This document shows, piece by piece, positions 1 to 64,000 of a stretch of DNA of 64,000 bases. Position numbers and translations under genes: made by a program. Numbering within the stretch: position 1 is the stretch's first letter; the number at the start of each line of letters is the position of its first letter. Under the pieces are notes generated by a model. It saw only the letters and a list, made by a program, of their open reading frames with translations. It was not told where the DNA came from and did not search any database. Origin of the DNA: a bacterium (GTDB taxonomy: Bacteria > Elusimicrobiota > Elusimicrobia > UBA1565 > UBA9628); NCBI GenBank assembly GCA_021799485.1, contig JAJZAK010000005.1, positions 1 to 64,000 on the forward strand. The letters are read 5' to 3'.

Positions 1-100
1 GCTGATCTGTCCGATCGCGATGGAGAAGGGATTGCGCTTCGCGGTGCGGGAAGGCGGCCACACGGTGGGCGCCGGCGTCGTCACCGAGATCACGGCTTGA
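1..100 (+). CDS. tuf: Elongation factor Tu, C-terminal end (partial)
   Basis: The open frame entering the window from the left encodes 32 residues and stops with TGA at 98-100. They match the conserved end of EF-Tu domain 3, including '[16 protein letters not shown]' and '[10 protein letters not shown]'. EF-Tu carries aminoacyl-tRNA to the ribosome as a GTP complex. The following genes (rpmG, tRNA-Trp, secE, nusG, rplK, rplA) are the classic bacterial companions of tuf, which supports the call. The GTPase domain lies outside the window. Confidence 0.95.
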
Positions 101-114
101 ACGGAGGCGATTGA

Positions 115-267
115 ATGGGCGACCGCGTCATTCTCACCATGGGCTGCTCCGACTGCAAGTCGCGCAATTATTATTTCCAGCGCGGCAAGAAAAAGGACTT
201 TAAGGTGGAGCTCAAGAAATTCTGCAAGCCGTGCGGTAAGATGACGCTCCATAAGGAAATGAAGTGA
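115..267 (+). CDS. rpmG: 50S ribosomal protein L33
   Basis: A 50-residue basic protein starting at ATG 115, 14 bases after the tuf stop. It has two CxxC pairs ('CSDC' near residue 11 and 'CKPC' near residue 37), so it is the zinc-binding (C+) form of L33. It also carries the typical 'RNYYFQRGKKK' core. It sits in the large ribosomal subunit near the E site. Its position between tuf and tRNA-Trp/secE is the standard bacterial order and suggests cotranscription with tuf. The length is normal for the family. Confidence 0.95.
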   Translation: MGDRVILTMGCSDCKSRNYYFQRGKKKDFKVELKKFCKPCGKMTLHKEMK

Positions 268-276
268 ATCGTTCCT

Positions 277-348
277 GGGGGTGTCGGTTAATTGGTAAAC
301 CATCGGTCTCCAAAACCGAGACTCCAGGTTCGAGTCCTGGCGCCCCCG
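277..348 (+). tRNA. trpT: tRNA-Trp (anticodon CCA)
   Basis: A full cloverleaf can be drawn. The acceptor stem is 277-283 with 341-347 (one G-U pair). The D stem is 286-289 with 298-301. The anticodon stem is 303-307 with 315-319 and its 7-base loop carries CCA at 310-312. The T stem is 324-328 with 336-340 around the loop TTCGAGT. The discriminator base is G348. The 3' CCA is not encoded (CCG follows), so it must be added by nucleotidyltransferase. A tRNA-Trp between rpmG and secE is a common bacterial arrangement. Confidence 0.96.
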
Positions 349-361
349 CCGCGCTATTTTG

Positions 362-556
362 ATGAACGCTCATGCCGCGATTCAGTTTTTTAAGGAAGCC
401 TATTATGAGCTCAGAAAATCCTCCTGGCTTTCCCGCAAGGACGCCGTCGCCTCCACATGGGTCGTCGTGTTCCTGGTGGCCGCGCTGTCTCTCTACGTGG
501 CCGGGATCGATTTTGTCCTGTCCGTTTTGCTGGGCTCCGTATTGAGGGGACGATGA
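362..556 (+). CDS. secE: Preprotein translocase subunit SecE
   Basis: A 64-residue single-span membrane protein, the short SecE form typical of most bacteria outside the gamma-proteobacteria. The amphipathic helix 'FFKEAYYELRKSSW' precedes one hydrophobic segment at about residues 30-60. SecE clamps the SecY channel in the inner membrane. ATG 362 is chosen over the TTG just before it. The stop overlaps the nusG start (ATGA at 553-556), so the two genes are translationally coupled. No strong Shine-Dalgarno is seen, and the gene begins only 13 bases after the tRNA. Confidence 0.93.
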   Translation: MNAHAAIQFFKEAYYELRKSSWLSRKDAVASTWVVVFLVAALSLYVAGIDFVLSVLLGSVLRGR

Positions 557-1128
557 CCGAACAAACGCAGACGACGACTCCGGACGGCCAAAAGACGGTC
601 CAGCGGGGATGGTACGTGGTCCACGCCCAGACGGGCTTGGAGGATCGCGTGCGCCAACGCCTCGAGCAGAAGATGAAGGAGGAGAAAGTCAAGGACAAAA
701 TATTCGCGGTCCTTATTCCTTCCGAAGAGGTGGTGGAGGTTCGCAAAAACAAGAAGAGGGTCTTCAAGCGCAAATTTTTCCCGGGCTACCTCCTGGTGGA
801 TATGAAGGTCGACGAGGAAACCTACTGGCTTGTGCGCGGCGTGCCCGGCGTGACGGGTTTTCTGGGCGACCCGAAGCCCGCGCCCCTTCCCGACGAGGAA
901 ATCCGGGGAATTTTGGATCTCGCCGAGTCGTCCTCCCAGGCCAAGCCCAAGCCCGCGGTGCAGTTCGAAAAGGGCGAGAGCGTCCGCATCATCGAGGGCC
1001 CCTTTCGCCATTTCATGGGCGTCGTTGAGGAGGTCAATGAACCCAAGGCCAAGATCAAGGCCATGGTCACGATTTTTGGCCGGCCGACGCCGGTCGAGCT
1101 CGACTTCCTGCAGGTGGAGAAGGTGTAG
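553..1128 (+). CDS. nusG: Transcription termination/antitermination protein NusG
   Basis: A 191-residue protein when started at ATG 553, which overlaps the secE stop. An upstream start in the same frame would run through secE and is rejected. Residues 18-120 form the NGN domain ('WYVVHAQTGLEDRV', then 'FPGYLLVDM'). The C-terminal KOW domain includes 'KGESVRIIEGPF'. NusG binds the RNA polymerase clamp and links it to Rho or to ribosomal protein S10. Gene order secE-nusG-rplK-rplA is canonical. Confidence 0.96.
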   Translation: MTEQTQTTTPDGQKTVQRGWYVVHAQTGLEDRVRQRLEQKMKEEKVKDKIFAVLIPSEEVVEVRKNKKRVFKRKFFPGYLLVDMKVDEETYWLVRGVPGVTGFLGDPKPAPLPDEEIRGILDLAESSSQAKPKPAVQFEKGESVRIIEGPFRHFMGVVEEVNEPKAKIKAMVTIFGRPTPVELDFLQVEKV

Positions 1129-1155
1129 CCGCCGGAGATATTAAAAGAGGATATC

Positions 1156-1587
1156 ATGCCCCCCAAGAAAATTAAAACCCAGATCAAGCTCCAAATTCCC
1201 GCCGCGGGCGCCAACCCGGCGCCGCCCGTCGGCCCCGCTCTCGGCCAGCACGGCGTCAATATCATGGATTTCTGCAAGCAATTCAACGAGAAGACGAAAT
1301 CCATGGAAGCGGGCATGACGATTCCCGTCGTCATCACGGTTTTCGATGACCGCTCCTTCACTTTCGTGACCAAGATGCCGCCCGTGGCGTCGCTTTTGAA
1401 GCGAGCGGCCGGGCTTGCGAAGGCCTCCGGGGAGCCCAATCGAAACAAGGTGGGCAAAGTGACGCTCAAGCAGGCGCAGGAGATCGCCCAGCAAAAAATG
1501 CCGGATTTGAACACCCGCGACGTCGACGCGGCGGTCGAGATGGTGAAGGGCACCGCCCGCTCGATGGGCATCGATATCGTGCCGTAG
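1156..1587 (+). CDS. rplK: 50S ribosomal protein L11
   Basis: A 143-residue protein with the L11 N-terminal signature '[15 protein letters not shown]' near residues 23-37, the proline-rich linker and the C-terminal rRNA-binding domain. It binds 23S rRNA in the GTPase-associated centre. ATG 1156 is preceded by 'aaaagagg' at 1143-1150 as a ribosome binding site. The gap from nusG is 27 bases and to rplA 21 bases, consistent with one operon. The length is standard for bacterial L11. Confidence 0.97.
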
Positions 1588-1608
1588 ATTCCGAGGATTG
1601 AGAGGAAC

Positions 1609-2292
1609 ATGGGAAAAAGAAGCGCCGCTCTGGAGAAGGAAGTCAGCGTCGAGAGGCCCTACCCCTTGGCCGAGGCCGCGGCCCTGGTCAAGAAGCTCGC
1701 GACGGCCAAGTTCGACGAATCCGTCGAGATCCACGTCAGGCTCGGGGTGGACCCCAAGCAAGCCGATCAGCAGGTGCGAGGCACCGTCGTGCTGCCGCAT
1801 GGCCTTGGAAAGTCGAAGAAGGTCGCGGTCCTCACTCGCGGCGAGAAGCAGCGCGACGCGACGTCGGCCGGGGCGGACAGAGTGGGCGCCGACGAGCTCA
1901 TCGCGGAGATCGCCGGCGGGAAGATGGATTTTGACGTCCTCGTCGCGACTCCCGACATCATGAAGGACCTGGCGAAACTTGGAAAAATCCTGGGTCCTCG
2001 CGGACTCATGCCGAACCCCAAGAGCGGCACGGTCACCATGGACGTCGGGCGCACCGTCAAGGAATTGAAAGCCGGGCGCGTCGAATATAAGACGGACGAA
2101 TACGGAATCGTCCACGCTGTCGTCGGCAAGGCTTCCTTCGACGCGGGGAAGATCGCCGAGAACGCCCAGGCGGTCCTTGACGCCCTCGTCAAGGCGAAGC
2201 CATCCGCCTCGAAAGGGGTCTATCTCCAGAGCGTCACCATCGCCTCCACGATGGGCCCCGGAGTCCCGGTGGACGCTTCGCAAAAGTTTTAA
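1609..2292 (+). CDS. rplA: 50S ribosomal protein L1
   Basis: A 227-residue protein containing the L1 signature 'LGPRGLMPNPKSGTV' near residue 127. It forms the L1 stalk that handles deacylated tRNA at the E site. In many bacteria L1 also represses its own rplK-rplA mRNA; no clear leader mimic of the rRNA site is seen here. Unusually, rplJ and rplL do not follow. The next gene, a Sco1 homologue, begins 2 bases after the L1 stop. Confidence 0.97.
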   Translation: MGKRSAALEKEVSVERPYPLAEAAALVKKLATAKFDESVEIHVRLGVDPKQADQQVRGTVVLPHGLGKSKKVAVLTRGEKQRDATSAGADRVGADELIAEIAGGKMDFDVLVATPDIMKDLAKLGKILGPRGLMPNPKSGTVTMDVGRTVKELKAGRVEYKTDEYGIVHAVVGKASFDAGKIAENAQAVLDALVKAKPSASKGVYLQSVTIASTMGPGVPVDASQKF

Positions 2293-2294
2293 AA

Positions 2295-2915
2295 GTGCGT
2301 CGGCCGCTGGGCGCCGTTCTTTGGATACCCCTCGGCTTCGCCGGAGCGGCGGGCGCGGCTTATCTGTCGTCCGGCCTTTTAAGCGGCGTCATGGCGAGAA
2401 GCCGCGTCCCGGCGGTCGTAGCGGAAGAGCTTGGGAGGGGGGCTGATCTGGGAGCCGTTCCGGCTTTTCATCTTAAGGATTCCGCCGGCCGTGCCGTATC
2501 CAATAGCGATTTCCTAGGAGAGCCTTGGGTGGCCGCCTTCATCTTCACGCGCTGCCGGACGCTCTGCCCCATGATGGCCGCGCAAATGAAGGTCCTGCGC
2601 CGGGAGGCTCCGTGGCTGAGGCTCGTTTCATTCAGCGTCGACCCTGCGGACACCCCGATGGTTTTGGGGCGCTACCGCCGGAAGAATGGCCTCGACTGGA
2701 TTTTTTTAACGGGTGGTCCCGGCAAAGTCGCTGATTTGAGCGTCCGGGGTTTCCACCTGGGCGCGCGTGTTCCTAGCGGCGCCGCCGCGTCGATCCTTCA
2801 CTCGGATAAGCTCGTTCTGGTCGACGCCGGAGGCCATATCCGGGGCTACTTCGACGGTTCGGACTCCGTTGCCGTCGCCAAGCTCGCCGGCTTGGCCGCG
2901 GCGCTCAGGAAATGA
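2295..2915 (+). CDS. SCO1/SenC family copper chaperone
   Basis: A 206-residue thioredoxin-fold protein with an N-terminal membrane anchor at about residues 5-30. The CxxxC copper/thiol motif 'CRTLC' lies near residues 86-90, and the distal histidine in 'ILHSDKLVLVD' near residue 169 would complete the Cu site. Sco proteins deliver copper to the CuA centre of cytochrome oxidase or act as periplasmic thiol reductases. The start is GTG 2295, just after rplA. The stop overlaps the next gene by 4 bases (ATGA), so it is coupled to a second copper protein. No oxidase gene is present in the window, so the target is unknown. Confidence 0.88.
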   Translation: MRRPLGAVLWIPLGFAGAAGAAYLSSGLLSGVMARSRVPAVVAEELGRGADLGAVPAFHLKDSAGRAVSNSDFLGEPWVAAFIFTRCRTLCPMMAAQMKVLRREAPWLRLVSFSVDPADTPMVLGRYRRKNGLDWIFLTGGPGKVADLSVRGFHLGARVPSGAAASILHSDKLVLVDAGGHIRGYFDGSDSVAVAKLAGLAAALRK

Positions 2916-3220
2916 AAATGAATCGTAAGGCGGCTGTGGTGTTGTCGTCGGTTCTAGCGTTAGGTATGGGCATATCCTGCGCGGGCAAACCTGAAAGCCA
3001 TTCCACGACGGGCGTCATTGAGGAGATCCAAAACGGCGGGAAGACCCTCGTTATCGATCATAAGGACTTTCCGGGATTCATGGAGGGGATGACGATGCCC
3101 TTTGACCTCGCCACTCCCGATCTCTCCAAGGGCCTTAGGGCGGGCGACCGCGTGCGCTTCACCATCACGAGGCAGGGCGACGCTTGGCCGATCACGGCCA
3201 TCGAAAAAATCCCGAAATAG
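2912..3220 (+). CDS. CusF-like periplasmic copper-binding protein
   Basis: A 102-residue secreted protein with a hydrophobic leader ending 'GMGISC' (Cys23), a possible but imperfect lipobox. The mature part shows the CusF fold pattern and the metal-binding stretch 'FMEGMTMPFDL' near residues 54-64, where spaced methionines bind Cu(I). Proteins of this family often accompany Sco1 and are annotated 'copper-binding protein'. The 4-base overlap with the Sco gene argues for a joint role in periplasmic copper handling. The assignment is by motif only. Confidence 0.8.
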   Translation: MKMNRKAAVVLSSVLALGMGISCAGKPESHSTTGVIEEIQNGGKTLVIDHKDFPGFMEGMTMPFDLATPDLSKGLRAGDRVRFTITRQGDAWPITAIEKIPK

Positions 3221-3229
3221 CCGCGCTTA

Positions 3230-3940
3230 TCAGCGGAGGCGGAGGGCTTTGGGCCCCTCCGCCGCCAGGATGGCGAGGCCAAGGATCAAGCTCGCCGCTC
3301 CCGTCGCGCGCGATAGGGACGCATAGGCTCCCGCCCAGCGCTTGAGCGCCCATCCGGCCGCCCGTTCCATGAGGAGGCTCAGCCCCACCATGCCGGTCAT
3401 CGTCCCGAGCCCGAAGACGACGAGGTAAAAAAGAGCTTCCATCCGCCCCGGGATGAGAGCCAGGACCGCGAGCGCCACGGCGGCGCTTCCGGAGAGGCCG
3501 TGGATCAGGCCTACGAGGAAGGATCTTTTGAATGGCGGCTGGATCCCGTGCAGGTGGGGGTGGGAATGCGGGCCGGGCGTCAGGGGGTCATGGCCGTGCG
3601 CGATGTCTTGGTGCCGATGGGAATGATCGTGGGCGAGAAGGGAGCCTCTTCCTCCCGGCCTCACAAGGCTGCCGAGGCCCAACGCCACAAGGACGAGACC
3701 CACGGCCGATTCGGCGGCGGGGGCCCAATAAGGAGGCAGTCGCAGCCGCAGGATGATGATGGCGCTTCCGACCGCGCATAGAGTCAGGGCATGTCCGGCG
3801 CCCCAGGTCGCTCCGAGCCTCCACGCGCGCGATTGTCGCGGGGCGCTCGCGATGAAGGTGGAAACGGCGGCGACATGGTCGGGGTCGGCGGCGTGCCTCA
3901 GTCCGAGAAGCAGCCCCAGGCCCAGAACGGACAGGAACAT
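3230..3940 (-). CDS. NiCoT/UreH-like metal transporter, membrane protein
   Basis: A 236-residue membrane protein with about six hydrophobic segments. Helix I holds 'GLRHAADPDH', which fits the HX4DH signature of nickel/cobalt permeases. A cytoplasmic or periplasmic His-rich loop (many HxH pairs, about residues 100-132) follows helix III. A second conserved motif 'FLVGLIHGLSGSAA' opens the C-terminal half. This resembles UreH/HupE-type or NiCoT permeases; the true metal is uncertain. It lies 59 bases downstream of the DsbA-like gene on the same strand, and convergent with the copper proteins. Confidence 0.72.
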   Translation of the reverse strand: MFLSVLGLGLLLGLRHAADPDHVAAVSTFIASAPRQSRAWRLGATWGAGHALTLCAVGSAIIILRLRLPPYWAPAAESAVGLVLVALGLGSLVRPGGRGSLLAHDHSHRHQDIAHGHDPLTPGPHSHPHLHGIQPPFKRSFLVGLIHGLSGSAAVALAVLALIPGRMEALFYLVVFGLGTMTGMVGLSLLMERAAGWALKRWAGAYASLSRATGAASLILGLAILAAEGPKALRLR

Positions 3941-3999
3941 GCGGAACTCTCAGCATTCAGCCATCGGCAGGCGGTTTGCGGCGAGAGCCGAAGGCCGAG

Positions 4000-4797
4000 C
4001 TAGCTTTTGTTGCCGGCCCGCGCCGCGTCGATCTTGCCAATAAGCTCGACGAAGTAATCAAGCGGATAGGCGCCGGCGACGGGGACGCCGTTGATGAGAA
4101 AACCGGGAGTTCCCATGAGCCCGAATTTCTTCGCCTCGGCCATGTCTTGCGCGATGCGGTCCTTGACCTTGGAGCTTTGGGCGTCCTTCTCGAGCTTGGC
4201 GACATCCAGGCCGAGGGTCTTGGCCGTTTTCTTGTAAAAGTCCTCGCCGAGTTCCGTCTGATGCTTGAAAAAGGCGTCATGAAGCTTCCATGCCTTTTTC
4301 CGGCTTTGGAGGGCCGCGGCGTAGAACCACTCGGCGGCCGGCATCGCGTTGGGATGCATGGGGAGGGGATTGTTCTTGTAGATCAGTCGCATGTCGTTGC
4401 CATACTTGGCGCGCAGCGCGTCGACGGTTTGCTCGGCGCGGCTGCAATAAGGGCATTGGAAGTCGGAGTATTCGACGAGGGTGTATTTCGCCTTGGGATT
4501 CCCCTCGATCAGGGACCAGGAATTGATCGCGGGCTGAAGGGGATGCTTGATGGCCTCCGCGGTCTTCTTTTTCTCCTCTTCCGCCTGCTGTTCCCGCTGG
4601 CGCATCATCTCCTGTTGATAGGCCTTCTGGAATACCGCCATGAACTCCTTGGGATGGTCCTGAATCACGTTGAAGATCAGGTCGGGATTATCGTCCAAGA
4701 CGGCCTTAAGATCGGCGCGGGAGATCTTGGCCGCGGCGGCGGGAAGGCTCCAGACGGCAAGGGCTAAGCCGACGATCGGGGCTGAAAGTTTTTTCAC
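4000..4797 (-). CDS. Secreted DsbA-family thioredoxin-fold protein
   Basis: A 265-residue protein with a signal peptide (residues 1-23, ending 'PAAAA'), a charged helical region at about 45-85 rich in Gln/Glu/Lys, and a DsbA-like domain. The active site is 'CPYC' near residue 115. The cis-proline loop 'GTPGFLING' lies near residue 222. The family oxidises or isomerises disulfides in the periplasm; the extended N-terminal helix resembles BdbD/DsbG-like or Com1-type proteins. It is divergent from ispG, with 81 bases between them. Confidence 0.85.
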   Translation of the reverse strand: MKKLSAPIVGLALAVWSLPAAAAKISRADLKAVLDDNPDLIFNVIQDHPKEFMAVFQKAYQQEMMRQREQQAEEEKKKTAEAIKHPLQPAINSWSLIEGNPKAKYTLVEYSDFQCPYCSRAEQTVDALRAKYGNDMRLIYKNNPLPMHPNAMPAAEWFYAAALQSRKKAWKLHDAFFKHQTELGEDFYKKTAKTLGLDVAKLEKDAQSSKVKDRIAQDMAEAKKFGLMGTPGFLINGVPVAGAYPLDYFVELIGKIDAARAGNKS

Positions 4798-4864
4798 GGA
4801 TTGGCTCCTTATTTCAAAGGCTATCTAGAAGCGGCTTGATCAGGCAAGGAAGGATAGCATTTTC

Positions 4865-4870
4865 TATAAT
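4865..4870 (+). promoter_or_regulatory. Putative -10 box of ispG, leaderless arrangement
   Basis: A perfect TATAAT at 4865-4870 lies 8 bases before the GTG start codon of ispG at 4879. Transcription would therefore begin at or next to the start codon. No good -35 hexamer is seen at 17-18 bases, so the site is supported by the -10 only. Confidence 0.5.
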
Positions 4871-4878
4871 AATCCGCT

Positions 4879-6873
4879 GTGAGCCCTGAGACGGCGTCCG
4901 CCTCGAAAGCATCCCCTTTGCGCTTCTGCGAGAGCCCCTTCGGCTACGCCCGGCGCAAGACCCGCGTCGTCATGGTGGGACGGGTCGGGGTCGGGGGAAA
5001 CAATCCTATCCGCCTTCAGTCCATGACGACGACGGACACCATGGACGCCGAGAGCACGTTTCGCCAGACCGTGAGCCTTGCCCGGGCCGGCTGCGAGATC
5101 GTCCGCATCACGACCCCGACCGTGGGAGACGCCCGCAAGATGGGCGAGGTCAAGGAACGGCTCGTCAAATCGGGCCTGGATGTCCCGTTGGTCGCGGACA
5201 TCCACTTTTCGCCGCAAGCGGCGATGGAGGCCGCCGAATTCGCCGAAAAGGTGAGGATCAACCCCGGCAATTTCGCCGACTCGAAGCGCTTCCTCCAGCG
5301 GGAATACACCGACGCGGAGTACGCGGAGGAACTGGAGCGGATCGAGGAGGTCTTTGGGCCTTTGGTCTTGAAGCTCAAGCGCTTGAAGCGGGCCCTTCGC
5401 ATCGGTTCCAATCACGGATCGCTTTCCGATCGCATCATGAACCGCTATGGCGACAGCCCGCTCGGCATGGTCGAAAGCGCGCTTGAATATCTGGCGGTCT
5501 GCGAGAAGCACGGCTTTTATGACGTCGTCTTTTCCATGAAGGCCTCCAATCCCAAGGTGATGATCGAGGCCTACAGGCTTCTCGTGGCGAGGCTCGACGC
5601 CGAGGGGCGCGACTACCCCATCCACCTGGGAGTGACCGAGGCCGGCGGGGGAGAAGACGGGCGCATCAAATCCGCGATCGGCATCGGCGCCCTTCTCGCG
5701 GACGGCATCGGCGACACGATCCGGGTCTCCCTGACCGAGGACCCGGAACTTGAAATTCCAGTCGCCCGCCATCTGGCGAAGCCTTTCCAAGAAAGGCCCG
5801 CCGAGAGGCCCTTGAGCGGCGTCGAAAAACGATCCTATTGCCGGGATGTTTTCGATTTCAGCCGCCGCCCGGCCTCCGTCATCGTCCTCGGCCCGGTCCG
5901 AGTCGGCGGCGAGGAGCCCGTGCGCGCCATGGCCGGTGCCGGCCATGGCGCCGCTGCGCCGGCGGCCCTTCAAAAGCTCGCCGCGAAATCGCTCGACCTC
6001 CTTCCCGAGATTTTGTCCTTCGAGGTGCGCTCGCGCGAGGATCTCGACGCGGCGCGCAAGGCCGTCGGCTTCCGCGCGGCGTCGAAGCTTCCGGTCGCGA
6101 TCGCCGGCATCTTCGGCGGCGCCGAGCCGCCTTCTTCCGAGGCTCTCGATCTCTTCGACCTGGTCGGTCTGGAGAGATCTTCCCCGCGGGCTTGGACGGA
6201 GTTCTTGGGCTTGGCGTCGGCGCGGCGCAAGCCCGTTCTTGTCGAGGCTCCTGACGCGGACGGGGCCATGGACCGATTAACGCCCGCGTTGCGGCTGCAT
6301 GCGCCGGCGCTCGTCGGCCTCGCGGGCGGCGCGAAAGACGAGGCGGGCCTTCTTAAGGAGTACCGCAAGCTCGCCTCCTTGGCCGCGGACGCGCCTATTC
6401 TCATCCGCGCTCCGCGCCGGGACGACGAGGAAAGCCGCGTTCTCGGCTCCGCGCTCTTGATCGGAAGCCTCCTCGCCGACGGCATCGGCGACGCCGCGAC
6501 TCTTGACGGCTCTCTTGAGCCGGCACGCGCTCTTGAGCTGCTCTACAATGTCTTGCAAGGGGCCGGAGCCAGGGTCGTCAAGGCCGAGTTCGTCTCCTGC
6601 CCCTCCTGCGGCCGCACGCTTTTCGATCTTCAGACCACGACCGAGCGCATCCGCCAAAAGACGGGCCATTTGAAGGGCGTCAAAATCGCCGTCATGGGCT
6701 GCATCGTCAACGGGCCCGGCGAGATGGCGGACGCCCACTTTGGCTACGTCGGGGGCGCCCCCGGCAAGATCAATCTCTACGTCGGCAAGGACTGCGTCAA
6801 GAAAGGAATTCCCTCCGAGGAAGCCGTCGACGCCCTGATCGCCTTGATCAAGGCCCACGGCAAGTGGGCCTAA
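4879..6873 (+). CDS. ispG: 4-hydroxy-3-methylbut-2-enyl diphosphate synthase, long (insert-containing) form
   Basis: A 664-residue IspG (GcpE), the penultimate enzyme of the MEP isoprenoid pathway. It reductively converts MEcPP to HMBPP with a [4Fe-4S] cluster. The N-terminal TIM barrel begins 'FCESPFGYARRKTR' and includes 'DIHFSPQAA' and 'KVRINPGN'. An insert domain of about 250 residues separates it from the C-terminal cluster domain, as in Chlamydiae, Bacteroidetes and plants. Cluster ligands are in 'CPSCGRTLFDLQ' near residue 574 and 'GCIVNGPGE' near residue 612. The start is GTG 4879. The C-terminus ends 'HGKWA', shorter than the copy near 9478 would give. Confidence 0.93.
   Translation: MSPETASASKASPLRFCESPFGYARRKTRVVMVGRVGVGGNNPIRLQSMTTTDTMDAESTFRQTVSLARAGCEIVRITTPTVGDARKMGEVKERLVKSGLDVPLVADIHFSPQAAMEAAEFAEKVRINPGNFADSKRFLQREYTDAEYAEELERIEEVFGPLVLKLKRLKRALRIGSNHGSLSDRIMNRYGDSPLGMVESALEYLAVCEKHGFYDVVFSMKASNPKVMIEAYRLLVARLDAEGRDYPIHLGVTEAGGGEDGRIKSAIGIGALLADGIGDTIRVSLTEDPELEIPVARHLAKPFQERPAERPLSGVEKRSYCRDVFDFSRRPASVIVLGPVRVGGEEPVRAMAGAGHGAAAPAALQKLAAKSLDLLPEILSFEVRSREDLDAARKAVGFRAASKLPVAIAGIFGGAEPPSSEALDLFDLVGLERSSPRAWTEFLGLASARRKPVLVEAPDADGAMDRLTPALRLHAPALVGLAGGAKDEAGLLKEYRKLASLAADAPILIRAPRRDDEESRVLGSALLIGSLLADGIGDAATLDGSLEPARALELLYNVLQGAGARVVKAEFVSCPSCGRTLFDLQTTTERIRQKTGHLKGVKIAVMGCIVNGPGEMADAHFGYVGGAPGKINLYVGKDCVKKGIPSEEAVDALIALIKAHGKWA
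6751..6869 (+). repeat. 119-bp direct repeat, copy A (3' end of ispG)
   Basis: Positions 6751-6869, the last 119 coding bases before the final Ala codon of ispG is completed, recur at 9360-9478 in the same orientation. Only one base differs (A6838 against T9447). The distance between copies is 2609 bases. Confidence 0.95.
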
Positions 6874-6901
6874 AGTCGGGGGTCAGGTCTTCATAATTCA
6901 C

Positions 6902-7159
6902 GTGTCCGGCACCGGCTCGGCCGACGTCCAATGGATTCGCATCCCGGGCGGGAGTTTCATGATGGGGATGGACGATTCGAACAGTAATTTCAGCGATGCC
7001 AAGGCCGTGCACGAGGTGGCGGTTCCTTCTTTTGACATGTCGAAGACCTTGGTGACGAACAAGCAGTATCAAGCCTGCGTGGACGCCGGGGCGGACGGAA
7101 CGGGGAAAGACTGGAGCGGCGGCAAGCTCGCGGTGGACTTCCATGGCGCTTCGCTCTAA
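6902..7159 (+). pseudogene. N-terminal fragment of a formylglycine-generating-enzyme (SUMF1/FGE) domain
   Basis: An 85-residue frame from GTG 6902 shows the opening of an FGE-sulfatase domain: 'WIRIPGGSFMMGMDD' followed by 'AVHEVAVPSFDMSKTLVTN'. Complete domains of this family run to about 220 residues, so more than half is missing and the frame ends shortly after 'DGTGKDWSGGK'. It overlaps the start of the ankyrin-caspase gene by 17 bases. FGE-like domains are frequent partners or fusions of bacterial caspase-like proteases, so this may be what remains of a neighbour or fused domain. It is probably non-functional. Confidence 0.65.
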
Positions 7160-8732
7160 ATTCTTCCCCGGGGCGCCGCTCGCCGCCGCCCTGCTGGCGG
7201 CCGTTTTATGTCCGCCCGCCTTCGCCAAGAGCCTGAGCGCCCGGCTCTATGAGGCCGCTCGCGACGGCGACGCGGGTTCGGTGCAGGCGCTCCTTGACCA
7301 GGGTGCCGATCCCAACGCGCGGCATGGCGGCTGGATGATCCCGCCTTTCTTCTACTTCGCCAGCGGAGAAACGCCCTTATGCGCGGCGGCCAGGATCGGC
7401 CATGCCGATGTCGCGTCGTTGCTCCTGAAAGGCGGCGCGGACCGGGAGAAGACATGCCTCGGCGATGTTGCCGCGCCCATAGTCGGGTTATGGATCGGCC
7501 ATGGCTATACGCCTCTCCTGGTCGCCCTCAAGAAAAATAACGTAGAAGCGGTGAAAGCTCTCTTGGCCGGATCGGCCGATCAAGCCATTAGAGACGTTGT
7601 CTCTCAAAGGGCTGCGCTTGGAGCTTGGGGGATAACGCGGAGCATCGGAAACGTACAAACGGGGACCTCATTTGGCCTTGTCTTTTACTTCCTCCCTTAC
7701 TGGGAGGTCATGGATAGCGCCAGCACGCTGTTGGCTGGACTGCAGAAACAAGGCGATTTTCGCGCGACACGAGCCGTTCTCGCGGCCATCGGCGCCAATC
7801 CGAACGCTTCGAGAAACCTTTGGGATAAAATCGCCTTCGGGATCTCAAACGGCGACGTCGACGCCGTGAAATGGGCGGCGGCCAATAGTTGGCAGGGGCA
7901 AAAGCCGTCGCCAGCCGGGACGGCCGCGGCGGGGAGTTCGGACATGGAGTCGCAGGTCCGCCAGATCGAGGACAAGATCGTCTCGGACGTGGACGTGCCG
8001 CGATTCAAGCGGCGGCCAGAAAACCCGGACGCCATCGCCGTGGTCGCCGGCATCAGCCGCTACCAACTGCCTCTTCCGCGGGCGATGTATGCGCGCCGCG
8101 ACGCCGCGACGGTCTACCGATACCTTCTGAGGCTGGGCGTGAAGCCAAGCCGCGTCAAGCTCCTGCTGGACGATAAGGCGACCGGAGGAGCCCTCAAGTA
8201 CGCCCTCAACCGCTGGCTCCCGGACAACGCGAAGCCCGGCTCGACCGTCTACTTCTACTTCTCGGGCCACGGCGCCCCGGACGTCGGGTCGAACAGCGCC
8301 TACCTCGTGCCCTGGGACGGCGACCCCTCGGACTTAAAGGACACCGCCGTCGCGCTTGCGGACGTCTACGGGCGGCTCGGAAGGCTCGGGGCCAAGCACG
8401 TGCTCGTGGCGCTCGATTCGTGTTTTTCAGGCGCGGGCGGGCGCTCCGTCATCGTGCCGGGGGCGCGGCCTCTCGTGACGCGGCTGACGCAGGCGCTGCT
8501 GCCGCCCGGCGTCACGGCCATGACGGCCGCCCGGGGGGACCAGATCACGCAAGTCGACAAAGCCGCGGGGCACGGGCTTTTTACCTACTACTTCCTGCGC
8601 GGCCTCAACGAGGACATGGACGATGTCCGCAAGCTATGCGCGTATGTCGAGACGAAAGTGGCGGATCAATCGGCGCTGGCGGGCGTCCCGCAGAATCCTC
8701 TCTGCATGGGCCCGGACTTCGTGATCAAGTAA
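7143..8732 (+). CDS. Secreted ankyrin-repeat caspase-like (C14) peptidase
   Basis: A 529-residue protein with a signal peptide (about residues 1-28, ending 'PPAFAKS'). Ankyrin repeats follow at about residues 30-150 ('DAGSVQALLDQGADPN', 'GHADVASLLLKGGADRE'), then a less regular region, and a caspase-like domain at about 295-525. The catalytic histidine is in 'YFYFSGHGAPD' and the cysteine in 'ALDSCFSGAGGRS', the two hallmarks of peptidase clan CD. The export signal predicts a periplasmic or extracellular location. It lies inside a segment bounded by ispG-derived direct repeats. A relative with the same two domains is encoded at 41738-44227. Confidence 0.85.
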   Translation: MALRSKFFPGAPLAAALLAAVLCPPAFAKSLSARLYEAARDGDAGSVQALLDQGADPNARHGGWMIPPFFYFASGETPLCAAARIGHADVASLLLKGGADREKTCLGDVAAPIVGLWIGHGYTPLLVALKKNNVEAVKALLAGSADQAIRDVVSQRAALGAWGITRSIGNVQTGTSFGLVFYFLPYWEVMDSASTLLAGLQKQGDFRATRAVLAAIGANPNASRNLWDKIAFGISNGDVDAVKWAAANSWQGQKPSPAGTAAAGSSDMESQVRQIEDKIVSDVDVPRFKRRPENPDAIAVVAGISRYQLPLPRAMYARRDAATVYRYLLRLGVKPSRVKLLLDDKATGGALKYALNRWLPDNAKPGSTVYFYFSGHGAPDVGSNSAYLVPWDGDPSDLKDTAVALADVYGRLGRLGAKHVLVALDSCFSGAGGRSVIVPGARPLVTRLTQALLPPGVTAMTAARGDQITQVDKAAGHGLFTYYFLRGLNEDMDDVRKLCAYVETKVADQSALAGVPQNPLCMGPDFVIK

Positions 8733-8751
8733 GGAGCCGACAAGTCATTGC

Positions 8752-9036
8752 ATGGCGGCGCTGGATGACGCCGAGAACGTCCTGCTGGCGGCCGCACTGC
8801 TCGACGCGGATCAGGCCCGAAAGGCGCGCGAGCGCTTGGCCGCTTTGAAGCTCCCCTCGGACTATTTCCCTCAGGTCGCGCTTGATCTGGAGCTGGCCAG
8901 CAGGGAGGCGATTCTGGCCGCGCTCTCAAAGGCGTGGAATATCCCGGTTGCTTCTCCGTCGGCCTTGAATGGCCAGGATACGGTGTGGGACTGGGAGTCG
9001 TTGGCTTCCTACGAAATGTGCGGTAGGAATCTTTGA
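8752..9036 (+). CDS. Small protein resembling a GspE/MshEN N-terminal domain
   Basis: A 94-residue frame from ATG 8752, 19 bases after the caspase stop. Residues 1-65 are helical and recall the N-terminal domain found in type II secretion and type IV pilus ATPases: 'DYFPQVALDLELASREAILAA' then 'WNIPVASPSAL'. No ATPase domain follows; the frame ends at TGA 9034-9036. It could be a remnant of a larger gene or a free-standing domain. No clear ribosome binding site is seen. Confidence 0.4.
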   Translation: MAALDDAENVLLAAALLDADQARKARERLAALKLPSDYFPQVALDLELASREAILAALSKAWNIPVASPSALNGQDTVWDWESLASYEMCGRNL

Positions 9037-9052
9037 CTGCCACTCTGCGCCG

Positions 9053-9360
9053 ATCAAGAGAATTTTTCTCTGGCTGTGGCCCGTCCTGGCGCTTGCGGGC
9101 GAAATCAAACGAGGGCTCGATCAATCGGCGCCGGGCAAGAAGCTTCGCAGGGACGTCGTCCCGGGGTCTGGGGACAAGGCCTTTCGGCGCGCCGATGAGC
9201 TGGTCCAAGAGGCGATTGAGAAAGGAGCCGTCGAGGCGGTCTTTGGTCCCGCGGACGGCGGTTGGATGAAAAGCCGCTACCGGATCGGCAATTCTTGGGT
9301 CGACGGCTTCTTGACGACGCTCGATATCGGCGCGGACTCCAATCCTTGTCGGGACGAAAG
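9053..9360 (+). pseudogene. Remnant of a secreted hypothetical protein, truncated by the ispG-tail copy
   Basis: From 9053 a frame reads like a signal peptide ('IKRIFLWLWPVLALAGE') followed by about 85 plausible residues ending '...IGADSNPCRDE'. There is no ATG/GTG/TTG at the expected start (an ATC stands there). The frame is cut at 9360, where the 119-bp ispG-derived repeat begins out of frame. The function is not recognised. The missing start and the abrupt junction argue for a broken gene. Confidence 0.4.
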
Positions 9361-9509
9361 GGGGCGCCCCCGGCAAGATCAATCTCTACGTCGGCAAGGA
9401 CTGCGTCAAGAAAGGAATTCCCTCCGAGGAAGCCGTCGACGCCCTGTTCGCCTTGATCAAGGCCCACGGCAAGTGGGCGGAGCCTCCCGCCCTCGCCGAA
9501 TCTCTTTAG
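9360..9509 (+). pseudogene. Duplicated 3' end of ispG (direct repeat copy B) with alternative C-terminus
   Basis: 9360-9478 matches 6751-6869 of ispG in 118 of 119 bases. In the ispG frame it encodes the C-terminal residues with one change (Ile to Phe), then continues 'AEPPALAESL' to TAG at 9507-9509, where the real gene stops after 'HGKWA'. Related IspG proteins often carry a short tail after 'HG(R/K)W', so this copy may hold the original end. No start codon serves it here. Confidence 0.85.
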
Positions 9510-9541
9510 GGCTCCGTCACAATAAGTTTACCCGCCGGCAA

Positions 9542-9571
9542 TTGCCTTGCTCCACGGCCGGCGGTTAAAAT
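9542..9571 (+). promoter_or_regulatory. Putative sigma70-type promoter
   Basis: TTGCCT at 9542-9547 and TAAAAT at 9566-9571, spacing 18. It lies 52 bases upstream of the membrane-protein start at 9624. The region also contains an inverted repeat (CCGCCGGC at about 9534, GCCGGCGG at about 9557), which may end transcription from the islet. Confidence 0.45.
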
Positions 9572-9623
9572 GATGCCGTTAGAGATAGCGACGCGGCCGC
9601 GGGCCGCGAAGGAGGCCAGCATC

Positions 9624-10076
9624 ATGGCAGTCATGTCGCCGGTTGATATTTTTCGGACGCCCAGAAAGCACGAGGGCGGAATCACCGTAGGAAGCGCGGA
9701 TCGCTCGTATAAGGCTTTCGAGGCTCTCTACGCAACGTACGTCGCCATGCCGGTCGTCATCGGGCTCGCGATGGCGATGGGAGTGATGGCGAATTGGGAG
9801 AACTACCTGGCTCCCGCTCTGGGCTTGGGGCACGCGGCCGCCACGGCCGTGACCAGGATCTCGGGTCTTCTTGAGATCGCTCTCGGCGGCTTCGTGGCGG
9901 TCAACCCGAAAATCGGGGCGCAAACCGCCGCCGCTTGGCTCTGGGTGGGGGCGCTCAACTTCCTGATGACGCCGGGGCATAAGGGGCTTCTCATCGCTGT
10001 TTTAACCCTGTCGGTGGGGGCGTCGGCGTTGTCGCAGTTGGCGGAGGAGTTCGGAGCGCGCGTGTTCAAGCCTTAA
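9624..10076 (+). CDS. Small integral membrane protein, possibly DoxX-like
   Basis: A 150-residue protein. ATG 9624 is preceded by a strong AAGGAGG at 9609-9615, which fixes the start over an upstream in-frame ATG at 9570. It has a soluble N-terminal stretch of about 35 residues and then four hydrophobic segments. The segment layout recalls DoxX/MauE-type small membrane proteins, but no diagnostic motif is present. The product is unknown. A strong terminator follows at 10143-10187. Confidence 0.6.
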   Translation: MAVMSPVDIFRTPRKHEGGITVGSADRSYKAFEALYATYVAMPVVIGLAMAMGVMANWENYLAPALGLGHAAATAVTRISGLLEIALGGFVAVNPKIGAQTAAAWLWVGALNFLMTPGHKGLLIAVLTLSVGASALSQLAEEFGARVFKP

Positions 10077-10142
10077 CGGGCGTCTTCGGGTTGCTCCATG
10101 CGCGCCGCCGGGGCCTAAGCCTTGGGAGGGCGACGGCGGCGG

Positions 10143-10187
10143 ACGCGGCGGGCCTTCGATGTTCGATGGCCCGCCGCGTTGATTTTT
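10143..10187 (+). terminator. Rho-independent terminator
   Basis: A 12-bp perfect GC-rich stem (10143-10154 with 10168-10179) and a 13-base loop are followed by GATTTTT. It closes the transcription unit of the 9624 membrane protein. Its tail overlaps the -35 element of the next promoter. Confidence 0.85.
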
Positions 10188-10207
10188 AGGATCTTCCCGA
10201 CTACACT
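10179..10207 (+). promoter_or_regulatory. Putative promoter of the YfhO-like gene
   Basis: TTGATT at 10179-10184 and TACACT at 10202-10207, spacing 17. The predicted transcription start is about 10214-10215, exactly where the open frame of the YfhO-like protein begins after an in-frame stop (TAG 10209-10211). Confidence 0.5.
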
Positions 10208-10214
10208 GTAGGCT

Positions 10215-12158
10215 CTGGGGAAAAAGTCAGGCTGGCTTGCGGCCTGGGCCGCGGTTCTTTCCGCGGCGTTCTGGGCGCCGTATTTGGCGGAGAAGCGGGC
10301 GCTGTTTTCCGACCTGCTTTTGCGCCTTTTCTATCCCAATGCCTGTCTGATCCAGGAGAGCTTTCGAAACGGGCGGCTGCCTTTTTGGAACCCGCATATC
10401 TACGGCGGCGTTCCATTCCTGGCGAACATGCAATCGGCCGTTCTGTATCCGGCGAGCTTATTGTATGCCTGCCTGCCTTTCCCATCGGCTCTCGCCTGCT
10501 TGCAGATCATCCACTCGTTTTTGGCCGCGGCCTCCATGGCGGCTCTCGCCGCGGATACGGGCCTCTCGGCGCCGGCGTCCCTGCTGGCAGGCATCGTCTA
10601 CGCCTTCAACGGATACGCGACCCTCCACTATTCCGCGCCCAGCAACTTCGATTCTTACGCCTGGATGCCTCTGGTTTTGATGCTTCTGGGGCGCGCCTGG
10701 AGGCCCGGCCCCAGCCTCCGCTATGCCGCGGCGGCGGGCGCCGCCTGGGCCCTTGAAATTTTGGCGGGACACCCGCAATTCGCCTTTTACACGGGGCTGG
10801 CGGGCGTCGTGCTTGCGGGGATGGACCTTCCCGCTTCGTCGGCGCGGCCTTGCGCCGCTCGAAGGATGGGGCTTTTCATCGCCGCCGCCGCGGCGGCGGC
10901 GATGCTAAGCGCGGTCTTATGGCTGCCGGCCGCCCAGCTTGCGGCATCATCTCCCATGTCGGCAGAGCTCGGCTACGATTGGGCGACGAGCTATTCCCTG
11001 CCGCCGTGGGACGCCTTGCGCATGCTCGTCGTGCCGTTATGGGCCGGCGCCTTTTCGCCCCAGGGAGACCCTTCCGTCGTAGGGTTTTACTTCGGCTGGG
11101 TTGCCGCGGTCTTCGCGTTCTGGAGCCTGCGAGCCGATCGCGGGCGCATCCGCGGCCCCGCGCTGCTGGCGGGGATCGGCGTCGCCATGGCTTTGGGGCG
11201 GCATCTCCCTGGCTACCATCTCCTTTACAAGCTTCTGCCGCCGTTGCGCCTCTTTCGTTTTCCGGCCCAAGCGCTTTGCCTGGCATGCCTGGGATTCGCG
11301 CGGCTCTCCGGCGAAGGATTGGAGGAAATCCTGCGCCGGGGCATTCTTCGGCCGCGCGCGGCGTTCCTTTTGATCCTGGCCGTGTTCGCGGAATATGATC
11401 TGTTCGCCGCCCGCGCGGTGCAAACGATTGACGCCTCCCTCTACGCCTACCGTTCGCCGGTCGCTGAATTCATCAAAGCGCGCGGCGGCTTCGGCCGCGT
11501 CATGATGACGCCCAGGACCCGAGCCGCGCTGCGCCGTGGAGGCGCCAGCCAGATGGCGGCGTGGCGCGGATTTCGTGACTCTCTTCTTCCCAACCTCGCC
11601 GCGGCCGAGGGCCTCGACGACGCGGACGGCTTCGAAGTGATGCGTTTCGCCTCCTACGACCGCGTGCTGTCTCGGATCGACGCCGACCCGCGCTCCGAGT
11701 GGCTCAACCTGCTCGACGTCCGCTATCTTCTGACCTTTTGGGATCTTCCTGCCGATCAATTCACGTTGTCGCGAAGCTGGGGGCCGCTGCGTCTCTACGA
11801 GAACACGAAGGCGCTTGCCAGGGCGCGGATCGAAGGCGCGTGCGGGAGGGCGATCATTCGGTCCTATGAGTCGGATCGTGTCCTCGTCGAGACGACGGCG
11901 CAATCGCCGGGGCGCCTCATCCTGGCAGACGTGGCGGCCCCAGGCTGGCGCGCGATCGTCAACGGCGTCCCCGCCGCCATCGTCCCTTACAAAGAGACGC
12001 TGCGCTCGCTCGGCGTTCCCGCCGGGAAAACGCTCGTCGAGTTCCGGTACCGGCCGCCGCATTTCGTCGTCGCGGCGAGCCTATCAGCGGCGGGCTGGCT
12101 GTTGTTGGCCGCCCTTTGGGGAGCTTCCGTTCTCCGGCGTCGACGGCGGGACGATTAA
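10215..12158 (+). CDS. YfhO-family multi-pass membrane protein
   Basis: About 647 residues with a hydrophobic N-terminal two-thirds (about 11-12 spans) and a soluble C-terminal domain of about 200 residues, ending in one more span. Motifs such as 'FYPNACLIQESF', 'GRLPFWNPHIYGGVPFLA' and 'GHPQFAFYTGLAG' match YfhO-type proteins, GT-C-like envelope proteins linked to lipoteichoic-acid or glycan glycosylation. The start is unclear. TTG 10284 cuts off the first membrane span, while CTG 10215 keeps it and sits at the predicted transcription start. The 3' end overlaps the convergent outer-membrane factor gene by 75 bases. Confidence 0.75.
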   Translation: MGKKSGWLAAWAAVLSAAFWAPYLAEKRALFSDLLLRLFYPNACLIQESFRNGRLPFWNPHIYGGVPFLANMQSAVLYPASLLYACLPFPSALACLQIIHSFLAAASMAALAADTGLSAPASLLAGIVYAFNGYATLHYSAPSNFDSYAWMPLVLMLLGRAWRPGPSLRYAAAAGAAWALEILAGHPQFAFYTGLAGVVLAGMDLPASSARPCAARRMGLFIAAAAAAAMLSAVLWLPAAQLAASSPMSAELGYDWATSYSLPPWDALRMLVVPLWAGAFSPQGDPSVVGFYFGWVAAVFAFWSLRADRGRIRGPALLAGIGVAMALGRHLPGYHLLYKLLPPLRLFRFPAQALCLACLGFARLSGEGLEEILRRGILRPRAAFLLILAVFAEYDLFAARAVQTIDASLYAYRSPVAEFIKARGGFGRVMMTPRTRAALRRGGASQMAAWRGFRDSLLPNLAAAEGLDDADGFEVMRFASYDRVLSRIDADPRSEWLNLLDVRYLLTFWDLPADQFTLSRSWGPLRLYENTKALARARIEGACGRAIIRSYESDRVLVETTAQSPGRLILADVAAPGWRAIVNGVPAAIVPYKETLRSLGVPAGKTLVEFRYRPPHFVVAASLSAAGWLLLAALWGASVLRRRRRDD

Positions 12159-13634
12159 AGGCGGCTCCCGCGTCCACTTTCCGAGGTCCTTGGGCGTCGG
12201 CAGGGAGGAGCGGTTCCATCCTCCCCCCAAGGCCTCGATTAACTGAATGCCGGCGGCGATGTATTGCGTCTCGTAATTGAGATCGGTCTGTTTGAGTGAT
12301 AACAAGGTCAGCCGGACCATCACGACATTGAGCCTCGAATCGAGCCCCGCTCGATATCGGACCGTCTCCTCCGCGAGATTTCTGCGCTCCGCGCGGACGG
12401 CCGCCTTTTGTCGCAGGATATCCTTTGCCGAGATGCGCAGGGATGCCATGTCGTCCTCGACTTGCTGGAAAGCGGCGAGGACGGTCTTGCGGTAATTGGC
12501 GACAACCTGGCGGTAGGAACGTTTGTATTGCCGGAGCGTCGCCTTGCGAAGGCCCGCGTCGAACAGTGTTTCGACGAATCCGCCGCCAAAAGCCCACATG
12601 CGGTCGGCCCAGTTCGCCCAGTCTTGAAAGGCGAAGGCGAGATAGCCGGCGGTTCCCGAGAGGGAGAAGCTCGGGTAATAGGCCGCCCGCTGGACCCCGA
12701 TTTGATAGTTGGCCTGAGCGACCGCTCGCTCGGCCGCGGCGATGTCAGGGCGGCGTTCGAGCAGGTCGGAGGGCAAGAGGGCGGGAACTCTAATCGTCGG
12801 AAGACGGAAGGGCTTGACCGCGATCGAAAAGATCGAGGGCGGCTCCCCCAGGAGGACCGCGATCGCGTGTTCATACTGGGCGCGAAGGATTCCCGCGTTC
12901 TCCGCCTGCCCCCGCGCCGCCTCGTAGGCATATTCGGCTTGAGCCACGGTTTGGTCGGAGGCGAGCCCTGCTTTGCAAAGCGCCCGGTCGAGGCGAAGGG
13001 CCTCGAGGTCCTCTTCGGCGGTTTCCGCGAGAACGGCCTTGAGCGCGTCCTGGCCGCGCAGCTGGTAATAATCGACGGCGAGATCGCCTTGCATGGTCAA
13101 ACGAATGTTCTGCAGGTTGGCGGCGCTCGCCTGGGCGGAGGCGATGTTCATTTTAACCGTATTCTTGGTTTTGCTCCAAAAGTCGGGAGTCCACGCCGCG
13201 TCGAAAGGCAGCGAGTACATGTCGAATGACTTGTTGACGAAAAAGCCGAACGGAGTCGCGGCCAGGTAATTGTTGGTGACGGCGGGAGACATGGACAGGG
13301 ATGGATAATACTGGGCGCGCGACTGCTTGACGATGGCGCGCGCGACGAAGAAACTCGCGACCGCCGCTTGAATGTCGAGATTAGCGCTGGATAGCCGCTC
13401 CTCGTAGGCGTTGAGCTCCGTGTCCTTAAACATCAACCACCACTCGCCCCGGTTCTCGGAGCCGGAAGGCTGAGCTTTTTTCCAAAAAACACCGCCCGGA
13501 AGCGCCTCTTTGTAGGCCGGGGGGGCGGTGAAGGATGGAGGCGCGTAACGGGGCGCCAGGTCGCAGCCCAAGAGCAAGACGCCCGCCAAAAGCAAGACGA
13601 TTGGTGTTAGACGCCTACTCGCCGATATAGACAT
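12084..13634 (-). CDS. TolC/NodT-type outer-membrane efflux lipoprotein
   Basis: A 516-residue protein with a signal peptide and lipobox 'LLLGC' (Cys near residue 24). Two repeats of the outer-membrane efflux domain follow at about residues 65-260 and 275-470, with the typical 'LERRPDIAAAERAVAQANYQ' between them. It would form the trimeric outer-membrane duct of a tripartite exporter. Its start overlaps the end of the adaptor gene by 20 bases, so it is the last gene of the four-gene export operon. The C-terminal tail (proline-rich) overlaps the YfhO-like gene on the other strand. Confidence 0.9.
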   Translation of the reverse strand: MSISASRRLTPIVLLLAGVLLLGCDLAPRYAPPSFTAPPAYKEALPGGVFWKKAQPSGSENRGEWWLMFKDTELNAYEERLSSANLDIQAAVASFFVARAIVKQSRAQYYPSLSMSPAVTNNYLAATPFGFFVNKSFDMYSLPFDAAWTPDFWSKTKNTVKMNIASAQASAANLQNIRLTMQGDLAVDYYQLRGQDALKAVLAETAEEDLEALRLDRALCKAGLASDQTVAQAEYAYEAARGQAENAGILRAQYEHAIAVLLGEPPSIFSIAVKPFRLPTIRVPALLPSDLLERRPDIAAAERAVAQANYQIGVQRAAYYPSFSLSGTAGYLAFAFQDWANWADRMWAFGGGFVETLFDAGLRKATLRQYKRSYRQVVANYRKTVLAAFQQVEDDMASLRISAKDILRQKAAVRAERRNLAEETVRYRAGLDSRLNVVMVRLTLLSLKQTDLNYETQYIAAGIQLIEALGGGWNRSSLPTPKDLGKWTREPPLIVPPSTPENGSSPKGGQQQPARR

Positions 13635-14499
13635 CGACTAATTCACCCGCAAAAACCTGAACATTTTGAGGTTTTGGGAAGCTGAAGATCACGGGCAAAA
13701 CCCGCACATCAACCCGCTCCTGTCTTTCGTCCGTCAACTGAATCTTGGGAGAGACGAAGGGTTGGACGCGAACGAAGGAAAGCGGGATCCGGATATCCGT
13801 CCCCCGCACCTCCATCTGCGCCTTGATTCGCGAGACCGGCGGAAGCCTTGGGATGAGGATCTCATCCACGTAGCAGCGGAGCTGGAGCCCCGCGATAGAG
13901 GAGCCCATGACGACGGGGGGATCATAGCCTTGCGTATAGGGGTCGTAGACCCCCTGGGAGGAGACGTAGCTGCGGGTTGTCGTATTGACCTGCGTGACCA
14001 CGCCGGAGGAGGGAGCCCGCAACGTGTACTTCACATCGAGAGCGACGGCCGCATCGTAGGTGCCTTTGTAGGTTGCGGCGAGTTGAATCGCCGAATCGAG
14101 GGCATCCCGACTGATCGAGCCCGGGTCGAGGCGATAGGCTCTTCGGTCCTTGGCCAAGGTCTTCTCGGCGCTTTCCCAGGTCGCGAGAGCGGCGGCGGCC
14201 TGAGCCCTCGGGACGGTATCGTCAAGCTCAATAAGGAGGTCGCCCTTCTCCACATGCTGGCCTTCGGAGACGTGGATGCGCGTGACCGTGGCGCCGACTT
14301 CCGGGAAAAGATCGATGTCCGACGCGCTGGGCTGGGCGCTTTCGATGATGCCCTCGGCGTAGATTCCATTCGGATAAGGATTTTCGAACGGCTTGAACGC
14401 GGGAGGAAGCGTCGGCGGCTTTTGCCCCATAAAATACGCCGAGATGAGCGCGGCCACAAGGCCCGCGGCGGCAAGGCCGAAGATGATCTTGTTTCGCAT
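13615..14499 (-). CDS. HlyD-family periplasmic adaptor (membrane fusion protein)
   Basis: A 294-residue protein with one N-terminal membrane span (about residues 5-26), a biotinyl-lipoyl-like half motif ('VTRIHVSEGQHVEKGDLLIE'), a short helical hairpin and a beta-barrel part. It links the inner-membrane ABC transporter to the outer-membrane duct. It follows the ATPase gene by a single base. The short hairpin and gene order resemble DevB-type adaptors of DevBCA exporters. The substrate is not evident. Confidence 0.88.
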   Translation of the reverse strand: MRNKIIFGLAAAGLVAALISAYFMGQKPPTLPPAFKPFENPYPNGIYAEGIIESAQPSASDIDLFPEVGATVTRIHVSEGQHVEKGDLLIELDDTVPRAQAAAALATWESAEKTLAKDRRAYRLDPGSISRDALDSAIQLAATYKGTYDAAVALDVKYTLRAPSSGVVTQVNTTTRSYVSSQGVYDPYTQGYDPPVVMGSSIAGLQLRCYVDEILIPRLPPVSRIKAQMEVRGTDIRIPLSFVRVQPFVSPKIQLTDERQERVDVRVLPVIFSFPKPQNVQVFAGELVDVYIGE

Positions 14500-14500
14500 A

Positions 14501-15199
14501 TTAGGAGTGCGGGACCGACATTTCTCCCTTGAGCCGGCCGTCCTCCATCATGATGATGCGGCTGGCGTATTCGTAGATGCGATTGTCGTGGGTCACGACG
14601 ACGATACAGCGGTTTTCATTGAGGATGTTTCGCTTGACGAAGCTTACGATGTTGCGCCCGGTTTCTCCGTCCAAGGATGCCGTCGGCTCATCCATGATGA
14701 GGATTTCCGGACGGCTGGAGATGGCTCGCGCGATCGCGACCCTCTGCTGCTCGCCGCCGCTCAATTTCACCGGGGGGAGGCCGGCTCGTTCCTTAAGGCC
14801 GACGATGTCCAGATATTTGGATGCTTCCCTCACGGAGCTCTCCCAGTCCTGTCCTTTGACGATGAGTGGTATAGCCGCATTCTCGGCCGTGGTGAGCCGA
14901 GGGAAGAGATGATAGTCTTGAAAAACGAATCCGATTTTATGGAGACGGAATGAGGCGAGAGAATCGACGTCGAGCTTCCAGATGTCGACGCCGTCGACCA
15001 CAACCGAACCTGCGTTGGGGCGGAGGATGCCCGACAGAACGCTCAGGAGAGTGGTCTTGCCGCTCCCCGAGGGGCCAACGATATAAGGCATCTCCCCGAA
15101 GCGAGCCTCGAAATCCACCGATCTGAGAGCCGTGATCGCCGCCGCGCCCTCTCCGAAAGTCTTGACCACACCGACGGCCTTGATGGCGACCTTGGGCAT
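14501..15199 (-). CDS. ABC transporter ATP-binding protein (LolD/MacB/DevA type)
   Basis: A 232-residue ATPase. Walker A is 'GPSGSGKTTLL' near residue 42, the signature is 'LSGGEQQRVAIARA' near residue 145, and Walker B is 'ILIMDEPTASLD' with the H-loop in 'VVTHD'. This class works with FtsX-type permeases that act by mechanotransmission. It is flanked at 1-base distances by its permease and adaptor partners, so the operon is complete. Confidence 0.93.
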   Translation of the reverse strand: MPKVAIKAVGVVKTFGEGAAAITALRSVDFEARFGEMPYIVGPSGSGKTTLLSVLSGILRPNAGSVVVDGVDIWKLDVDSLASFRLHKIGFVFQDYHLFPRLTTAENAAIPLIVKGQDWESSVREASKYLDIVGLKERAGLPPVKLSGGEQQRVAIARAISSRPEILIMDEPTASLDGETGRNIVSFVKRNILNENRCIVVVTHDNRIYEYASRIIMMEDGRLKGEMSVPHS

Positions 15200-15200
15200 G

Positions 15201-16337
15201 TCAGCCTCGGAATATGTCGAACGGCTCTATGCGAAGGACCCGGCGCACCCCAAAATAGCTTGAGATGGCAGAGATCACGGCGGCCATGAGGAAGGCGATG
15301 GAGAGGTTGAAATAATTTATGGTCGAGGCGTAATCCGGCAGACGCAGTTTGGCGATCGCGATGATGACGACGATGAGACCTACTCCCAGTCCGTATCCAG
15401 TCAATGACGTGAAGCCGGACTGGAAGAGAATCATCATGACTAATTGACGATTCGTAGCCCCGATGGCTTTCAAGGCGCCGAATTTCTCCATGTTCTCGAT
15501 GATGAAGGTATAAAAGGTTTGTCCCGAGATCGAAAGTCCGACGATGAAGCTCATGACGGTCATGACAAGTATGTTGATGCCGATGCCGGTTTGGAATTTA
15601 TAGAAAGCCGAAATCTTGGCGATAAATTCGTCGGCCGTCAAGGCGAGATAGCCCAAGCGGCGAACGGCATCCTTGATGCCGGGGATGTCGGCTTGGCTTT
15701 TAGGTTCGACGAGGACATAGGAGACGGTGAAGCGCGGGTTCGGAACGTACTGCAGCGCGCGGTAGTAGGTGGTGTAGAGGGTCGGCATGCCGAAGAGGCT
15801 CGGGCTTGCCACCTTGGCGATGCCGGAGATGATCGCTCGGTTGTCATTGAGTTCGAATCTCGTGCCGATCTTGGGATATTCAAGTTTGGAAAACTCGGGA
15901 TCATCGACGGCGATAAAGGAATTCTCCGCGTAAATATCCTCAATGCGGCCTTGAAGAAGCTGCGGGCGGCCGAAGAGGGTCGTATCATCGAGTCCGAGGA
16001 TGGTCGCCGTTTGGTAGAGGCCGCTGGGAAGCTTGAGAAGGGCCGCGCCGGAATAGAGCGGCACGGCGAACTTGACGCCCGGGATGCTGCGGACGTAGTC
16101 GAGGAGATAGTCGGGCATGCCAATCGAGTTGGCGACTGTCTGGACTGACGGGTCCATCACCCACATCGAGGCCCCGATATTGATGACCGTCGAAGAAGCT
16201 CGGATTAGAATGCCGGCGAATAAGGCGGTCATTTGGACCATCAAAAAGACGGCGAATGTGATTCCAATGACGAGCGCCGAGAACTTGGCCCTGTCGTTGA
16301 CGAGAAGCTTGAAGGCTAGAAGGAAGATTCCGTTCAT
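15201..16337 (-). CDS. FtsX-type ABC transporter permease (DevC/MacB-like)
   Basis: A 378-residue protein with one N-terminal membrane span, a periplasmic domain of about 200 residues and three C-terminal spans, the FtsX topology. The C-terminal 'YFGVRRVLRIEPFDIFRG' matches the end of DevC-type permeases. It is the first gene of the exporter operon (permease, ATPase, adaptor, outer-membrane factor). A possible promoter upstream reads TTGCTT, 16 bases, TACTTT on the minus strand, with AGAGG before the ATG. The exported compound is unknown; DevBCA relatives export glycolipids. Confidence 0.88.
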   Translation of the reverse strand: MNGIFLLAFKLLVNDRAKFSALVIGITFAVFLMVQMTALFAGILIRASSTVINIGASMWVMDPSVQTVANSIGMPDYLLDYVRSIPGVKFAVPLYSGAALLKLPSGLYQTATILGLDDTTLFGRPQLLQGRIEDIYAENSFIAVDDPEFSKLEYPKIGTRFELNDNRAIISGIAKVASPSLFGMPTLYTTYYRALQYVPNPRFTVSYVLVEPKSQADIPGIKDAVRRLGYLALTADEFIAKISAFYKFQTGIGINILVMTVMSFIVGLSISGQTFYTFIIENMEKFGALKAIGATNRQLVMMILFQSGFTSLTGYGLGVGLIVVIIAIAKLRLPDYASTINYFNLSIAFLMAAVISAISSYFGVRRVLRIEPFDIFRG

Positions 16338-16422
16338 CGGCCCGAATTCCTCTCAAAAGTAGAGCGATGATAGGAACAAGCAACGAAATGACCACCCTAG
16401 TGAAAGGCGCGCGAGAGGGGTA

Positions 16423-17688
16423 TCAGCCTTCGATCGGAGCCGCTTGCGGGCCGGAGGGCAAGGCTTCGATATTTGTGGCGGGATCGCCGGCGGTCGCGGA
16501 GCTTGCGAGAAAGGCGGCGGCGGCGGCTAGGCACAGGAATCCTCCTAAGCCTACGGTCATCGGCGCCCCGAAGCTTCTGGCGCCGAAGCCCGCGAGAAGG
16601 CTGCCGAGGGGGGAAGTCCCCATGAAGGTCATGGCAAAAAGGCTCATCACGCGCCCGCGCAGAAAATCGGGTGTGAGGGTTTGGAGCAAGGTGTTGCTGC
16701 CGGCGTAGGCCCACAAAAGGCCCCAGCCGGCCCCGGTGCAGGCGGCAAGGCTCAGCGGGAAGCTTTTTGAGGCGGAGAAGACGATGATGGAGAGCCCGTA
16801 GACGACGACGCCAAGGGCGATTTCCCGGCAACGTCCGGGGCCGTCCTCGCGGGCCGCGAGCAAGAGCGCGCCCGCGGCGGCCCCAATCCCCGAGGCGCCC
16901 ATCATCAGGCCGAGCCCGCGAGCCCCGACGCCTAGGATGTCCTCGGCGAACGCCGGCATCAAGGTCGAGAAAGGCGCCATGCAGGTCAGGCCGAAGAGGG
17001 CGAGAACCGCTGTCATCACCGGCCGAGACCGGACGTAGGCCAGGCCCTCGCCCAGGAATTGCGCGTAGCTCCCGGGGCGAGGGCTCGCCGCCCTGGGCGC
17101 CAGCCGCATCAAGGAGAGCGCGACGAGGACGGCCAGGAAACTCAAGCCGTTGGCTAAAAAGCAGCTCCATTCTCCATAGGCCGCGAGCATAAGCCCCGCG
17201 ATGGCGGGGCCGATCGTTCGGGCGATGTTTCCCAAGGACGAGTTGAGAGCGATGGCGTTGCCCAGGTCCGCGGGGCCGACCATCTCGACCACGAAGGCTT
17301 GGGTTGTCGGCATGTCGAAGGCCGTGATCGCGCCGAGGAAGGATGCGAGAATAAATATCTGCCAGATGCGCACGGCGCCCGAGGCCGCGAGGTAGGCAAG
17401 GACAAAGGCCTGGAGAGCCGCCAGGCTTTGCGTGACGAGAAGAACGTTGCGGCGCTTAAAGCGGTCGGCCGTCATGCCGCCGAAAAGCCCTAAAATAAAG
17501 ATCGGGATCTGGTCCGCGAAGGCGATGAGTCCGAGGAGGAAGACGGAGCGGCTGAGACGGTAGACGAGCCAGCGCTGGGCGGTCATCTGGGTCCAGGTCC
17601 CGACGAAGGAGACAAGCTGCCCAAAAAAATAGAGCTTGTAGTTCCGGTGCTTGAAGGAGCGCAGGGCGCGCGAGAGCGCCACGGTCAT
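16423..17688 (-). CDS. MFS transporter, EntS-like
   Basis: A 421-residue protein with about 11-12 hydrophobic spans and a Major Facilitator pattern, including 'FGGMTADRFKRRNVLL' (the loop 2-3 motif). The N-terminal 'LRSFKHRNYKLYFFGQLVSF' is typical of the EntS/DUF894 exporter group. The start ATG overlaps the DUF1460 gene stop by 4 bases, so the two are coupled. The substrate cannot be read from the sequence. Confidence 0.85.
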   Translation of the reverse strand: MTVALSRALRSFKHRNYKLYFFGQLVSFVGTWTQMTAQRWLVYRLSRSVFLLGLIAFADQIPIFILGLFGGMTADRFKRRNVLLVTQSLAALQAFVLAYLAASGAVRIWQIFILASFLGAITAFDMPTTQAFVVEMVGPADLGNAIALNSSLGNIARTIGPAIAGLMLAAYGEWSCFLANGLSFLAVLVALSLMRLAPRAASPRPGSYAQFLGEGLAYVRSRPVMTAVLALFGLTCMAPFSTLMPAFAEDILGVGARGLGLMMGASGIGAAAGALLLAAREDGPGRCREIALGVVVYGLSIIVFSASKSFPLSLAACTGAGWGLLWAYAGSNTLLQTLTPDFLRGRVMSLFAMTFMGTSPLGSLLAGFGARSFGAPMTVGLGGFLCLAAAAAFLASSATAGDPATNIEALPSGPQAAPIEG

Positions 17689-18629
17689 GGAGCAGCGCCG
17701 ACGCCGGGAGATCGCGACGAAGGGCCTCTCGCGACTTCCAGCAGATTGATCCCCAGGAGCTTGCGTCGGGATTTAGCGTAGCTGGCGAAATAGGCGCCGG
17801 CCTTCTCGTCGACGACGCGTCCCAGCCTCTCGGAGGCGTGCCGGAAGTAGAGCGCGCCGTCCTTGCGAATGAGGAATCCCTGATGCGTGACGAGCGTCGG
17901 GGCGTTTGGGTCGTCTTCACGGACGAGGTTGGCGATCGTGCCGCTTGGAATCAGGGACTCCAGGGCGGCGAAGCGGGATAGGGGTAGATAGGGGAGGCTC
18001 GCCGGTCCGTCGGGGATGTCTTGGCCAAGGGCTCGGAGCGCCGCCAGCTTCGAGTCGATGTCCGACGGCGGCGCCTTCTCGAAGCCGTGGAGGTCCTGCT
18101 CGGTCTTTCCGGCGTACCAGCGCCTTTTCGAGATGGTCTTCGTGGCCTCTCGCGTCGCGGGGCCGGCCAGTCGAGCGGTGACGTCGATCAAGAAGCCCGC
18201 GCGAATGTTGTTGGGAATCCAGTCCGCCTCGGGAAAATGATTGCGCTCCCCATACCGGGCCGTTCCGTTGCGATAACGGATTTTCCGAAGGATTCCGAGG
18301 GCCGCAGGGAGCCTGGGCTCGATCGCGAGGGCCATGACTTGCTCGATATAGGTGGTGCAGTCGAACGCCTGGAAGTCGTGAAGCGGCCCGCGGTCGAATC
18401 GGGCGTCGGGCCCCTCGCCCAGGGGATGAATCTTGTAGGGCGCGCCGAGGAAGCCGGCGCTGACCATGTCAAGGCGGCGGCGCAGCGGCTCCCGACGGAT
18501 GGCGGCCAGGCGGGCCGACAGTTCCGGCTCGCTCAACTCGTAGTAAGGCTTGGGGATCGTCGGCCCGGCGGCGAGGGCGCCTTGGTATGCGAGCATGGAT
18601 GTCATGAAGGTCAGCGTCGTCCAAGGCAT
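17685..18629 (-). CDS. DUF1460 protein, NlpC/P60-like amidase fold
   Basis: About 314 residues from ATG 18629; an earlier in-frame start at 18683 would reach into the divergent gene. After a possible signal peptide it carries the DUF1460 core 'FDCTTYIEQVMALA' (catalytic Cys), 'YGERNHFPEADWIPNN' and later 'THQGFLIRKDGALYFRHAS', which supplies the catalytic His. Known members of this family are N-acetylmuramoyl-L-alanine amidase-like peptidoglycan hydrolases. It is coupled to an MFS gene and divergent from a GH57 gene with only 31 bases between start codons. Confidence 0.82.
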   Translation of the reverse strand: MPWTTLTFMTSMLAYQGALAAGPTIPKPYYELSEPELSARLAAIRREPLRRRLDMVSAGFLGAPYKIHPLGEGPDARFDRGPLHDFQAFDCTTYIEQVMALAIEPRLPAALGILRKIRYRNGTARYGERNHFPEADWIPNNIRAGFLIDVTARLAGPATREATKTISKRRWYAGKTEQDLHGFEKAPPSDIDSKLAALRALGQDIPDGPASLPYLPLSRFAALESLIPSGTIANLVREDDPNAPTLVTHQGFLIRKDGALYFRHASERLGRVVDEKAGAYFASYAKSRRKLLGINLLEVARGPSSRSPGVGAAP

Positions 18630-18660
18630 GAGAAAATTATACGCTATCTTTGGAAAGCTT

Positions 18661-20184
18661 ATGAGAAAGAGCGCGCGCTGCATTGCCGTTCACGGCCATT
18701 TCTATCAGCCGCCGCGGGAGGACCCATGGACTGGGGAGCTTCCCCAGGATCCCTCGGCGGCGCCGGATCATGACTGGAACGAGCGCATCGCGCGCGAGTG
18801 CTACGTTCCCAACGGCCACGCCCGGGTGACCGGCGGCGGGAACGAGACTCTCCGGCTTGTCAACAACTACCAGTCCCTGAACTTCGATTTCGGCCCGACC
18901 CTCTTGCGCTGGTACGTGAAAAAGCATCCCGAGGATTACAAGAAGATTGTCGCCGCCTACCGCGAAAGCGCGCTTCGCCTCGGCCATGGCAACGCCATCG
19001 GCCATCCTTACCACCACATTATACTTCCGCTTCTGAGCCGCCGGGACCGGCTTACCGAGCTGCGCTGGGGGTTGGCGGACTTTAGGCGGCGCTTCGGCAG
19101 GGGGCCGGAGGGGCTATGGCTCCCCGAAATGGGGGTGGACGTCCCAACCCTTCACGACGTCGCCTCCATCGGGATCAAATTCGTCGTCCTGACATCGTCC
19201 GAACTGGACGCGGTGGCGCCGCTTGGTTCCGACGACTGGAAGCCGCTTTCGGATGCCGGGGGCGTCCCACTCGAGCCTTTTGCCTGGTCGGACGGGAGCC
19301 AGAGCTTGGCTTTGTTTTTCTCCGACGCGGAGCTTTCGCGAAGAATTTCCTTCGAAAAGCTGCTCTCGAACGCTGGAGCTTGCGCGGATGCGATGGCGGA
19401 TTCCCTCGGGCAGGCGGGCGGGGCTCCCCGGCTGCTGTGCGTCGCGACGGACGGGGAGACGTTCGGCCATCACCAGAAGTTCGCCGATATGGGGCTTGCC
19501 TATCTCTTTGCGGAGGAGCTCCCGAAGCGAGGCCTGGTCGCGACGAACTTCGCCGCGTACCTCGCGTCGCATCCGCCGCGCCGCCGGGCGCGGCTCAAGG
19601 CGGGCCCCCAGAACCTCGGCGTCTCTTGGAGCTGCGCTCACGGCACGCGGCGCTGGCGGGATGCCTGCGGCTGCGGCGCCGAAGGCAAGAGCCAGGCTTG
19701 GAAGAGGCCGTTTTTCGAGGCGATCCGCTGGCTCAACCTCGAGATCGGCTCGATCTTCGTGGAGGCGGGAAGGGACGTTTTCCGGGATCCCTGGGCCGCG
19801 CGCGAGGATTACGGGGAGGCCCTGGCCGATCCCTCGCGCTACGAGTGGAGCCTTCTCTTGTCCCGGCACCTCAGGGTTCTCGGCCCGGCCAATAGAACCG
19901 CGGCGAAGGTCCTCCTCGAGATGGAACGGCACGCGCTGGCCGCGATGACGAGCTGCGGCTGGTTCTTTACCGATATCGGCGGGATCGAAGCGGTGCTCAA
20001 CCTCAAAAGCGCGGCGCGAGCGATCGAGCTTGCGCGCGAGGCTTCCGGGATCGACATCGAGCCGGAGTTCCGGCGTCGGCTCGCGGCCGCTCCCTCCAAC
20101 GATCCGGCCCTGGGAACGGGGGAAGGGGTTTACTTGGAGCTGGCCCGGTCTGCGGGAAAGCTTGCCAGTTCTTCCCTGACATAG
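18661..20184 (+). CDS. GH57-like glycoside hydrolase with DUF3536
   Basis: A 507-residue protein. The GH57 opening 'VHGHFYQPPRED' is at residues 9-20, the nucleophile motif 'GLWLPEMGVD' near residue 147 and 'VATDGETFGHHQ' near residue 260. The C-terminal half matches the DUF3536 pattern ('SWSCAHGTRRWRDACGC'). Family 57 enzymes act on alpha-glucans. ATG 18661 starts right before the conserved motif. The 3' end overlaps the convergent AI-2E-type gene by 55 bases. Confidence 0.88.
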   Translation: MRKSARCIAVHGHFYQPPREDPWTGELPQDPSAAPDHDWNERIARECYVPNGHARVTGGGNETLRLVNNYQSLNFDFGPTLLRWYVKKHPEDYKKIVAAYRESALRLGHGNAIGHPYHHIILPLLSRRDRLTELRWGLADFRRRFGRGPEGLWLPEMGVDVPTLHDVASIGIKFVVLTSSELDAVAPLGSDDWKPLSDAGGVPLEPFAWSDGSQSLALFFSDAELSRRISFEKLLSNAGACADAMADSLGQAGGAPRLLCVATDGETFGHHQKFADMGLAYLFAEELPKRGLVATNFAAYLASHPPRRRARLKAGPQNLGVSWSCAHGTRRWRDACGCGAEGKSQAWKRPFFEAIRWLNLEIGSIFVEAGRDVFRDPWAAREDYGEALADPSRYEWSLLLSRHLRVLGPANRTAAKVLLEMERHALAAMTSCGWFFTDIGGIEAVLNLKSAARAIELAREASGIDIEPEFRRRLAAAPSNDPALGTGEGVYLELARSAGKLASSSLT

Positions 20185-21110
20185 TGCAGGACGGCCGGGG
20201 CGAGAAGCATCCCCGCGATCCCCATCACCATCTCGCCGACCAAGAGCCCCAAGAGCACCTGCCACATGGGCAGCTTCGTGCGCGCCCCGATGACGCGGCC
20301 GGTGAGAAGATAGAGAAAATGGTGAATCACGAAGACGAAGATGGCGGCCGCGACGAGAGTTTTGAGCGACACGGCGAGCGCCGCCGCAAGCAGGATCACG
20401 TTCGCCGCGATCAGGCCCGCCACGGGTATGATCCCCAAAACGAAGGTCGCCAGGATGACGAACTGCGGGCTCGGCAGTCCGGCCGCGAAGGCGAACACGG
20501 CGATCATGAGGGTGTTGACCGCCGAGACGAGGACCTGGGCAAGCATCACCAGTTCGAAGCTTTTCAAAAAGGAGACGACTCGCGCGTCAAACTCGATAGC
20601 GAGGAGATCGGCGAGGTTGCGCGCGCTTCGCGGCGGGCCGGGGCTTAAAAAGCAGAGCACCGCGACGATCACCGCTACGAGGAGCCTTAGGAAGTCCTTC
20701 GTGAGGAGGCTCCCGGCCTTTGTGAGGGCGCCGGCGTTGCTCTTTAAAGCGTTCAGAACCGCGGGCTTGATGTCGTCCGCGGTCCCGATCGGGAGCGAGA
20801 GGCCGTGGTCCGCCGCGAAATCGTTGATTTTTGGAAGAACGCGGTCGACGAGTTCGGGAGCCTTTCTAATCGCGACCTTAAAGAAGCTCGCGAAGGTAAG
20901 GGAAAGAGCGGTGGCCGCCACGATAAAGACGGCGAGGGTCGCCCAGCGAGTGAGCATGGGGGAGGCGAAAGGCTTGATCTTTCTGTGGGTGAGGTCCAGG
21001 ATGATGTAGGAGAAGAGTCCCGCCAGGAGCATCGAGCCCGCGTGGAGATAGATCACCGCGACCGCGATCGCGGCAAAGATGAGAAACGATGCGAGACGGG
21101 GCCGGCTCAT
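20130..21110 (-). CDS. AI-2E family (PerM-type) membrane transporter
   Basis: A 326-residue membrane protein with about seven or eight spans. It has the family's central soluble stretch ('VDRVLPKINDFAADHGLSLP') and the C-terminal signature around 'GIIPVAGLIAANVILLAAAL' and 'VIGARTKLPMWQVLLGLLVG'. Members export autoinducer-2 or act as Na+/H+ antiporters; the role here is open. It lies downstream of an alcohol dehydrogenase gene but is separated by a hairpin terminator, so it is probably transcribed on its own. Confidence 0.85.
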   Translation of the reverse strand: MSRPRLASFLIFAAIAVAVIYLHAGSMLLAGLFSYIILDLTHRKIKPFASPMLTRWATLAVFIVAATALSLTFASFFKVAIRKAPELVDRVLPKINDFAADHGLSLPIGTADDIKPAVLNALKSNAGALTKAGSLLTKDFLRLLVAVIVAVLCFLSPGPPRSARNLADLLAIEFDARVVSFLKSFELVMLAQVLVSAVNTLMIAVFAFAAGLPSPQFVILATFVLGIIPVAGLIAANVILLAAALAVSLKTLVAAAIFVFVIHHFLYLLTGRVIGARTKLPMWQVLLGLLVGEMVMGIAGMLLAPAVLHYVREELASFPADRASSK

Positions 21111-21131
21111 CCGTCAAACGATACAAAATGA

Positions 21132-21166
21132 AGGGGCTCGTCCGCGAAGTAAGCGGCCGAGCCCCT
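21132..21166 (-). terminator. Hairpin terminator of the alcohol dehydrogenase gene
   Basis: A 9-bp stem (21132-21140 with 21158-21166), one mismatch, then a 4-bp stem with a 7-base loop. Read on the minus strand it is followed by TTCATTTTG. It lies just after the dehydrogenase stop and before the AI-2E-type start. Confidence 0.65.
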
Positions 21167-21185
21167 GACGACTGCGGCGCGCTCG

Positions 21186-22214
21186 TTATGGGGTCACGAC
21201 CACGCGGCCTTTGACCCCGCCCTTGCGAAGACGGTCGATGACCTCGTTGATGCGATCCAGCGGCGCGAACTCCTCGTCGTTGAGCTCAAGCCTGCCGCGT
21301 TCGACGAGCGAGACCACCTCGCGCAGCTCCTTGACCGTGCCCCAGAGCGTGGCTTCGAAGGCGCTCTCAAAGCGGCTGTTGTCCATGACCCTGAAGCGGG
21401 CCGTCCCTCCCGCCAAACCCACTTGAGTGACCTTGCCCGAGGATCGTGTGACGGCGATCGCGGCTTCTAGGGTCTGATCGGAGCCCACGAAATCGAAGGA
21501 CGCACAGACGCCCTTGCCGCCAGTCAGGTCCATGACCTTCTCGACGATCTCGGGGTCTCTGCCGTTGAGCGCGTGCTCGGCTCCGTAGTTTCTCGCGAGC
21601 TTGAGCTTGTCTTCGGAGATGTCGACCGCGATGATCGGGGAGCCCGAAAGCATCCGAAGGAACTTAACCCCGTACTGGCCGAGTCCTCCGAGGCCGATCA
21701 CGAGCGTCATGTAATCGGGTTCCAGATAGCGCCGGGCCCGACGCACGGCCCGGTAGGGGGTGAGCGCCGCGTCCGCCAGGGGCGCGGCGCGCTTGGGGTC
21801 GATCGTTTCGAGCTTGACGAGATAACGTTCGCGAGGGACCAGAAGGTCTTCGGCATAGCCTCCGTTCCAGCGGGACAGTCCGGCCCATTGGGGCTTGGAG
21901 CAGAGCTGCTCGCGGCCCGTTACGCAGGCGTCGCAGGTTCCGCAGCCCCAACCGCCGTAAACGACGACGGGATCCCCTTCCTTGAGAGTCGTGACGCCGG
22001 ATCCCAGCGCGGAGACGTAGCCGGCGTTCTCATGACCCAGCGTCAAGGGGAGTTTGACGTCGAGCGGGATTTCACCGTCGATGACGTGCAGGTCGCTGTG
22101 ACAGAATCCCGAGCCCGCGATTTTAACGAGGACTTCTCCCGGTCCAGGTTTTGGAAGCGGCACTTCGTCCATCGTGAGCGGCTTGTGATATTCGTGCAAG
22201 CGGGCGGCTTTCAT
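21186..22214 (-). CDS. Zinc-dependent alcohol dehydrogenase (MDR family)
   Basis: A 342-residue protein. ATG 22214 has AGGAGG 8 bases upstream, so it is preferred over TTG 22220. Catalytic zinc ligands are in 'GSGFCHSDLH' and 'GHENAGYV'. The structural zinc lobe is 'CGTCDACVTGREQLC'. The Rossmann motif is 'VIGLGGLGQYGVKFL', with an acidic residue at the end of strand 2 ('AVDISEDKL'), which favours NAD(H). It oxidises alcohols or reduces aldehydes in the cytoplasm. The substrate is unknown. Confidence 0.92.
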   Translation of the reverse strand: MKAARLHEYHKPLTMDEVPLPKPGPGEVLVKIAGSGFCHSDLHVIDGEIPLDVKLPLTLGHENAGYVSALGSGVTTLKEGDPVVVYGGWGCGTCDACVTGREQLCSKPQWAGLSRWNGGYAEDLLVPRERYLVKLETIDPKRAAPLADAALTPYRAVRRARRYLEPDYMTLVIGLGGLGQYGVKFLRMLSGSPIIAVDISEDKLKLARNYGAEHALNGRDPEIVEKVMDLTGGKGVCASFDFVGSDQTLEAAIAVTRSSGKVTQVGLAGGTARFRVMDNSRFESAFEATLWGTVKELREVVSLVERGRLELNDEEFAPLDRINEVIDRLRKGGVKGRVVVTP

Positions 22215-22308
22215 GATCAATTCCTCCTAAGGCTCCCGAGGAGCGCTTGTAGTCTAAAGCCCGTCGTCGCAACGATCGGACCATGGAGCGTGATGGGAAT
22301 AATTTTAA

Positions 22309-22338
22309 TTGACAACTCCCCGCGCCACTCGCTATGTT
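22309..22338 (+). promoter_or_regulatory. Promoter of the SseB-like gene, leaderless arrangement
   Basis: A perfect -35 TTGACA at 22309-22314 and TATGTT at 22333-22338, spacing 18. The -10 ends 7 bases before ATG 22346, so the transcript should begin at the start codon. The in-frame ATG at 22334 lies inside the -10 box and cannot be the start if this promoter is used. Confidence 0.6.
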
Positions 22339-22345
22339 TGACGGC

Positions 22346-22783
22346 ATGGTCGAGATTTTGGAGCACCTGATCTCCCAGTGCGCCTTGCACCCGGATCACG
22401 AGCGAGCCAGGCTCTACGCGGAGCTGATGCGCTCCGAGCTTTTTGTTCTTGCCCTGGGCAAGGCCGGCTCCGCCGAGCGGCAAGTCGAGGAACGGGGGGA
22501 CTTTTCCTTATGGGCCGACGGCGACGGCAAGGACGGCGGCGTCTGGGCCCTGGTCTTCCCGTCGCGGGAGCGCGCCCAGGAATACGCCGATGCGCGGAGT
22601 CTCGTCCCGCCGAAAGGCCGTGAATATTTTTGGATGGGCTACAAGCCGCTGTATCTCTTTTCAATGCTCGGCCGCTCGCAGAATCTGGCGGGAGCCAGGC
22701 TCTATTTGGACGAGCAGGCGTCGCTCCGCATTCCGCGGGGGGCTTTATCGGAGCTTTCCGAAGGCCGTGTCCCGGAAAGTTAG
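22346..22783 (+). CDS. SseB-domain-like hypothetical protein
   Basis: A 145-residue soluble protein. 'LYAELMRSELFVLALGK' near residue 24, the middle 'WALVFPSRERAQEYADA' and the following 'YFWMGYKPLYLFSML' resemble the SseB N-terminal domain, a family of unclear function first linked to serine sensitivity. The start at ATG 22346 was chosen from the promoter position. It converges on the M16 protease gene and overlaps its end by 4 bases. Confidence 0.5.
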   Translation: MVEILEHLISQCALHPDHERARLYAELMRSELFVLALGKAGSAERQVEERGDFSLWADGDGKDGGVWALVFPSRERAQEYADARSLVPPKGREYFWMGYKPLYLFSMLGRSQNLAGARLYLDEQASLRIPRGALSELSEGRVPES

Positions 22784-25719
22784 TAGGGGAAGATATCCGT
22801 CAGGGATGTCTGCCGGAGCGCGCCCAGGCCTTCGTGGGTTAATAGCTCTGGACGGGTCCTTTCCCGCGGTCCCAGAATGCAGAGCGTTGGAATGGCGCGG
22901 CGGAAGCGCTTGGCGAAGGATTTGAGAGACGAATAGGAATAGCGCTGGGCCTTGGCGTAGCGCTCGGGCCTGGGGTCGCCTTCGATCCCCTGGTCTTCCC
23001 AGTTCATCAGCCGCCATGGGATGTCGCGGAAAAACACCCGGTCCGCCCGGTAGTTTTCCAGAAGGCCCTGCTTCGTCTCGTCAAAACGCGTTCTCGAGAA
23101 GGGCGTCCTGCGAAAGAGCCGCGATAACAGGACGGAGGCCTCGGGGGTCTTATCCGCCTGGCAGCCGAGCGCGCCCCAAGCGAGGTTCTGATCTCCCTTG
23201 ATCGGACCGGGAAGGTAGCCGCCGGAGGCGTAATAGGCGAGGGAGCGCGATTCCCGGATTTCCTGGAAGATGACGGAGCTCATGTCCCCGCCCATGTAGC
23301 CCGAATAATACTCGTAGTCGACCGCGTGAGAAAGATCGAGGATCTCGTCCGGGATGTAAAGGCCCACGCGGGATTGGGCCATGTCGCGGGCGAAGAAAAA
23401 AATCGTGGGGCTCGCGGGAACGCGCAGCCGCAGAGGGGGACGCTCTGGGGGCGTCTTCGTGCCCGAGTCCGCGACGAGACGCCGGACGTCTTCGGCGGGA
23501 CGGTTGCCGACGTAGCCCACCCGGCGGCGGTAGCTCCACAGGGCCTTGGACAGCCGCGTGAGCCTTCCGATGGAGAGCTCGGAGAGCTCCTTGTCCGAGA
23601 GTTCGTTGAGGACGGGGCTCTCCTTGCCGCGCCGGGCAAACTCGTCGAGGGCGTGGAAGATGGCGTCCGGATTTTTCTTGTCGTCCTGATGGGCGCCGAT
23701 TTCGACGTCGATCATGCGGGAGAGGGTTCGCGTCGAGACGACCGGGCGCGAGAAACGCGCCCTCATGAGGGCGAGGGAGTCCTCCAAATGCCGGTCGAGG
23801 CCCGAAACATGGACCGAGGCCTGTTCCGGGCCGCAGCCATAATAGAGGCTCGTCCCCATGCCGTAAAGCTTCTTTTTATAGGCCCTGGCCGAGAGATCGC
23901 GCGCTCCCGAGAGGTCCCACAGCTTGAGCGCCTCGCAGAGGCGGCGGCTCTCTCGTTGGCCGAAGTCGAAGCGGAAGGTCAGGGAGAAGATGTCGTTATA
24001 GGGATTCTTCGCGGCAATCAGTTCCCCCGCGCCGGGATTGATCTCCACGTAGTCGCGGCCCGGGGAGAGCCAACGGGGTTCGATGGGCTTTGCCGGCATC
24101 CGGAGGATGGCCTCGGCGAACGAGGATTCGCGCGAGGGCTCGATTTTGACGGGGGTAAAATGAGGCTTTTCGATCTTGGGGATCTCCGGCCTCCCTTCCC
24201 GTCGGTAAACGACCACGCGGTTGCCCCCAAGATAGTGGCGCGCGACCTCGAGCACTTCCTCGCGCTTCAAACGCCTATAGCGGGCGATGCGTCCGACGCG
24301 CCGGGGCCAGGGCTCGCGCCGGATGAAGGAATCGAGCATTTCGTAGGCGCGCGAGCCGCTTTTCTCCCATTTCTTCTTCTCGGCGATTTCCTCATTGACG
24401 ACGAAGGCCTTAAGATCGGCGTTGCCAAACGCGCCGGATTTGAGCTTGGCCACTTCGGCGAGAAGGAGCCTTTCCGCGTCTTCCAGGCTCTGGCCGCGCT
24501 TAGGCACGGCGCCCAGCATCCAAAAGCCGGCCTCGTTCATGAAATTGGGCTCGCAGAAGGCTGATTTGACCTTCTGCGCGAGGACAAGGTCCAGGTCGAC
24601 TAATCCGCTCACTCCGTTGCACATGATCCCGTCCATGGCGGCCAGGGCTTCCGTGTCGGGACTCCGATAAGGGGCGGTGGGCCAGGCGATGACGACCAAT
24701 TTCTGGGCCTCGTAGGAGACCTCGATGCGATGCTCTCCGCGGATGGGTCGAGGCGGCCGCGCGGGCGAGGGAGGGAGGGGTTTGGGCCGGAGCCCGCCGA
24801 ACGCTTTTTGGACGAGCGGCAGGGCTTGGGCCGGCTCGAAGTCTCCCGCGAGGATGACCGCCATATTGTTGGGAACGTAATAGTCATCGAAGAAGCGGTA
24901 CATTTTCGCGAGAGAGGGGTTCTTGAGATGTTCCGTGGTGCCCAGAACGTCGCGGCCGTAGGGATGGCTCGGGTAGAGGGTTTTCAAGAGGGCCCGCTCG
25001 ACGATTCGCCAGTGGTTGTCGATGGAGCGATTTTTTTCCTCGTAGACGGCCTCCAGTTCGCTCTGAAAGAGCCGGAAGACGGGATGGGAGAAACGATCGC
25101 CTTCGACCGCGGCCCAGGCGTCGAGACGATTGGAGGGGATGTCGGAAACGTAGGCCGTCTCCTCGTAATCCGTGAAGGCGTTGAGCCCCCGCGCGCCCAG
25201 CCGGCGGTAGACGCGGTCGATCTCGTTGGGGATCTCGTAGCGCGAGGCCAGAATATTCTCAGCGTCGATCTCCCGGTAAAGCTCCGCGCGTTCCTTGGGA
25301 TCCGCCGAGCTGAAGCGCCGGCGATAGAGCTCGGCGATGCGGTCGAGATGCGGCTTCTCCTTGTCCCAGCGCAGGGTGCCGAGCCGAGTCGATCCCTTAA
25401 AGAGCATGTGCTCGAGGTAGTGGGCCATCCCGGTCGAATCGGAGGGATCGCTCGTGCTTCCGGCCCTGGTCGTCACGAAAGTGTGGATGCGGGGCTCCTC
25501 GTGGTTTGGGCTCATATAGACGCTCAGGCCGTTAGGCAGCCGGTAGATCGTCACCTTCATGGGGTCGTCCGGGAGAGGCGCCGGAAGAGGCTCCGGAAAA
25601 GGGCTGATGAAGGACGCGGAGGGCGGTCTGGCCGCGGCGCCCGGCGATGGAGTATCTTGCGCGCGCGACGGTTGGAGGGCGAGGGCGGCGGCAATAAGGA
25701 TGAATAAATAGCGCGGCAT
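22780..25719 (-). CDS. Secreted M16 (insulinase/pitrilysin family) zinc metallopeptidase
   Basis: A 979-residue protein with a signal peptide (residues 1-20) and two tandem M16 units. The first unit holds the inverted zinc motif HxxEH in 'HYLEHMLFKGS' near residue 81, with the distal glutamate in 'ELEAVYEEKNRS'. The second unit (about residues 560-979) lacks the motif, as is normal for the inactive half. The size matches periplasmic pitrilysin-like proteases that degrade small peptides. It is the last gene of the long hppA-sec-waaA run, 33 bases after waaA. Confidence 0.92.
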   Translation of the reverse strand: MPRYLFILIAAALALQPSRAQDTPSPGAAARPPSASFISPFPEPLPAPLPDDPMKVTIYRLPNGLSVYMSPNHEEPRIHTFVTTRAGSTSDPSDSTGMAHYLEHMLFKGSTRLGTLRWDKEKPHLDRIAELYRRRFSSADPKERAELYREIDAENILASRYEIPNEIDRVYRRLGARGLNAFTDYEETAYVSDIPSNRLDAWAAVEGDRFSHPVFRLFQSELEAVYEEKNRSIDNHWRIVERALLKTLYPSHPYGRDVLGTTEHLKNPSLAKMYRFFDDYYVPNNMAVILAGDFEPAQALPLVQKAFGGLRPKPLPPSPARPPRPIRGEHRIEVSYEAQKLVVIAWPTAPYRSPDTEALAAMDGIMCNGVSGLVDLDLVLAQKVKSAFCEPNFMNEAGFWMLGAVPKRGQSLEDAERLLLAEVAKLKSGAFGNADLKAFVVNEEIAEKKKWEKSGSRAYEMLDSFIRREPWPRRVGRIARYRRLKREEVLEVARHYLGGNRVVVYRREGRPEIPKIEKPHFTPVKIEPSRESSFAEAILRMPAKPIEPRWLSPGRDYVEINPGAGELIAAKNPYNDIFSLTFRFDFGQRESRRLCEALKLWDLSGARDLSARAYKKKLYGMGTSLYYGCGPEQASVHVSGLDRHLEDSLALMRARFSRPVVSTRTLSRMIDVEIGAHQDDKKNPDAIFHALDEFARRGKESPVLNELSDKELSELSIGRLTRLSKALWSYRRRVGYVGNRPAEDVRRLVADSGTKTPPERPPLRLRVPASPTIFFFARDMAQSRVGLYIPDEILDLSHAVDYEYYSGYMGGDMSSVIFQEIRESRSLAYYASGGYLPGPIKGDQNLAWGALGCQADKTPEASVLLSRLFRRTPFSRTRFDETKQGLLENYRADRVFFRDIPWRLMNWEDQGIEGDPRPERYAKAQRYSYSSLKSFAKRFRRAIPTLCILGPRERTRPELLTHEGLGALRQTSLTDIFPY

Positions 25720-25752
25720 AACGGCTCATCAAAGCATTTTAAGCGGAAGGCG

Positions 25753-27027
25753 TCAGGCTTTCAGCGCGTTTTCCAGGACTCTCAGCGTCCGGCTCGTCGC
25801 GCCCGCGAGGCTTCGCGCGGCTTCCCGGGATCGTTCGCGCCACTCCGGATGCCGGGAGATCGCGCCGAGGCGTTCCGCGATATCGGCGGCATGCCGAATT
25901 TCGAAGCCCCCGCCTCCTTCGATCAGCGCCCGCGCCGGAGCCCGGACCTTGAAGAGATGCGGCCCAAAGAGGACGGGAGAGCCCTCGACGGCCGGTTCGA
26001 GGATATTGTGGCCTCCAAGCGCGTTGAGCGTTCCCCCGACGAAGGAGGCGACGGCAAGGCCGTAAAACTGCGGGAGCACGCCCTGGACGTCGACGAGGAG
26101 GGCCCTGGGATTGTTGGGAAGAGGGGCATGGACGCCGGAATAACTGCGGAACGCGATCGCCCGATCCTGGAGGTTCGCGGCCAGCTCGGAGGCGCGTTCG
26201 ACGTGCCTCGGGGCGATCACGAGCCGCAGGTCCGGCAATTTCTCGAGAGACTTCAGGAAACCCTCCAAGACGACGTCCTCCTCGTCGGGATGCGTGCTTG
26301 CGGCGACGAAGATCGGATAACCCTTCCATCCGAGCGCCTGGAGCGCCTCCGACGCCTCCCGGCGGCCGGAGGGGGGCTTGAGATCGTATTTGATGTTTCC
26401 CACGGCCGTCACGCGCGAATCCGGGGCCCCGAGGGATATAAAACGCTCCGCGTCCTCCTCGGTCTGCGCCGCGATCGCCCGGAATCGGGAAAGCAGCGCC
26501 TTCATGACCGGACGCAGGAGAAGGTAGCGGCGCAAGCTTCTCTCCGAGACCGCGCCGTTGACGATGACGAGCGCGAGCCCCCGCGCCGAGGCCAGCGTGA
26601 TCATCTGGGGCCACAGCTCCGTCTCGACGAGGATGAGAGCCGAGGGACGCGCGCGGCGGAGGAAGGCGCCGACGGCCGGGTACCAGTCCAGAGGAGCCAA
26701 ATGCGCGCGCAGGCCGAGGGCGCGCGCCCTCTCGACGCCGGCGCGATTGGTCGAGGTGAGGATCAGAGGGCGCCGCGCGGCTCGAAGCTCTTCGATCAGG
26801 GGAAGGGCGGCGTTCACCTCGCCCAGCGACGCGGCATGGATCCAGAGGGGGCGTTGAACCGGCGAGCCGCGCTGAGCGCGGGGGATGAGGCCCATTCGTT
26901 CCGGCCATTCGGAGGCCAGGGATTTAAGGAGCCCCCGGCGCCGCGAGACAAGAAAACCGAAGCCGAAGAGGAGCGCCCCGAATGGGAATAGGAGATTCCA
27001 AAGCACAAGGGACAGGAGGAGGATCAT
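25753..27027 (-). CDS. waaA: 3-deoxy-D-manno-octulosonic acid (Kdo) transferase
   Basis: A 424-residue GT-B glycosyltransferase with an N-terminal membrane anchor. 'WIHAASLGEVNAALPLIEEL' (with the catalytic-base Glu) lies near residue 62, and 'ILVETELWPQMI' near residue 132. The acceptor-binding region follows, and the donor site includes 'GTLNALGGHNILEPA'. It attaches Kdo to lipid IVA on the cytoplasmic face of the inner membrane, so the organism very likely makes LPS. Its start overlaps the DUF374 acyltransferase stop by 4 bases (ATGA). Confidence 0.93.
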   Translation of the reverse strand: MILLLSLVLWNLLFPFGALLFGFGFLVSRRRGLLKSLASEWPERMGLIPRAQRGSPVQRPLWIHAASLGEVNAALPLIEELRAARRPLILTSTNRAGVERARALGLRAHLAPLDWYPAVGAFLRRARPSALILVETELWPQMITLASARGLALVIVNGAVSERSLRRYLLLRPVMKALLSRFRAIAAQTEEDAERFISLGAPDSRVTAVGNIKYDLKPPSGRREASEALQALGWKGYPIFVAASTHPDEEDVVLEGFLKSLEKLPDLRLVIAPRHVERASELAANLQDRAIAFRSYSGVHAPLPNNPRALLVDVQGVLPQFYGLAVASFVGGTLNALGGHNILEPAVEGSPVLFGPHLFKVRAPARALIEGGGGFEIRHAADIAERLGAISRHPEWRERSREAARSLAGATSRTLRVLENALKA

Positions 27028-27665
27028 GCCTCGAGATCCGCGCGAGCTTGCGCGTCGAGGCGATCCAGGGCGCGGGCGATCTCCTCGGCCTTGGAATCGA
27101 GATCGTCTCCTGGTTCGACGGTGATGGGTTTTCCATAGCCGACCACCACCTGCCCGAAAGGAAGCGGCACCTCGTAGCGATCCCAGGATTTTTTGAAGAC
27201 GATCTTCCGGGAAAGGGCGTTCGTGATGGGAAGGATGGGGACCTGAAGGGTTCGCGCGAGGGCCGGCAGCCCCGCCTTGACGACCCCGGCGGGCCCCCGG
27301 GGACCGTCGGGGGTGATGCCGAGGTCGAAGCCGTCGCGGAGGGCCGTGACCATCGCCTTCGCCCCGGCGACGGCCTGCCGGGAGGAAGACCCTCGGCAGG
27401 CCTTGATTCCGAATAAAGCCATCGTTCGCGCGATGAGCTCGCCATCGGCGCTCTTGCTCACGAGAACCGCGACGCGGTCTCTCCTGTGGGAGTAGGTGAA
27501 GAAAACCTGCCGGGCGTGCCAGAAGGCGTAGATGAAGCGCTTCTCCTCGCGCCTGAGGGCCGAACGCCTTTCCTCGCCGATCACCCGGATGCGGCTCGTC
27601 ATGCCGACGAACGTGATGTAGAGCCAGGCGAGACGGGGGACGATGAGGCGGAGAAGCGCCTTCAA
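27024..27665 (-). CDS. DUF374 lysophospholipid/lipid A-type acyltransferase
   Basis: About 213 residues from TTG 27665. A longer frame to 27788 exists but would overlap the upstream gene by 116 bases with low-complexity sequence. Motifs 'RFIYAFWHARQ' (with the catalytic His), 'DGELIARTMALFGIKACRGSS' and 'LGITPDGPRGPAGVVKAG' are those of the DUF374 branch of glycerolipid acyltransferases. The coupling to waaA suggests acylation of lipid A or a precursor. The exact start is uncertain. Confidence 0.85.
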   Translation of the reverse strand: MKALLRLIVPRLAWLYITFVGMTSRIRVIGEERRSALRREEKRFIYAFWHARQVFFTYSHRRDRVAVLVSKSADGELIARTMALFGIKACRGSSSRQAVAGAKAMVTALRDGFDLGITPDGPRGPAGVVKAGLPALARTLQVPILPITNALSRKIVFKKSWDRYEVPLPFGQVVVGYGKPITVEPGDDLDSKAEEIARALDRLDAQARADLEA

Positions 27666-27672
27666 AAAACGA

Positions 27673-28245
27673 TCAGGAGGTTTTGCCCTTGGCCTTGGAT
27701 TTGGAAATCCAGGCGAGGCTCGCGGCGCGCGACGGCCGGGGCTGGAGCCGACCCCCTGAGAGCTTGACGGCGATCTTATTGCCGTCAAGCTTCGACAGGA
27801 CGGCCCGCAGGGAGTCCTCGTCGGTCAAGGCCGAGAGAGGAGAGAGGGCGCAGGCCTCCTTCCCGGCGTCTTCCGAGATGAGACCGGTGGCGAAGCGCAG
27901 GATTTCGTCCAAAGCCGCCTCCTCGATGAAGGCGGCGAGAGCCTCGTGGGCGGCGCCCTCCGAGCGCAGGGTCTCGACGAAACGCTCGAAAGGCTCCCCG
28001 GCGGTCGCGAGAATGAGGCTGAAGGCCAGCCCCGGAAGCGGCGAGAGCTTCGCGAGTTCAGGAGCCGCGGCCGGAAAGGTCTCGTAGAGGACGGCCGGGA
28101 CGGCCGCCTGCCGGGCCTTCGCCAGGAGGGTCTCGACGGCCTCGGGCGAGAAACCTTCTTCGTCCAGGTTGAGCCGGGCTTTTTTCGCTCGGCGTTCGAT
28201 CTGCCAAGGCTTGATGTCGATGCGGAAGCCGATGATTTTTCGCAT
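27673..28245 (-). CDS. Hypothetical protein, possibly MetH-activation-domain-like
   Basis: A 190-residue soluble protein. ATG 28245 is 4 bases after the secF stop, which decides the start. The C-terminal third ('LDEILRFATGLI', then 'ALSPLSALTD', then 'LSGGRLQPRPSRAASLAW') follows the residue pattern of the activation domain of B12-dependent methionine synthase, in which a 'P.KSvS' motif ends the domain. The canonical SPGY motif is degraded to 'LSPLS'. I do not recognise it with certainty. It lies within the sec-envelope operon. Confidence 0.45.
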   Translation of the reverse strand: MRKIIGFRIDIKPWQIERRAKKARLNLDEEGFSPEAVETLLAKARQAAVPAVLYETFPAAAPELAKLSPLPGLAFSLILATAGEPFERFVETLRSEGAAHEALAAFIEEAALDEILRFATGLISEDAGKEACALSPLSALTDEDSLRAVLSKLDGNKIAVKLSGGRLQPRPSRAASLAWISKSKAKGKTS

Positions 28246-28249
28246 GAGG

Positions 28250-29185
28250 TTATTTGGACCTCCCGGATCCCGCCATGGAGGAGGACCGCCCGCCGGCTTT
28301 GGAGTGGCGCGCCGTCCACTCGTAGACGAGGGGCGCCGCCACGGCGATCGAGGAATAGGTGCCGACCAAGGTTCCAAAGACCATCGCCAGGGCGAAATGG
28401 TGGATGACGTGGCCGCCGAAGAAATAGAGGATGGTCACGACGACGAGCACCGTGCCGCTGGTGATGATGGTGCGCGAGAGGGTCTCGTTCATGCTCTCGT
28501 TGATCACCTCGGCCAAGGGCTTCCCGCGCAGGATGCGCATCTTTTCGCGCATCCTGTCGAGGATGACGATCGTGTCGTGGATCGAGTAGCCGCCGATCGT
28601 GAGGAGAGCGGAAACGATCAGGAGATCGACCTCCGCTCCCATGATGGAGAAGAGGCCGTAGGTCGCGAAGACGTCGTGGATGAGCGCGATGATGCCGGAG
28701 ACGCCCCAGACGGGGTTGTCAAAGCGGAAGGCGAGGTAGACGATGATGCCGACGAAGGTGAGCCCGATCGCCCAGAGGGCCTGACGGAAGAGGTGCGCGC
28801 CGACGGAAGGGCCGACGTAGGCCTTGTTGTCCACCCGAAACGAGAGAGGCGCCAAGGCGTCCTTGAGCGCCGAGAGCTTGGACTCCATGGCCTCGGGGGA
28901 AGAACTTTGCGTCTGGAGCCTGATTTGAAAGCTGTTCGTCCCGGCGAAGCGCTGAATGGAGGCGTCCGCTTCCCCGATCTTGGAGAGAGCCGTCCTCAGG
29001 GCGGACGTCGAGAGCGGCTTGTCGAGGGCGATCTGGAGGGCTGTCCCGCCCGTGAAGTCGATGCCGTATTTGACGCCGCGAACCGCCAAGGAGGCGGCGC
29101 TGGCTCCCAAAAGGAGAAGCGAGACGGCGAAGAACCGGTAGCGCCAGCCGATGAAGTCGAAGTGGGTTTTGGGAAAAAGATGCAT
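28250..29185 (-). CDS. secF: Protein translocase subunit SecF
   Basis: About 311 residues from ATG 29185, which lies 1 base after the secD stop; a longer frame to 29239 overlaps secD and is rejected. It has six membrane spans with the P1 periplasmic domain between spans 1 and 2. The conserved 'GVKYGIDFTGGTALQIAL' near the start and 'SIHDTIVILDRMREKM' near span 4 are diagnostic. With SecD it uses the proton gradient to pull exported proteins out of SecYEG. Confidence 0.95.
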   Translation of the reverse strand: MHLFPKTHFDFIGWRYRFFAVSLLLLGASAASLAVRGVKYGIDFTGGTALQIALDKPLSTSALRTALSKIGEADASIQRFAGTNSFQIRLQTQSSSPEAMESKLSALKDALAPLSFRVDNKAYVGPSVGAHLFRQALWAIGLTFVGIIVYLAFRFDNPVWGVSGIIALIHDVFATYGLFSIMGAEVDLLIVSALLTIGGYSIHDTIVILDRMREKMRILRGKPLAEVINESMNETLSRTIITSGTVLVVVTILYFFGGHVIHHFALAMVFGTLVGTYSSIAVAAPLVYEWTARHSKAGGRSSSMAGSGRSK

Positions 29186-29186
29186 G

Positions 29187-30599
29187 TTAGATGGAGATCG
29201 AGGCGATATCCCGATTCGAGAGATAGGTTTGGAAGACAAGACGCGTCATCCAGACCGCGGTAAACATGGAGATGAGGAGTCCTAGAACCAGGGTCACGGC
29301 GAAGCCCTTGATGGGTCCGCTGCCGAACTGGAAGAGGAAGGCGGAGGAAATGAGCGTCGTGATATTCGAGTCGAAGATGGCCGTGAAAGCTTTGTCGTAG
29401 CCGGTCTCGATCGCCAAGCGCACGGGCTTGCCGAGGGCCAATTCCTCGCGGATGCGCTCGAAAGTCAGCACGTTGTAGTCGACCGCCATCGCGATCGTCA
29501 GGACGATGCCAGCGATGCCGGGGAGGGTCAAGGTCGCCCCGAAGTAGCACATCGCGGCCAGCAGAAGAAGGAGATTGAGGACGAGGGCGAGGTCCGCGAC
29601 CAGTCCCGACGCGTTGTAGTAGATCACCATGAAGGCGAAGATGAAGAGCGCGGCCACGCCCGTCGCGAGGAGTCCGGAGCGGATCGAGTCCTCGCCCACG
29701 GTCGGGCCGATCGTCCGCTCCTCGATGATGTTGACGGGCGCCGGCAACGCTCCCGCCCGCAGCACGATCGCGAGGTCCTTCGCCTCCTCCAAGGTGAATC
29801 GGCCTTCGATGACGCCCTGGCCCATGATGCGGGAATTGATGACCGGAGCCGAGTAAACGACGCCGTCGAGGACGATCGCGAGGTTTTTGCCGATGTTGGC
29901 GCCCGTCAAGGCGGCGAAGGCCGCGGCCGCGTCGGGCTTGAATTTAAAGGCGACGTCGGGCTCGCCATAGCGGCCCATCTCGACGTGGGCGTCGTCGAGG
30001 TTCGCGCCGGTCAGCGGCGATTTCGCGCCGACGAGATAGAGGCTTCCGCCGCGGCCCTTCAAAAGCATGTCTCCCGCCGGGACGAGCTTGGCCGCCTTGG
30101 CCGTGAGCTGGCTGGTCTTGCCGACGAAAGGGTCCCCCAACTCGCCGATTTTGCCGAGGGCCTTCTGGGCCGCGTCCGAGGAGTCGACCATCTTGAACTC
30201 GAGGAGCGCGGTCTTGCCGACGATGTCCTTGGCCTCCTGGGTGTTGGTGACGCCCGGAAGCTCGACGACGATCCACCGATCGCCCTGCCGGGCGATGAGA
30301 GGCTCGGAGACGCCGAACTGGTCCACGCGGTTCCGGATGATCTCGATGGCCCTGCCGATGGCGTCCGAGACGTCCGCGTTCAAGGGGAGCTTCGTGATGT
30401 CGAGCTCCATGAGGAGATAGGTTCCGCCCTTGAGGTCGAGGCCCAGGTTGAGGAGATGGCGTGGACGCAGGCGGTAAGCCTCGAGCTTGGCGCGCTCGTC
30501 AGGGCTCTTGGAATACCACTCGACGCTGGGATAGAGGAAATAGACGGAGAGCGCCGCCGCGGCGCCGATCAGCGCCCACTTGAGCTTGATGTTCCTCAT
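29187..30599 (-). CDS. secD: Protein translocase subunit SecD
   Basis: A 470-residue protein with an N-terminal span, the periplasmic P1 domain beginning 'LLNLGLDLKGGTYLLME' and five C-terminal spans. The conserved 'GIVLTIAMAVDYNVLTFERI' in span 4 carries the membrane-embedded residue region tied to proton movement (canonical GMAVDAN-like motif). It sits 1 base after yajC. The order yajC-secD-secF is the standard bacterial operon. Confidence 0.95.
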   Translation of the reverse strand: MRNIKLKWALIGAAAALSVYFLYPSVEWYSKSPDERAKLEAYRLRPRHLLNLGLDLKGGTYLLMELDITKLPLNADVSDAIGRAIEIIRNRVDQFGVSEPLIARQGDRWIVVELPGVTNTQEAKDIVGKTALLEFKMVDSSDAAQKALGKIGELGDPFVGKTSQLTAKAAKLVPAGDMLLKGRGGSLYLVGAKSPLTGANLDDAHVEMGRYGEPDVAFKFKPDAAAAFAALTGANIGKNLAIVLDGVVYSAPVINSRIMGQGVIEGRFTLEEAKDLAIVLRAGALPAPVNIIEERTIGPTVGEDSIRSGLLATGVAALFIFAFMVIYYNASGLVADLALVLNLLLLLAAMCYFGATLTLPGIAGIVLTIAMAVDYNVLTFERIREELALGKPVRLAIETGYDKAFTAIFDSNITTLISSAFLFQFGSGPIKGFAVTLVLGLLISMFTAVWMTRLVFQTYLSNRDIASISI

Positions 30600-30600
30600 C

Positions 30601-30963
30601 TCACGAGGAGGGGGCGGCGTCTTTGCCGGCGCCTTCGGATGGCCCGGAGACGGCCGGAGGCAGCGCCGCGGAGACGGCGCTGCGCGCCAAGGTCAGCTTC
30701 ACGTTCTCCGCGAAGCGGACCTCCAGGTCGTTGCCCTTCATGCCGGTGATCGTCCCATAGAGCCCGCCCGACGTCAGGATGCGGTCTCCCTTCTTGAGGC
30801 CCGCCAGCATCTTCTCCCGCTCCTTGGCTTGCTTTTGCTGCGGCCGAAAGAGCAGCCAATAGAAAATCACGAGAACCGCGAAGAAGGGGAACAGGCCGGC
30901 CAACGGGCTCGCCTGGGGGCGGGCCGTCTTGGCTGGAGTCGGCGCCTGCGCGGCTCCGTTCAT
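30601..30963 (-). CDS. yajC: Sec translocase accessory protein YajC
   Basis: A 120-residue protein with one membrane span at about residues 24-42 followed by the family motif 'FRPQQKQAKEREKMLAGLKKGD' in part and 'ILTSGGLYGTI'. YajC associates with SecDF at the translocon. The start overlaps the stop of hppA by 4 bases, so the pump gene and the sec genes are translationally coupled. Confidence 0.93.
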   Translation of the reverse strand: MNGAAQAPTPAKTARPQASPLAGLFPFFAVLVIFYWLLFRPQQKQAKEREKMLAGLKKGDRILTSGGLYGTITGMKGNDLEVRFAENVKLTLARSAVSAALPPAVSGPSEGAGKDAAPSS

Positions 30964-33107
30964 AGGAAGAGGGGCGCCAACACGAGGGTGATCGTGGACA
31001 GAAGCTTGATCAGAACGTGGAGGGAGGGGCCGACCGTGTCCTTGAAGGGGTCTCCCACCGTGTCGCCGACGACCGCGGCCTTATGGGCCTCGGAGCCTTT
31101 GCCGCCGTGGGCTCCGGTCTCGATGTACTTCTTCGCATTGTCCCAGGCGCCGCCCGTGTTGTTGAGGACGAGGGCGAGCAGGATGCCGGCGATGGTGCCC
31201 ACCATGAGCATGCCCGCGACCGACTCCGCGGCGAGAGTCGGATCCTGGGGCTTGATGAAAACGCGGAAAAGAAGGCCGAGCAGCACGGGGCCGGCCACGG
31301 CGACCAGTCCCGGCGCGACCATGGCCTTGAGAGCTCCCAGCGTGACGATGTCGACGCATTGCCCGTAGTCGGGGGTCTCCGTGCCCTTCATGATGCCGGG
31401 TTTTTCCCGGAATTGCCGGCGAACCTCGCTGATGACGGCCTGAGCCGCGCGGCCGACGGCGCGCATCGCGAGCGCCGAGAAAAGAAAGACGATCATCGCG
31501 CCCAGGATCGCGCCGATGAAGACCTCGGGTTTGGCGAGGTTGACGCCCATGATTTTCCCCGAGGTGCGGGCGACTTCGTCGAGATAGGCCGAAAACAAGA
31601 GAAAGGCCGCGAGGGCCGCGGAGCCGATCGCGTAGCCCTTCGTGAGCGCTTTCGTCGAGTTGCCGGCGGAGTCGAGACGGTCGGTCTTGCGGCGGATGGA
31701 GGGGTCCTGCTTGGACATCTCCACGATGCCGCCCGCGTTGTCGGTGATGGGGCCGAACGTGTCCATCGCAAGGATGTAGGGCGCGGTTCCCAGCATGCCC
31801 ATGGTCGCGACCGCGATGCCGAAGAGGCCGCTGACGGGCTCTCCGTGGAGGGCGGCGCTGCCCAGGTGATAAGCGGCGTAAATCGCGGCCGAGATGACGA
31901 GGACGGGGAGCGCGGTGCATTCAAGCCCCACCGACATGCCGGTGATGATGTCGGTGGCGGCGCCCGTTTCGCAGGACTCGGCAATCGAGAGGACGGGGCG
32001 ATAGGCGTAGGCGGTGTAATACTGGGTGATGTAGACGAAGGCCTCGGCCGTGAGGAGGCCGATGAGGCCGCAGAAGGCGAAATAAATCCAGGCGCCGGAA
32101 ACAAGCTTGGAGTCGAGGAGCCACCAGGAGGAAAGGAGGAAGCCGCCGGCCGATAGAATCGTCGCCGCGTGGTAGCCGCGGTTCAAGGCCTTGAGGGGGT
32201 CGCCCTCTTCTTCGGCCTTGACGACGAAGAGGCCCAGAATGGAGCTAACGAGGCCGAAGGCGCCGTTGACGAGGGGGAAAATCATGCCTTTCCAGCCGAA
32301 ATGAGGCATCAGCGAGACCCCGAGGATCATGGCGCCGATGTTCTCGGCGGAGGTGGACTCGAAGATGTCGGCGCCGCGGCCGGCGCAGTCCCCGACGTTG
32401 TCGCCGACCAGGTCCGCGATGACGGCGGGGTTGCGAGGATCATCCTCGGGAATGCCCGCCTCGACTTTTCCCACGAGGTCCGCGCCGACATCCGCGGCCT
32501 TGGTGTAGATGCCGCCTCCCAGCTGGGCGAAGAGGGCGACGAAGGAGGCCCCGAAGCCGAAGCCGACGATGATGAACGGGATGCGGCTGAAGTCGTAGCC
32601 CGTCTTCAGGAGGACGGCCACGAGGCCCCCGATCCCCAGGATGGAGAGCGCGGAGACGAAGATTCCCGTGACGGCCCCGCCCCGCAGGGCGACTTGAACG
32701 GCTTTGTCGATCGACGAGCGGACGGCGCTGGCGGTCCGGATGTTGGAATGGATCGAGGTCAGCATCCCGATATAGCCCGCGGCGACGGAGCAGGCCGCGC
32801 CGAGGATGAAGGAAAGAGTGGTCCAGGCCGCGGATACGGTCGAGGAATGGTCGCCCGCGTTCTTTCCGGCGAACACGTACAGGAGGGCGAAGATGAGGAG
32901 CGCCGAGAGGGAGGCCAGGGCGACGATGGTCCTGTATTGCCGCCGCATGAAGGCCTCCGCCCCGTTTTTGATGGCGTCCGAGATGCGGCGCATTTCGGGC
33001 GTGCCGGTGTCGCACGACAGCACCCATCGCCGCATGGCTTCGCCGACGCCGAGGGCTAGGAGATCGATCGCGAGAACGACGAGAAGCGCCGGGATGAGCC
33101 CTGTCAT
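30960..33107 (-). CDS. hppA: Membrane-bound proton-translocating pyrophosphatase (K+-independent type)
   Basis: About 715 residues from ATG 33107 with about 16 membrane spans. The pyrophosphate site includes 'DVGADLVGKVEAGIPEDDPR' and 'DNVGDCAGRGADIFES', with a second acidic cluster at 'GDTVGDPFKDT' near the C-terminus. The residue that separates subclasses is Lys in 'GNSTKALTKGYAIGSA', which marks the K+-independent H+-pumping class (K+-dependent enzymes have Ala). It hydrolyses cytoplasmic PPi and pumps H+ across the membrane. It leads the operon into yajC-secDF. Confidence 0.95.
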   Translation of the reverse strand: MTGLIPALLVVLAIDLLALGVGEAMRRWVLSCDTGTPEMRRISDAIKNGAEAFMRRQYRTIVALASLSALLIFALLYVFAGKNAGDHSSTVSAAWTTLSFILGAACSVAAGYIGMLTSIHSNIRTASAVRSSIDKAVQVALRGGAVTGIFVSALSILGIGGLVAVLLKTGYDFSRIPFIIVGFGFGASFVALFAQLGGGIYTKAADVGADLVGKVEAGIPEDDPRNPAVIADLVGDNVGDCAGRGADIFESTSAENIGAMILGVSLMPHFGWKGMIFPLVNGAFGLVSSILGLFVVKAEEEGDPLKALNRGYHAATILSAGGFLLSSWWLLDSKLVSGAWIYFAFCGLIGLLTAEAFVYITQYYTAYAYRPVLSIAESCETGAATDIITGMSVGLECTALPVLVISAAIYAAYHLGSAALHGEPVSGLFGIAVATMGMLGTAPYILAMDTFGPITDNAGGIVEMSKQDPSIRRKTDRLDSAGNSTKALTKGYAIGSAALAAFLLFSAYLDEVARTSGKIMGVNLAKPEVFIGAILGAMIVFLFSALAMRAVGRAAQAVISEVRRQFREKPGIMKGTETPDYGQCVDIVTLGALKAMVAPGLVAVAGPVLLGLLFRVFIKPQDPTLAAESVAGMLMVGTIAGILLALVLNNTGGAWDNAKKYIETGAHGGKGSEAHKAAVVGDTVGDPFKDTVGPSLHVLIKLLSTITLVLAPLFL

Positions 33108-33128
33108 TGCCGATTGTTGAAGGCTGGA

Positions 33129-33158
33129 TATTAAGCCAACTTTTGATATTAACGTCAA
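33129..33158 (-). promoter_or_regulatory. Putative promoter of the hppA-sec operon
   Basis: On the minus strand TTGACG (33158-33153), 18 bases, TTAATA (33134-33129). It lies about 20 bases upstream of the hppA ATG at 33107. The -35 matches consensus in five of six bases; the -10 is weaker. Confidence 0.4.
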
Positions 33159-33253
33159 GCTGATCGAAGAGCGACTCGGTAGGAGACGAGCGGAATTTTG
33201 TACAATATCCTGATGTTTTTCCACTCGCGTCCCGTGCCATCCCCGGCCGCCTG

Positions 33254-33757
33254 ATGGAAATAAAGAAAACGACGTTCCTCGTCGAAACCTATTATAAAGC
33301 CGAGCTTCACGACCCGAAAGGCGCCGAGATCCTCGCGCGTCTGAAATCGTTCGGCGCCCTGAGCGCCAAGGAAGTGCGTTCCGGCTCCCTCTACGAAATC
33401 GAAGGCGGCTTGGCCTCCGAGCAGATAGGGCGGATCGCCTCCGAATTCTTGGCGGACCCGGTCAGCCAGGGCTGGCGCCTGATCCCGGAGCACCCGGCGG
33501 GACAAGACGGGCTTCGGGACAATTGGCGCGTTGAGGTGTGGCCCAAGGACGGCTTTCGTGAGCGCGCCGGGGCCATCCTGACCGCGGCGCTGCGCCAGGC
33601 GGGACATCGGACGATCCTGGGCGTGCGGGTCGGGGATGTCTATCGAGTCGCCGCCAATTACCACAAAACTCAAGTTGAAAACGCCTTTCTTCGCGTCCTC
33701 GTCGCTCCACGGACGCATTCCCTCAAGGTGGTGGCCGAAGCGCCATGGCGTCTTTGA
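33254..33757 (+). CDS. Tandem PurS-like protein (two fused PurS folds)
   Basis: A 167-residue protein. Residues about 6-78 ('LHDPKGAEILARLKSFG', then 'FLADPVSQGWRLIPE') and about 92-165 ('RAGAILTAALRQAGH', 'ILGVRVGDVYRV') each fit the PurS pattern. This mirrors the N-terminal domain of large-type PurL, which is a PurS-dimer mimic, but here it is a separate gene. PurS is the structural subunit of FGAM synthase in step 4 of purine synthesis. It overlaps the PurL-like gene by 13 bases. A TACAAT at 33201-33206 may be its -10 box. Confidence 0.7.
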   Translation: MEIKKTTFLVETYYKAELHDPKGAEILARLKSFGALSAKEVRSGSLYEIEGGLASEQIGRIASEFLADPVSQGWRLIPEHPAGQDGLRDNWRVEVWPKDGFRERAGAILTAALRQAGHRTILGVRVGDVYRVAANYHKTQVENAFLRVLVAPRTHSLKVVAEAPWRL

Positions 33758-35994
33758 CTCGGCCGCGGGGCCTCGCCGTTCCCCGGGAAGCGCCCCGAAG
33801 CACGGCGGCGGCGCCGCCCTCCGAGGCGGACCGGGCTCAGTCGAGAACGGAGTCCTTGGCCGCCGAATGGGGGCGTTCGAGCCTTTCTTTGCGCGTCCGG
33901 TACCAGGAAGGCGGGCGTGTTCGCCAATTCAAGAATCTCTACGAGGAGACCGTCGGCCACGCCTCAAAGCGTCTGAAAGGGGCGTGTATCTGGCCCGCGA
34001 ACGGCATCGGCGCTTCCTATCTCGTTTTAGGAAGAGGCGATTGGGCCCTGGGCTCCGGATGCGGCATCGCCGGCGGAGCCTGGGATCTTGAAATGCTTGC
34101 CGAGGCGCAGCGGCGCCTGGCTTTCTCCTTGGGACAGGCGCTCTGTCTCAACCCCTCGGCGGCTCCGATCTTGACCGCCTCGTTTTTTTCGCTGCCCTCG
34201 CCCCAAGGAACCGCGGACTCCGCCGCCAAGATCTTGCATCCCAAATGCCTGGCTCCCCTATTCCTTAGGGAATTCGCCGAGTTTTCGAATCGTTTCGGAG
34301 TCCCGGCGCCCTCCGGGGGCGTTTGCTTCGACGGTTCCGCCGCTCCTGGCGGCGCGGCCGTCATCGTGGAAAGCCTCGCGATGATGCCCGCGAAAGCCGC
34401 CAAGCAGCGCGCGCGGGCCGGGGACGCCGTGGTCCTGATTTCCTCGCGCGGCGGGCCTGGCGGCGCGGCGTTCGACGAGGTGCAGCAGGCCATGGCGCAG
34501 GCTTTCCGCCGAGAGTTTTTCTATCGCGCCGTCGCGCTGGGGGCCGGAGGGTTGGCGGAGGCGGTCTTGGGATTGTCCGCGGGCCGGGGCGTCTCGATCT
34601 CCCTCGAGAAAGCCGCGGCGCCGGACCAGGCGGCGTCGCCGGAGGAATTGTGGCTGTCCAAGCAGGACGGCCTGTTTCTTCTCGCGGCCTCCCGCGGCGC
34701 TTGCCGCGAAATCGAGGGGCTGTTTAAGGAAAGAGGACTCGACGCGCGCGAGATCGGAGCCTTCACGGACACGGGGCGCGTCGACGTTTCATGGAACGAG
34801 GTCGGCTTTGTCCGCCTCGATGAAAAGGAAGCCCTGGCGCCCCGCCGGGCCGATCCCGTGAAAGCCGTATGGATGGGGGCCAAGACGGCGAAACGCTCCC
34901 GTTCCGTCGGCGGGCTTTCGGCAAGCGCCCTCCTGCGCGCCCTCATCGCCGATCTCGGCGTCGCGAGCCGGGAGTGGCTCGTGCGCCAAATGGACGTGGA
35001 GTCTCAAGGCCACACCGTCATCAAGCCTCTGCAGGGACTTCGCCACGACGGCCCGGGAGATGCTTGCGTCTTGTGGCCTCACGGCCTGACCGGCGATTCC
35101 GCGGATCACAGGGCTTTCGCCTTCGGCTGCGGCCTCTCCCAACGCATGCTCGCGCTCGATCCCGCTCTCGCGGCGGCCTTCGCCTGCGACGAGGCGCTCA
35201 GAAACGTCGTCTGCGTCGGAGGCGACGCGGCCAGGGCCGGCTTTTGGGCGCGCGCGGCATGGCCCGAATGGAGGGAGGGAGAAGAGCTGGGCGCGGTCGC
35301 GCGCTGGCTGCAGGGTCTCGGAACGGCGGTCGCGGGTTATGGAGTGCCCGTCGTGGCCCATCAAAGCCGGTTTGGAGGACGAGCCTCTTTTTTCACGGTC
35401 TCGGCGGCGGCGCCCTTGGCGGACATGCGCAAGGCCGTGACGCTCGACATCAAAGGACCGGGCAACCCGGTCTATCTCGTGGGATTGACGGGGGAGGAGC
35501 TCGCGGGCTCGCTCTATGCGGCGCTATGGGAACTGCCGGGAGACGGCTTCCCGAAGATCGCCCCGCGTCAGGCGATGGCGGCTTTCAAGGCCGTCGCGCG
35601 CGCCATCTCCTCGGGCCTCGTGCTGTCGGCGCACGATCTCGCGGACGGCGGGCTCGCGGTCGCCGCGGCGCAGATGGGATTTTCGGGGGAGTTCGGGCTG
35701 CATCTCGACCTGGATCTCCTGCCGCGCCACTCGGGAGCCATCGACGACTTGAAGCTCCTCGTCGCCGAGACGCCGAGCCGGATCCTTCTCGAGGTGCGGC
35801 CCGAGAAGGAGAGGGACGTCGCCCGGATTCTGCGCGGGTTGCCGGCCCGCCGCATCGGGGAGACGATCGCCAATCCTATCCTGAAGATCAAGGGCTTGGA
35901 CGGCTCGGTGCTTCTTGAGGAATCCCTTTCCCAGTTGAAGGCTCTCTGGCAGGCGGCCCTGCCGGAGGCTCTCGGCATTCCCGCAAGGTCATGA
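33745..35994 (+). CDS. PurL-like protein with degenerate catalytic motifs
   Basis: A 749-residue protein that keeps the overall FGAM synthase layout. Examples are 'SNRFGVPAPSGGVCFDG' near residue 184, 'GGPGGAAFDEVQ' near 234, 'EELWLSKQDGLFLL' near 299, 'FACDEALRNVVCVGGDAAR' near 485 and 'LSAHDLADGGLAVAAAQMGF' near 628. However the N-terminal WSEHC and the K(I/V)E(S/T)HNHPS motifs are absent ('EWGRSS' and 'IWPANGIGASY' stand there), and the GKxS-N metal/ATP motif is 'VVAHQSRFGGRAS'. The frame is fully open. It overlaps both neighbours. Whether it is an active enzyme is doubtful. Confidence 0.7.
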   Translation: MASLTRPRGLAVPREAPRSTAAAPPSEADRAQSRTESLAAEWGRSSLSLRVRYQEGGRVRQFKNLYEETVGHASKRLKGACIWPANGIGASYLVLGRGDWALGSGCGIAGGAWDLEMLAEAQRRLAFSLGQALCLNPSAAPILTASFFSLPSPQGTADSAAKILHPKCLAPLFLREFAEFSNRFGVPAPSGGVCFDGSAAPGGAAVIVESLAMMPAKAAKQRARAGDAVVLISSRGGPGGAAFDEVQQAMAQAFRREFFYRAVALGAGGLAEAVLGLSAGRGVSISLEKAAAPDQAASPEELWLSKQDGLFLLAASRGACREIEGLFKERGLDAREIGAFTDTGRVDVSWNEVGFVRLDEKEALAPRRADPVKAVWMGAKTAKRSRSVGGLSASALLRALIADLGVASREWLVRQMDVESQGHTVIKPLQGLRHDGPGDACVLWPHGLTGDSADHRAFAFGCGLSQRMLALDPALAAAFACDEALRNVVCVGGDAARAGFWARAAWPEWREGEELGAVARWLQGLGTAVAGYGVPVVAHQSRFGGRASFFTVSAAAPLADMRKAVTLDIKGPGNPVYLVGLTGEELAGSLYAALWELPGDGFPKIAPRQAMAAFKAVARAISSGLVLSAHDLADGGLAVAAAQMGFSGEFGLHLDLDLLPRHSGAIDDLKLLVAETPSRILLEVRPEKERDVARILRGLPARRIGETIANPILKIKGLDGSVLLEESLSQLKALWQAALPEALGIPARS

Positions 35995-36770
35995 GAACCC
36001 CCAAGATCCTTCTCCTGACGGCGCCCGGGCTTTACGGCGCCCGGGACTACTGGCCGCTGCTGCGCCATTTGGGAGCTTCTCCCCAGTCCGTCGCGCTCGA
36101 CGATCTCCGCGCCGGCAAGGCGAAGCTGATGTCCTTCGCGGGGCTCGTGATCCCCGGGGGCTCGTCTTACGAGGACGTCGTGGGGGCGGGGCAGATTCTC
36201 GGGGGACTGATGCGCTTCTGGGTCGAGGAATTGCGCCGCTTCATCGCGTACGGACGCGCCGTGCTCGCCGTGGGAAACGGCTTCCAGGCCCTGGTCAAAT
36301 GCGGAATCCTTCCGGCCTTTTCCTCCGCGGCGCCGACGGCCGGTTTCGCGCCGAACGATTCGGGGCGCTTCGAGGCGCGCTGGGTGCACGTTCGGCTTAA
36401 TACCCAGAGCCACAGCCCCTTCTTCGAGGGGCTCCCGGAGATGATGGAGCTCCCCGTCTTTCACCGCGAGGGAAAGATCATTTTGAAGTCTCCTAAGCAC
36501 CTGGAAGAGATCAAGAAGAACAAATCCATCGCGATGCAGTACGTTTCCGACGACGGCAAGCTCGCGGGCTATCCCGCCAACCCGAACGGCTCCATCTTCA
36601 ATCTTGCCGCGCTCTCCAATCCCCAGGGAAACTGCTTGGGCCTCATGCCCCATCCCGAGCGCTTCACGAGCGTGTACCACCATCCGAATTGGACCAGGCA
36701 GACTTTCCGCAAGCCCAACGTCGGCCTGGAGCTCGTTCGCAAAGTCGTCGAATACGCCGCAAGGGCGTAA
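35991..36770 (+). CDS. PurQ-like class I amidotransferase domain lacking the nucleophilic cysteine
   Basis: A 259-residue protein with the PurQ plan: 'LVIPGGSSYEDVVGAG' near residue 50, 'GNGFQALVKCGILP' near residue 97, and 'GLMPHPERF' near residue 217. In PurQ the nucleophile elbow reads G-[IV]-C-N-G. Here it is A-V-G-N-G, so the catalytic Cys is Gly (codon GGA near 36278). The partner His and Glu in 'HPER' remain. Without the Cys it should not hydrolyse glutamine. It overlaps the PurL-like gene by 4 bases. Confidence 0.78.
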   Translation: MRTPKILLLTAPGLYGARDYWPLLRHLGASPQSVALDDLRAGKAKLMSFAGLVIPGGSSYEDVVGAGQILGGLMRFWVEELRRFIAYGRAVLAVGNGFQALVKCGILPAFSSAAPTAGFAPNDSGRFEARWVHVRLNTQSHSPFFEGLPEMMELPVFHREGKIILKSPKHLEEIKKNKSIAMQYVSDDGKLAGYPANPNGSIFNLAALSNPQGNCLGLMPHPERFTSVYHHPNWTRQTFRKPNVGLELVRKVVEYAARA

Positions 36771-36774
36771 TACT

Positions 36775-38325
36775 TCAGGGGGCCGGCGGCGCCGGCGCGG
36801 CGTAGAGAGGAAGGATGACGGAGAACTTCGTGCCCCGTCCAGGTTCGCTTTCGACCAGGAGTTCTCCTCCGTGAGCCATCACGATGTTGCGCGAGATCGG
36901 CAGGCCCAGCCCCGTCCCCGTTGTCTTGGTGGTGAAGAAAGGCGTGAAAATCTTTTCGCGGATATCCGCCGGGATGCCCGGGCCGGAGTCGATGACGTGG
37001 ATCGCGGCCTCGCCATGCCGCGCCTCCGTGCGGATTTTAAGCGTCCCGGCTCCCTGGAGGGCCTGAAAGGCGTTTGAGACCAAGTTCCAGAGAACCTGGC
37101 GCATGAGGTCCTGGTCGAATGGAATAAGGGGGAGATCCGCGGCCAAGTCTTCCTCGATAAGAGTTCGCCCCGCGAGGCCGACGTCCGCCTTCGCCGCCGC
37201 GAGCACGTCGCGCGCGACCGCGTTGAGGTCGCCCGCCTGCATCCGAGGCTCCCGCGGGCGACCCAGCTGAAGAAAGTCGGACAAGGTTCGGTTGAGCCGC
37301 TCGCTTTCGTTGAGCAGGATGGAGGAGACCTGGGCGCGGTCGGAGGCGGGGAGATCCTCCCTCGCGATGGCCCTCGCGGCCATGAGGATGGCGTTGAGGG
37401 GATTTCTGATTTCGTGCGCGACCACGGTGACCATCTCTCCGATCGCGGAAAGAACACGGCTGTCCGCGAGCCTTTTTTGCATGGCGCGCCTTTCGGTGAC
37501 GTCCTGGACCACGCCCAGCATCCGCACGACTTTGTCGCGGTGGTCGCGGATGATCTCCGCCGTATAGCGGACGTAGCGCAGCGCTCCGTCGGCCCGTCGC
37601 AAGCGGAATTCGAGGTCGAAGGGGAGGCCGTCGCGGTAGGTTTGGTCCGACACGGCATTGAAAAGATCGCGGTCTTCCGGCACGATGAAGCGCTCGACGA
37701 ATTCCTTCTGGGACGGAGGGGGCGAGCCCGGCTCGACCCCCGCGATGCGGCGCATCTCGTCGGACCATCGGTCCCTGGCGGGATCGAGGAAATCTCGAAC
37801 GATGGCGCCCAGGCGCGCGAGTTCCTGGGCGCGCCGCAGCGTCACCTCGCTGTCTCTCAAGGCCTCCTCCACCGACTTTCTGGCGGAGATGTCGATCACC
37901 GAAGCGATCACGAAGAGGCCGTCCCGAGTGCGAACCGGGTTGAGGCCGACTTCGACCGGGAATTCGCTTCCGTTTTTGCGCAGGCCGAAGAGATCCCGGC
38001 CGCTCCCCGTGGCCCGCGCCGTCGGAGCCCTCATATAGTCGTCGCGCATGCCCGCGTGGCCTCGGCGGTAGCGCTTGGGGATGAGGCTTTCGATCTTTCG
38101 GCCGCGCATCTCGCGCTTTGAATAGCCGAAAAGATTTTCGGCCAGCGCGTTCGCAAGGACGATGCGTCCGTCCGAGTCCGTCATGATGACGCCGGTGGGC
38201 GCCGAGTCGACGCAAATTCGGGTCAGATCGGCTTTCGTGCGCAGCGACGGGGATAGGCGAAGAGGCCTTTTTCTCGAGGGGCGGGGCTTCTTGCGGAGGG
38301 GTTGGGCGGAGAGACGGGACGGCAT
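36775..38325 (-). CDS. PAS-domain sensor histidine kinase
   Basis: A 516-residue soluble kinase without membrane spans. It has two PAS domains (about residues 28-140 and 155-275; '[20 protein letters not shown]' opens the first), a HisKA domain with the phospho-acceptor in '[13 protein letters not shown]' near residue 303, and an HATPase domain ('[10 protein letters not shown]', 'DSGPGIP', '[13 protein letters not shown]'). It senses a cytoplasmic signal and autophosphorylates. No response regulator is adjacent; one is encoded at 52628. ATG 38325 is 8 bases after a TACAAT box. Confidence 0.92.
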
Positions 38326-38333
38326 GAGGATTT

Positions 38334-38339
38334 ATTGTA
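38334..38339 (-). promoter_or_regulatory. Putative -10 box of the histidine kinase gene
   Basis: TACAAT on the minus strand (38339-38334), 8 bases before ATG 38325, so the transcript would be leaderless. No clear -35 hexamer was identified. Confidence 0.4.
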
Positions 38340-38378
38340 TCACGGGCCGGATTGGCGGGTCCTTTAGATAGAAGTCGT

Positions 38379-39050
38379 TCAGAAGTAGTTTAAGTACCGG
38401 CCTTCGTATTCGTCGAAAAGCCCGTATTCCCGCAGCTTCTCTCCCAAGCGCTTGAGAACGCCGCGGTCGGCCTCCGCGTCGGCGAAGAGCGCCTCGATCT
38501 CGCGTCGGCGTCGGTCCTCGGCGTGCCGGGCTGGATCGAACAGCCCGCGGCGCCCCAGGTCCCGCATGTGGGTGGGAAACGAGCGAGCCGCCTCGTCGAT
38601 CGTCAGCTTCATGAGAGCCAGCGTCCACGCGCCGTCCGGGCAAAGAACCAGGGCCTTCTTTTCGTTGCCTTCGCCCTCCCATGATTTGGCGAGACGGCTC
38701 GCGAGAGCCTCCGAGTTTTCCGAGAGAACGTTCGATCGCATGTCCTGGTTTTTGAAGACGTACTGCAAGGCCCTGAGGGCGTCTCCATAGTTCGATCTCA
38801 GGAAATCAAGGAACGGCGCCGCCTCCGGCCCGAAGCCCTGGAAGCGCTCTTTTAAGGCGTCGGCCGTCAGGATTTTGGGGCGTTCCGAGAGGACCTTGCC
38901 CGAGCGAAGCCTCGTCTTGTCCGCGAGTTGGTCGACGGGAGAAAGAAGATGGTATTCGATCTCGGTCGAGCCGAAGGTCGCGAGGATATGCTTGGGCTGC
39001 CTCAGCACCGAGGTCTTGGCCAATAAAGATTGAATGGTCTTGGGGTCCAT
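38379..39050 (-). CDS. Hypothetical protein
   Basis: A 223-residue soluble, largely helical protein with no signal peptide or membrane span. Charged residues are frequent and no motif is recognised; 'LVLCPDGAWTLALMKLTIDEA' in the middle is the most distinctive stretch. The end 'YEGRYLNYF' is aromatic. It sits between ahcY (upstream, 59 bases) and the PAS kinase on the same strand, so it may share regulation with ahcY. I cannot assign a function. Confidence 0.6.
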   Translation of the reverse strand: MDPKTIQSLLAKTSVLRQPKHILATFGSTEIEYHLLSPVDQLADKTRLRSGKVLSERPKILTADALKERFQGFGPEAAPFLDFLRSNYGDALRALQYVFKNQDMRSNVLSENSEALASRLAKSWEGEGNEKKALVLCPDGAWTLALMKLTIDEAARSFPTHMRDLGRRGLFDPARHAEDRRRREIEALFADAEADRGVLKRLGEKLREYGLFDEYEGRYLNYF

Positions 39051-39109
39051 GGGAGGGCCTCTAAACTAGGCAATCCATAGATTGGTTAGTCTTCCGGATC
39101 TTTCGCGGC

Positions 39110-40447
39110 TCAGTACCGGTAATAATCCGGCTTGTAAGGCCCTTCCTGGGGAATGCCCAGGTATTCGGCCTGCTTGGATGTGAGCTTGGTCAAGTTCGCC
39201 CCGAGCCGGCCCAAATGCAGGCGAGCCACTTTCTCGTCGAGGGCCTTGGGGAGCATATAGACGTCCTTCTTGTATTTCCCGCCGCCCTTATTCTTCCACA
39301 GTTCGATCTGGGCTAGGACCTGATTCGTGAAGGAGGCGCTCATGACGAAGCTCGGATGCCCTTGTCCGCAGCCCAAGTTGACGAGACGGCCCTCCGCCAG
39401 CACGATCAGCACTTTGCCGTCGGGCCAAATGTAATGGTCCACCTGCGGCTTGATCGTCTCGCGCGTCAGCTTCTTGTCGCTATTAAGGGAGGCGATATCG
39501 ATTTCGATGTCGAAGTGCCCGATATTGCAGACGACGGCATGGCTCTTCATGCGGTCCATGTGGGACTTCGTGATCACGTCGCGGCAGCCGGTGGCCGTGA
39601 CGAAAAGGTCGCCGACGGGAGCCGCCTGGTCCATCGTCACGACTTGGAAGCCCTCCATCGCGGCCTGGAGCGCGGTGATGGGGTCGATCTCCGTGATGAG
39701 GACGCGCGCGCCGAGTCCCTTGAAGGCCTGGGCGCAGCCCTTGCCCACGTCGCCGTAGCCGCAGACGACGGCGGTCTTGCCCGCGATCATGATGTCGGTC
39801 GCGCGCTTGATCCCGTCCACGAGGGATTCGCGGCAGCCGTAGAGGTTGTCGAATTTGGATTTCGTGCAGGAGTCGTTCACGTTGATCGCGGGCGCGCCCA
39901 GCGTGCGCTGCTGCGCGCGCCGAGCCAGGCGGTGAACGCCGGTCGTCGTCTCCTCCGTGATCCCGCCCAGGCCGTCGAGGTATTCCGGGTATTTTTCATG
40001 AACCATCTCGGTGAGGTCTCCGCCGTCGTCGAGGATCATGTTGAGGGGCTTGCCGTCGGGCCAGCGGAGCGTCTGCTCGATCGCCCAATCGAATTCCTGG
40101 GTGCTCATGCCTTTCCAGGCGAAGACCGGGATGCCCCGCGCCGCGACGGCGGCGGCGGCGTGGTCCTGCGTCGAGAAGATGTTGCAGGAGCTCCATCGCA
40201 CCGTCGCGCCCAGCTCGGTCAGGGTCTCAATGAGGACGGCCGTCTCGATCGTCATGTGGAGGCAGCCCGCGATCCGGGCGCCGTCCAAGGGGCGCTTGCC
40301 GCGGAATTCCTCCCGAAGAGCCATGAGCCCCGGCATCTCGGACTCGGCCACCTCGATTTCCTTGCGGCCCCAGTCGGCGAGGCTCAAATCCTTGACTTTG
40401 AAATCACGCGCGGGGCCGGCCTTCGTCTTCGCGGCGGCTGTGGTCAT
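39110..40447 (-). CDS. ahcY: S-adenosylhomocysteine hydrolase
   Basis: A 445-residue enzyme that splits S-adenosylhomocysteine into adenosine and homocysteine, removing the product inhibitor of methyltransferases. It shows '[19 protein letters not shown]', the NAD-binding '[20 protein letters not shown]', and the C-terminal 'KPDYYRY' whose Lys and Tyr reach into the partner subunit's NAD site. AAGGAGG precedes the ATG. A TATAAT box lies 41-46 bases upstream. The length is normal for bacterial AhcY. Confidence 0.97.
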
Positions 40448-40488
40448 GAATCCTCCTTTAAATAAAATTGAGCGGCGGAAAGCGTAGT

Positions 40489-40494
40489 ATTATA
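40489..40494 (-). promoter_or_regulatory. Putative -10 box of ahcY
   Basis: A perfect TATAAT on the minus strand (40494-40489), giving a leader of about 35 bases with AAGGAGG near the start codon. The -35 region is weak. The leader is too short for a SAH or SAM riboswitch. Confidence 0.5.
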
Positions 40495-40554
40495 CTTTTT
40501 GCGGCGCGAGATTCTTTCGCCGCGCGGCCGCCGGGGCCGGCGATGGGTGGCGAC

Positions 40555-41577
40555 TTAATCGGCGGGACTTGCGACGGGACTTGATGGCTGCGGCTCCGGC
40601 GCGGGTTTTGCCTTTTTTACCAGCGCGCAAAGAGCGGGATTGCGGCTTGACATGCATGCTTGATACATCAGGAGATATTGACGTTTGGTCAGCGGAAGTC
40701 CGGGGGCCGCGGCTTGCGGCGGGGGTGTTTCCAGGGTCGCGGCGGCCTGCCACTCGGCGATTTTATCCTTGAGTTTTCGGGCGTTAGGATCGTCGGGGCG
40801 GAGCGCCAGGTATCGCTGCATGTATTTTCCCGCGGCGGGATAGTTCTTTAATTTCCCCAAGACCAAGGAGAGATCGTAGTAAGGCTCCGACCACCAGGGC
40901 GCGGCCTCGATCGCCTTTTCAAAATAGGCCGCCGCGCGGTTGAAATGCTCGTGCTCGATCATGTAGCGGGCCTGGACCGAGGCCGTATGGGCGTTCTCCG
41001 GGATGTCCTTGGGCGCGCGCCCGGAGCGGACCATTCCGACGATTTCTTGGAAGCGCTCCGCGGCTTTTTTCTCTTGTTCCTTTAGCTCCTTTCGCGAGCG
41101 AGCCCGCTTCTCCGCCAGCCATCCCAGGACCTCGTTTCGGGCGGCGGCGTTATAAACTATGCCGTATGGATTGGCGCCGTGCTCAAGCAAAATCCTCGCG
41201 ATGGCCGCGTCATGGCTGCATGCCAGAGGGGTGAGCTTGGAAAGGAGGGGATCGTTGTTTATGGTGCCCAGCATAATGGGGCACATGAAGATGCCGATTC
41301 CGGGCAATCCAAGAACTGGGAACAGAGGCGAGCAGATAGGCATTTCACAGGCATTAACCCTGAAAAAAGACATGGCGGCTGGTCCGGACTGGTTGGGATC
41401 GGCCCCCGCGGCCAGGAGAGACTGGACCTCCCGGACGTTTCCCTCGGCGGACGCCCGGATGAGAGGGGTGCTGCATCCCGAGAACGCGGCGAGGGGGATC
41501 GTCCATGCCAGAATAAGCCGTTTCACCGCGGAGGTCTCCGCGCTTTGGGTTTTTGAATCCATGAGAATTTCTTTCAT
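40555..41577 (-). CDS. Lipoprotein with ankyrin and tetratricopeptide-like repeats
   Basis: A 340-residue protein with a lipobox 'LAAFSGC' (Cys35). Ankyrin-type units are at about residues 38-62 ('EGNVREVQSLLAAGADPNQ') and 115-145 ('HDAAIARILLEHGANP'), interrupted by a Cys/Pro-rich stretch. TPR-like units follow at about 205-275 ('YFEKAIEAAPWWSEPYYDLS'). The tail is Pro/Ala-rich. The ATG directly follows the TAA of a 44-residue gene, with AGAGG as ribosome site, so it is coupled to it. It is the last gene of a unit led by the ankyrin-caspase protein at 44227. Confidence 0.75.
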   Translation of the reverse strand: MKEILMDSKTQSAETSAVKRLILAWTIPLAAFSGCSTPLIRASAEGNVREVQSLLAAGADPNQSGPAAMSFFRVNACEMPICSPLFPVLGLPGIGIFMCPIMLGTINNDPLLSKLTPLACSHDAAIARILLEHGANPYGIVYNAAARNEVLGWLAEKRARSRKELKEQEKKAAERFQEIVGMVRSGRAPKDIPENAHTASVQARYMIEHEHFNRAAAYFEKAIEAAPWWSEPYYDLSLVLGKLKNYPAAGKYMQRYLALRPDDPNARKLKDKIAEWQAAATLETPPPQAAAPGLPLTKRQYLLMYQACMSSRNPALCALVKKAKPAPEPQPSSPVASPAD

Positions 41578-41712
41578 TTAATCGCCGCCTCTTTGAAGGG
41601 AGTCCTCGGCCTCCCAGCCGACGTCCGCGCGGCCGCCCTCCACGGCGTCCATCAGGGCCGTCGCCGCCGGCCTCGCGATTTTCCAGGGGTTCTTGCCATC
41701 GGGCATGATCAT
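41578..41712 (-). CDS. Small conserved-context protein (44 residues)
   Basis: An open frame from ATG 41712 (or ATG 41706) to TAA 41578 with AAGGAGA as ribosome binding site directly upstream. The product begins 'MIMPDGKNPWKIARPAATAL' and ends with an acidic stretch ('ADVGWEAEDSLQRGGD'). It lacks a signal peptide. It fills the gap between the caspase gene (stop at 41738) and the ankyrin-TPR lipoprotein, whose ATG abuts its stop. Function unknown; by position it could modulate the caspase protein. Confidence 0.6.
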   Translation of the reverse strand: MIMPDGKNPWKIARPAATALMDAVEGGRADVGWEAEDSLQRGGD

Positions 41713-41737
41713 GCTCTCCTTTTTATAAATCGATCAA

Positions 41738-44227
41738 TCAGCGCAGGCCGATGTCGGCGCCCTCGAGGACGGGGTCCTGGATGTCGTTCTGCCTGCGCGC
41801 GGCCTTCTCCACTCGCGGCTTGATGAAATCGTAGAGATTCCGGACGCGGCGCGGCTTTAAATTCAGGCCCTTCAGAAAATAGTAGGTCAACAGGCCGTGC
41901 CCGTGGACTTTTGAAACGGCGGCGATCTCCGTCCCCTTGGCCGCGGCCAACGCGGCCATGCGCGGCCCCAAGGGGACGCCCCCGATCCTCGTGACGACGA
42001 GGGGGCGAACTCCCTTGGCCATGACCGAGCGGGCTCCGGCGCCCGAAAAGCAGGCGTCCATGACGACGAGCGTGCGTTCGGCATGAAGGCGGGCCAGATC
42101 CGCGTAGAGCCTGTCGACGGGAAAGCCCTGGTCGCGGATGAACTCGGGAACGGCGTCCCACGGCACGAGATAGGCCGAGCGGGAGCGCGGGTCGGGCGCG
42201 CCGTGGCCCGAAAAGTAGAAATAGACGCGGGACTTCGATCCGACGTTCTTAGGCAGATAGTCCTCGAGGTAGCTGCTCAAGCCGCTGAGCGTAGCGGCCG
42301 AATCCAAGAGGGAAATGATGTTGCCGCCGGGGACCCCGAGGGCGGCGAAATATCTCCCGGCGGCCTCGGCGTCCCTTTTGGCGAAATCGGCCCGGGGCAG
42401 GCTTCGGTAGGATTCGATCCCGACCACGAGGGCCCAGTCGTTAGGACGGCGAGGGTATCTGAAGGCAGGGCTGTCCATGTCCGAGATCGGAAGGCTTGGA
42501 GGCGGGGCCTCGGCCTTGGCGGTTTCCGAGCTTTCGAGGATTCCGACGATCTCGGGGCGCGACGGTGTTTCACGGGCGAGGTCCAAAGCCGTGAGTCCGT
42601 CATCGTCCCTAAGGCTCTCGTCGGCCCCGGCCGCAAGCAGGAGCCTCGCCAATTGGGCCGAGCCGGCCATGATCGCGTAGTCGAGGGCCGTCATGCCGAC
42701 CTGATCTTGGATATTGACGCCGGCGCCGAGGGCCAGAAGCCGCCGTGCCGCTCCGGTCCGCCGGCCCGCGGCCGCGTACATGAGCGGCGTGCGCCCCTTG
42801 TGGTCGGTCAAGTCGACTCGAGCGCCCGCGGCCACGAGGGCCGAGGCGGCGGCCGGCTGGTTCGCGTAAGCCGCCGCCATGAGCGGCGTGACCCCTCCGG
42901 CGCCGGCTTGATTGGGGTCTTGCCCCTGGCGGAGGAGCTCCGCGATTTGGGCCGCGCTGCCGCTCCGCGCGGCCTGATAGATCGGGCCGCGCGGGAGGAT
43001 AAACTTGAGCGCGCGGCGGCCCGGATGTCCCCGGACGGAAGGCGCGGCCGCCGGCTGGGGAGTCGGACGAGAGACCGCCGAGTCGGGGGAGGCGGTCGTC
43101 TGCCAACTGAAGGCCGGGGAATCCTCGGCACCCGAGCCGGAAGGCGCCGCGCTTGGGGCGTCGCCGACCTCCGGGCCGCCCATCTCGGCCAGGAGTTCGT
43201 CGGAGGCCTTCTTTTTCCGGCGGCGCTCCCTCGATGCGGCGGCCTTGGCCTCGTCGTTTTGAATCTCCGCCAGATCGCCTCGGCAGTCCGCGAGAGAGCG
43301 CTGCGCCTCTTGGATTTGCCGCGCCAGGTCTCCGCCGGGAACGGAGGGACCCTTCGCGGCCAGCGCGCTCAGGCGCTGGTCCAAGAGGGAGCGCGCCGAG
43401 GACCCGCTCTTCGCGCGATGGCAGGGCAAGGGCCGGCAGGCCCACCCGCCGGAGAGGGCCTGGGCGGGCCGGCCGTAGAGGCCGCAAAATGGCTTTTGGT
43501 CGGCGCCTTCGATATCGAGCGCAAGCCGGCTCCAGTCGCTCGCGGTATAAAGGCAGGCGGTCCGGCCGCCGCGGAGCCGGACCCGGACGGTGTTCGATTC
43601 GCAGAGGCAGGCGCGCCCCTTGGGGCAAATCAAGGCTTCCGGAGCCGCCGAACCCGGGCAGGATCGACCGTTGGAGTCGACATAGCCGCCGGAGAGATCG
43701 GGCCTATCCGATCTGCCGGGTTTCTTGCCGAGTTCCGCCAGAAGATCGTCTCGAATCGAGGCTTTCCGCCGCGCCCGCTCCTCGTCCGCTTTCTCCGCGG
43801 CGTTCATGGCGCGGATCCGATCGCGGCAAGCGGCGTCCATGGTCTGGAATTTTTGGAGGGCCTGACGCATCTGCTCAAGGGCTTTTTGCCGCGCCGCTTC
43901 GGCGGCTTCCTGGCTTTGGCTCCGGCCCCCGCCGAAAAGAAGCTCGCCGATGTCCTGGCCGAGTTGGTAGCCTAACTGCGAAGCCCCTTGCATAAGGAGG
44001 CCTTGCATGGCATTGCGGGGATTGTAGGCTCCGCCGAATGACGAGCCGCCCCCCGCCGACCCGTAGCCGCAATGGCTCGCGCAGTCGGTTCCCGGAGGCT
44101 GGTTAACGCCGCCGGGATCGCAGGCGCAGTGGACTGAGACCAAGCTCTGGGCTTGGGACGGCGAAGCGCGAAAAACCAAGCATGCGCCCGCCGCTAGTAG
44201 GGAAACCGTTCGGAGATCCCGCCCCAT
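41738..44227 (-). CDS. Secreted ankyrin-repeat caspase-like (C14) peptidase, large form
   Basis: An 829-residue protein with a signal peptide (to about residue 27, 'SPSQAQS'), a Gly/Cys-rich and helical N-terminal region with several paired cysteines (about residues 30-290), an Ala/Pro linker, four or five ankyrin repeats (about 410-565; 'GVTPLMAAAYANQPAAASAL', 'GRTPLMYAAAG') and a caspase-like domain (about 595-820). The catalytic His is in 'YFYFSGHGAPD' and the Cys in 'VVMDACFSGAGARS'. TATAAT on the minus strand at 44247-44242 gives a leader of only a few bases. It is a paralogue of the 7143-8732 protein. Confidence 0.88.
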   Translation of the reverse strand: MGRDLRTVSLLAAGACLVFRASPSQAQSLVSVHCACDPGGVNQPPGTDCASHCGYGSAGGGSSFGGAYNPRNAMQGLLMQGASQLGYQLGQDIGELLFGGGRSQSQEAAEAARQKALEQMRQALQKFQTMDAACRDRIRAMNAAEKADEERARRKASIRDDLLAELGKKPGRSDRPDLSGGYVDSNGRSCPGSAAPEALICPKGRACLCESNTVRVRLRGGRTACLYTASDWSRLALDIEGADQKPFCGLYGRPAQALSGGWACRPLPCHRAKSGSSARSLLDQRLSALAAKGPSVPGGDLARQIQEAQRSLADCRGDLAEIQNDEAKAAASRERRRKKKASDELLAEMGGPEVGDAPSAAPSGSGAEDSPAFSWQTTASPDSAVSRPTPQPAAAPSVRGHPGRRALKFILPRGPIYQAARSGSAAQIAELLRQGQDPNQAGAGGVTPLMAAAYANQPAAASALVAAGARVDLTDHKGRTPLMYAAAGRRTGAARRLLALGAGVNIQDQVGMTALDYAIMAGSAQLARLLLAAGADESLRDDDGLTALDLARETPSRPEIVGILESSETAKAEAPPPSLPISDMDSPAFRYPRRPNDWALVVGIESYRSLPRADFAKRDAEAAGRYFAALGVPGGNIISLLDSAATLSGLSSYLEDYLPKNVGSKSRVYFYFSGHGAPDPRSRSAYLVPWDAVPEFIRDQGFPVDRLYADLARLHAERTLVVMDACFSGAGARSVMAKGVRPLVVTRIGGVPLGPRMAALAAAKGTEIAAVSKVHGHGLLTYYFLKGLNLKPRRVRNLYDFIKPRVEKAARRQNDIQDPVLEGADIGLR

Positions 44228-44300
44228 AACATGGTCGCGCGATTATACTTTTTTACTATACTTTCCCGCCGAAATCAGGACCTCATAATAAGGAGAAGAG

Positions 44301-44684
44301 ATGATGAAATACTTCGCGCTTTTGGGCAGGATCTGTTACGCGGCGATTTTCCTCATGGCGGGACCGAACCATTTCAGGGCCTCGACGATTGCCTACGCGG
44401 CGTCCCAAGGGGTGCCCTTGGCGCCGTTCGCCGTTCCCGTGTCGGGAGCCTTGGCGATCCTTGGCGGCTTGAGCATCGCGCTGGGGTTCAAGGCCCGGTG
44501 GGGCGCCTGGCTGATCGCGCTGTTTCTTATCCCCGTCACTCTCACCATGCACCGCTTTTGGGGCCTCGCCGACCCCCAGGCGGCGATGGTGCAGCAGATC
44601 ATGTTCATGAAAAATCTCTCGATGTTGGGGGCGGCGCTGCTCATGACCCAGGTCGGGTCGGGGCCGTTGAGCGTCAGGGACTGA
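44301..44684 (+). CDS. DoxX family membrane protein
   Basis: A 127-residue protein with four membrane spans. 'RICYAAIFLMAGPNHF' opens the first span, and 'LAILGGLSIALGFKARWGAW' and 'MFMKNLSMLGAALLM' are typical of DoxX. The family includes subunits of respiratory quinol oxidases and redox-linked membrane proteins; the role here is open. AAGGAGA precedes ATG 44301. It diverges from the ankyrin-caspase gene. Confidence 0.85.
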   Translation: MMKYFALLGRICYAAIFLMAGPNHFRASTIAYAASQGVPLAPFAVPVSGALAILGGLSIALGFKARWGAWLIALFLIPVTLTMHRFWGLADPQAAMVQQIMFMKNLSMLGAALLMTQVGSGPLSVRD

Positions 44685-44730
44685 GAGCGGGGCTGTCAAG
44701 AGCCGGACGTCGGACTCTTGGTCCGGGCGC

Positions 44731-44759
44731 TTGAATCCGAAGTCGCCTGGTAGTATGAT
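44731..44759 (+). promoter_or_regulatory. Putative promoter of the DksA-like gene
   Basis: TTGAAT at 44731-44736 and TATGAT at 44754-44759, spacing 17. The predicted start near 44766 leaves a leader of about 65 bases before ATG 44832. Confidence 0.55.
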
Positions 44760-44831
44760 GAAAAAGTAGCGCAACCGCGCGCAGCGGCGATGGCGAGGCG
44801 GAAAATCCGGTAAAAAAGGCGGATATCGAAA

Positions 44832-45350
44832 ATGGCAAACAAGAAAATTTCTTCTTCAAGCGCAAAGTCCCGCGGGGGGAAGTCCTCATCGACGGCGCAA
44901 AAGCCCCTCTCTCGCGGGAAGGAAAAGGTCAAGGCCCCGCGCCTGCCGGTGGCCGCCTATAAAAAACAGCTTCTTGAAATGCAGGAAAGCCTTGGCCGCA
45001 CGGTGATGGCGAGACCCATGCGGGAGACGGGGCGGGAGGAGCCCGGCGACGAGGCCGATCAGGCGAGCCAGTCGTTGGAGAAGGAGATCCTCTTCGAGCT
45101 CTCGGGAAACGAACGCTTGATGCTCGATCAAATCGAGGCCGCCCTCAAGCGGATCAAGCAGGGGACTTACGGGATTTGCGAGCGCTGCCATAGGCCCATC
45201 CCCAAGGCCCGCTTGGACGCCATTCCTTACACGCGCTACTGCCTCGTCTGCCAGAGCTCCTCGGAGCGCGTCGTGGAGTCTTCCGCGGAGGCCGCGGAGT
45301 CGACGCCGGGGCTGGAAGAGACGGCCGCCGCCGTCGAAGGGGAGCCTTAA
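44832..45350 (+). CDS. DksA/TraR-type C4 zinc-finger protein
   Basis: A 172-residue protein. A basic, serine-rich N-terminus (about 40 residues) precedes a helical hairpin with acidic residues ('RLMLDQIEAALKRIKQGTYG') and a C4 zinc finger 'CERCHRPIPKARLDAIPYT' completed by 'CLVCQ'. DksA-type proteins enter the secondary channel of RNA polymerase and with ppGpp tune rRNA and stress promoters. The N-terminal basic extension and the acidic C-terminal tail are longer than in E. coli DksA and closer to YocK/RsmH-type variants. Confidence 0.85.
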   Translation: MANKKISSSSAKSRGGKSSSTAQKPLSRGKEKVKAPRLPVAAYKKQLLEMQESLGRTVMARPMRETGREEPGDEADQASQSLEKEILFELSGNERLMLDQIEAALKRIKQGTYGICERCHRPIPKARLDAIPYTRYCLVCQSSSERVVESSAEAAESTPGLEETAAAVEGEP

Positions 45351-45437
45351 ACCGCCGGAGCCTTTAAAGCCAGCCGGGAGCCGGCTCGCCGGCGACTTGA
45401 AAATTTAATAAGAAGCGGCCACCCTTCAGGGAGCGCT

Positions 45438-47339
45438 ATGCGCTACTGGATATTCCAAGGCGCCGACATCAAGGGGCCCTTCAGCCCCGGCGAGATCGAG
45501 GCTTTCGGGGGGGTCGCTCCGGAATCCCTCGTCTGCGAGGAGACGCTGTCGGGAGCCAGCGAGTTGGATTGGAAGCCGGCGGCTGAAATTGGTGAGCTCG
45601 GCTCGGCGCTTTCGCCCGCTGCGGCGCCCGAGCCGATCTTGGCGTCCTCTCGATGGGAGGCTCCGGCGTCCCAAGGCGCGGAGCTCCGGCCGGATGCGGA
45701 AACCACCGCGATCTCGGGGGCATGGCCCGAGGGCGGCATCGGCTGGTCCGAGGGAGCCGCCGAATCGGCCGAATCGATGGAGAGCCTCGTTTTCCTGGAA
45801 TTTGGCTCCGAGGAGCTCCTCTTCGGCGGCTCCGGCTTTGGATTTTTTTCATGGGCCGATCTTCCGTCAGCCGCTCCTCCCGCCGCCGCGCCTCCCCAGC
45901 CATCTCCGGCCGCCGTGGCGCCGCCTCCGCCGCCGGCGCCCTCGGAGCCTCCCGCGCCGCTTCCTTCGCATGCGGCCGACGACGAACCAGCCGCCCCGCC
46001 GCTTCATCTGGGCCCCGCGAGAACCTTTAAGCTTTTGGAGGAGCCGGAGCCTGCTCCCCAGCCACCCGGCGACGCCTCACCGCCTCCGACGGCCGCTGAG
46101 ACGAGCCCGATGCCGGAGCCTCGCCTTGACGAGGAGGCCGTGGCGATGGAGCCCGTGCCATCTCCCGCTCCCGCCGCGCCGGAAGCGGCTCCGCTGCCGC
46201 CTCCCGCTCCCGACCTTGTTTCCATGCCTTCGGGGGAAGCCGCCGCGCCAACCGCCGGCCTCGAAGCTCCCGTCTCCGCCGCCGCGCTTGAAGGACCGGC
46301 CGTGGAGGCGGCTGAACCCGCCGCGGGCGCGACGGGGTTGGCCGCGAGCCTCGAACCCGCGTTTTTTTCCGCGCAGCAAGAGGCCCCGCTGCCTGCCGGC
46401 GAGATCGGAGGGGGGGCCGAGCTCAAACCCCTTGGGACGCCCGCTCCCGAGACCGCCGCCGCGCCCGCCCTTCCTCAAGCGGATGCCCTCGCGAGCTCTC
46501 CTGCCGCGGCTTCCGCCGCATCGGATTCGCCGCCGTCCCTGAGCGTGGGCCCCAGCACGCAGGAAGTGATCGCGAGGCTCGCCAAGCCTCAGACCGCGAC
46601 CACCAAGGCCAAGACCCCGGCGCCCCGAAAAAAGACGAATCAACGGCTCCTTTTCGGCGTCCTCGCGACGCTTGTCGTTCTCGCGGCTTCTTGGTACCTT
46701 TTTTGGCAGAGCGGCGGGCCGAAAGAAGAGGGGGCTTCCGCCTCGGAGGCCTCCCGCCGCGCTCCCGCGGCGCCCATGCCCGCTCCCATCGCGCGGGCGC
46801 CGCAAGGGGGCATCACACCCCAGGCTGCCCAGGGCGGCCCCGCCTCGCCGTTGCCGGTTTCCCCCTATCCCGCGGCCCAGGCCGCGGCGCCGGTTTCGCC
46901 CGCACCCGTTCCCTCGGAGCCGCCGGCGCCGGCCGCTCCCGACAGCGGAGCCCAGGCGATCGACCTGACCAAGAGCTATCCTCTCAACGGAAGACGCCGG
47001 AGCGTGGGGGAGTGGCTTTCGGCTTCCTTCGCGGGCAAGCGCGGCTACAAGGAAGAATGGAGCGCGAGCCCCGTCGGCGCGGACGGAGTGGAAAGCCCGT
47101 TCAATTTCCTCGTGCAGTACCGCGTCGTCTCCGCCTCGGACCGCGTGGAGCCTCGGCTCTACCTCTTTGAGGTCGATTTGAGCCGCCGCACGGTCAAGGG
47201 CGAAAACAGGCTCGCCCGCAGGCTGTGGGCGCCGCGGACAAAGGACGCGCCGGTCCGGCGCGCGCGCGAAGCCTCCGCCGGCGGACGCCGCCATGTCCGG
47301 ATCGAGCGCGAGATCGTGATCCGGCCTAAGGCCGCCTGA
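45438..47339 (+). CDS. GYF_2-domain protein with Pro/Ala-rich linker and a membrane span
   Basis: A 633-residue protein. Residues 1-55 ('YWIFQGADIKGPFSPGEIEA') form a GYF_2 (DUF4339) domain, known to bind proline-rich peptides. A very long Ala/Pro/Glu-rich stretch (about 60-390) follows, then a basic patch, one membrane span near residues 398-420, another Pro/Ala stretch, and a folded C-terminal domain of about 120 residues starting 'IDLTKSYPLNGRRRSVGEW'. The GYF part should be cytoplasmic and the C-terminal domain periplasmic. A GGGAG sequence precedes the ATG. The function is unknown. Confidence 0.7.
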   Translation: MRYWIFQGADIKGPFSPGEIEAFGGVAPESLVCEETLSGASELDWKPAAEIGELGSALSPAAAPEPILASSRWEAPASQGAELRPDAETTAISGAWPEGGIGWSEGAAESAESMESLVFLEFGSEELLFGGSGFGFFSWADLPSAAPPAAAPPQPSPAAVAPPPPPAPSEPPAPLPSHAADDEPAAPPLHLGPARTFKLLEEPEPAPQPPGDASPPPTAAETSPMPEPRLDEEAVAMEPVPSPAPAAPEAAPLPPPAPDLVSMPSGEAAAPTAGLEAPVSAAALEGPAVEAAEPAAGATGLAASLEPAFFSAQQEAPLPAGEIGGGAELKPLGTPAPETAAAPALPQADALASSPAAASAASDSPPSLSVGPSTQEVIARLAKPQTATTKAKTPAPRKKTNQRLLFGVLATLVVLAASWYLFWQSGGPKEEGASASEASRRAPAAPMPAPIARAPQGGITPQAAQGGPASPLPVSPYPAAQAAAPVSPAPVPSEPPAPAAPDSGAQAIDLTKSYPLNGRRRSVGEWLSASFAGKRGYKEEWSASPVGADGVESPFNFLVQYRVVSASDRVEPRLYLFEVDLSRRTVKGENRLARRLWAPRTKDAPVRRAREASAGGRRHVRIEREIVIRPKAA

Positions 47340-47367
47340 GGACGGCGGACGCGCGCGAGCGTCGCAA

Positions 47368-47397
47368 TTGCTTCCGAAGCTCCCGGTGTATTAGAAT
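47368..47397 (+). promoter_or_regulatory. Promoter of the CBM48 membrane protein, leaderless arrangement
   Basis: TTGCTT at 47368-47373 and TAGAAT at 47392-47397, spacing 18. The -10 ends 6 bases before ATG 47404, so transcription and translation should begin at the same base. Confidence 0.55.
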
Positions 47398-47403
47398 CCC
47401 AGG

Positions 47404-48000
47404 ATGGCGGCCGTGGAAATATCGCCGGTGAAGCCCTCCGAAGGACAGCGCCTGGGCGATCCGCGCTTCTGGAGCTTGATGCTCCTTTTGGACATGATTT
47501 TTATCATGATCTTTGGGGCCGTCCTCGCGGGGAAGATTCATCAATATTGGGGGGCAAGCCCCGCCGCCTCCTATCCCGTGCCCGTCAAACGCCTCTATGC
47601 GCCGGCGGCCGCGGCGAAAAGCGTCCCGGCGAAGACTCCGACCGTTCCGGCCGCGGCGCCCAGGACGGCCGCTCCTGCGGCGGCGGCGGCCGCGAAAGCC
47701 CCCCTGAAGCCTTCCCTGAGCGCCTCTTCCCCGTCCGCTCCCGCGAAGGCGGTTCCGGTCGCGTTCAAGATCCGGGCGCCCCGGGCGAGGTCCGTCTTTC
47801 TTGTCGGCGCGTTCTTGAAGCGCGGGAGGTTGAAGCTTCGCCGGGCGGCGCATGGGACTTGGGTTGCCACGGTCTATCTCACCCCCAACGCATACCGCTA
47901 TTTCTTCCAGGTCGACAAGAAGGAAATCGCCGACCCCGTCAACAAACGGACCGACGACCGCGGCTATTCGGTGCTGGTGGTCCCTCCCGTGGGCCGTTAG
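47404..48000 (+). CDS. Membrane-anchored glycogen-binding (CBM48/AMPK-type E-set) protein
   Basis: A 198-residue protein with one membrane span near residues 25-45, an Ala/Pro/Lys linker (about 55-118) and a C-terminal E-set domain ('RAPRARSVFLVGAFLK', then 'GTWVATVYLTPNAYRYFF') of the AMPK/CBM48 glycogen-binding type. The strand and turn pattern and 'YFFQVDKKEIADPVN' match this family well. It could hold alpha-glucan at the membrane or periplasm. Its architecture (span plus Pro/Ala linker plus small domain) parallels the preceding gene. Confidence 0.72.
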   Translation: MAAVEISPVKPSEGQRLGDPRFWSLMLLLDMIFIMIFGAVLAGKIHQYWGASPAASYPVPVKRLYAPAAAAKSVPAKTPTVPAAAPRTAAPAAAAAAKAPLKPSLSASSPSAPAKAVPVAFKIRAPRARSVFLVGAFLKRGRLKLRRAAHGTWVATVYLTPNAYRYFFQVDKKEIADPVNKRTDDRGYSVLVVPPVGR

Positions 48001-48106
48001 CGGCCTGCCCGGACGAGAAGCGGCCGGTTGCCGCCGCGGCTGAACATCAGCGGTAGAACACGGCAAAAGATGACACTAGAAAATATGTTAAAATCAGGCG
48101 GATTCC

Positions 48107-48385
48107 ATGATGAAAAAACGGAAACTCCCGCGCGGCCAGACTCCGCGGCGTCCGGGCGGGGATGCGGCCGCCGACGGAACGCCGGAGGTGATGGACATCC
48201 GGAGACTGGCGCGCTATTTGGGCATCGGGCGCTCCAAGATATACGGCCTCATCCGCCAGAAGAAGATTCCCGCCTCGCGCATCGGCCGGCAGTACCGGTT
48301 TTCCAAATCCATCGTCGACGCGTGGCTGCGCGAAAACCTCATCATCGCCCCTGAGAACCAGATAGGGCTCTTCTCGAAGCCTTAG
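48107..48385 (+). CDS. Excisionase-type (HTH_17) small DNA-binding protein
   Basis: A 92-residue protein with a basic N-terminus and a winged helix of the MerR-like excisionase family: 'VMDIRRLARYLGIGRSKIYG' followed by 'KKIPASRIGRQYRFSKSIVD'. Such proteins bind DNA as regulators or recombination-direction factors. No integrase or phage gene is near, so a regulatory role is more likely. TAAAAT at 48089-48094 may be the -10 box, leaving a very short leader. Confidence 0.8.
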   Translation: MMKKRKLPRGQTPRRPGGDAAADGTPEVMDIRRLARYLGIGRSKIYGLIRQKKIPASRIGRQYRFSKSIVDAWLRENLIIAPENQIGLFSKP

Positions 48386-48492
48386 GAAGCCTTAGGCTGC
48401 GGGCTGAGCGGTTGCTTCGGCGGGGGATATCTTGTAAATTTTCTCGAAGGGAAGATCGCTTCCCGAGAGTCACGGCGGAGGTCACGACGACC

Positions 48493-48714
48493 ATGGCGGA
48501 AAAAGTTCGCGAGATCGGCGTCAAGCGCGACGCGGGCTATCTTTATTACATCGACAAGCAGGGCGACATCGCGCGCGCCAAGATGGCCCGCGGCGGCCGT
48601 TCCGGCGGGCGGCCTGAAAAGGTGGCGAAGCTGGGTTTGCGCAAGGAGCTGGGTTTTCTTTACTATGTCGACAAGAAGGGCGATGTTTCCCGCACCCGCA
48701 TGGCCGGCGCGTAG
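48493..48714 (+). CDS. Small protein with two tandem repeats of about 33 residues
   Basis: 73 residues from ATG 48493. The two halves align: 'GVKRDAGYLYYIDKQGDIAR' and 'GLRKELGFLYYVDKKGDVSR', each ending in a Lys/Arg-Met stretch. The repeat core is G-[YF]-LYY-[IV]-DK-x-GD-[IV]. It is basic, soluble and of unknown function; the motif could be a small beta-hairpin. An earlier start at 48412 adds unrelated residues and is less likely. GGAGG at 48477-48481 is a possible ribosome site. Confidence 0.65.
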   Translation: MAEKVREIGVKRDAGYLYYIDKQGDIARAKMARGGRSGGRPEKVAKLGLRKELGFLYYVDKKGDVSRTRMAGA

Positions 48715-49153
48715 CCCCCGTTCCATTCCAGCGGCAAAGAAAACGTCGAAAGCTTCTTCGATCAAGCCGGGGGGCTTTTATCGTGGAAGGATCCCGCTCG
48801 CTTTGTTCGCGCGGCGGGCGGCGGTCGCCGCCCTTGCTTATTTGGCCGGAGTCCGGTCGGAGGATCCGGAAAACGATCCGGCGCTCCGGGAATTGACGCG
48901 CGCGCTCTACGGGGAGATACTCCCGGCCCTGGAACGCTACGGCAGATCGCGGGTGTTCCTTGCCGGCGAGGAGAGGCTTTTCCGCAAGCCGCTGGGCGCC
49001 GCCGCCGGAAGGGAGCGCTCGGCGGCGAGCCTCGCCTCCGCCCGTTTCGCCGCGAGAGCGTCCCGTCTTTGCGGAGCAAGAACGCCCCTCCTCGATCGCA
49101 TGCTGCGTCTCTGCCGGAAATGGGAGGCCGCACGGAGAAGGCGCCGTGGTTGA
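48665..49153 (+). CDS. Hypothetical protein upstream of the FolD-like gene
   Basis: Up to 162 residues; starts at ATG 48665 or 48683 both overlap the repeat-protein gene. The likely folded part begins near 'GGFYRGRIPLALFARRAA' and is helical and Arg/Ala-rich, ending 'RMLRLCRKWEAARRRRRG'. The stop overlaps the FolD-like start by 8 bases, which is the best evidence for a real gene. I recognise no family, and codon bias alone could keep such a frame open at this GC content. Confidence 0.4.
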   Translation: MSTRRAMFPAPAWPARSPRSIPAAKKTSKASSIKPGGFYRGRIPLALFARRAAVAALAYLAGVRSEDPENDPALRELTRALYGEILPALERYGRSRVFLAGEERLFRKPLGAAAGRERSAASLASARFAARASRLCGARTPLLDRMLRLCRKWEAARRRRRG

Positions 49154-50024
49154 TAAAATCGAGGTCGCCCGCGCGCTTTCGCGCGCCTTGGCCGTCGATC
49201 TTTTGACGCGAATCCGAAAGGGGGCGGAACATTTGAAGGAGCCGCCCGTGCTGGCGGTCGTCCGGAGTTCGGGAGACGCCGCGGCCTCCTACGCGGCGAG
49301 CCGCGAAAAGTCGGCCCGCGAGGCCGGGATCCGCGTCGTGTCCCGCGAGTTCCCCGAGGGCGGCGGCGCCGACGCGGCCGGGCGTTTTCTCCGGGAGCTG
49401 TCGGCGGATCCCGGGATCGACGCCGTTCTTGTCGAGACTCCCCTGGCCGCCGGGATCGACGAGTCAAAATTGCGATCGGCGCTCGATCCCGCCAAGGACG
49501 CGGAGGGACTTTCTCCCGCCAATTACGGCCGCCTTTTCTCGGCCCGGAGCTGGGCCGAGGTCGAGGAAGGCGCCTTCCCCGCGCCGCCCACGGCGCTTTC
49601 CATCGCGGCCCTGGCGCGCGCCTGCGGCGTCGGGATCAAGGGGCTCTCGGCCCTGGTCGTCGGGCGATCGAACTCCGTGGGCAAGCCCGCCGCGCGGCTT
49701 TTAAGCCTGCTGGACGCGACGGTGACCTTGGCGCACTCCAAGACGCGCGATCTGCCTCTTCTGTGCTCGAGAGCCGAACTCCTGGTCGCCTGCGTCGGCA
49801 GGCCCGAATGCATCGAGGCCGCCTGGGTGAAAAAAGGAGCCGTCGTCATCGACGCCGGAGTCCACGCCGCGGGAGCGAGGCTCGTGGGCGATGTCCAGGC
49901 CTCGGCCGCGGACAGGGCGGCCTTCATGACTCCCGTTCCCGGGGGCGTCGGCCCGCTCACGACGGCCTATCTTCTCAACAATGTCCTGAGGCTGGCGAGG
50001 GGAAGGGACCGGTCCGCCGCGTAA
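49146..50024 (+). CDS. FolD-like methylene-THF dehydrogenase/cyclohydrolase homologue with altered active site
   Basis: 292 residues from GTG 49146. The NAD(P) half is normal: 'ALVVGRSNSVGKPAARLL', 'GAVVIDAGVH' and the FolD signature 'TPVPGGVGPLTTAYLL'. The catalytic half is altered. The YxxxK motif is 'YAASR' (Lys to Arg), the Gln of the LVQLP motif is Glu ('LVETPL'), and the Asp of KDVDG is Glu ('KDAEG'). FolD normally interconverts 5,10-methylene- and 10-formyl-THF. Activity here is uncertain. It is preceded by an overlapping hypothetical gene. Confidence 0.8.
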   Translation: MVDKIEVARALSRALAVDLLTRIRKGAEHLKEPPVLAVVRSSGDAAASYAASREKSAREAGIRVVSREFPEGGGADAAGRFLRELSADPGIDAVLVETPLAAGIDESKLRSALDPAKDAEGLSPANYGRLFSARSWAEVEEGAFPAPPTALSIAALARACGVGIKGLSALVVGRSNSVGKPAARLLSLLDATVTLAHSKTRDLPLLCSRAELLVACVGRPECIEAAWVKKGAVVIDAGVHAAGARLVGDVQASAADRAAFMTPVPGGVGPLTTAYLLNNVLRLARGRDRSAA

Positions 50025-50031
50025 ATTTGAA

Positions 50032-50040
50032 TGGTATAAT
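50032..50040 (+). promoter_or_regulatory. Extended -10 promoter of htpX
   Basis: TGGTATAAT at 50032-50040 is an extended -10 element (TGN plus a perfect TATAAT). No -35 is needed for this class and none is evident. The leader of about 20 bases carries AAGGAGG at 50051-50057. Confidence 0.6.
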
Positions 50041-50067
50041 AGGAACAAATAAGGAGGAAAACTTTAC

Positions 50068-50976
50068 ATGAAACGGATCATCCTGTTCGTCGCGGTCAAC
50101 CTGCTCGTCATCCTTGTCGTTTCGCTTCTCGTCAATCTCCTGGGAATACGGCCGTATCTCAACGCCCGGGGCGTCGACTACGTGGCGCTTCTCGAGTTCT
50201 GCGCCCTCTTCGGTTTCGCCGGATCGCTGATCTCGCTGTCGATGTCCCGCTGGACGGCCAAGATGATGATGCGGGTGGAGCTCATCAACCCCGATCATCC
50301 CCAAGGCGCGGCGGAATCGCGCATCGTGGAGATGGTGCGCAACCTCGTCCGGAAAGCGGAGCTCCCGGCCCTGCCGGAAATCGGCGTCTACGAGAGTCCG
50401 GAGATCAACGCCTTCGCCACGGGACCGTCGAAGAGGCGCGCGCTGCTCGCGATCTCCTCGGGACTCCTCAACGCGATGGACGACGACGCCGTGGAGGGCG
50501 TGATCGGACACGAGCTTTCCCACGTCGCCAACGGCGACATGGTCACGATGACGTTGCTGCAGGGCGTCGTCAATACGTTCGTCATGTTTCTCTCGTACGT
50601 GATCGCCTTCGCGATCGATAACGCCATGAGAAGCCGCGACAGCGAGGAGCGCGGCGGGGGGCTCGGCTATTTTTCGCAGATGATCCTCATTTGGGTTTTG
50701 GAGTCGGCGCTTATGTTTCTCGCATCGCCGATCATCTACGCCTATTCGCGCTGGAGGGAGTACCGCGCGGACGCGGGCTCGGCGCGCCTGACCGCGCGGG
50801 AGACGATGATTCATGCCCTTGAGTCCCTGAAACGGGCGACTCAGGTCGAGGACAATCGTGCTCCAGCGCTCTCCTCTTTCAAGATCAACGGCCGCGGCCA
50901 CGGGTTGATGGCCCTCCTTTTCTCGACCCATCCTCCGATCGACGCCCGCATCGAGGCGTTGAGGAATCTCCATTAA
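50068..50976 (+). CDS. htpX: HtpX-type membrane zinc metalloprotease
   Basis: A 302-residue M48 protease. Two N-terminal spans (about residues 4-22 and 33-52) precede the zinc motif 'VIGHELSHVANGD' near residue 144. Two more spans follow, then 'YREYRADAGSARLT' with the third ligand region near residue 230. The substrate cavity marker 'ESPEINAFATG' is present as 'VYESPEINAFATG'. HtpX degrades misfolded inner-membrane proteins under stress. AAGGAGG lies upstream with good spacing. Confidence 0.95.
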   Translation: MKRIILFVAVNLLVILVVSLLVNLLGIRPYLNARGVDYVALLEFCALFGFAGSLISLSMSRWTAKMMMRVELINPDHPQGAAESRIVEMVRNLVRKAELPALPEIGVYESPEINAFATGPSKRRALLAISSGLLNAMDDDAVEGVIGHELSHVANGDMVTMTLLQGVVNTFVMFLSYVIAFAIDNAMRSRDSEERGGGLGYFSQMILIWVLESALMFLASPIIYAYSRWREYRADAGSARLTARETMIHALESLKRATQVEDNRAPALSSFKINGRGHGLMALLFSTHPPIDARIEALRNLH

Positions 50977-51010
50977 AAAGACCGCAAGGACCGCGCCGAG
51001 CGCCCAGGCG

Positions 51011-52612
51011 ATGCCTCCGATCCCAGCCGCTCAACCGCCGGCGTCTCCGGGGCCGGAGCTCAAGCCCTCCCACGCCCGCTTGCGCGAGCTGACATCGAAG
51101 GCGCTGGATGGAGGAGGGCCCGACAAGGTCAAGGCTCAAAAGGCCAAGGGCAAGCTTACCGCCCGGGAGAGGATCGCCTACCTCCTCGACGAGGGGACGT
51201 TTCAGGAGCTTGACCTGCTGGTCACGAGCCGCGCCACGGCCTTCGGCATGCGCGACAAGCGCGCCCTGGGCGACGGCGTGATCGCGGGCTTCGGCCAGAT
51301 CAACGGACGCGAGATCGGCGTCTATTCCCAGGATTTCACGGTGCTGGGCGGCTCCCTCGGCCTCGCTCATGCCAAGAAGATCGCGAAGATCATGGATTTG
51401 GCCTACGAGGCCCGCGTCCCGGTCATCGGCCTCCTCGATTCCGGAGGCGCGCGCATCCAGGAGGGCGTGGATTCCCTGGACGGCTACGCGGAGATTTTCG
51501 CCCGCAACGTCAAGAGCTCGGGCGTCATCCCCCAGATTTCCGTCATCCTGGGGCCCTGCGCCGGCGGGGCCGTCTATTCGCCGGCGCTGACGGACTTCAT
51601 CTTCATGGTCGAGGGGACGAGCCATATGTTCGTGACCGGCCCCGACGTCGTCAAGGCGGCGACGGGGGAGGAGGTTTCCTTCGAGGATCTCGGGGGCTCC
51701 GGCTCCCACGCCGCGACCTCCGGCGTCTGCCACTTCGTCGCGAAGTCCGAGCCGGACTGCTTCCGCCAGGTTCGCGAGCTTCTCAGCTACATTCCGCAGA
51801 ACCGTTGGGAGCGCCCCGTGCGCATCGCCAACCCCGACCCGATCCGGAGGGGGACCGCGCGCCTCGAGATGCTCTGCGAGCTCGATCCCCGCCGGCCCTA
51901 CCGCATCCAGCACGTCATCTGGCAGTTGGCCGACGAGCACAAGTTCTTCGAGGTTCAAAACGGCTTCGCCAAGAACGTCGTCATCGGCTTCGTGCGCCTG
52001 GGAGGGGAGGTCGCGGGCGTCATCGCCAACAACCCCGCGCACTTGGCGGGGGCCCTGGATATCGACGCCGCGGACAAGGCCGCGCGCTTCATCCGCTTCT
52101 TGAACGCTTTTAACATTCCGATCGTGACCTTGGTCGACGTTCCGGGCTATCTGCCGGGAGTCGAGCAGGAGCACGGGGGGATCATCCGCCACGGCGCCAA
52201 GCTCCTTCACGCCTACGCGGAGGCGACCGTCCCCAAGATCGCGGTCGTGCTCCGGAAGGCCTACGGCGGCGCCTACATCGCCATGAGCTCCAAGCGCCTA
52301 GGCTCCGACTTCAATTTCGCGCTTCCCTCGGCCGAGATCGCGGTGATGGGCCCCAAGGGCGCGATCGAAATCCTTTATTCGCGCGAACTGGAGAAGGCCC
52401 CCGGCGACGAGGAGCGCGCCAAGCTGCGCGAGCGCCTCGCCGCCGAATATGCCGCGACCTTCGCGTCCCCGTACCAGACGGCCTCGACGGGGTCCTTGGA
52501 CGAGGTCGTCGAGCCCTCCGAACTGCGCTTCAAGATCATTCGAGCGCTGCGCTTTCTGCGGGACAAGCGCGTTCCGGGACGGCACGAAAACCGAGGCAAC
52601 ATCCCCCTGTGA
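51011..52612 (+). CDS. Acyl-CoA carboxylase carboxyltransferase (beta) subunit, PccB/MmdA type
   Basis: A 533-residue protein with two crotonase-like carboxyltransferase halves. Characteristic stretches are 'KLTARERIAYLLDEGTFQEL', 'GVYSQDFTVLGGSLG', 'CAGGAVYSPALTDF', 'DVPGYLPGVEQEHGGIIRHG' and 'AYGGAYIAMSSKRLG'. It transfers a carboxyl group from biotin to (or from) propionyl-CoA or a related acyl-CoA. No biotin carrier or other subunit is in the window, so whether it works as a carboxylase or a Na+-pumping decarboxylase cannot be said. Confidence 0.93.
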   Translation: MPPIPAAQPPASPGPELKPSHARLRELTSKALDGGGPDKVKAQKAKGKLTARERIAYLLDEGTFQELDLLVTSRATAFGMRDKRALGDGVIAGFGQINGREIGVYSQDFTVLGGSLGLAHAKKIAKIMDLAYEARVPVIGLLDSGGARIQEGVDSLDGYAEIFARNVKSSGVIPQISVILGPCAGGAVYSPALTDFIFMVEGTSHMFVTGPDVVKAATGEEVSFEDLGGSGSHAATSGVCHFVAKSEPDCFRQVRELLSYIPQNRWERPVRIANPDPIRRGTARLEMLCELDPRRPYRIQHVIWQLADEHKFFEVQNGFAKNVVIGFVRLGGEVAGVIANNPAHLAGALDIDAADKAARFIRFLNAFNIPIVTLVDVPGYLPGVEQEHGGIIRHGAKLLHAYAEATVPKIAVVLRKAYGGAYIAMSSKRLGSDFNFALPSAEIAVMGPKGAIEILYSRELEKAPGDEERAKLRERLAAEYAATFASPYQTASTGSLDEVVEPSELRFKIIRALRFLRDKRVPGRHENRGNIPL

Positions 52613-52627
52613 GGCTTGCGCGATAGC

Positions 52628-53314
52628 ATGAAGGCCCAAGTCCTCGTCGTCGAAGATCAGGAGCCCACGGCCGAGCTCATCAAGGGGGTGCTCGTCGAGG
52701 AAGGCTGCGAGGTCCAGACGGCCGACACCCTTGAGAAGGCGCGCGAAAAACTGCGCCGGACGCCGCCCGAGATCGTGATCCTGGACAGAAAGCTTCCGGA
52801 CGGCGACGGGGTCGAGCTCTGCGCGGAGCTGCGCCGCGACTCCAAGCTTGCCGCCTTGCCCATCCTGATGCTCACGGCCAAGAAGGCCGTCGAGGAGAGA
52901 GTGGCGGGTCTGCGCGGCGGCGCGGACGACTACCTCGCCAAGCCCTTCAACCCGGAGGAGCTCGTGGCGCGCCTGGAGGCTCTTCTTCGCCGGGCGGGGA
53001 AGCGGGAGGCTCCGAAGGCGATCACGGCGGGGGATTTGAAGCTCGACGGGGAGTCCCGCCGGGCCTACGTCAAGTCGAAGGAGGTCCCGCTCTCCGGCAA
53101 GGAGTTCGACCTCCTGTGGTACCTTGCCTACCGCAAGGGCAAGGTTTTGACCCGGGATTTCCTCCTCCAGCACGTCTGGGGATATGAAGAAGGGCTGGAC
53201 CTCTCGACGAAGGTCGTGGACGTCACGGTCAGCCATTTGCGCGACAAGCTGGGCGCCTTCGCCGACAACGTCGTCGCCGTCCGCGGCTTCGGCTACCGCC
53301 TCGACTCCCGATAG
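52628..53314 (+). CDS. OmpR-family response regulator
   Basis: 228 residues from ATG 52628 (a TTG at 52616 is possible). The receiver domain has the acidic pair in 'VVEDQEP', the phospho-acceptor in '[11 protein letters not shown]' (Asp near residue 54), the conserved 'LTAKK' and 'DDYLAKPFN'. A winged-helix DNA-binding domain follows ('[20 protein letters not shown]', then 'VRGFGYRLD'). No kinase gene is adjacent; the PAS kinase at 36775 is one candidate partner, unproven. clpB follows after 16 bases. Confidence 0.93.
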
Positions 53315-53330
53315 CGAGCGATACCATCCT

Positions 53331-55970
53331 ATGAACGCAGATAAATTTACTCTCAAAGCCCAGGAGGCGATCGCCTCCTCCGAAAAGGCCGCCAGGGGGT
53401 TCGGCCATCAACAGCTCGAGCCCCTGCATCTTCTCGCGGCGCTGGCCTCCCAGGAAGGAGGCGTGGCGCCGGCTCTCCTTGAGAGGCTGGGGACGCCCGC
53501 GGGAGAGATCCTCATGGATGTGGATCGAGCCCTGCGCGCCTTGCCGAAGGTCGATGGCTCGCCCGATGTCTATCCCTCCAACGCTTTTAAGCACGCCGTC
53601 AACGAGGCGTCGCGCGAGGCCGCCCTTTTTAAGGATGAGTTCATTTCGACCGAGCACCTGCTGCTCTCGATTCTGCGCTTGAAAAATGACCCGGCCCATG
53701 CCCTTCTTGAAAAACGCGGCGTGACCCACGAGGCGGTTCTGGACGCCTTGAAAACCGTGCGCGGCTCCCAGCGGGTGACCGACGCTGAGCCCGAGGGAAA
53801 GTATCAGGCCCTCGAGAAATACGCGAGGGATCTGACCGGCCTCGCCCGTCGCGGGAAGGTGGACCCCGTGATCGGCCGTGACGCCGAGATGCGCCGCGTG
53901 ATCCAGGTGCTCTCGCGCCGCACGAAGAATAATCCCGTCCTCATCGGCGAGCCGGGCGTCGGCAAGACCGCGATCGTCGAGGGCATCGCCCAGAGAATCG
54001 TCTCCGGGGATGTCCCCGAGGGTTTGAAGTCCAAGCGCATCCTGGCCCTTGACCTGGGCGCCATGGTGGCGGGGGCTAAATACCGCGGCGAGTTCGAGGA
54101 CCGTCTGAAAGCCCTGCTAAAGGAGGTCGCCGCGTCGAACGGGGGGATCATTCTCTTTATCGACGAGCTCCACACGCTCGTGGGGGCGGGCGCGGCGGAA
54201 GGCGCCATGGACGCCTCCAACATGCTCAAACCCGCTCTTGCGCGCGGGGAGCTGCGAGCGATCGGCGCGACGACGCTCGACGAGTACCGCAAGCACATCG
54301 AGAAGGACGCGGCGCTGGAGCGCCGCTTCCAGCCCGTTTTCACCGGGGAGCCGTCCGTTGAGGACACGATCGCGATCCTGCGGGGCTTGAAAGAGCGCTA
54401 CGAGGTGCATCATGGGGTGCGCATCAAGGACGGGGCGATCGTCGCCGCCGCGACCCTTTCCCACCGCTACATCACGGACCGCTTCCTTCCGGACAAGGCG
54501 ATCGACCTCATCGATGAGGCGGCCTCGGGGCTTCGCATGGAGATCGACTCGATGCCATCCCCGATCGAGCAGTTGGAGCGCCGCATCACCCAGCTCCAGA
54601 TCGAGAAGCAGGCGCTCCTCAAGGAGGAGGACGCCGCATCGAAGGCCCGGCTTCAAGAGCTGGAAGGGACGCTCTCGGGACTGCGCGAGGAGTCGAACCG
54701 GCTGAAGCTGCGTTGGAAAGCGGAGAAGGACGCCATCATGAGGGTGCGCGATTTGAAGGCCCGCATCGACGAGCTCAGGACCGAGGAGGCCCAGGCCGAG
54801 CGGAGGGGGGATCTGGCCCGGGCGGCGGAGCTGCGCTACGGAGAAAGGCTCAATCTCGACAAGCAGCTTGAGAAGGCGAACAAGGAGTTGGACAAGAGCC
54901 AGGACCAGGGGCGCATGCTCAAGGAAGAGGTGGATGACGAGGACGTGGCGCGCATCGTCTCCAAATGGACCGGCATTCCCGTCTCCAAGATGCTCGCGAG
55001 CGAGTCCCAGAAGCTCGTGCGCATGGAGGATAATCTCCGCCGCCGGGTCGTGGGGCAGGAAGAAGCCTTGAAGCGCGTCTCCGACTGCATCCGAAGGAGC
55101 CGCGCGGGCATTTCGGATCCCAGGAGGCCCGTCGGAAGCTTTCTTTTTCTGGGGCCCACCGGGGTGGGGAAGACCGAGCTCGCGCGGGCGCTGGCGGAAT
55201 TTCTTTTCGACGACGAGCGGGCGATGGTGCGGCTCGACATGTCGGAATACATGGAGAAGCATTCCGTCGCGCGCTTGATCGGAGCTCCTCCGGGTTACGT
55301 GGGTTACGAGGAAGGAGGGCAACTCACGGAAGCCGTCCGCCGCAGGCCGTACGCGGTCGTTCTCTTCGACGAGATCGAGAAGGCCCATCCGGACGTCTTC
55401 AACGTCCTCCTGCAGATTTTGGACGACGGCCGGCTGACCGACGGGCAGGGGCGCGTCGTCGATTTTAAAAACGCCGTCCTCATCATGACCTCCAATATCG
55501 GCTCCTCCCTGATTCAGGAGCGCGCGGGAAAGGGGGATTTCGAGGAAGTCCGGTCCCAAGTGCGGCGCCTTCTCTCGGAGCATTTCCGCCCCGAGTTCTT
55601 AAATCGCGTCGACGAGATCGTGGTCTTCAATCCCCTGGACAAGGCCGAGATGGAGCGCATCCTCGACATCCAGGTCAATCGTCTCCAGGGAGTGCTCGCG
55701 GGCCGCGCCCTGACCCTCGCCCTGACTGAGAAGGCGAAAGCGAGGCTGCTCGAGGCGGGCTACGATCCCCAGTTCGGGGCGAGGCCTTTGAAGAGGGCGA
55801 TCCAGCAGATGATCCAGGATCCTCTGGCGCTCGCTCTTCTGGATGGTTCGATACCGGAAGGCGCCGTCGTCGAAGCCGACGTGGACAAAAAGACCGGCGG
55901 CATGGTCCTGCGTCCGGCGGCGCCGAACGCCGACGGCGCCCGCGGCCGCGCCAAGACGGCCAGGGCCTAG
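53331..55970 (+). CDS. clpB: ATP-dependent disaggregase ClpB
   Basis: 879 residues from ATG 53331. The N-terminal domain is repeated ('[20 protein letters not shown]' and '[14 protein letters not shown]'). AAA+ 1 has Walker A '[13 protein letters not shown]' near residue 205. The coiled-coil middle domain (about 405-530) is rich in Glu/Lys/Leu. AAA+ 2 has '[14 protein letters not shown]' near residue 608 and '[12 protein letters not shown]'. The middle domain marks ClpB rather than ClpA/ClpC. It rescues aggregated proteins with DnaK. It may be cotranscribed with the response regulator. Confidence 0.95.
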
Positions 55971-55972
55971 CG

Positions 55973-56042
55973 ACGGTGTCAGACTTTGACTTTTTGAGTT
56001 ATTCCCCGGCCTAAAAGTTAAAAAGCCAAAGTCTGACACCGT
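55973..56042. repeat. REP-like intergenic palindrome
   Basis: Inverted arms of 23 bases (55973-55995 and 56020-56042) with one mismatch and a 24-base loop. The outer sequence is GGTGTCAGACTTTG. It fills the gap between clpB and the convergent DUF192 gene. The shape and the GTGTCAGAC end recall REP elements mobilised by REP-associated tyrosine (RAYT) transposases; none is encoded here. It could also act as a bidirectional terminator, but no good T-run follows. Confidence 0.75.
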
Positions 56043-56052
56043 TCCCGTTCCT

Positions 56053-56544
56053 TTAAGTCCGCGGGATTGCGACCTTGAACTGAAGCCGCGAGCCCACGCC
56101 CAGGCCGTCGGCCGCCGCCTCCCCGGCCGGGATCTCGAGCACATACTGCCCGTAGCCGGAGGCGCGGGGGATGGCCCAGTCGGGGACGTCGGGACCCGGC
56201 GGCTCAAGCCCCGCCGCGATATGCGTCACCGCGCCCTTCGCGTCCAGAAAGACGATGTCGAGAGGCACGAGGGTGTTTTTCATCCAAAAGTCGAGCGTCG
56301 TTTCGCCGGGGAAGACAAACAGCATCCCGCGGCCGCGCGGCAGGGATTTCCGGAACATCAGCCCCTTCTCCCGCGAGGCCGGGTCGTCCGCGATCTCGGC
56401 CCGGATGATGCGGCCGGACGGCAAGGCGATGGCCGCTCCGGCATCGGCGGCCTGCTGAAACTGAGGGGAGGAGGGGGCGCCGCAGGCGGCGACGATGGCG
56501 ACGGAAAGCAAGGAAAGGCAATGGAAGGCCAAGGAAGGCTTCAT
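56053..56544 (-). CDS. DUF192 lipoprotein
   Basis: 163 residues from ATG 56544; a longer frame reaches into the upstream gene. The lipobox is 'IVAACG' (Cys near residue 21). The DUF192 core includes 'REKGLMFRKSLPRGRGMLFVF', of which 'GLMFR', 'WMKNT' and 'PLDIVFLD' are the family landmarks, and 'YVLEIPAGEA'. The family's role is unclear. The start overlaps the stop of the TIM-barrel gene by 4 bases, so they are coupled. Confidence 0.85.
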   Translation of the reverse strand: MKPSLAFHCLSLLSVAIVAACGAPSSPQFQQAADAGAAIALPSGRIIRAEIADDPASREKGLMFRKSLPRGRGMLFVFPGETTLDFWMKNTLVPLDIVFLDAKGAVTHIAAGLEPPGPDVPDWAIPRASGYGQYVLEIPAGEAAADGLGVGSRLQFKVAIPRT

Positions 56545-58160
56545 CGCTTCCCGCCGCCTTTCCTCAGATATTCCGTCACTCTCCTCGCCGCGTTCATCCA
56601 ATCTTTCGTGGTCCAGGGCCCGAGATTCCCGTGCAGGGCCCGGGCGATGTCATGGTAGAAGACGGCTCTGGCGCGCCCGTCCGCGTAGATCGTGTCGATC
56701 GCGAGCTTGAGCCTCCGGTAGAATTCCTCGGGGCCGTCGGGAGCATGCTGGTGGAGCCACCAATCGACGATGTCGCCCGGAGCCAGCTGAACGTCTTGGC
56801 GGCGAACGTAGGAGCGCCAATCCTTCATGATCTGGGCGTACTGAGCGTCGTTAGCCTCGTAGAGCATCACGGCGTCGATGTCCGCGCCGGCGTCGTTCAT
56901 CATGACGGGGTCCTGCCCGTGATGCCAGCCCTTATCCCATGAGAGGGTGAACGTCCAGAGGGGCTTGCGGGGCCCGACGGCCTTCTTGATGCGCCGGACA
57001 ATGCCCGCGACCTTGTGGGCCCGCCACCACTGCCAGGCGTCGATGAAGGCGGCGTCCCGGCGGGCGATCTTCTTGCGCGCGAACGCGAGGATCTTCTCGG
57101 AGCGCGTCATATGGGACCAGCCGGGCGGGGGTTTGAGGAAGGGCATGTCCCGATAGAATGCATCGGCCAGTTCGTAGCCTCCCAAGGCATTGCGGATATA
57201 GTCCAAGCCCAGGAAATCGACCTCGGGAAGCCCTCCGAAATCCTTGAGCCGCTTGATAAGATCCTCGACGCGATGGGGGTCGTCAAGCGAGATCGCCCGG
57301 GTGAGCGCCGGGTGTCCGCTGGAGACGTCGAGGGCGTATTCATAGCGGCGCAAGGCGCCCGGCCGTCCCATCGTGAGGTAGCATTGAACATAGATTCCAA
57401 ATTGCATGCCTCGGCGGTGGCACTCGCGCCCGACCGCCGGAAACAGGGAAACGTTGTCGTCGTTCCAAATTTCGCCTTTCTTTAATCCCGGGCTCTGGCC
57501 TCCCAGCACCCAAAACGCGTCGGCGCCGACGTATTGAGCCCAGTCGAGAAGGCCCGTCCAATTCTTGAAAGTCCCGTCCGGGGCGCGCACGCGCATATCC
57601 TTGAGGGGCTGGACGGACTCGAGCGTCAGGGCGACGAAGCCGGGCTTGAGCGGCTCGGGGCGGCGTCGCTGGATGCGGAAAGACCCGGCGCGCAGATCGG
57701 GCGCGAGATCGGGGCGTTTCTCGATGGCGAGGGTGTAGACGCCCTGGGGGGCGTTCCACGGGCAAGGCCAGGCGCCCGCCCAGCGTCCCGTCGACGCATC
57801 GTAGGAGAGCGGAAAGAGGCTCGTCTTGCCGATCGTGGCGACAACCCGCCCGTCCTTGAGGACGGAGAAGCTTGGGGGACGGCGGCGCAGGCTCGCGGCG
57901 GTCCCCGGAGAGCGCGTCGCGAGCGTCACGCGGACGAGGCCGTCGTGGCCGTAGAGAGAAGCGCCGGGTTCAAGGCGGATCCCGTATTCCCAGGCTCTCC
58001 AGAGCTTGGAAGCTCCCCACTGCGCCGCGTAGAGGGCGGCGGCCGCGAGCATCAGCCTTGAGAGAAGCTGGCGATCAAGCGATCGAGCGGCCAACGGCGC
58101 CTTCCTGGGGCGCCGGCGTGTGGGCATGAAGGGGGCCATCATATCAAATCGGCCGATCAT
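56541..58160 (-). CDS. Membrane-anchored TIM-barrel protein, putative glycoside hydrolase-like
   Basis: About 539 residues from ATG 58160 (ATG 58142 or 58127 also possible). A basic N-terminus and one span ('LMLAAAALYAAQWGASKLW') anchor it. An Ig-like domain (about residues 75-165) precedes a barrel of about 340 residues with 'MQFGIYVQCYLTMGRP', 'PEVDFLGLDYIRNALGG' and 'DAAFIDAWQWWRAHKVAGIV'. The pattern of acidic residues at strand ends suits a polysaccharide-acting enzyme, but I cannot name the family. It is coupled to the DUF192 lipoprotein. Confidence 0.55.
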   Translation of the reverse strand: MIGRFDMMAPFMPTRRRPRKAPLAARSLDRQLLSRLMLAAAALYAAQWGASKLWRAWEYGIRLEPGASLYGHDGLVRVTLATRSPGTAASLRRRPPSFSVLKDGRVVATIGKTSLFPLSYDASTGRWAGAWPCPWNAPQGVYTLAIEKRPDLAPDLRAGSFRIQRRRPEPLKPGFVALTLESVQPLKDMRVRAPDGTFKNWTGLLDWAQYVGADAFWVLGGQSPGLKKGEIWNDDNVSLFPAVGRECHRRGMQFGIYVQCYLTMGRPGALRRYEYALDVSSGHPALTRAISLDDPHRVEDLIKRLKDFGGLPEVDFLGLDYIRNALGGYELADAFYRDMPFLKPPPGWSHMTRSEKILAFARKKIARRDAAFIDAWQWWRAHKVAGIVRRIKKAVGPRKPLWTFTLSWDKGWHHGQDPVMMNDAGADIDAVMLYEANDAQYAQIMKDWRSYVRRQDVQLAPGDIVDWWLHQHAPDGPEEFYRRLKLAIDTIYADGRARAVFYHDIARALHGNLGPWTTKDWMNAARRVTEYLRKGGGKR

Positions 58161-58163
58161 TTT

Positions 58164-58172
58164 TGTTATACT
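58164..58172 (+). promoter_or_regulatory. Extended -10 promoter of the Lrp-type gene
   Basis: TGTTATACT at 58164-58172 has the TGN extension and a TATACT hexamer. The leader of about 36 bases contains AAGGAG at 58199-58204, 10 bases before ATG 58215. Confidence 0.5.
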
Positions 58173-58214
58173 CCCCAGGGCGTCTCGCGAAACCAAACAA
58201 GGAGCCAAGATCCC

Positions 58215-58448
58215 ATGGTAACGGCGATCGTGCTGGTAAGGCTTGCGGCCGGGAAGGAAAAGATGACCCTCGCCAAGATTCGCGAGATCAAGGGCGTCTC
58301 TCATATGACGGCGGTTTTCGGGCGGTGGGACTTGGTCCTCGACGTCGAGACGACCGACGTCTCGACCCTTTCCAACGTCGTGGTGCGGGACATCCGGTCC
58401 ACCCCCGGAGTCCTTTCGACCGAGAGCTTGGTCACGACGGCCATCTAA
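58215..58448 (+). CDS. Stand-alone Lrp/AsnC ligand-binding (RAM) domain protein
   Basis: A 77-residue protein that is only the ligand-binding alpha/beta domain of Lrp/AsnC regulators, without the helix-turn-helix. 'TAIVLVRLAAGKEKMTLAKI' and 'VFGRWDLVLDVETTDVSTL' match the domain. Such free domains form octamer-like rings that bind amino acids. It lies 55 bases upstream of oppD on the same strand, so it may sense or modulate peptide/amino-acid uptake. Confidence 0.85.
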   Translation: MVTAIVLVRLAAGKEKMTLAKIREIKGVSHMTAVFGRWDLVLDVETTDVSTLSNVVVRDIRSTPGVLSTESLVTTAI

Positions 58449-58503
58449 ACGGAAGGCGACGCGCAGCCACAGAGGGTCGAAGAAGCCGCTGGCTTAAAAC
58501 GCC

Positions 58504-59502
58504 ATGGAGTCCCTTCTTTCCGTCCGGGGCCTGAGGACGAGCTTTATCCTGGGGGGCCGGCAGCTCCGGGCGGTCGACGGGCTGAGCTACGAACTTCGCC
58601 GCGGCGCGACCACGGCGATCGTCGGCGAGTCCGGCTCGGGAAAATCCGTCCTGGCGCTTTCCATCCTGGGCCTCCTGCCGAAGCCGCAGGCCCGCGTCGT
58701 GGGGGGAGACATCCTTTTCCAAGGCCGAAGCCTCCTCGGTTTGGCGGCAAGCGAGCTCCGCGCCCTGCGGGGCAACCGCATCGCCATGATTTTTCAAGAG
58801 CCCATGACCTCGCTCAATCCGGTGATGACGGTGGGCGATCAGATCGCGGAGGGGGCCGTCGTGCATCAGGGATATTCGAGGGGAAAGGCCATGGCCCGGG
58901 CGCTGCGCCTCCTCGAGCTCGTGGGCATTCCGGACCCCCGGCGACGGCTCAAGGCCTATCCCCACGAGTTCTCGGGCGGCATGCGTCAGCGCGTCATGAT
59001 CGCGATCGCGCTTGCCTGCGACCCGGATCTTCTGATCGCCGACGAGCCGACGACCGCGCTCGACGTCACGATCCAGGCCCAAATCCTGGATCTGCTCCGG
59101 GCAGTCCAGAAGAGATTCCAGATGGGCCTTCTCCTCATCACCCACAACTGGGCCGTTGTCGCGGAGATGGCCGAGGAGGTGGTCGTCATGTACGCCGGGC
59201 GGCAAATGGAGGGAGGAAAACGCTCCGAGATCATCCGGGCGCCCCGGCATCAGTACACGCGGGCGCTCCTGGCCGCTCTCCCGACGCTGACCTCGCGCCG
59301 GGAGCGGCTCGCGGCGATTCCCGGCCTGCCCCCGGACCTGCGCGAGCCTATCGACGGATGCCCCTTCGCCGGGCGCTGCGCCGAGGCTTTCGACCGCTGC
59401 CGGCGGGAGGACCCGCCGCTTTTTCATCTTCCCGGCGGCCGGGTCTCGGCCTGCTGGAAATCGGAGCCCGAGGCGGAATCGTTCAGCCATCGCTATGCCT
59501 GA
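58504..59502 (+). CDS. oppD: Peptide ABC transporter ATP-binding protein OppD/DppD
   Basis: A 332-residue ATPase. Walker A 'GESGSGKSVLALS' is near residue 43, the signature 'FSGGMRQRVMIAIALA' near residue 157 and Walker B 'LLIADEPTTALD' near residue 177. The C-terminal oligopeptide extension 'GCPFAGRCAEAFDRC' carries the Cys residues typical of the OppD/OppF branch, which often bind an Fe-S cluster. It energises import of short peptides. The stop overlaps oppF by 8 bases. Confidence 0.93.
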   Translation: MESLLSVRGLRTSFILGGRQLRAVDGLSYELRRGATTAIVGESGSGKSVLALSILGLLPKPQARVVGGDILFQGRSLLGLAASELRALRGNRIAMIFQEPMTSLNPVMTVGDQIAEGAVVHQGYSRGKAMARALRLLELVGIPDPRRRLKAYPHEFSGGMRQRVMIAIALACDPDLLIADEPTTALDVTIQAQILDLLRAVQKRFQMGLLLITHNWAVVAEMAEEVVVMYAGRQMEGGKRSEIIRAPRHQYTRALLAALPTLTSRRERLAAIPGLPPDLREPIDGCPFAGRCAEAFDRCRREDPPLFHLPGGRVSACWKSEPEAESFSHRYA

Positions 59503-60520
59503 GATAGACTCCGCGCCCCTGCTCGAAGTCCGGGACGTCTCGAAATATTTCACGGTCTCGCGCGGAGGCTTCGGCCCCCGCGCGACGCTCAAGGCCGTCG
59601 ACGGCGCGAGCTTCGCGGTCGGCGCCCAGGAGACCTTCGCCGTCGTCGGGGAGTCGGGCTCGGGAAAGTCCACGCTCGGCCGCCTGATCGCGGCGCTTGA
59701 GCGGCCCACGGGAGGGGATGTTTTATTCGAAGGACGAAGCCTTTGGCGGTTGGGGCGGGGGGAGCTCCGGATGCTGCGCCGTCATATTCAATCGATTTTC
59801 CAGGATCCCTACTCGAGCCTTAATCCCCGCTTCACGGTCCGGGAGATCCTCTCCGAGCCATGGGACATCCACGGCCTCCACCGCGGCCAGGGCGAGCGCC
59901 AACGGGAACTCCGCGCGCTCTGCGACCTCTGCGGGATCGCCCTAAGCGCGCTTGAGCGCTACCCGCACGAGTTCTCGGGCGGGCAAAGGCAGCGCGTCGG
60001 GATCGCGAGGGCGCTCGCCCTCAAGCCGCGCCTGCTCGTGGCGGATGAGCCCGTGAGTTCCTTGGACGTCTCGATCCAGGCGCAGATCGTCAACCTGTTG
60101 AAGGACCTCCAGAGCGAATTCCATCTGGCGATCGTTTTTATCTCCCATGATCTTTCGGTCGTGCGCCAGCTCGCCGACCGGGTGGCGGTGATGTATCTGG
60201 GAAAGATCGTCGAGCTGGCGGGAACGGAGGAGCTCCTGGCCGATCCCCAGCACCCCTATACGGAGGCGCTGCTCTCCGCCATCCCGCTTCCGGACCCGGA
60301 GCCGTCGAGGAGACGGGAGCGCCTGATACTCCCCGGAGATTTGCCGAGCCCCTACGACCCTCCTCCGGGCTGCGGCTTTCATCCCCGCTGCCGCTACGCG
60401 CAGACCTCCTGCCGGACCCAGGTTCCGGAGCTCTCCTTGATCGTCGGCGGGCGCCGAGCCGCCTGTCCCGTGCGGCCGTTCCTCGCCCGATCAAGCCGAG
60501 CCGCCATCGCCGCGCCATGA
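59495..60520 (+). CDS. oppF: Peptide ABC transporter ATP-binding protein OppF/DppF
   Basis: A 341-residue ATPase, partner of the preceding OppD. Walker A is 'GESGSGKSTLGRL', the signature is 'FSGGQRQRVGIARAL' and Walker B is 'LLVADEPVSSLD'. The C-terminal region 'GCGFHPRCRYAQTSC' is the oligopeptide-transporter extension. Starts at ATG 59495 inside the oppD end. The stop overlaps the POT gene by 4 bases. No OppB/OppC permease is seen before the window ends. Confidence 0.93.
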   Translation: MPEIDSAPLLEVRDVSKYFTVSRGGFGPRATLKAVDGASFAVGAQETFAVVGESGSGKSTLGRLIAALERPTGGDVLFEGRSLWRLGRGELRMLRRHIQSIFQDPYSSLNPRFTVREILSEPWDIHGLHRGQGERQRELRALCDLCGIALSALERYPHEFSGGQRQRVGIARALALKPRLLVADEPVSSLDVSIQAQIVNLLKDLQSEFHLAIVFISHDLSVVRQLADRVAVMYLGKIVELAGTEELLADPQHPYTEALLSAIPLPDPEPSRRRERLILPGDLPSPYDPPPGCGFHPRCRYAQTSCRTQVPELSLIVGGRRAACPVRPFLARSSRAAIAAP

Positions 60521-61845
60521 ACGACGTCGAGAGGGCCCCGGCGGATCTCGTTCCCGCGGATCAGCATCCCGCGGGGCTCTATGTCCTGTTTTTCACCGAA
60601 ATGTGGGAGCGCTTCTCGTATTACGGCATGCGCGCCATCCTGGTCTACTACATGATGCGCCAGCTTCTTTTCGCCCAGGCCAAAGCCTCTCAAATCTACG
60701 GCCTCTACACGGGCCTGGTCTATTTCACACCGCTTTTCGGCGGCATCGCGGCTGACCGCTGGCTCGGCCAAAGACGCTCCGTCATCGTTGGCGGCGTGCT
60801 CATGGCCATCGGGGAATTCACCCTCATGTCCCAGCCGATGTTCTACCTCGGGCTGTCGATCCTCATCATCGGGAACGGATTTTTCAAGCCGAACATCTCC
60901 ACGCAGGTGGGAAACCTCTATGCCGCCGGAGACCACCGCCGTGACCGGGCCTTCAGCATCTTTTACGTGGGCATCAACGTGGGCGCCTTGTTGTCGCCGT
61001 TTATTTGCGGGACGCTCGGCGAGAGATACGGCTATCAATGGGGCTTTTTCGCGGCGGGCATCGGCATGATCGCCGGGCTCATTCTTTATCTATGGGGCCA
61101 AAAGCACTTGGCCCCCGATCATCTCATGAAAAGCTCTCGCGCGGCCGAGGCGGCCCCGGAGCCCCTCAGCGCGGAGGATTGGAAGAAGATCGGCGCCCTG
61201 GTGGTGCTTTGCATCCTCAACATCGTTTTTTGGGCCACCTACGAGCAGCAGGGGAACACCCTCGCCTTGTGGGTGCAGGACAACACCGACCGGACCTTTC
61301 ACTTTTTTTCGCGCGCTTGGCGGATGCCGGCCTCATGGTTTCAATCCTTCAACCCAGCCTTCATTTTTCTTTTCACGCCGGCCATCACCTCCTTCTGGGC
61401 CTGGCAGCAAAGCCGCGGCAAAGAGCCCTCCAGCGTCGCCAAGATGGCCGTCGGCTGCATTCTTCTGGGCCTGTCGTTTCTCATCCTTATCCCGTCGGCG
61501 CGCGCGGTCGCCTCGGGCCGCCAGGCGGGCCTCACGCCGCTTGTCTTGTGCTCGGTCGTCATCACGGTCGGCGAGCTCTATCTGTCCCCCGTCGGCCTGT
61601 CCCTGGTCACCAAACTGGCGCCTCCGCGCATGGTCTCCATGCTCATGGGCATGTGGTTCTTGTCGAGCGCTTTCGGCGATTACCTCTGCGGCTACATCGG
61701 CGCCTTCTGGACTCGAATGCCGCATGAGAGCTTCTTTCTGCTGCTCTCGGCCTTGGCGTGCGGAACCGGGCTCGGCATGTTCGCGCTTCTAAAACCCTTG
61801 AAGCGCGCCATCGCCCACGGCCGCGAAGAGCCCGTGGACGTCTGA
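60517..61845 (+). CDS. Proton-dependent oligopeptide (POT/PTR2) transporter
   Basis: A 442-residue membrane protein with about 12-14 spans. The PTR signature 'FFTEMWERFSYYGMRAILVY' in helix I holds the ExxER motif for proton coupling. 'FSIFYVGINVGALLSPF' in helix V region and 'EQQGNTLALW' in helix VII match the family. It imports di- and tripeptides with protons. It lies between oppF and a peptide-binding protein, so secondary and primary uptake systems share one operon. Confidence 0.92.
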   Translation: MNDVERAPADLVPADQHPAGLYVLFFTEMWERFSYYGMRAILVYYMMRQLLFAQAKASQIYGLYTGLVYFTPLFGGIAADRWLGQRRSVIVGGVLMAIGEFTLMSQPMFYLGLSILIIGNGFFKPNISTQVGNLYAAGDHRRDRAFSIFYVGINVGALLSPFICGTLGERYGYQWGFFAAGIGMIAGLILYLWGQKHLAPDHLMKSSRAAEAAPEPLSAEDWKKIGALVVLCILNIVFWATYEQQGNTLALWVQDNTDRTFHFFSRAWRMPASWFQSFNPAFIFLFTPAITSFWAWQQSRGKEPSSVAKMAVGCILLGLSFLILIPSARAVASGRQAGLTPLVLCSVVITVGELYLSPVGLSLVTKLAPPRMVSMLMGMWFLSSAFGDYLCGYIGAFWTRMPHESFFLLLSALACGTGLGMFALLKPLKRAIAHGREEPVDV

Positions 61846-61846
61846 A

Positions 61847-63658
61847 ATGAAACGGCTCCTCCGGGCGAAGCTCATGATGCGACGAATCCTCGCCGCCGCG
61901 CCGGCCGCGGCCGTCCTCGCCGCCGTCGCCGTCCGTTGCCTCGGGGCCCAGCCTCAGCCCCAGGCTCCGGTCCAGGACCGGGACCCCGCGACGTTCTATT
62001 ACGCGGTCTCCGGGCAGGTCGACACCCTCGATCCCGCGTGGGAGTTCGACGGCCTCTCCAACGAGGTCATTTTTCAGATTTATGAGAATCTCATTTCCTA
62101 CGACGGCGAATCCACGGACAAATTCACGCCGTTGTTGAGCTATGCGGTCCCCTCGCAGGCCAATGGCTTCCTTTCTCCCGACGGCCTCCGCTACACCTTC
62201 CCGATCCAAAAAGGCGTGACTTTCCACGACGGATCGCCGTTGACGCCGGAGGACGTGCGCTACTCCTTCCTGCGATTCCTCCTCATGGACCGGTTGAACG
62301 GCCCCTCTTTTCTGCTGCTCAACCCCATCCTAGGCGTCGATTCGACGCTGGGGGCGGACGGGAAGCCCGATCCCTCGCTTTTCGCGAAGGCTCAAAACGC
62401 GATCCAGATCCAGGGAGACTCCGTTGTCTTCACGCTGCCCAAGCCCGTCCCCTACTTTCTCTCCTTGATCGCGAGCGTCTGCCCGGTCGTCTCGAAGCAG
62501 TGGACGATCGCCCATGGCGGCTGGGACGGGCAGGAGAGCACATGGATTCGCTACCGCAATCCCGTCAAGGAATACAGCGCCCTCTACGACAAGCCGAACG
62601 GCACGGGACCTTTCAGGCTCGAGTCTTGGGATAAGGACGCCAACGAGATCGTCATCGCGCGCCATGACAATTATTGGAGGCGGCGCGCGAGACTCTCCCG
62701 CGTCGTCTATCGGACCGTCAACGACGTGTCGCGGCGCCTGAGCCTCCTTCAATCCGGCGACGCCGACGCGATCGTTCTGGAGCGGCAGAACCTCGGCAAG
62801 GCCGCCGCGATCCCCGGGGTCGAGGTGCGCGACGATGAGCCTCTTCTGGAGGTTCACGACGTCTTCATTCCCACCTTCCACGTGGATCCCGTGGCCAACC
62901 ACTACATCGGATCAGGCATCCTGGACGGCCGCGGCATACCGCCCGATTTTTTCGCCGACATCAATGTGCGCAAGGGGTTCGCCCAAGCGTTCGATTATGA
63001 CGCCTATATCGCGAAGGGCTATGGCGGGAAGGCGGAGCGCGCGCGAGGCCCCATCCCCAAGGGCCTTTTCGGCTACAACCCGCTTCAGGGGGTCATCTCC
63101 TACAGCCCGGAGGAGGCGGCGAAGTCCTTCCAGAAGGCTTTGGAGGGGGAGGTCTGGCGTCAGGGCTTTACGGTCACGATCGGCTATGCCCGGGGGTATC
63201 AGGACCGACAGCTCGCGTGCGAGCTGATGAAGCGGGGCGTCGAGGCCCTCAATCCCAAGTTTCACGTCGACGTCGTCGCCATGGCGCCGGACGCTCTCTT
63301 CGAGGCCTTCGTGAGCCGGCGCATGCCGATGATGATTGACCGTTGGGTCATGGATTATCCCGACCCCGCCGACTCGGTGTACCCTTTCCTCGACAGCCAG
63401 GGTTATTACGCCAAGGTGCAGGGCTATTCGAACCCGACGGCGGACCAGTACATCGAGCAGGCCCGCCACGAAGTCCAGATCAGGGATCGAAAGTGGGATT
63501 ATTGGGAAATCCAGGCGATCGCGTGGGAGGACGTCCCCCAGATTTACACCGTTGACAGCTACCACGCCGAGGTCACCCGCTCCTGGGTCAGGGACTGGAA
63601 TTACAACCCCATCATCTTCTACGGCTATCTATATCGGGTCTATAAAGAGGCGCAATGA
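61847..63658 (+). CDS. Extracellular peptide-binding protein, SBP family 5
   Basis: A 603-residue secreted protein (signal peptide to about residue 32). The family 5 start 'VDTLDPAWEFDGLSNEVIFQ' is followed by 'YTFPIQKGVTFHDGSPLTPE', 'GTGPFRLESWDKDANEIVIA' and 'FADINVRKGFAQAFDYDAYI'. It captures peptides for the OppDF importer. The size (about 600) exceeds the average of about 530, mainly through loops. ATG 61847 is 1 base after the POT stop. Confidence 0.92.
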   Translation: MKRLLRAKLMMRRILAAAPAAAVLAAVAVRCLGAQPQPQAPVQDRDPATFYYAVSGQVDTLDPAWEFDGLSNEVIFQIYENLISYDGESTDKFTPLLSYAVPSQANGFLSPDGLRYTFPIQKGVTFHDGSPLTPEDVRYSFLRFLLMDRLNGPSFLLLNPILGVDSTLGADGKPDPSLFAKAQNAIQIQGDSVVFTLPKPVPYFLSLIASVCPVVSKQWTIAHGGWDGQESTWIRYRNPVKEYSALYDKPNGTGPFRLESWDKDANEIVIARHDNYWRRRARLSRVVYRTVNDVSRRLSLLQSGDADAIVLERQNLGKAAAIPGVEVRDDEPLLEVHDVFIPTFHVDPVANHYIGSGILDGRGIPPDFFADINVRKGFAQAFDYDAYIAKGYGGKAERARGPIPKGLFGYNPLQGVISYSPEEAAKSFQKALEGEVWRQGFTVTIGYARGYQDRQLACELMKRGVEALNPKFHVDVVAMAPDALFEAFVSRRMPMMIDRWVMDYPDPADSVYPFLDSQGYYAKVQGYSNPTADQYIEQARHEVQIRDRKWDYWEIQAIAWEDVPQIYTVDSYHAEVTRSWVRDWNYNPIIFYGYLYRVYKEAQ

Positions 63659-63664
63659 ATTTTT

Positions 63665-63716
63665 GGTGACATACCGATTTCTCCACATGGGAGCTGGAAA
63701 TAGGTATGGTGTCACC
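63665..63716. repeat. REP-like intergenic palindrome
   Basis: Left arm 63665-63681 (GGTGACATACCGATTTC) and right arm 63697-63716 (GAAATAGGTATGGTGTCACC) pair with a 3-base bulge and one mismatch around a 15-base loop. It has the GGTGAC/GTCACC ends similar to, but distinct from, the element at 55973. It follows the binding-protein stop. The remaining 63717-63850 holds GC-rich sequence with no gene I can support. Confidence 0.7.
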
Positions 63717-63850
63717 GGTTTCGCCGTTGGCCGTTGAGTCCCGTAGGGGCTCTCCCCGGGAACAAAATGGGCCCTTGAACCGTTATAAAAGGAGAAGCCC
63801 CCCTCGTGGCGCCCTCGGGGGCCGACTGCTAGAATCAAGGAGACGGAGAG

Positions 63851-63975
63851 ATGCTCGAGAAAGACGCCATGCAAATTCTGTGGAGGGTCGATTCGAGCGC
63901 CTGGAGCGCCATCTGTTCGAGGGTTTCGCCTTCCTGGCGGCCCTGATCGCGATTTTCCGCTTCGTTCGTTTTTAA
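63851..63975 (+). pseudogene. Short gene, possibly frameshifted, with a membrane span
   Basis: ATG 63851 has AAGGAGA at 63837-63843 and TAGAAT at 63830-63835, but its frame ends after 31 residues. A one-base shift near 63880 would join it to a frame with a clear membrane span ('HLFEGFAFLAALIAIFRFVR') that ends at TAA 63973-63975. Alternatively the second frame starts at GTG 63880. Either a frameshift mutation, a sequence error or two unrelated frames could explain this. Confidence 0.3.
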
Positions 63976-64000
63976 TGCGCAATCCGGGAAAGCCCTTCGA
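63975..64000 (+). CDS. Possible start of the next gene (partial)
   Basis: ATG 63975-63977 overlaps the preceding TAA (TAATG), a typical coupling arrangement. Only about 8 residues ('MRNPGKPF') are visible, so no function can be given. An OppB/OppC permease would fit the operon but this cannot be seen. Confidence 0.25.

What the first reader, a model, noticed from the sequence alone, without database searches (positions are those of the whole stretch)
7143..8732. Secreted ankyrin-caspase protein in a mobile-looking islet
The combination of signal peptide, ankyrin repeats and an intact His/Cys caspase dyad is uncommon. Most described bacterial caspase-like proteins are cytoplasmic. Export suggests an extracellular or periplasmic target. 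The neighbouring FGE-domain fragment fits the known link of caspase and FGE domains. It could be a toxin, a self-death effector or a predation or symbiosis factor.
Basis: partly seen in the sequence, partly recalled or inferred. Interest (0 to 1): 0.65.

Follow-up and report, generated by a model that had tools for sequence, protein, structure and literature searches.

The report
Exported ankyrin-caspase in inserted DNA islet
An Elusimicrobiota bacterium carries, in a recently inserted piece of DNA, a gene for a caspase-like protein-cutting enzyme that appears to be sent out of the cytoplasm; it belongs to a large, little-described group of exported bacterial caspases whose targets are unknown.

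Summary
ORF 7143-8732 (+, 529 aa) has a Sec-type N-terminus, ankyrin repeats (about 33-149) and a C-terminal caspase domain (about 290-529) with His376 and Cys427. The model's caspase part is confident and matches caspases, metacaspases and MALT1 (Z about 21-23). The gene sits in a 2.6-kb insertion bounded by a 119-bp duplication of the ispG 3' end; a congener has the uninterrupted site. The FGE piece is a truncated remnant, not an intact partner; the two ORFs downstream have no known relatives. "Uncommon" is wrong in this neighbourhood: of 102 related caspase ORFs, 88 carry an export-like N-terminus (61 with a lipobox) and 34 of those 88 have ankyrin repeats. The caspase core stays constant while N-terminal domains are exchanged. 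The group is expanded in the window's own order (39 of 43 genomes), and an exported DUF4384 protein recurs with it (48 of 54 DUF4384 genomes also have a caspase). The target lacks that neighbour. Best reading: an exported Arg/Lys-type caspase-like protease acting in the envelope, ankyrin repeats choosing the substrate. Toxin and cell-death readings are not excluded. Function is untested.

The parts
7143..8732 (+). Exported ankyrin-caspase protein, 529 aa: signal peptide about 1-28, ankyrin repeats about 33-149, helical linker about 150-280, caspase domain about 290-529 (His376, Cys427; Asp320 and Asp425 predicted S1-pocket acids; flexible loop 430-448 with Arg434)
6751..6869 (.). First copy of a 119-bp direct repeat: 3' end of ispG (left border of the insertion)
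   Evidence: once only in G002
9360..9478 (.). Second copy of the 119-bp repeat: displaced original ispG 3' end, joined to the native downstream sequence (right border)
6879..6926 (.). 48-nt interspersed repeat with one arm of a palindrome (GGGGTCAGGTCTTCA...), first thing after the ispG stop
   Evidence: full hairpin seen on contig C41
6902..7159 (+). Truncated FGE-sulfatase domain remnant (85 aa); its end overlaps the caspase start by 17 nt in another frame
   Evidence: 60-64% identical to FGE domains on contigs C33 and C15
8752..9036 (+). 94-aa ORF after the caspase, no family, no relative in 11 other genomes searched; probably a fragment
9002..9352 (+). Open stretch of 117 codons, no family, no relative in 11 other genomes searched; probably a fragment
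4879..6873 (+). ispG (GcpE), the insertion target
41738..44227 (-). Second exported ankyrin-caspase of the window, 829 aa, same caspase family (core 45% identical)

Best explanation
The gene makes a caspase-fold cysteine protease that is exported by Sec and stays, freely soluble, in the periplasm or beyond the outer membrane. Shown by sequence and model: the domain features, the fold, the conservation of the dyad and of the two Asp at the positions that make metacaspase/orthocaspase S1 pockets acidic, the insertion, and that most close relatives look exported. Inferred: it cuts after Arg or Lys; the ankyrin repeats hold or choose the substrate; the flexible loop after Cys427, with the nearly invariant Arg434, may be a self-cleavage site that switches it on; the substrates are proteins of the cell's own envelope or of its surroundings. 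The present copy reached this locus recently in a 2.6-kb insertion at the ispG 3' end and is one of at least seven caspase loci of the genome, whose N-terminal domains differ. Within the wider group some members lie next to an exported DUF4384 protein; this copy has none beside it and would have to use the one on contig C56, if any.
For: Fold: caspase part pLDDT mostly above 90; Z 22.9 to metacaspase 4, 22.8 to MALT1, 21.4 to caspase-9, 21.0 to Geobacter GSU0716, about 200 residues aligned. D320, H376, D425 and C427 invariant in 57 of 57, H and C also in 27 of 27; the profile aligns these motifs with metacaspase NDA, GHG and DSCHSG. Export: 88 of 102 distinct complete ORFs called exported, 61 with a lipobox, against 51 of 179 non-overlapping control ORFs, 5 with a lipobox. 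Ankyrin in 34 of 88 N-termini. The N-terminal type changes at least 20 times on the core tree of 101 rows. DUF4384 co-occurrence, 48 of 54 genomes, and adjacency. A CsgG/LpoB-like domain fused to DUF4384 in one partner points to the envelope. Insertion.
Against: No activity, localisation or substrate data exist. The signal-peptide call is rule-based. Dyad geometry was judged from the fold match and strand ends, not from measured distances. The target has no DUF4384 neighbour. Its place in the caspase tree is unstable between two methods. The best-scoring relative is only 51% identical over the core, so purifying selection on this very gene could not be tested.
Confidence: 0.55

Rival explanations
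1. Secreted toxin or predation factor: an exported protein with repeats and a C-terminal caspase used as toxin domain (the Tox-Caspase idea of polymorphic toxin systems).
For: The architecture signal peptide + ankyrin + C-terminal caspase fits the passages read in PMC3482391. Mobile islet. Lineage expansion.
Against: In polymorphic toxins the delivery part is constant and the C-terminal toxin varies; here the caspase is constant and the N-terminus varies. No recurrent small immunity-like gene downstream: the recurrent same-strand neighbours are DUF4384 proteins and, in some Nitrospirota-type loci, nucleotidyltransferases. Most relatives carry a lipobox, which ties them to a membrane. No phage or viral relative.
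Confidence: 0.18
2. Self-death effector: on damage of the envelope the protease is triggered and lyses the producing cell.
For: Caspase fold; the PADLOC caspase model matches (2.9e-15); death roles are discussed for bacterial caspases (PMC3501461 passages).
Against: Placed outside the cytoplasm it cannot reach cytoplasmic death partners; no NACHT, gasdermin or EACC1 partner in the islet; the NCBIfam EACC1-caspase model matches far below its cut-off (64.4 of 140 bits).
Confidence: 0.12
3. Passenger: the islet is a decaying collection of gene pieces and the caspase ORF is simply not yet broken.
For: FGE piece truncated; two ORFs downstream without relatives; no close ortholog in the congeners G001 and G002.
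Against: Full-length ORF with every invariant core residue, intact export signal, and an ankyrin-caspase architecture like that of a full-length relative (G031, 36-39% over most of the length).
Confidence: 0.13
4. Assembly artefact: the islet was joined to ispG in error.
For: Metagenome-type assembly in 61 contigs; a 119-bp repeat at the borders.
Against: Contigs C17 and C33 share an exact 127-bp end, which looks like a 127-mer assembly graph (inference); the 119-bp repeat is shorter and has a mismatch, so it would not create such a join. The sequence right of the second copy is native.
Confidence: 0.04

Closest known systems
Bacterial caspase homologues / metacaspases, Pfam PF00656 (MEROPS C14), surveyed in PMC3501461
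   Same: Caspase fold, His/Cys dyad, extra protein-interaction domains, some with an N-terminal helix that may be a signal peptide
   Different: That survey found none in Elusimicrobia and does not use the word ankyrin; here nearly the whole related set looks exported, most as lipoproteins
Orthocaspases and pseudo-orthocaspases of cyanobacteria (PMC6426788, PMC7475262)
   Same: Two conserved Asp in the specificity pocket; DUF4384 known as a fused accessory domain; a TAT-like N-terminus in YS forms
   Different: There DUF4384 is fused and the TAT-like forms lack the dyad; here DUF4384 is a separate exported gene and the dyad is intact
Desti_1504 of Desulfomonile tiedjei (PMC3932732, legend)
   Same: Ankyrin repeats with a Peptidase C14 domain
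   Different: Listed only; export and family context are not described in the passage read
Tox-Caspase domains of polymorphic toxins (PMC3482391)
   Same: Exported protein, repeats, C-terminal caspase
   Different: Here the caspase is constant and the N-terminus variable, and no immunity gene was seen
GSU0716 of Geobacter (PDB 3bij)
   Same: Bacterial caspase fold, Z 21.0, 199 aligned, 21% identity
   Different: Deposited as an uncharacterised protein; the 265-residue chain has no ankyrin part

Membership tests
Peptidase C14 / caspase superfamily | Match above the curated PF00656 score | tested here: met
   30.3 bits, cut-off 21.4
Peptidase C14 / caspase superfamily | Caspase fold | tested here: met
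   Z 20-23 to caspases, metacaspases, MALT1; Foldseek E 2.2e-8
Peptidase C14 / caspase superfamily | His/Cys catalytic dyad at equivalent positions | tested here: met
   H376 and C427 invariant in 57 of 57; GHG and DxC motifs align with metacaspases; distances not measured
Peptidase C14 / caspase superfamily | Proteolytic activity | not testable with these tools
   No assay
C14B basic-P1 group (metacaspase, orthocaspase, paracaspase) | Acidic S1 pocket with two conserved Asp | tested here: met
   D320 and D425 invariant in 57 of 57; their place in the pocket rests, passages of PMC6426788 and recalled metacaspase structures
Orthocaspase proper | p20 domain without a p10 domain (recalled definition) | tested here: inconclusive
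   Model has strands and helices at 457-522 after the flexible loop; PF00656 covered to position 222 of 233
Sec-exported protein | N-terminal signal peptide | tested here: met
   Rule-based, helix 11-21 in the model; no SignalP, no experiment
Caspase-FGE system | Intact FGE domain fused or adjacent | tested here: not met
   Only positions 4-56 of 255 remain
Caspase-EACC1 conflict system | NF047832 above its cut-off | tested here: not met
   64.4 of 140 bits
Polymorphic toxin system | Constant N-terminus, variable C-terminal toxin, immunity gene next door | tested here: not met
   Opposite pattern of variation; no recurrent immunity-like neighbour
Integrative element | Own integrase or transposase in the insert | tested here: not met
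   ORFs of the islet: FGE piece, caspase, two ORFs without family
Exported caspase + DUF4384 pair | DUF4384 gene beside the caspase | tested here: not met
   The genome's one DUF4384 match lies on C56, not at the target

The most novel reading that the evidence does not exclude
Elusimicrobiota, Nitrospirota, Nitrospinota and some deltaproteobacterial groups share an envelope-located caspase system: lipoprotein or Sec-exported caspases with interchangeable sensor domains (ankyrin, propeller, PDZ, Sel1) that act with an exported DUF4384/CsgG-like protein, so that caspase-type proteolysis is carried out outside the cytoplasm. The window's islet shows that single members move between sites as gene cassettes.
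Probability: 0.35. Interest if true: 0.75.

Novelty: new variant of a known kind. Interest (0 to 1): 0.5.

Why it matters
Bacterial caspases are mostly discussed as cytoplasmic death or immune proteases. A large related set that looks exported and often lipid-anchored, with a constant enzyme, exchangeable recognition domains and a recurring exported partner, would mean that caspase-type proteolysis also works in bacterial envelopes. It gives a clear, testable candidate pair (caspase + DUF4384 protein), in a phylum for which the 2012 survey reported none.

Tried and rejected
Phage or plasmid origin: no phage match, no viral contig relative; 129 plasmid records match only at under 60% identity, and the ten listed cover at most 44% of the query, so these are distant caspases. 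Defence system: PADLOC gives only the generic caspase model and ankyrin-type models. T4SS ankyrin effector: NCBIfam effector models match the second window protein only through its repeats, far below their cut-offs. RAYT link: the genome has one Y1_Tnp match (C45) but its locus holds no copy of the 10-nt repeat core, so the repeat was not tied to it. A first neighbour clustering gave mostly antisense shadow frames of GC-rich genes and was discarded; the second is the one used. The single-linkage cluster that suggested a CsgG partner in 15 loci proved mixed (8 segments only); the shared element is DUF4384. In the first tree one row, L155, was mis-cut; it and the long row L107_5560 were left out of the second, where the target's position changed, so no claim on its sister is made. 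The C59 match to PF00656 showed no GHG or CFSG motif in the frames I printed and was not resolved. G001's contig leaves ispG before its end, so it says nothing about the site. Statements on what is not in print rest on ten searches of one open-access library.

Full report
What is there. The open frame 7143-8732 (+) encodes 529 aa and starts at the first start codon of its frame. Pfam finds ankyrin repeats (E 1.7e-16; Ank_2 over residues 35-149) and Peptidase_C14 over 298-517 (30.3 bits, cut-off 21.4). The first 28 residues look like a Sec signal peptide without a lipobox, by eye and by my rule. The model built on 57 sequences has mean pLDDT 77.5, with the caspase part mostly above 90 and a loop at 430-448 below 50. 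Among 998 chains aligned it matches metacaspase 4 (Z 22.9), MALT1 (22.8), caspase-9 (21.4) and GSU0716 (21.0). His376 lies in strand 368-380 and Cys427 at the end of strand 419-427, where caspases carry their dyad (the latter is recalled). D320, H376, D425 and C427 are invariant in 57 of 57 aligned proteins; the profile puts the two Asp on the metacaspase NDA and DSC motifs. Passages of PMC6426788 say that two conserved Asp sit in the substrate pocket and that C14B enzymes cut after basic residues. I infer Arg/Lys specificity.

The islet. ispG ends at 6873. Its last 119 bp (6751-6869) are repeated at 9360-9478 with 99% identity. In the congener G002 ispG runs once through this end straight into the sequence that follows the second copy here (88% over 268 bp on the left, 77% over 729 columns on the right), and in four further family genomes both copies hit one and the same place. 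So 2,609 bp were added here, and the second copy is the displaced native end. Just inside the left border lies a 48-nt interspersed repeat found at 88-90% in four other places; a 22-nt pattern from it occurs five times in the genome and the reversed control pattern not at all; on C41 it forms a full hairpin. I saw no integrase in the insert. The FGE piece covers model positions 4-56 of 255 and is 60-64% identical to FGE domains on C33 and C15. The caspase fragment at the end of C17 and the FGE at the end of C33 share an exact 127-bp end within which both read the same residues, which implies a caspase-FGE fusion elsewhere in this genome. The two ORFs after the caspase have no family and no relative in 11 other genomes. 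In the 56 other genomes the best-scoring relative is 51% identical over the core, and the highest identity printed is 54% over 201 residues, so the gene is probably a recent arrival.

The family. Named relatives of the core are Elusimicrobia, Nitrospirae, Nitrospinota and deltaproteobacterial genomes; 470 of 533 pattern stretches encode a relative and the best 80 were kept. Of 57 genomes (own included) 46 match the target protein, up to 25 places in one genome. With PF00656, 62 of 294 genomes of the phylum match: 39 of the 43 of the window's own order and 23 of the other 251. The own genome has seven matches to the caspase core.

Export is the rule here. From 116 loci (L002-L037, L080-L159) I kept 102 distinct ORFs that are complete within their locus; ORFs running off an end were dropped. 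61 have a lipobox after a hydrophobic stretch, 27 a Sec-like N-terminus, 14 neither; some of the 14 are plainly short or wrongly started. Controls under the same rule: 77 of 394 other ORFs (13 lipobox; shadow frames included) and 51 of 179 non-overlapping ORFs (5 lipobox). The rule is crude and tries several start codons, in the controls too. The set was chosen by similarity to the target and does not stand for all bacterial caspases. Both motifs by regular expression: 100 of 102. Of 88 N-termini 34 match ankyrin, 4 PDZ, 2 Sel1, 2 S41. On a tree of 101 cores the label ankyrin or not (regular expression, 36 against 65) needs at least 20 changes; sister cores can differ in N-terminus (second window protein and L019).

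A recurring partner. In 99 downstream and 96 upstream flanks, the same-strand family shared across phyla is an exported protein of about 280-440 aa ending in DUF4384. A profile finds it in 17 segments, about 14 distinct loci: downstream on the same strand in Nitrospirota, Nitrospinota, deltaproteobacterial and Elusimicrobiota loci including contig C56 of this genome; upstream and fused to a CsgG/LpoB-like domain in L132 (same arrangement in L117/L034); convergent in L014. In 294 genomes 54 have DUF4384 and 48 of these have a caspase; outside the own order 12 of 23 caspase genomes have it against 6 of 228 without a caspase (Fisher 1.9e-10, not corrected for relatedness). Of 75 DUF4384 places 12 lie within 2 kb of a caspase in my partial list. 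The genome's only DUF4384 match is on C56. The target has none beside it, which counts against tying it to this pair.

What it does. I take the target for an exported Arg/Lys-type caspase-like protease with ankyrin docking, acting in or outside the envelope. Fold, dyad, export signal and insertion are shown by sequence and model; specificity, activation at Arg434 and substrates are inferred. Against a polymorphic toxin speaks the constant caspase with exchanged N-termini and the absence of an immunity gene; against a cytoplasmic death role speaks export.

What is known. PMC3501461 (passages): 671 bacterial caspases, 46 of 398 single-domain ones with one N-terminal helix that may be a signal peptide, FGE in 33, Elusimicrobia without any, no mention of ankyrin. 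PMC3932732 (passages): one ankyrin + C14 protein in Desulfomonile. PMC7475262 and PMC6426788 (passages): DUF4384 as a fused domain. PMC3482391 (passages): caspase domains as toxins or releasing peptidases of exported proteins. PMC4933709 (passages): few caspases with transmembrane helices. No paper in the library holds both Elusimicrobiota and metacaspase; the one that holds orthocaspase and lipoprotein is on cyanobacterial retroelements (listing only).

Noticed in passing
41738-44227 (-): Second ankyrin-caspase of the window, 829 aa, core 45% identical to the target, N-terminus with an export signal and possible lipobox.
   Followed up: partly
L067:5420-6607 (-), L097, L099, L100, L109, L124, L130, L148, L149, L012, L014, L132, L117: Exported DUF4384 protein recurring beside exported caspases in several phyla; in L132 fused to a CsgG/LpoB-like domain.
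   Followed up: partly
L070 start, L073 end, L072 start: Caspase-FGE fusion implied across contig ends that share exactly 127 bp; a second FGE copy is 84% identical.
   Followed up: partly
6879-6926; L062-L065; L074: Interspersed palindromic repeat GGGGTCAGGTCTTCA..., a full hairpin on C41, half of it at the islet border; carrier unknown.
   Followed up: partly
L144, L148: Tandem arrays of three exported caspases in Nitrospirota, mostly with ankyrin repeats; nucleotidyltransferase-like genes next to several such loci.
   Followed up: no
L077 / L040 (G001:C141): In G001 the contig leaves ispG before its end and runs about 190 bp into other sequence; contig-end artefact or another insertion.
   Followed up: no
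L071 (G000:C59:41419-41793): Match to the second part of PF00656 without GHG or CFSG in the frames printed; possibly a broken caspase.
   Followed up: no

Follow-up and report, generated by a model that had tools for sequence, protein, structure and literature searches.

Pseudoenzymes usually occur as single paralogues alongside an active copy. In carbamoyl-phosphate synthetase I, the catalytic Cys of the glutamine amidotransferase domain is naturally a Ser. The described system closest to the locus presented here is the PurSLQ FGAM synthase (EC 6.3.5.3), represented by structures from T. maritima (3d54), T. thermophilus (PurL, 3viu) and S. Typhimurium (StPurL, 1t3t). In StPurL the A1/B1 half forms the FGAM active site, and the A2/B2 half carries an auxiliary site, “of unknown function,” where Asp679 lies at the phosphate of bound ADP (PMC3815217). 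FGAM-synthase pseudoenzymes are known from gammaherpesviruses, in which the vFGARATs (ORF75 group, BNRF1 of EBV) play protein-protein roles and some recruit a cellular enzyme (PMC5691659; PMC5811070). Within the library searched, no paper on a bacterial FGAM-synthase pseudoenzyme was found, and searches on purine auxotrophy in Elusimicrobia and on mutants of StPurL His296 returned nothing to the point and nothing, respectively.

The operon described here lies in a stretch of 64,000 nucleotides (the window, G000:C20:1-64000) from a genome of 2.31 Mb in 61 contigs that is 90% complete (G000) and that its named relatives assign to Elusimicrobiota. It is best read, with a probability of roughly 0.6, as encoding a retained PurS-PurL-PurQ pseudoenzyme complex, which would no longer be an FGAM synthase and perhaps binds nucleotide or glutamine.

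Operon layout and active sites

The purS and purL frames overlap by 13 bases and those of purL and purQ by 4 bases, all three being open on the same strand (Table 1). Pfam recognizes PurS in two stretches (4e-12), AIRS_C twice (3e-28) and GATase_5 (1e-56) in the products, and thus agrees with the open reading frames on what the sequence-only reading had described: intact overlapping genes, in the order PurS (tandem)-PurL-PurQ, for three homologues of FGAM synthase subunits in a single operon. The tandem form of PurS is common to relatives with a live enzyme. The flanking genes in the window encode what we take, from reading its sequence, to be an H+-pyrophosphatase (divergent) on one side and a histidine kinase (convergent) on the other. 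An S-adenosylhomocysteine hydrolase gene stands near the operon (window 39110-40447), and its adenosine product would matter to a purine auxotroph. A search of the window for RNA elements, including riboswitch control of purSLQ, found one tRNA only.

Table 1. Coordinates of the purSLQ-like operon in the window, and of the PurH2 gene in the same genome
Feature	Position	Strand	Remarks
purS-like gene, two tandem PurS domains	33254..33757	+	167 aa; ORF and Pfam; dN/dS 0.10-0.21
purL-like gene (putative pseudoenzyme)	33745..35994	+	749 aa; full PurL fold predicted, pLDDT 86, pTM 0.90
PurL A1+B1 half, ~residues 30-405	33832..34959	+	one-time FGAR/ATP active site, catalytic motifs all lost; limits approximate
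PurL A2+B2 half, ~residues 406-749	34960..35991	+	auxiliary ADP-binding half, kept
PurL D439, E483, N487, D631	35059, 35191, 35203, 35635		equivalent to StPurL D679, E718, N722, D884
purQ-like gene, class I glutamine amidotransferase fold	35991..36770	+	259 aa; His221 and Glu223 present; dN/dS 0.036-0.062
Gly95 codon GGA in place of the nucleophilic Cys codon	36273..36275	+	in purQ; codon scan and alignment
PurH2 gene of G000	L061:9323-10882 (G000:C50)	-	PurH2 observation also covers L179-L198

When PurL is aligned with its live relatives, the motifs WSEHC, DNAG, ETHNHP, HGATFSS, TDCGAGG, SESQER, DNFCW and GKDS have each been replaced or deleted, so that EHC, ETHNHP, TDxGAGG, GKDS and the other active-site signatures of a PurL are missing. 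The sequence-only reading had noted the loss of WSEHC, HNHPS and GKxS and had allowed for motifs shifted within the chain; the alignment, followed motif by motif, extends the loss to every FGAM-synthase active-site motif and finds none relocated. It also bears out the Gly that had been read in place of the PurQ nucleophile, a position occupied by Cys in 38/38 aligned live homologues, which leaves the Cys-His-Glu triad incomplete. All three proteins miss the NCBIfam equivalog cut-offs (PurL, 174.6 vs. 525.75 bits; PurQ, 138 vs. 177.8 and 181.5 vs. 298; PurS, 37.5 vs. 122 and 34.5 vs. 75). The same dead state is present in two further species of the window genus (G001, G002), which excludes a sequencing error.

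AlphaFold2 models of PurL from the window and from a second dead lineage (G018) have pLDDT values of 86 and 87.5, with a pTM of 0.90. The window model is closest to PurL structures (TM 0.75 to 3viu and 0.76-0.80 to StPurL). The fold is predicted to persist without the catalytic residues in both lineages modelled. This predicted fold would suit a divergent yet active FGAM synthase, with its motifs relocated or with another nitrogen source. Such an enzyme is very improbable, given that the motifs occur nowhere else in the chain and that the de novo purine genes tested in G000 and its congeners are absent save a PurH paralogue.

Pathway loss and repeated inactivation

No second PurL or FGAM synthase was found in G000, whose sole other AIRS_C protein is presumably ThiL, as judged from its sequence. 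PurM, PurC and full-length PurF were not found in G000, G001, G002, G018 or G021; nearly all of the family's other tested genera have them. In G000, G001 and G021, a concatenated query of PurD, PurE, GuaA, GuaB, PurB, PurA, Hpt and Apt matched Hpt and Apt alone; in G018 it matched PurB and PurA besides these two, and in G002 (62% complete) none of the eight. Complete prototroph relatives carry the queried biosynthetic genes. On the genes searched (PurL, PurM, PurC, PurF, PurH and the eight of the query), and on MAGs that are 62-93% complete with one genome per species, the window genome looks like a purine auxotroph. G000, G001 and G021 seem to be without PurA, PurB, GuaA and GuaB, and would therefore depend on a supply of adenine as well as one of guanine.

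The PurQ nucleophile motif was found by codon scan in 51/56 genomes of the order, with Cys in 46 of the 51. The codons of the remaining five are GGA, GGA and GGC in the window genus, TCC (Ser) in G018 and AGC (Ser) in G021, and these are the same five genomes that are without PurF, PurC and PurM. A single step leads from TGC to either TCC or AGC, but the latter two are two steps apart, meaning that the two changes to Ser are probably separate. The GlmS tree needs three changes, two of which are forced by strong branches. The AU test rejects a single clade of the five (p-AU 0.039) and does not reject a grouping of G018 with G021 (p 0.085), and the PurQ tree joins G021 to live G024 and sets G018 apart. 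The trees and codons thus imply at least two, and probably three, separate inactivations.

Two genomes, G058 and G061, have no PurQ motif, yet GuaA, GuaB, PurD and PurE are present; they look like assembly gaps and not counter-examples. G059 (75% complete) is likewise among the genomes of the order without the motif. In G031 (79% complete) PurF, PurC and PurM are missing, yet a 3.2-kb contig carries a canonical PurL; this genome was treated as incomplete. The PurL of G010 (G010:C9; L032) reads ETHNPPSALEP where its relatives have ETHNHPSA, with the rest of the pathway present, and is a possible variant or error. Among the extra non-Cys matches listed for the rest of the phylum up to G298, which also include G096, G153 and G238, the two inspected were rejected, G049 being a phosphoglucomutase-like protein and G179 a 12-residue chance frame.

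In the live relatives the cluster order is guaB-guaA-purC-purS-purL-purQ-purF-purD-purE; these gene names are our assignments from reading the sequences, supported by the searches for pathway genes. In G021 the DUF362 flank of the live cluster adjoins purS, so that the neighbours have been deleted on both sides and purSLQ left behind. In G021 (L046:2766-6372) and G018 (L047:2320-5848), purSLQ is followed directly, on the same strand, by genes for the MoCo and FAD subunits of a xanthine-dehydrogenase-like molybdenum hydroxylase. A link to xanthine dehydrogenase was considered and rejected: live G024 has such a gene on the purSLQ contig, ~10 kb downstream, and in the window genome the copy lies on another contig, so that the adjacency seems to have arisen as a side effect when the purF-purD-purE stretch was deleted. 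In the window genus the operon is flanked by the H+-pyrophosphatase and histidine kinase genes, and the neighbourhood gives no consistent clue to function.

Outside the order, PurQ occurs in 0/12 sampled genomes without PurF and PurC, which are 94-99% complete and comprise ten of family f12 plus G220 and G332; in those lineages the complex has been lost along with the pathway. The f12 members (G077, G079, G080, G098, G104, G141, G146, G148, G054, and G163) are small genomes. As far as sampled, retention of the complex after pathway loss is peculiar to the window family.

Constraint on the retained subunits

Pairwise dN/dS in the window genus is 0.15-0.16 for PurL (PurS and PurQ in Table 1), with 0.07-0.09 for the neighbouring HppA and 0.28 for the kinase; these are NG86 estimates, and as dS exceeds 1 for the pair of G000 and G002, the ratios of that pair are rough. 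Live pairs give 0.10-0.13 for PurQ and 0.16-0.19 for PurL. The dead genes are thus as low as or below the live pairs, and their constraint matches that of live genes. Purifying selection, which had been proposed in place of decay from the intact frames, is upheld by these values.

The case for decay, in which the genes would be useless leftovers of a recently lost pathway with stops yet to come, is that the pathway is gone and that PurL of G018 and G021 has a raised dN/dS against live relatives (0.27-0.41), a rate that is as expected for a more recent transition. Decay is nevertheless improbable: in three species of the window genus the frames are still open at PurL identities down to 74%, with dN/dS of 0.15 in PurL, 0.04-0.06 in PurQ and 0.015-0.024 in the C-terminal part of PurQ; neither PurQ nor PurL B2 is accelerated in G018 and G021; and the 12 sampled genomes outside the order without PurF and PurC have lost PurQ.

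Change in PurL is concentrated in one half of the chain. Alignment columns that never vary among 27 live PurLs from Elusimicrobiota are still matched by the window genus at 36/142 in A1+B1 vs. 47/83 in A2+B2 (p=4e-6), by G018 at 70/142 vs. 66/83 (p=6e-6) and by G021 at 115/142 vs. 77/83 (p=0.018). In G018 and G021 the distance to live relatives is inflated in A1 and B1, mildly so in A2, and not at all in B2 or PurQ. Asp679 of StPurL and the residues that we take from 1T3T to be its other ADP ligands (Glu718, Asn722, and Asp884) were placed by alignment, with correction for an 8-residue tag offset. All four auxiliary-site ligands are conserved in 5/5 dead PurLs, and the motifs HDGPGDACV and DEALRN are letter-perfect in all five. 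Retention of A2/B2 may stem partly from structural need rather than ADP binding.

Possible roles and comparison with known systems

The sequence-only reading had offered three explanations for the operon. A pseudoenzyme assembly is now well supported by the lost pathway, by the destruction of the active sites in two lineages at minimum, and probably in three, and by strong purifying selection. A regulatory role towards a true FGAM synthase elsewhere is contradicted, since G000 and its congeners have neither a second PurL nor any PurM, PurF, PurC, PurD or PurE. The third, an enzyme for another substrate, survives in weakened form, the catalytic residues having been lost differently in each lineage. 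A remodelled PurL A1/B1 acting without glutamine hydrolysis would agree with the catalytic versatility of PurM-superfamily folds and with the new A1-region sequence, which is conserved in the window genus (dN/dS ~0.10-0.13 over residues 60-150). It is unlikely because the A1/B1 metal and phosphate ligands are gone and the three dead lineages lost the site differently (deletions, point changes, and wholesale replacement), with no common new active site visible.

A second PurH-like protein (PurH2) stands beside the canonical PurH in most genomes of the family and is the sole PurH in all five auxotrophs. The IMP-cyclohydrolase motif RVKTLHP has been changed or deleted in PurH2, whose AICAR-transformylase KH reads KF in G000/G001 and KL in G004. 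PurH2 passes the PRK00881 cut-off and fails that of TIGR00355, and so may be active. In G010 a single open frame holds PurN and PurH, a possible PurN-PurH fusion (L057:5026-7287). By co-retention alone, PurH2 is one candidate partner of PurSLQ. The complex could accordingly serve as a stoichiometric subunit in some other assembly, such as one with PurH2, and sense no small ligand; within the window genus, PurQ is indeed better conserved than either PurS or PurL. This purely structural role is also doubtful, as purSLQ and PurH2 are without linkage and the exact conservation of HDGPGDACV and DEALRN suggests a ligand.

Under the preferred reading of a retained pseudoenzyme complex, the FGAM synthase of this family would have had a second, non-catalytic role that predated pathway loss and was then exposed by it. 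The likeliest mechanism would be a ligand-binding scaffold or regulator, in which the shape of the complex and its contact with a putative partner would be controlled by nucleotide bound to the auxiliary site of PurL and possibly by glutamine in a non-hydrolysing PurQ pocket. That a conserved non-catalytic function depends on PurQ and the auxiliary ADP site, and matters so much to the cell that the whole complex outlasted the pathway and both active sites, is put forward tentatively, at somewhat less than even odds. Retention is an argument that FGAM synthase is able to take on a second function, and directs attention to PurQ and the auxiliary ADP half of PurL as the place where that function sits. 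If this is true, the auxotrophs would be natural separation-of-function mutants revealing the purpose of the ADP site. Metabolic reconstructions that equate purL/purQ homology with purine prototrophy would err for these organisms.

The window complex shares subunits, gene order, fold and auxiliary ADP-site residues with the PurSLQ FGAM synthases, and by cluster position is the orthologue of the PurSLQ of its live relatives, but is without the synthetase active site, the glutaminase nucleophile and the rest of the tested pathway. Like the vFGARATs, it appears to be an FGAM-synthase homologue that has lost its activity. Those proteins are viral single chains directed against host defence, whereas the window complex consists of three bacterial subunits, and G000 has no second FGAM synthase for it to recruit. 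As in carbamoyl-phosphate synthetase I, a class I glutaminase domain has been retained after loss of the nucleophile; the synthetase of that enzyme is active on ammonia, whereas the synthetase half of the window complex seems to be dead too. Unlike the usual pseudoenzyme, a whole multi-subunit housekeeping enzyme would here have been kept dead, with no active copy, in two or more lineages within a single family.

What the first reader, a model, noticed from the sequence alone, without database searches (positions are those of the whole stretch)
40555..44227. Three-gene ankyrin-caspase operon with an unannotated 44-residue protein and an ankyrin-TPR lipoprotein
The larger ankyrin-caspase (829 residues) is followed by a tiny gene with a good ribosome site and then a lipoprotein whose ATG abuts the tiny gene's stop. 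The small protein lacks a signal peptide while both others are exported, so it could act in the cytoplasm as a guard or regulator. Protease, small protein and ankyrin-TPR lipoprotein together resemble an effector-adaptor-anchor module. I know of no described system with this layout.
Basis: inference. Interest (0 to 1): 0.7.

Follow-up and report, generated by a model that had tools for sequence, protein, structure and literature searches.

The report
Caspase-bearing variant of envelope gene pair
In an unnamed bacterium, a secreted caspase-like protease gene and an envelope lipoprotein gene sit together as what looks like a one-genome variant of a gene pair found in its relatives, and the tiny gene between them is probably a leftover ankyrin fragment rather than a working third partner.

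Summary
Three minus-strand frames abut: an 829-aa signal-peptide/ankyrin/caspase protein, a 44-aa frame with coding-like codons and a ribosome site, and a 340-aa ankyrin-TPR lipoprotein. The interpretation needs changing. (1) The layout is unique: none of 340 phylum genomes has the small frame or a clear relative of the caspase's N-terminal half. Two congeners with 93-94% identical flanking SAH hydrolase carry an unrelated gene at this site. (2) The small frame contains half an ankyrin repeat and is about 80% DNA-identical over 44 bases to another ankyrin gene of this genome, so a decayed fragment is likelier than a guard protein. (3) The two large genes resemble a recurring pair in related families: a TPR lipoprotein like this one beside a secreted Cys-rich coiled-coil protein (14 of 22 contigs). 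The caspase's first 410 residues are weakly but repeatedly detectable as such a Cys-rich protein. I propose a caspase-armed version of this pair: the lipoprotein tethers, the partner delivers an Arg/Lys-type caspase in the envelope. Domains, gene order and conservation are computed; mechanism is inferred. The pair itself, with variable C-terminal domains and no description found, is the more interesting finding.

The parts
41738..44227 (-). Secreted ankyrin-caspase gene, 829 aa (P0001): signal peptide, Cys-rich/coiled-coil half, ankyrin repeats, caspase domain
42998..44149 (-). Residues 27-410: Cys-rich, Gly-rich, coiled-coil half; possible divergent relative of the 'Cys-rich partner' family found beside TPR lipoproteins
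   Evidence: weak, profile level; not reported
42548..42997 (-). Residues 411-560: ankyrin repeats
41741..42436 (-). Residues 598-829: Peptidase_C14 domain; His675 (codon 42203-42205) and Cys726 (codon 42050-42052); flexible loop 731-748 after the Cys
41578..41712 (-). 44-aa small frame (42 aa from ATG 41706); residues 17-31 are half an ankyrin repeat
41716..41721 (-). AAGGAG, ribosome-site-like
40555..41577 (-). Ankyrin-TPR lipoprotein, 340 aa (P0003); lipobox Cys35
41140..41520 (-). Residues 20-146: lipobox, ankyrin and hydrophobic Cys-hairpin module (C..P.C..GLPGIGI.MCP) shared with lipoprotein ankyrin-caspases of another genus
40729..41019 (-). Residues 187-283: TPR region (confident helices), similar to TPR lipoproteins that pair with Cys-rich secreted proteins
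44242..44253 (-). AAAAAGTATAAT, promoter-like 12-mer before the caspase gene
40489..40500 (-). Second, identical AAAAAGTATAAT at the other edge of the cassette, before the SAH hydrolase gene; conserved there in two congeners

Best explanation
The locus is a caspase-bearing version of a two-gene envelope module found in related families: a secreted Cys-rich/coiled-coil protein plus a TPR (often ankyrin-TPR) lipoprotein. Here the secreted partner has an ankyrin-caspase tail. Proposed working: one promoter drives the genes; the lipoprotein is membrane-anchored and its ankyrin and TPR surfaces hold or present the secreted partner; the partner's caspase, of the metacaspase/MALT1 (Arg/Lys) type, is held as a zymogen and activated by cutting in the flexible conserved loop after Cys726, then cleaves envelope or external proteins. 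The small frame is an ankyrin-derived remnant, perhaps translated, with no needed role beyond possibly passing ribosomes to the lipoprotein start. Shown by computation: frames, domains, synteny, the recurring pair, absence of the small frame elsewhere. Inferred: family membership of residues 27-410 (weak), tethering, substrate type, activation, remnant status.
For: TPR lipoproteins hit by P0003 lie within 1.5 kb of a Cys-rich secreted protein on 14 of 22 contigs (13, G040). Same order with an Ank-TPR lipoprotein in L208 and L227; reverse order in L229. A TPR lipoprotein precedes a Cys-rich protein in a further family (L250). P0001 is the best of 610 proteins for four versions of the Cys-rich profile (13.7-28.9 bits); for three of the four no shuffle (of 1000) and no reversed natural protein (of 947) reaches its N-terminal half. 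In one search the natural proteins above that half are family members, P0001 itself, and in the first profile one gene between a TPR lipoprotein and its Cys-rich partner (L234_1). Caspase dyad conserved in 57 aligned relatives, His invariant and Cys nearly so; ankyrin-caspase model pLDDT 91.1 with a low-confidence loop at 731-748 that holds conserved residues; nearest solved relatives by profile are metacaspases and MALT1. Small frame: half ankyrin, 0 of 2000 shuffles reach its score, 80% DNA identity over 44 nt to another ankyrin gene, E 3e-5.
Against: The phylum search with the Cys-rich alignment did not report P0001 in its own genome (7 of 21 candidates scored). One of the four profiles (without L208, L209) gives only 7.0 bits for the isolated half, with 1 of 1000 shuffles and 1 of 947 reversed proteins at or above it, and two unrelated proteins slightly above it. 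Aligned parts are short and coiled-coil-rich. hhalign aligned 18 columns only. P0003's N-terminal module is closest to lipoprotein ankyrin-caspases, not to the TPR lipoproteins. 8 of 22 contigs with a TPR hit show no Cys-rich neighbour. No direct sign of physical interaction or cotranscription.
Confidence: 0.45

Rival explanations
1. Tandem-duplication origin: the lineage often carries two caspase genes in a row, many of them lipoproteins. The lipoprotein here descends from the second caspase of such a pair, its caspase domain replaced by TPR repeats; the pair now works as active enzyme plus non-catalytic regulator.
For: P0003 residues 20-146 match the N-terminal module of lipoprotein ankyrin-caspases at 38-43% identity; 11 of 80 fetched loci hold two or more neighbouring same-strand caspase frames.
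Against: Ank-TPR proteins without any caspase neighbour exist (L206, L207, L208, L227, L229), so no caspase ancestor is needed; the module could have spread by recombination.
Confidence: 0.25
2. One reading: protease, cytoplasmic small guard or regulator and lipoprotein anchor form a three-part effector-adaptor-anchor system.
For: Small frame has coding-like codons, an AAGGAG site and sits exactly between the two genes.
Against: No relative in 340 genomes; absent from the nearest two-gene analogues; content is half an ankyrin repeat; a cytoplasmic product would not meet two exported partners after export.
Confidence: 0.08
3. The small frame is a translated coupling peptide: its ribosome site recruits ribosomes and hands them to the lipoprotein start, which has only a weak site; its sequence does not matter.
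For: TAA abuts ATG; lipoprotein start has only a GAGG about 11 nt upstream, small frame has AAGGAG.
Against: Single genome, no comparative test; the codon bias suggests more than a neutral leader.
Confidence: 0.2
4. The two large genes are chance neighbours delivered together by one recent insertion, with no shared function.
For: Congeners have an unrelated gene at the site and the edges carry an identical 12-mer, so the block is movable; this gene order was not seen in any other genome.
Against: Short spacing on one strand (25 and 0 bp around the small frame); secreted-partner plus TPR-lipoprotein pairing recurs.
Confidence: 0.2

Closest known systems
Bacterial metacaspases / orthocaspases (Pfam PF00656 Peptidase_C14)
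   Same: p20-type caspase domain with His-Cys dyad; nearest solved sequences by profile are metacaspase-1, MCA2, metacaspase-9 and MALT1.
   Different: Exported and ankyrin-fused; in the 2012 survey (PMC3501461, passages read) the word ankyrin does not occur in the main text and Elusimicrobia (the phylum I suspect, untested) had none.
MaOC1 orthocaspase with downstream toxin-antitoxin pair (PMC7935541, passages read)
   Same: Caspase gene followed by small genes; direct repeats nearby.
   Different: MaOC1's neighbours are a ParE/ParD-like pair flanked by 152-bp repeats; here one ankyrin-derived frame and a lipoprotein, and a 12-bp promoter-like repeat.
Polymorphic toxin systems with caspase-like processing or toxin domains and ankyrin repeats (PMC3482391, passages read)
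   Same: Secreted N-terminal part, repeats, caspase as terminal domain, variable C-terminal domains in the proposed partner family, linked second gene.
   Different: No known toxin, delivery or immunity domain found; the second gene is a TPR lipoprotein.
TPR lipoproteins such as PilW/PilF-type pilotins (NCBIfam TIGR02521)
   Same: Lipidated TPR protein; P0003 scores 19.1 bits.
   Different: Far below the curated cut-off (154 bits); carries an ankyrin module; no pilus or secretin genes recognised beside it.

Membership tests
Peptidase_C14 caspase homologues | Domain match above Pfam gathering score | tested here: met
   35.1 bits vs 21.4; 13 of 13 aligned lineage members match
Peptidase_C14 caspase homologues | Catalytic His and Cys | tested here: met
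   SGHG and DACFSG in P0001; His invariant, Cys nearly invariant in 57 rows
Peptidase_C14 caspase homologues | Protease activity, Arg/Lys preference | not testable with these tools
   Needs purified protein
Proposed Cys-rich secreted partner family (defined here) | Sequence similarity of residues 27-410 | tested here: inconclusive
   Best of 610 proteins, 13.7-28.9 bits, but not reported
Proposed Cys-rich secreted partner family (defined here) | Adjacent TPR lipoprotein gene | tested here: met
   P0003, with the 44-aa frame between
Three-component system with conserved small protein | Small frame conserved with the two large genes | tested here: not met
   No relative in 340 genomes; no genome keeps both large genes
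Ankyrin repeat proteins (small frame) | At least one full repeat | tested here: not met
   Half repeat only, residues 17-31; no Pfam hit
PilW-type pilotin | NCBIfam cut-off | tested here: not met
   19.1 of 154 bits
Known anti-phage defence systems (PADLOC) | Match to a complete described system | tested here: inconclusive
   Only generic caspase and ankyrin models match P0001; no system gene set tested

The most novel reading that the evidence does not exclude
The Cys-rich secreted protein plus TPR or ankyrin-TPR lipoprotein is an undescribed envelope system of this lineage that works like a polymorphic effector system: a conserved secreted front end carries interchangeable C-terminal domains (FecR in one genome, a possible cysteine-peptidase-like domain in another, ankyrin-caspase here), and the cognate lipoprotein anchors, matures or restrains it.
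Probability: 0.2. Interest if true: 0.75.

Novelty: new variant of a known kind. Interest (0 to 1): 0.45.

Why it matters
What exported bacterial caspases do is an open question. This lineage has many (caspase-domain matches in 42 of 57 genomes searched, up to 30 per genome). A caspase that may be the tail of a secreted protein with a recurring lipoprotein partner gives a concrete place to look for its anchor, trigger and substrate. The two-gene module is a new target even if the caspase link fails.

Tried and rejected
The small frame as conserved gene: searched in 44 family genomes and 340 phylum genomes; best foreign match E 0.0122, 22 residues, treated as chance. The small frame as a frameshifted piece of P0001 or P0003: other frames show no ankyrin pattern, and it does not align to either better than shuffles (117, 384 and 613 of 1000 reach the scores). 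Internal promoter or terminator between genes: the scan is at the level of shuffles for terminators and lists no minus-strand promoter in 39000-45000.

The genome-contig scan with P0003 found only one distant ankyrin match, in an archaeal bin. Plasmids: no match for P0003. Single-sequence search of solved structures with the caspase domain: none; the profile finds metacaspases and MALT1. Structure searches with the ankyrin-caspase model were filled by ankyrin proteins, so no caspase fold was listed; the TPR lipoprotein model hits only generic TPRs, none at E 0.001 or better. Phylum name: I suspect Elusimicrobiota from recall; no call names it.

Counting notes: one search covers 26 TPR-region hits on 22 contigs; one further hit (G032:C238) was not fetched widely. 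G037:C77 counts although its Cys-rich gene is 1135 bp away. Of 15 Cys-rich matches with E below 1e-11, 13 have an adjacent TPR lipoprotein, but 12 of the 13 profile rows were chosen through that adjacency; of the 3 found without it (G187, G217, G145) one has it (L250). L229 was not recovered. L208 and L209 were first noticed by eye as P0001-like. Gene calls come from my own simple codon-scored caller and are rough.
Full report
What is there. The first encodes a signal peptide, a Cys-rich and coiled-coil half, ankyrin repeats and a caspase domain with both dyad residues. The third has a lipobox, ankyrin repeats and TPRs. The small frame has gene-like codon use (3 of 399 non-genic frames reach its per-codon score, itself included) and an AAGGAG that best fits its second ATG.

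Where it comes from. In two congeners (SAH hydrolase 94 and 93% identical) the flanks are kept at 76-89% DNA identity, but the block between them holds a 314-361-aa gene with no Pfam match instead of the three genes. The block in this genome is edged by an identical 12-mer, AAAAAGTATAAT. It occurs twice in 64 kb with up to one mismatch (0.05 expected). Each congener locus has it once, at the SAH hydrolase promoter. Replacement through this short repeat is possible; a shared promoter type explains it as well.

How rare it is. Residues 1-418 of the caspase match nothing convincing in 340 phylum genomes (two marginal hits, E about 0.002 and 0.003). The small frame matches nothing convincing either (best E 0.0122). 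The lipoprotein's N-terminal module appears in full in three genomes of another genus, there fused to caspases, and in part in others. The caspase domain itself is very common here: 42 of 57 genomes, this one included, up to 30 matches per genome.

The small frame. Residues 17-31 match the first half of an ankyrin repeat. Against a profile built from this lineage's repeats it scores 18.0 bits; 0 of 2000 shuffles and 1 of 3000 natural 44-residue pieces without an obvious ankyrin motif reach that. Most of its best protein matches are ankyrin proteins, and 44 bases are 80% identical to an ankyrin gene on contig C36 (E 3e-5). The rest of the repeat is distorted by an insertion. A fragment of an ankyrin gene that kept a start and a ribosome site is the simplest reading. 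Translation is not excluded.

The pair. TPR-region hits of the lipoprotein lie on 22 other fetched contigs. On 14 of them a secreted Cys-rich, coiled-coil protein lies within 1.5 kb, mostly overlapping or within a few bases (13, G040). Gene order varies. In G042 it is twice Cys-rich protein then Ank-TPR lipoprotein, overlapping by 4 bases (L208, L227), the window's order without the small frame. In G018 (L229) the order is reversed with no gap. A further family has the pair too (L250). C-terminal parts of the Cys-rich proteins differ: FecR in L209, an unassigned domain in L206 that looks like a cysteine peptidase to my eye only, none in L231 and L232. In G009 a caspase gene lies divergently beside the pair.

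Is the caspase such a partner? Profiles of the Cys-rich family rank P0001 first among 610 proteins in all four versions tried (E 1e-4, 1.3e-3, 3.9e-8, 4.1e-5). For the isolated half the scores are 15.6, 7.0, 26.4 and 23.2 bits. No shuffle of 1000 reaches the first, third and fourth; one reaches the second. No reversed natural protein of 947 reaches the first, third and fourth; one reaches the second. Held-out family members score in the same range in two of the profiles. Against this, the phylum search with the family alignment did not report P0001; only 7 of 21 candidates in that genome were scored. I hold membership as likely, not shown.

How it may work. The caspase model is confident (pLDDT 91.1) except for residues 731-748, soon after the catalytic Cys726, where Arg733, Gly739, Arg741 and Pro742 are invariant or nearly so among 57 relatives. 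A flexible conserved loop at this place is what one expects of a zymogen cut between its two halves (inference from known caspases). The nearest solved proteins by profile, metacaspases and MALT1, cut after Arg or Lys (recalled), and the Asp before the Cys fits that (recalled). The lipoprotein's TPR stretch is predicted with high confidence and resembles peptide-binding TPRs only in a general way. So: exported caspase, held by a lipoprotein, set free or active on cutting; target unknown.

Verdict. Observation right; guard role of the small frame unlikely; a caspase-bearing variant of a recurring secreted-protein plus TPR-lipoprotein pair is the best account. No description of such a pair or layout appeared in the searches made; these cover open-licence papers only. 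Papers were read as passages, not whole: PMC3501461, PMC7935541, PMC3482391; the others were seen as listings.

Noticed in passing
window 7143-8732: Second ankyrin-caspase gene (529 aa); an 85-aa FGE-sulfatase-like fragment (6902-7159) overlaps its start by 17 bp and a 94-aa coding-like frame without Pfam match (8752-9036) follows after 19 bp.
   Followed up: partly
L206, L208, L209, L220, L225, L227, L229, L231-L236, L250: Recurring pair of TPR (or Ank-TPR) lipoprotein and secreted Cys-rich coiled-coil protein with variable C-terminus; no Pfam family for the common part.
   Followed up: partly
G011, G013 and others: Very large caspase-domain expansion, 25-30 matches in single genomes, many frames with signal peptide or lipobox, often in tandem.
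   Followed up: partly
window 40489-40500 and 44242-44253: Identical 12-bp promoter-like repeat edging the cassette.
   Followed up: partly
window 41140-41520; L010, L011, L012, L025, L029: Ankyrin lipoprotein module with hydrophobic Cys hairpin (C..P.C..GLPGIGI.MCP), fused to caspase, TPR or more ankyrin.
   Followed up: partly
L084 5417-8985: Another caspase-lipoprotein operon in the same genome: 862-aa caspase followed with 4-bp overlap by a 327-aa lipoprotein.
   Followed up: no
L086 4459-5871: Ankyrin lipoprotein with a C-terminal FGE-sulfatase domain; source of the best DNA match to the small frame.
   Followed up: no
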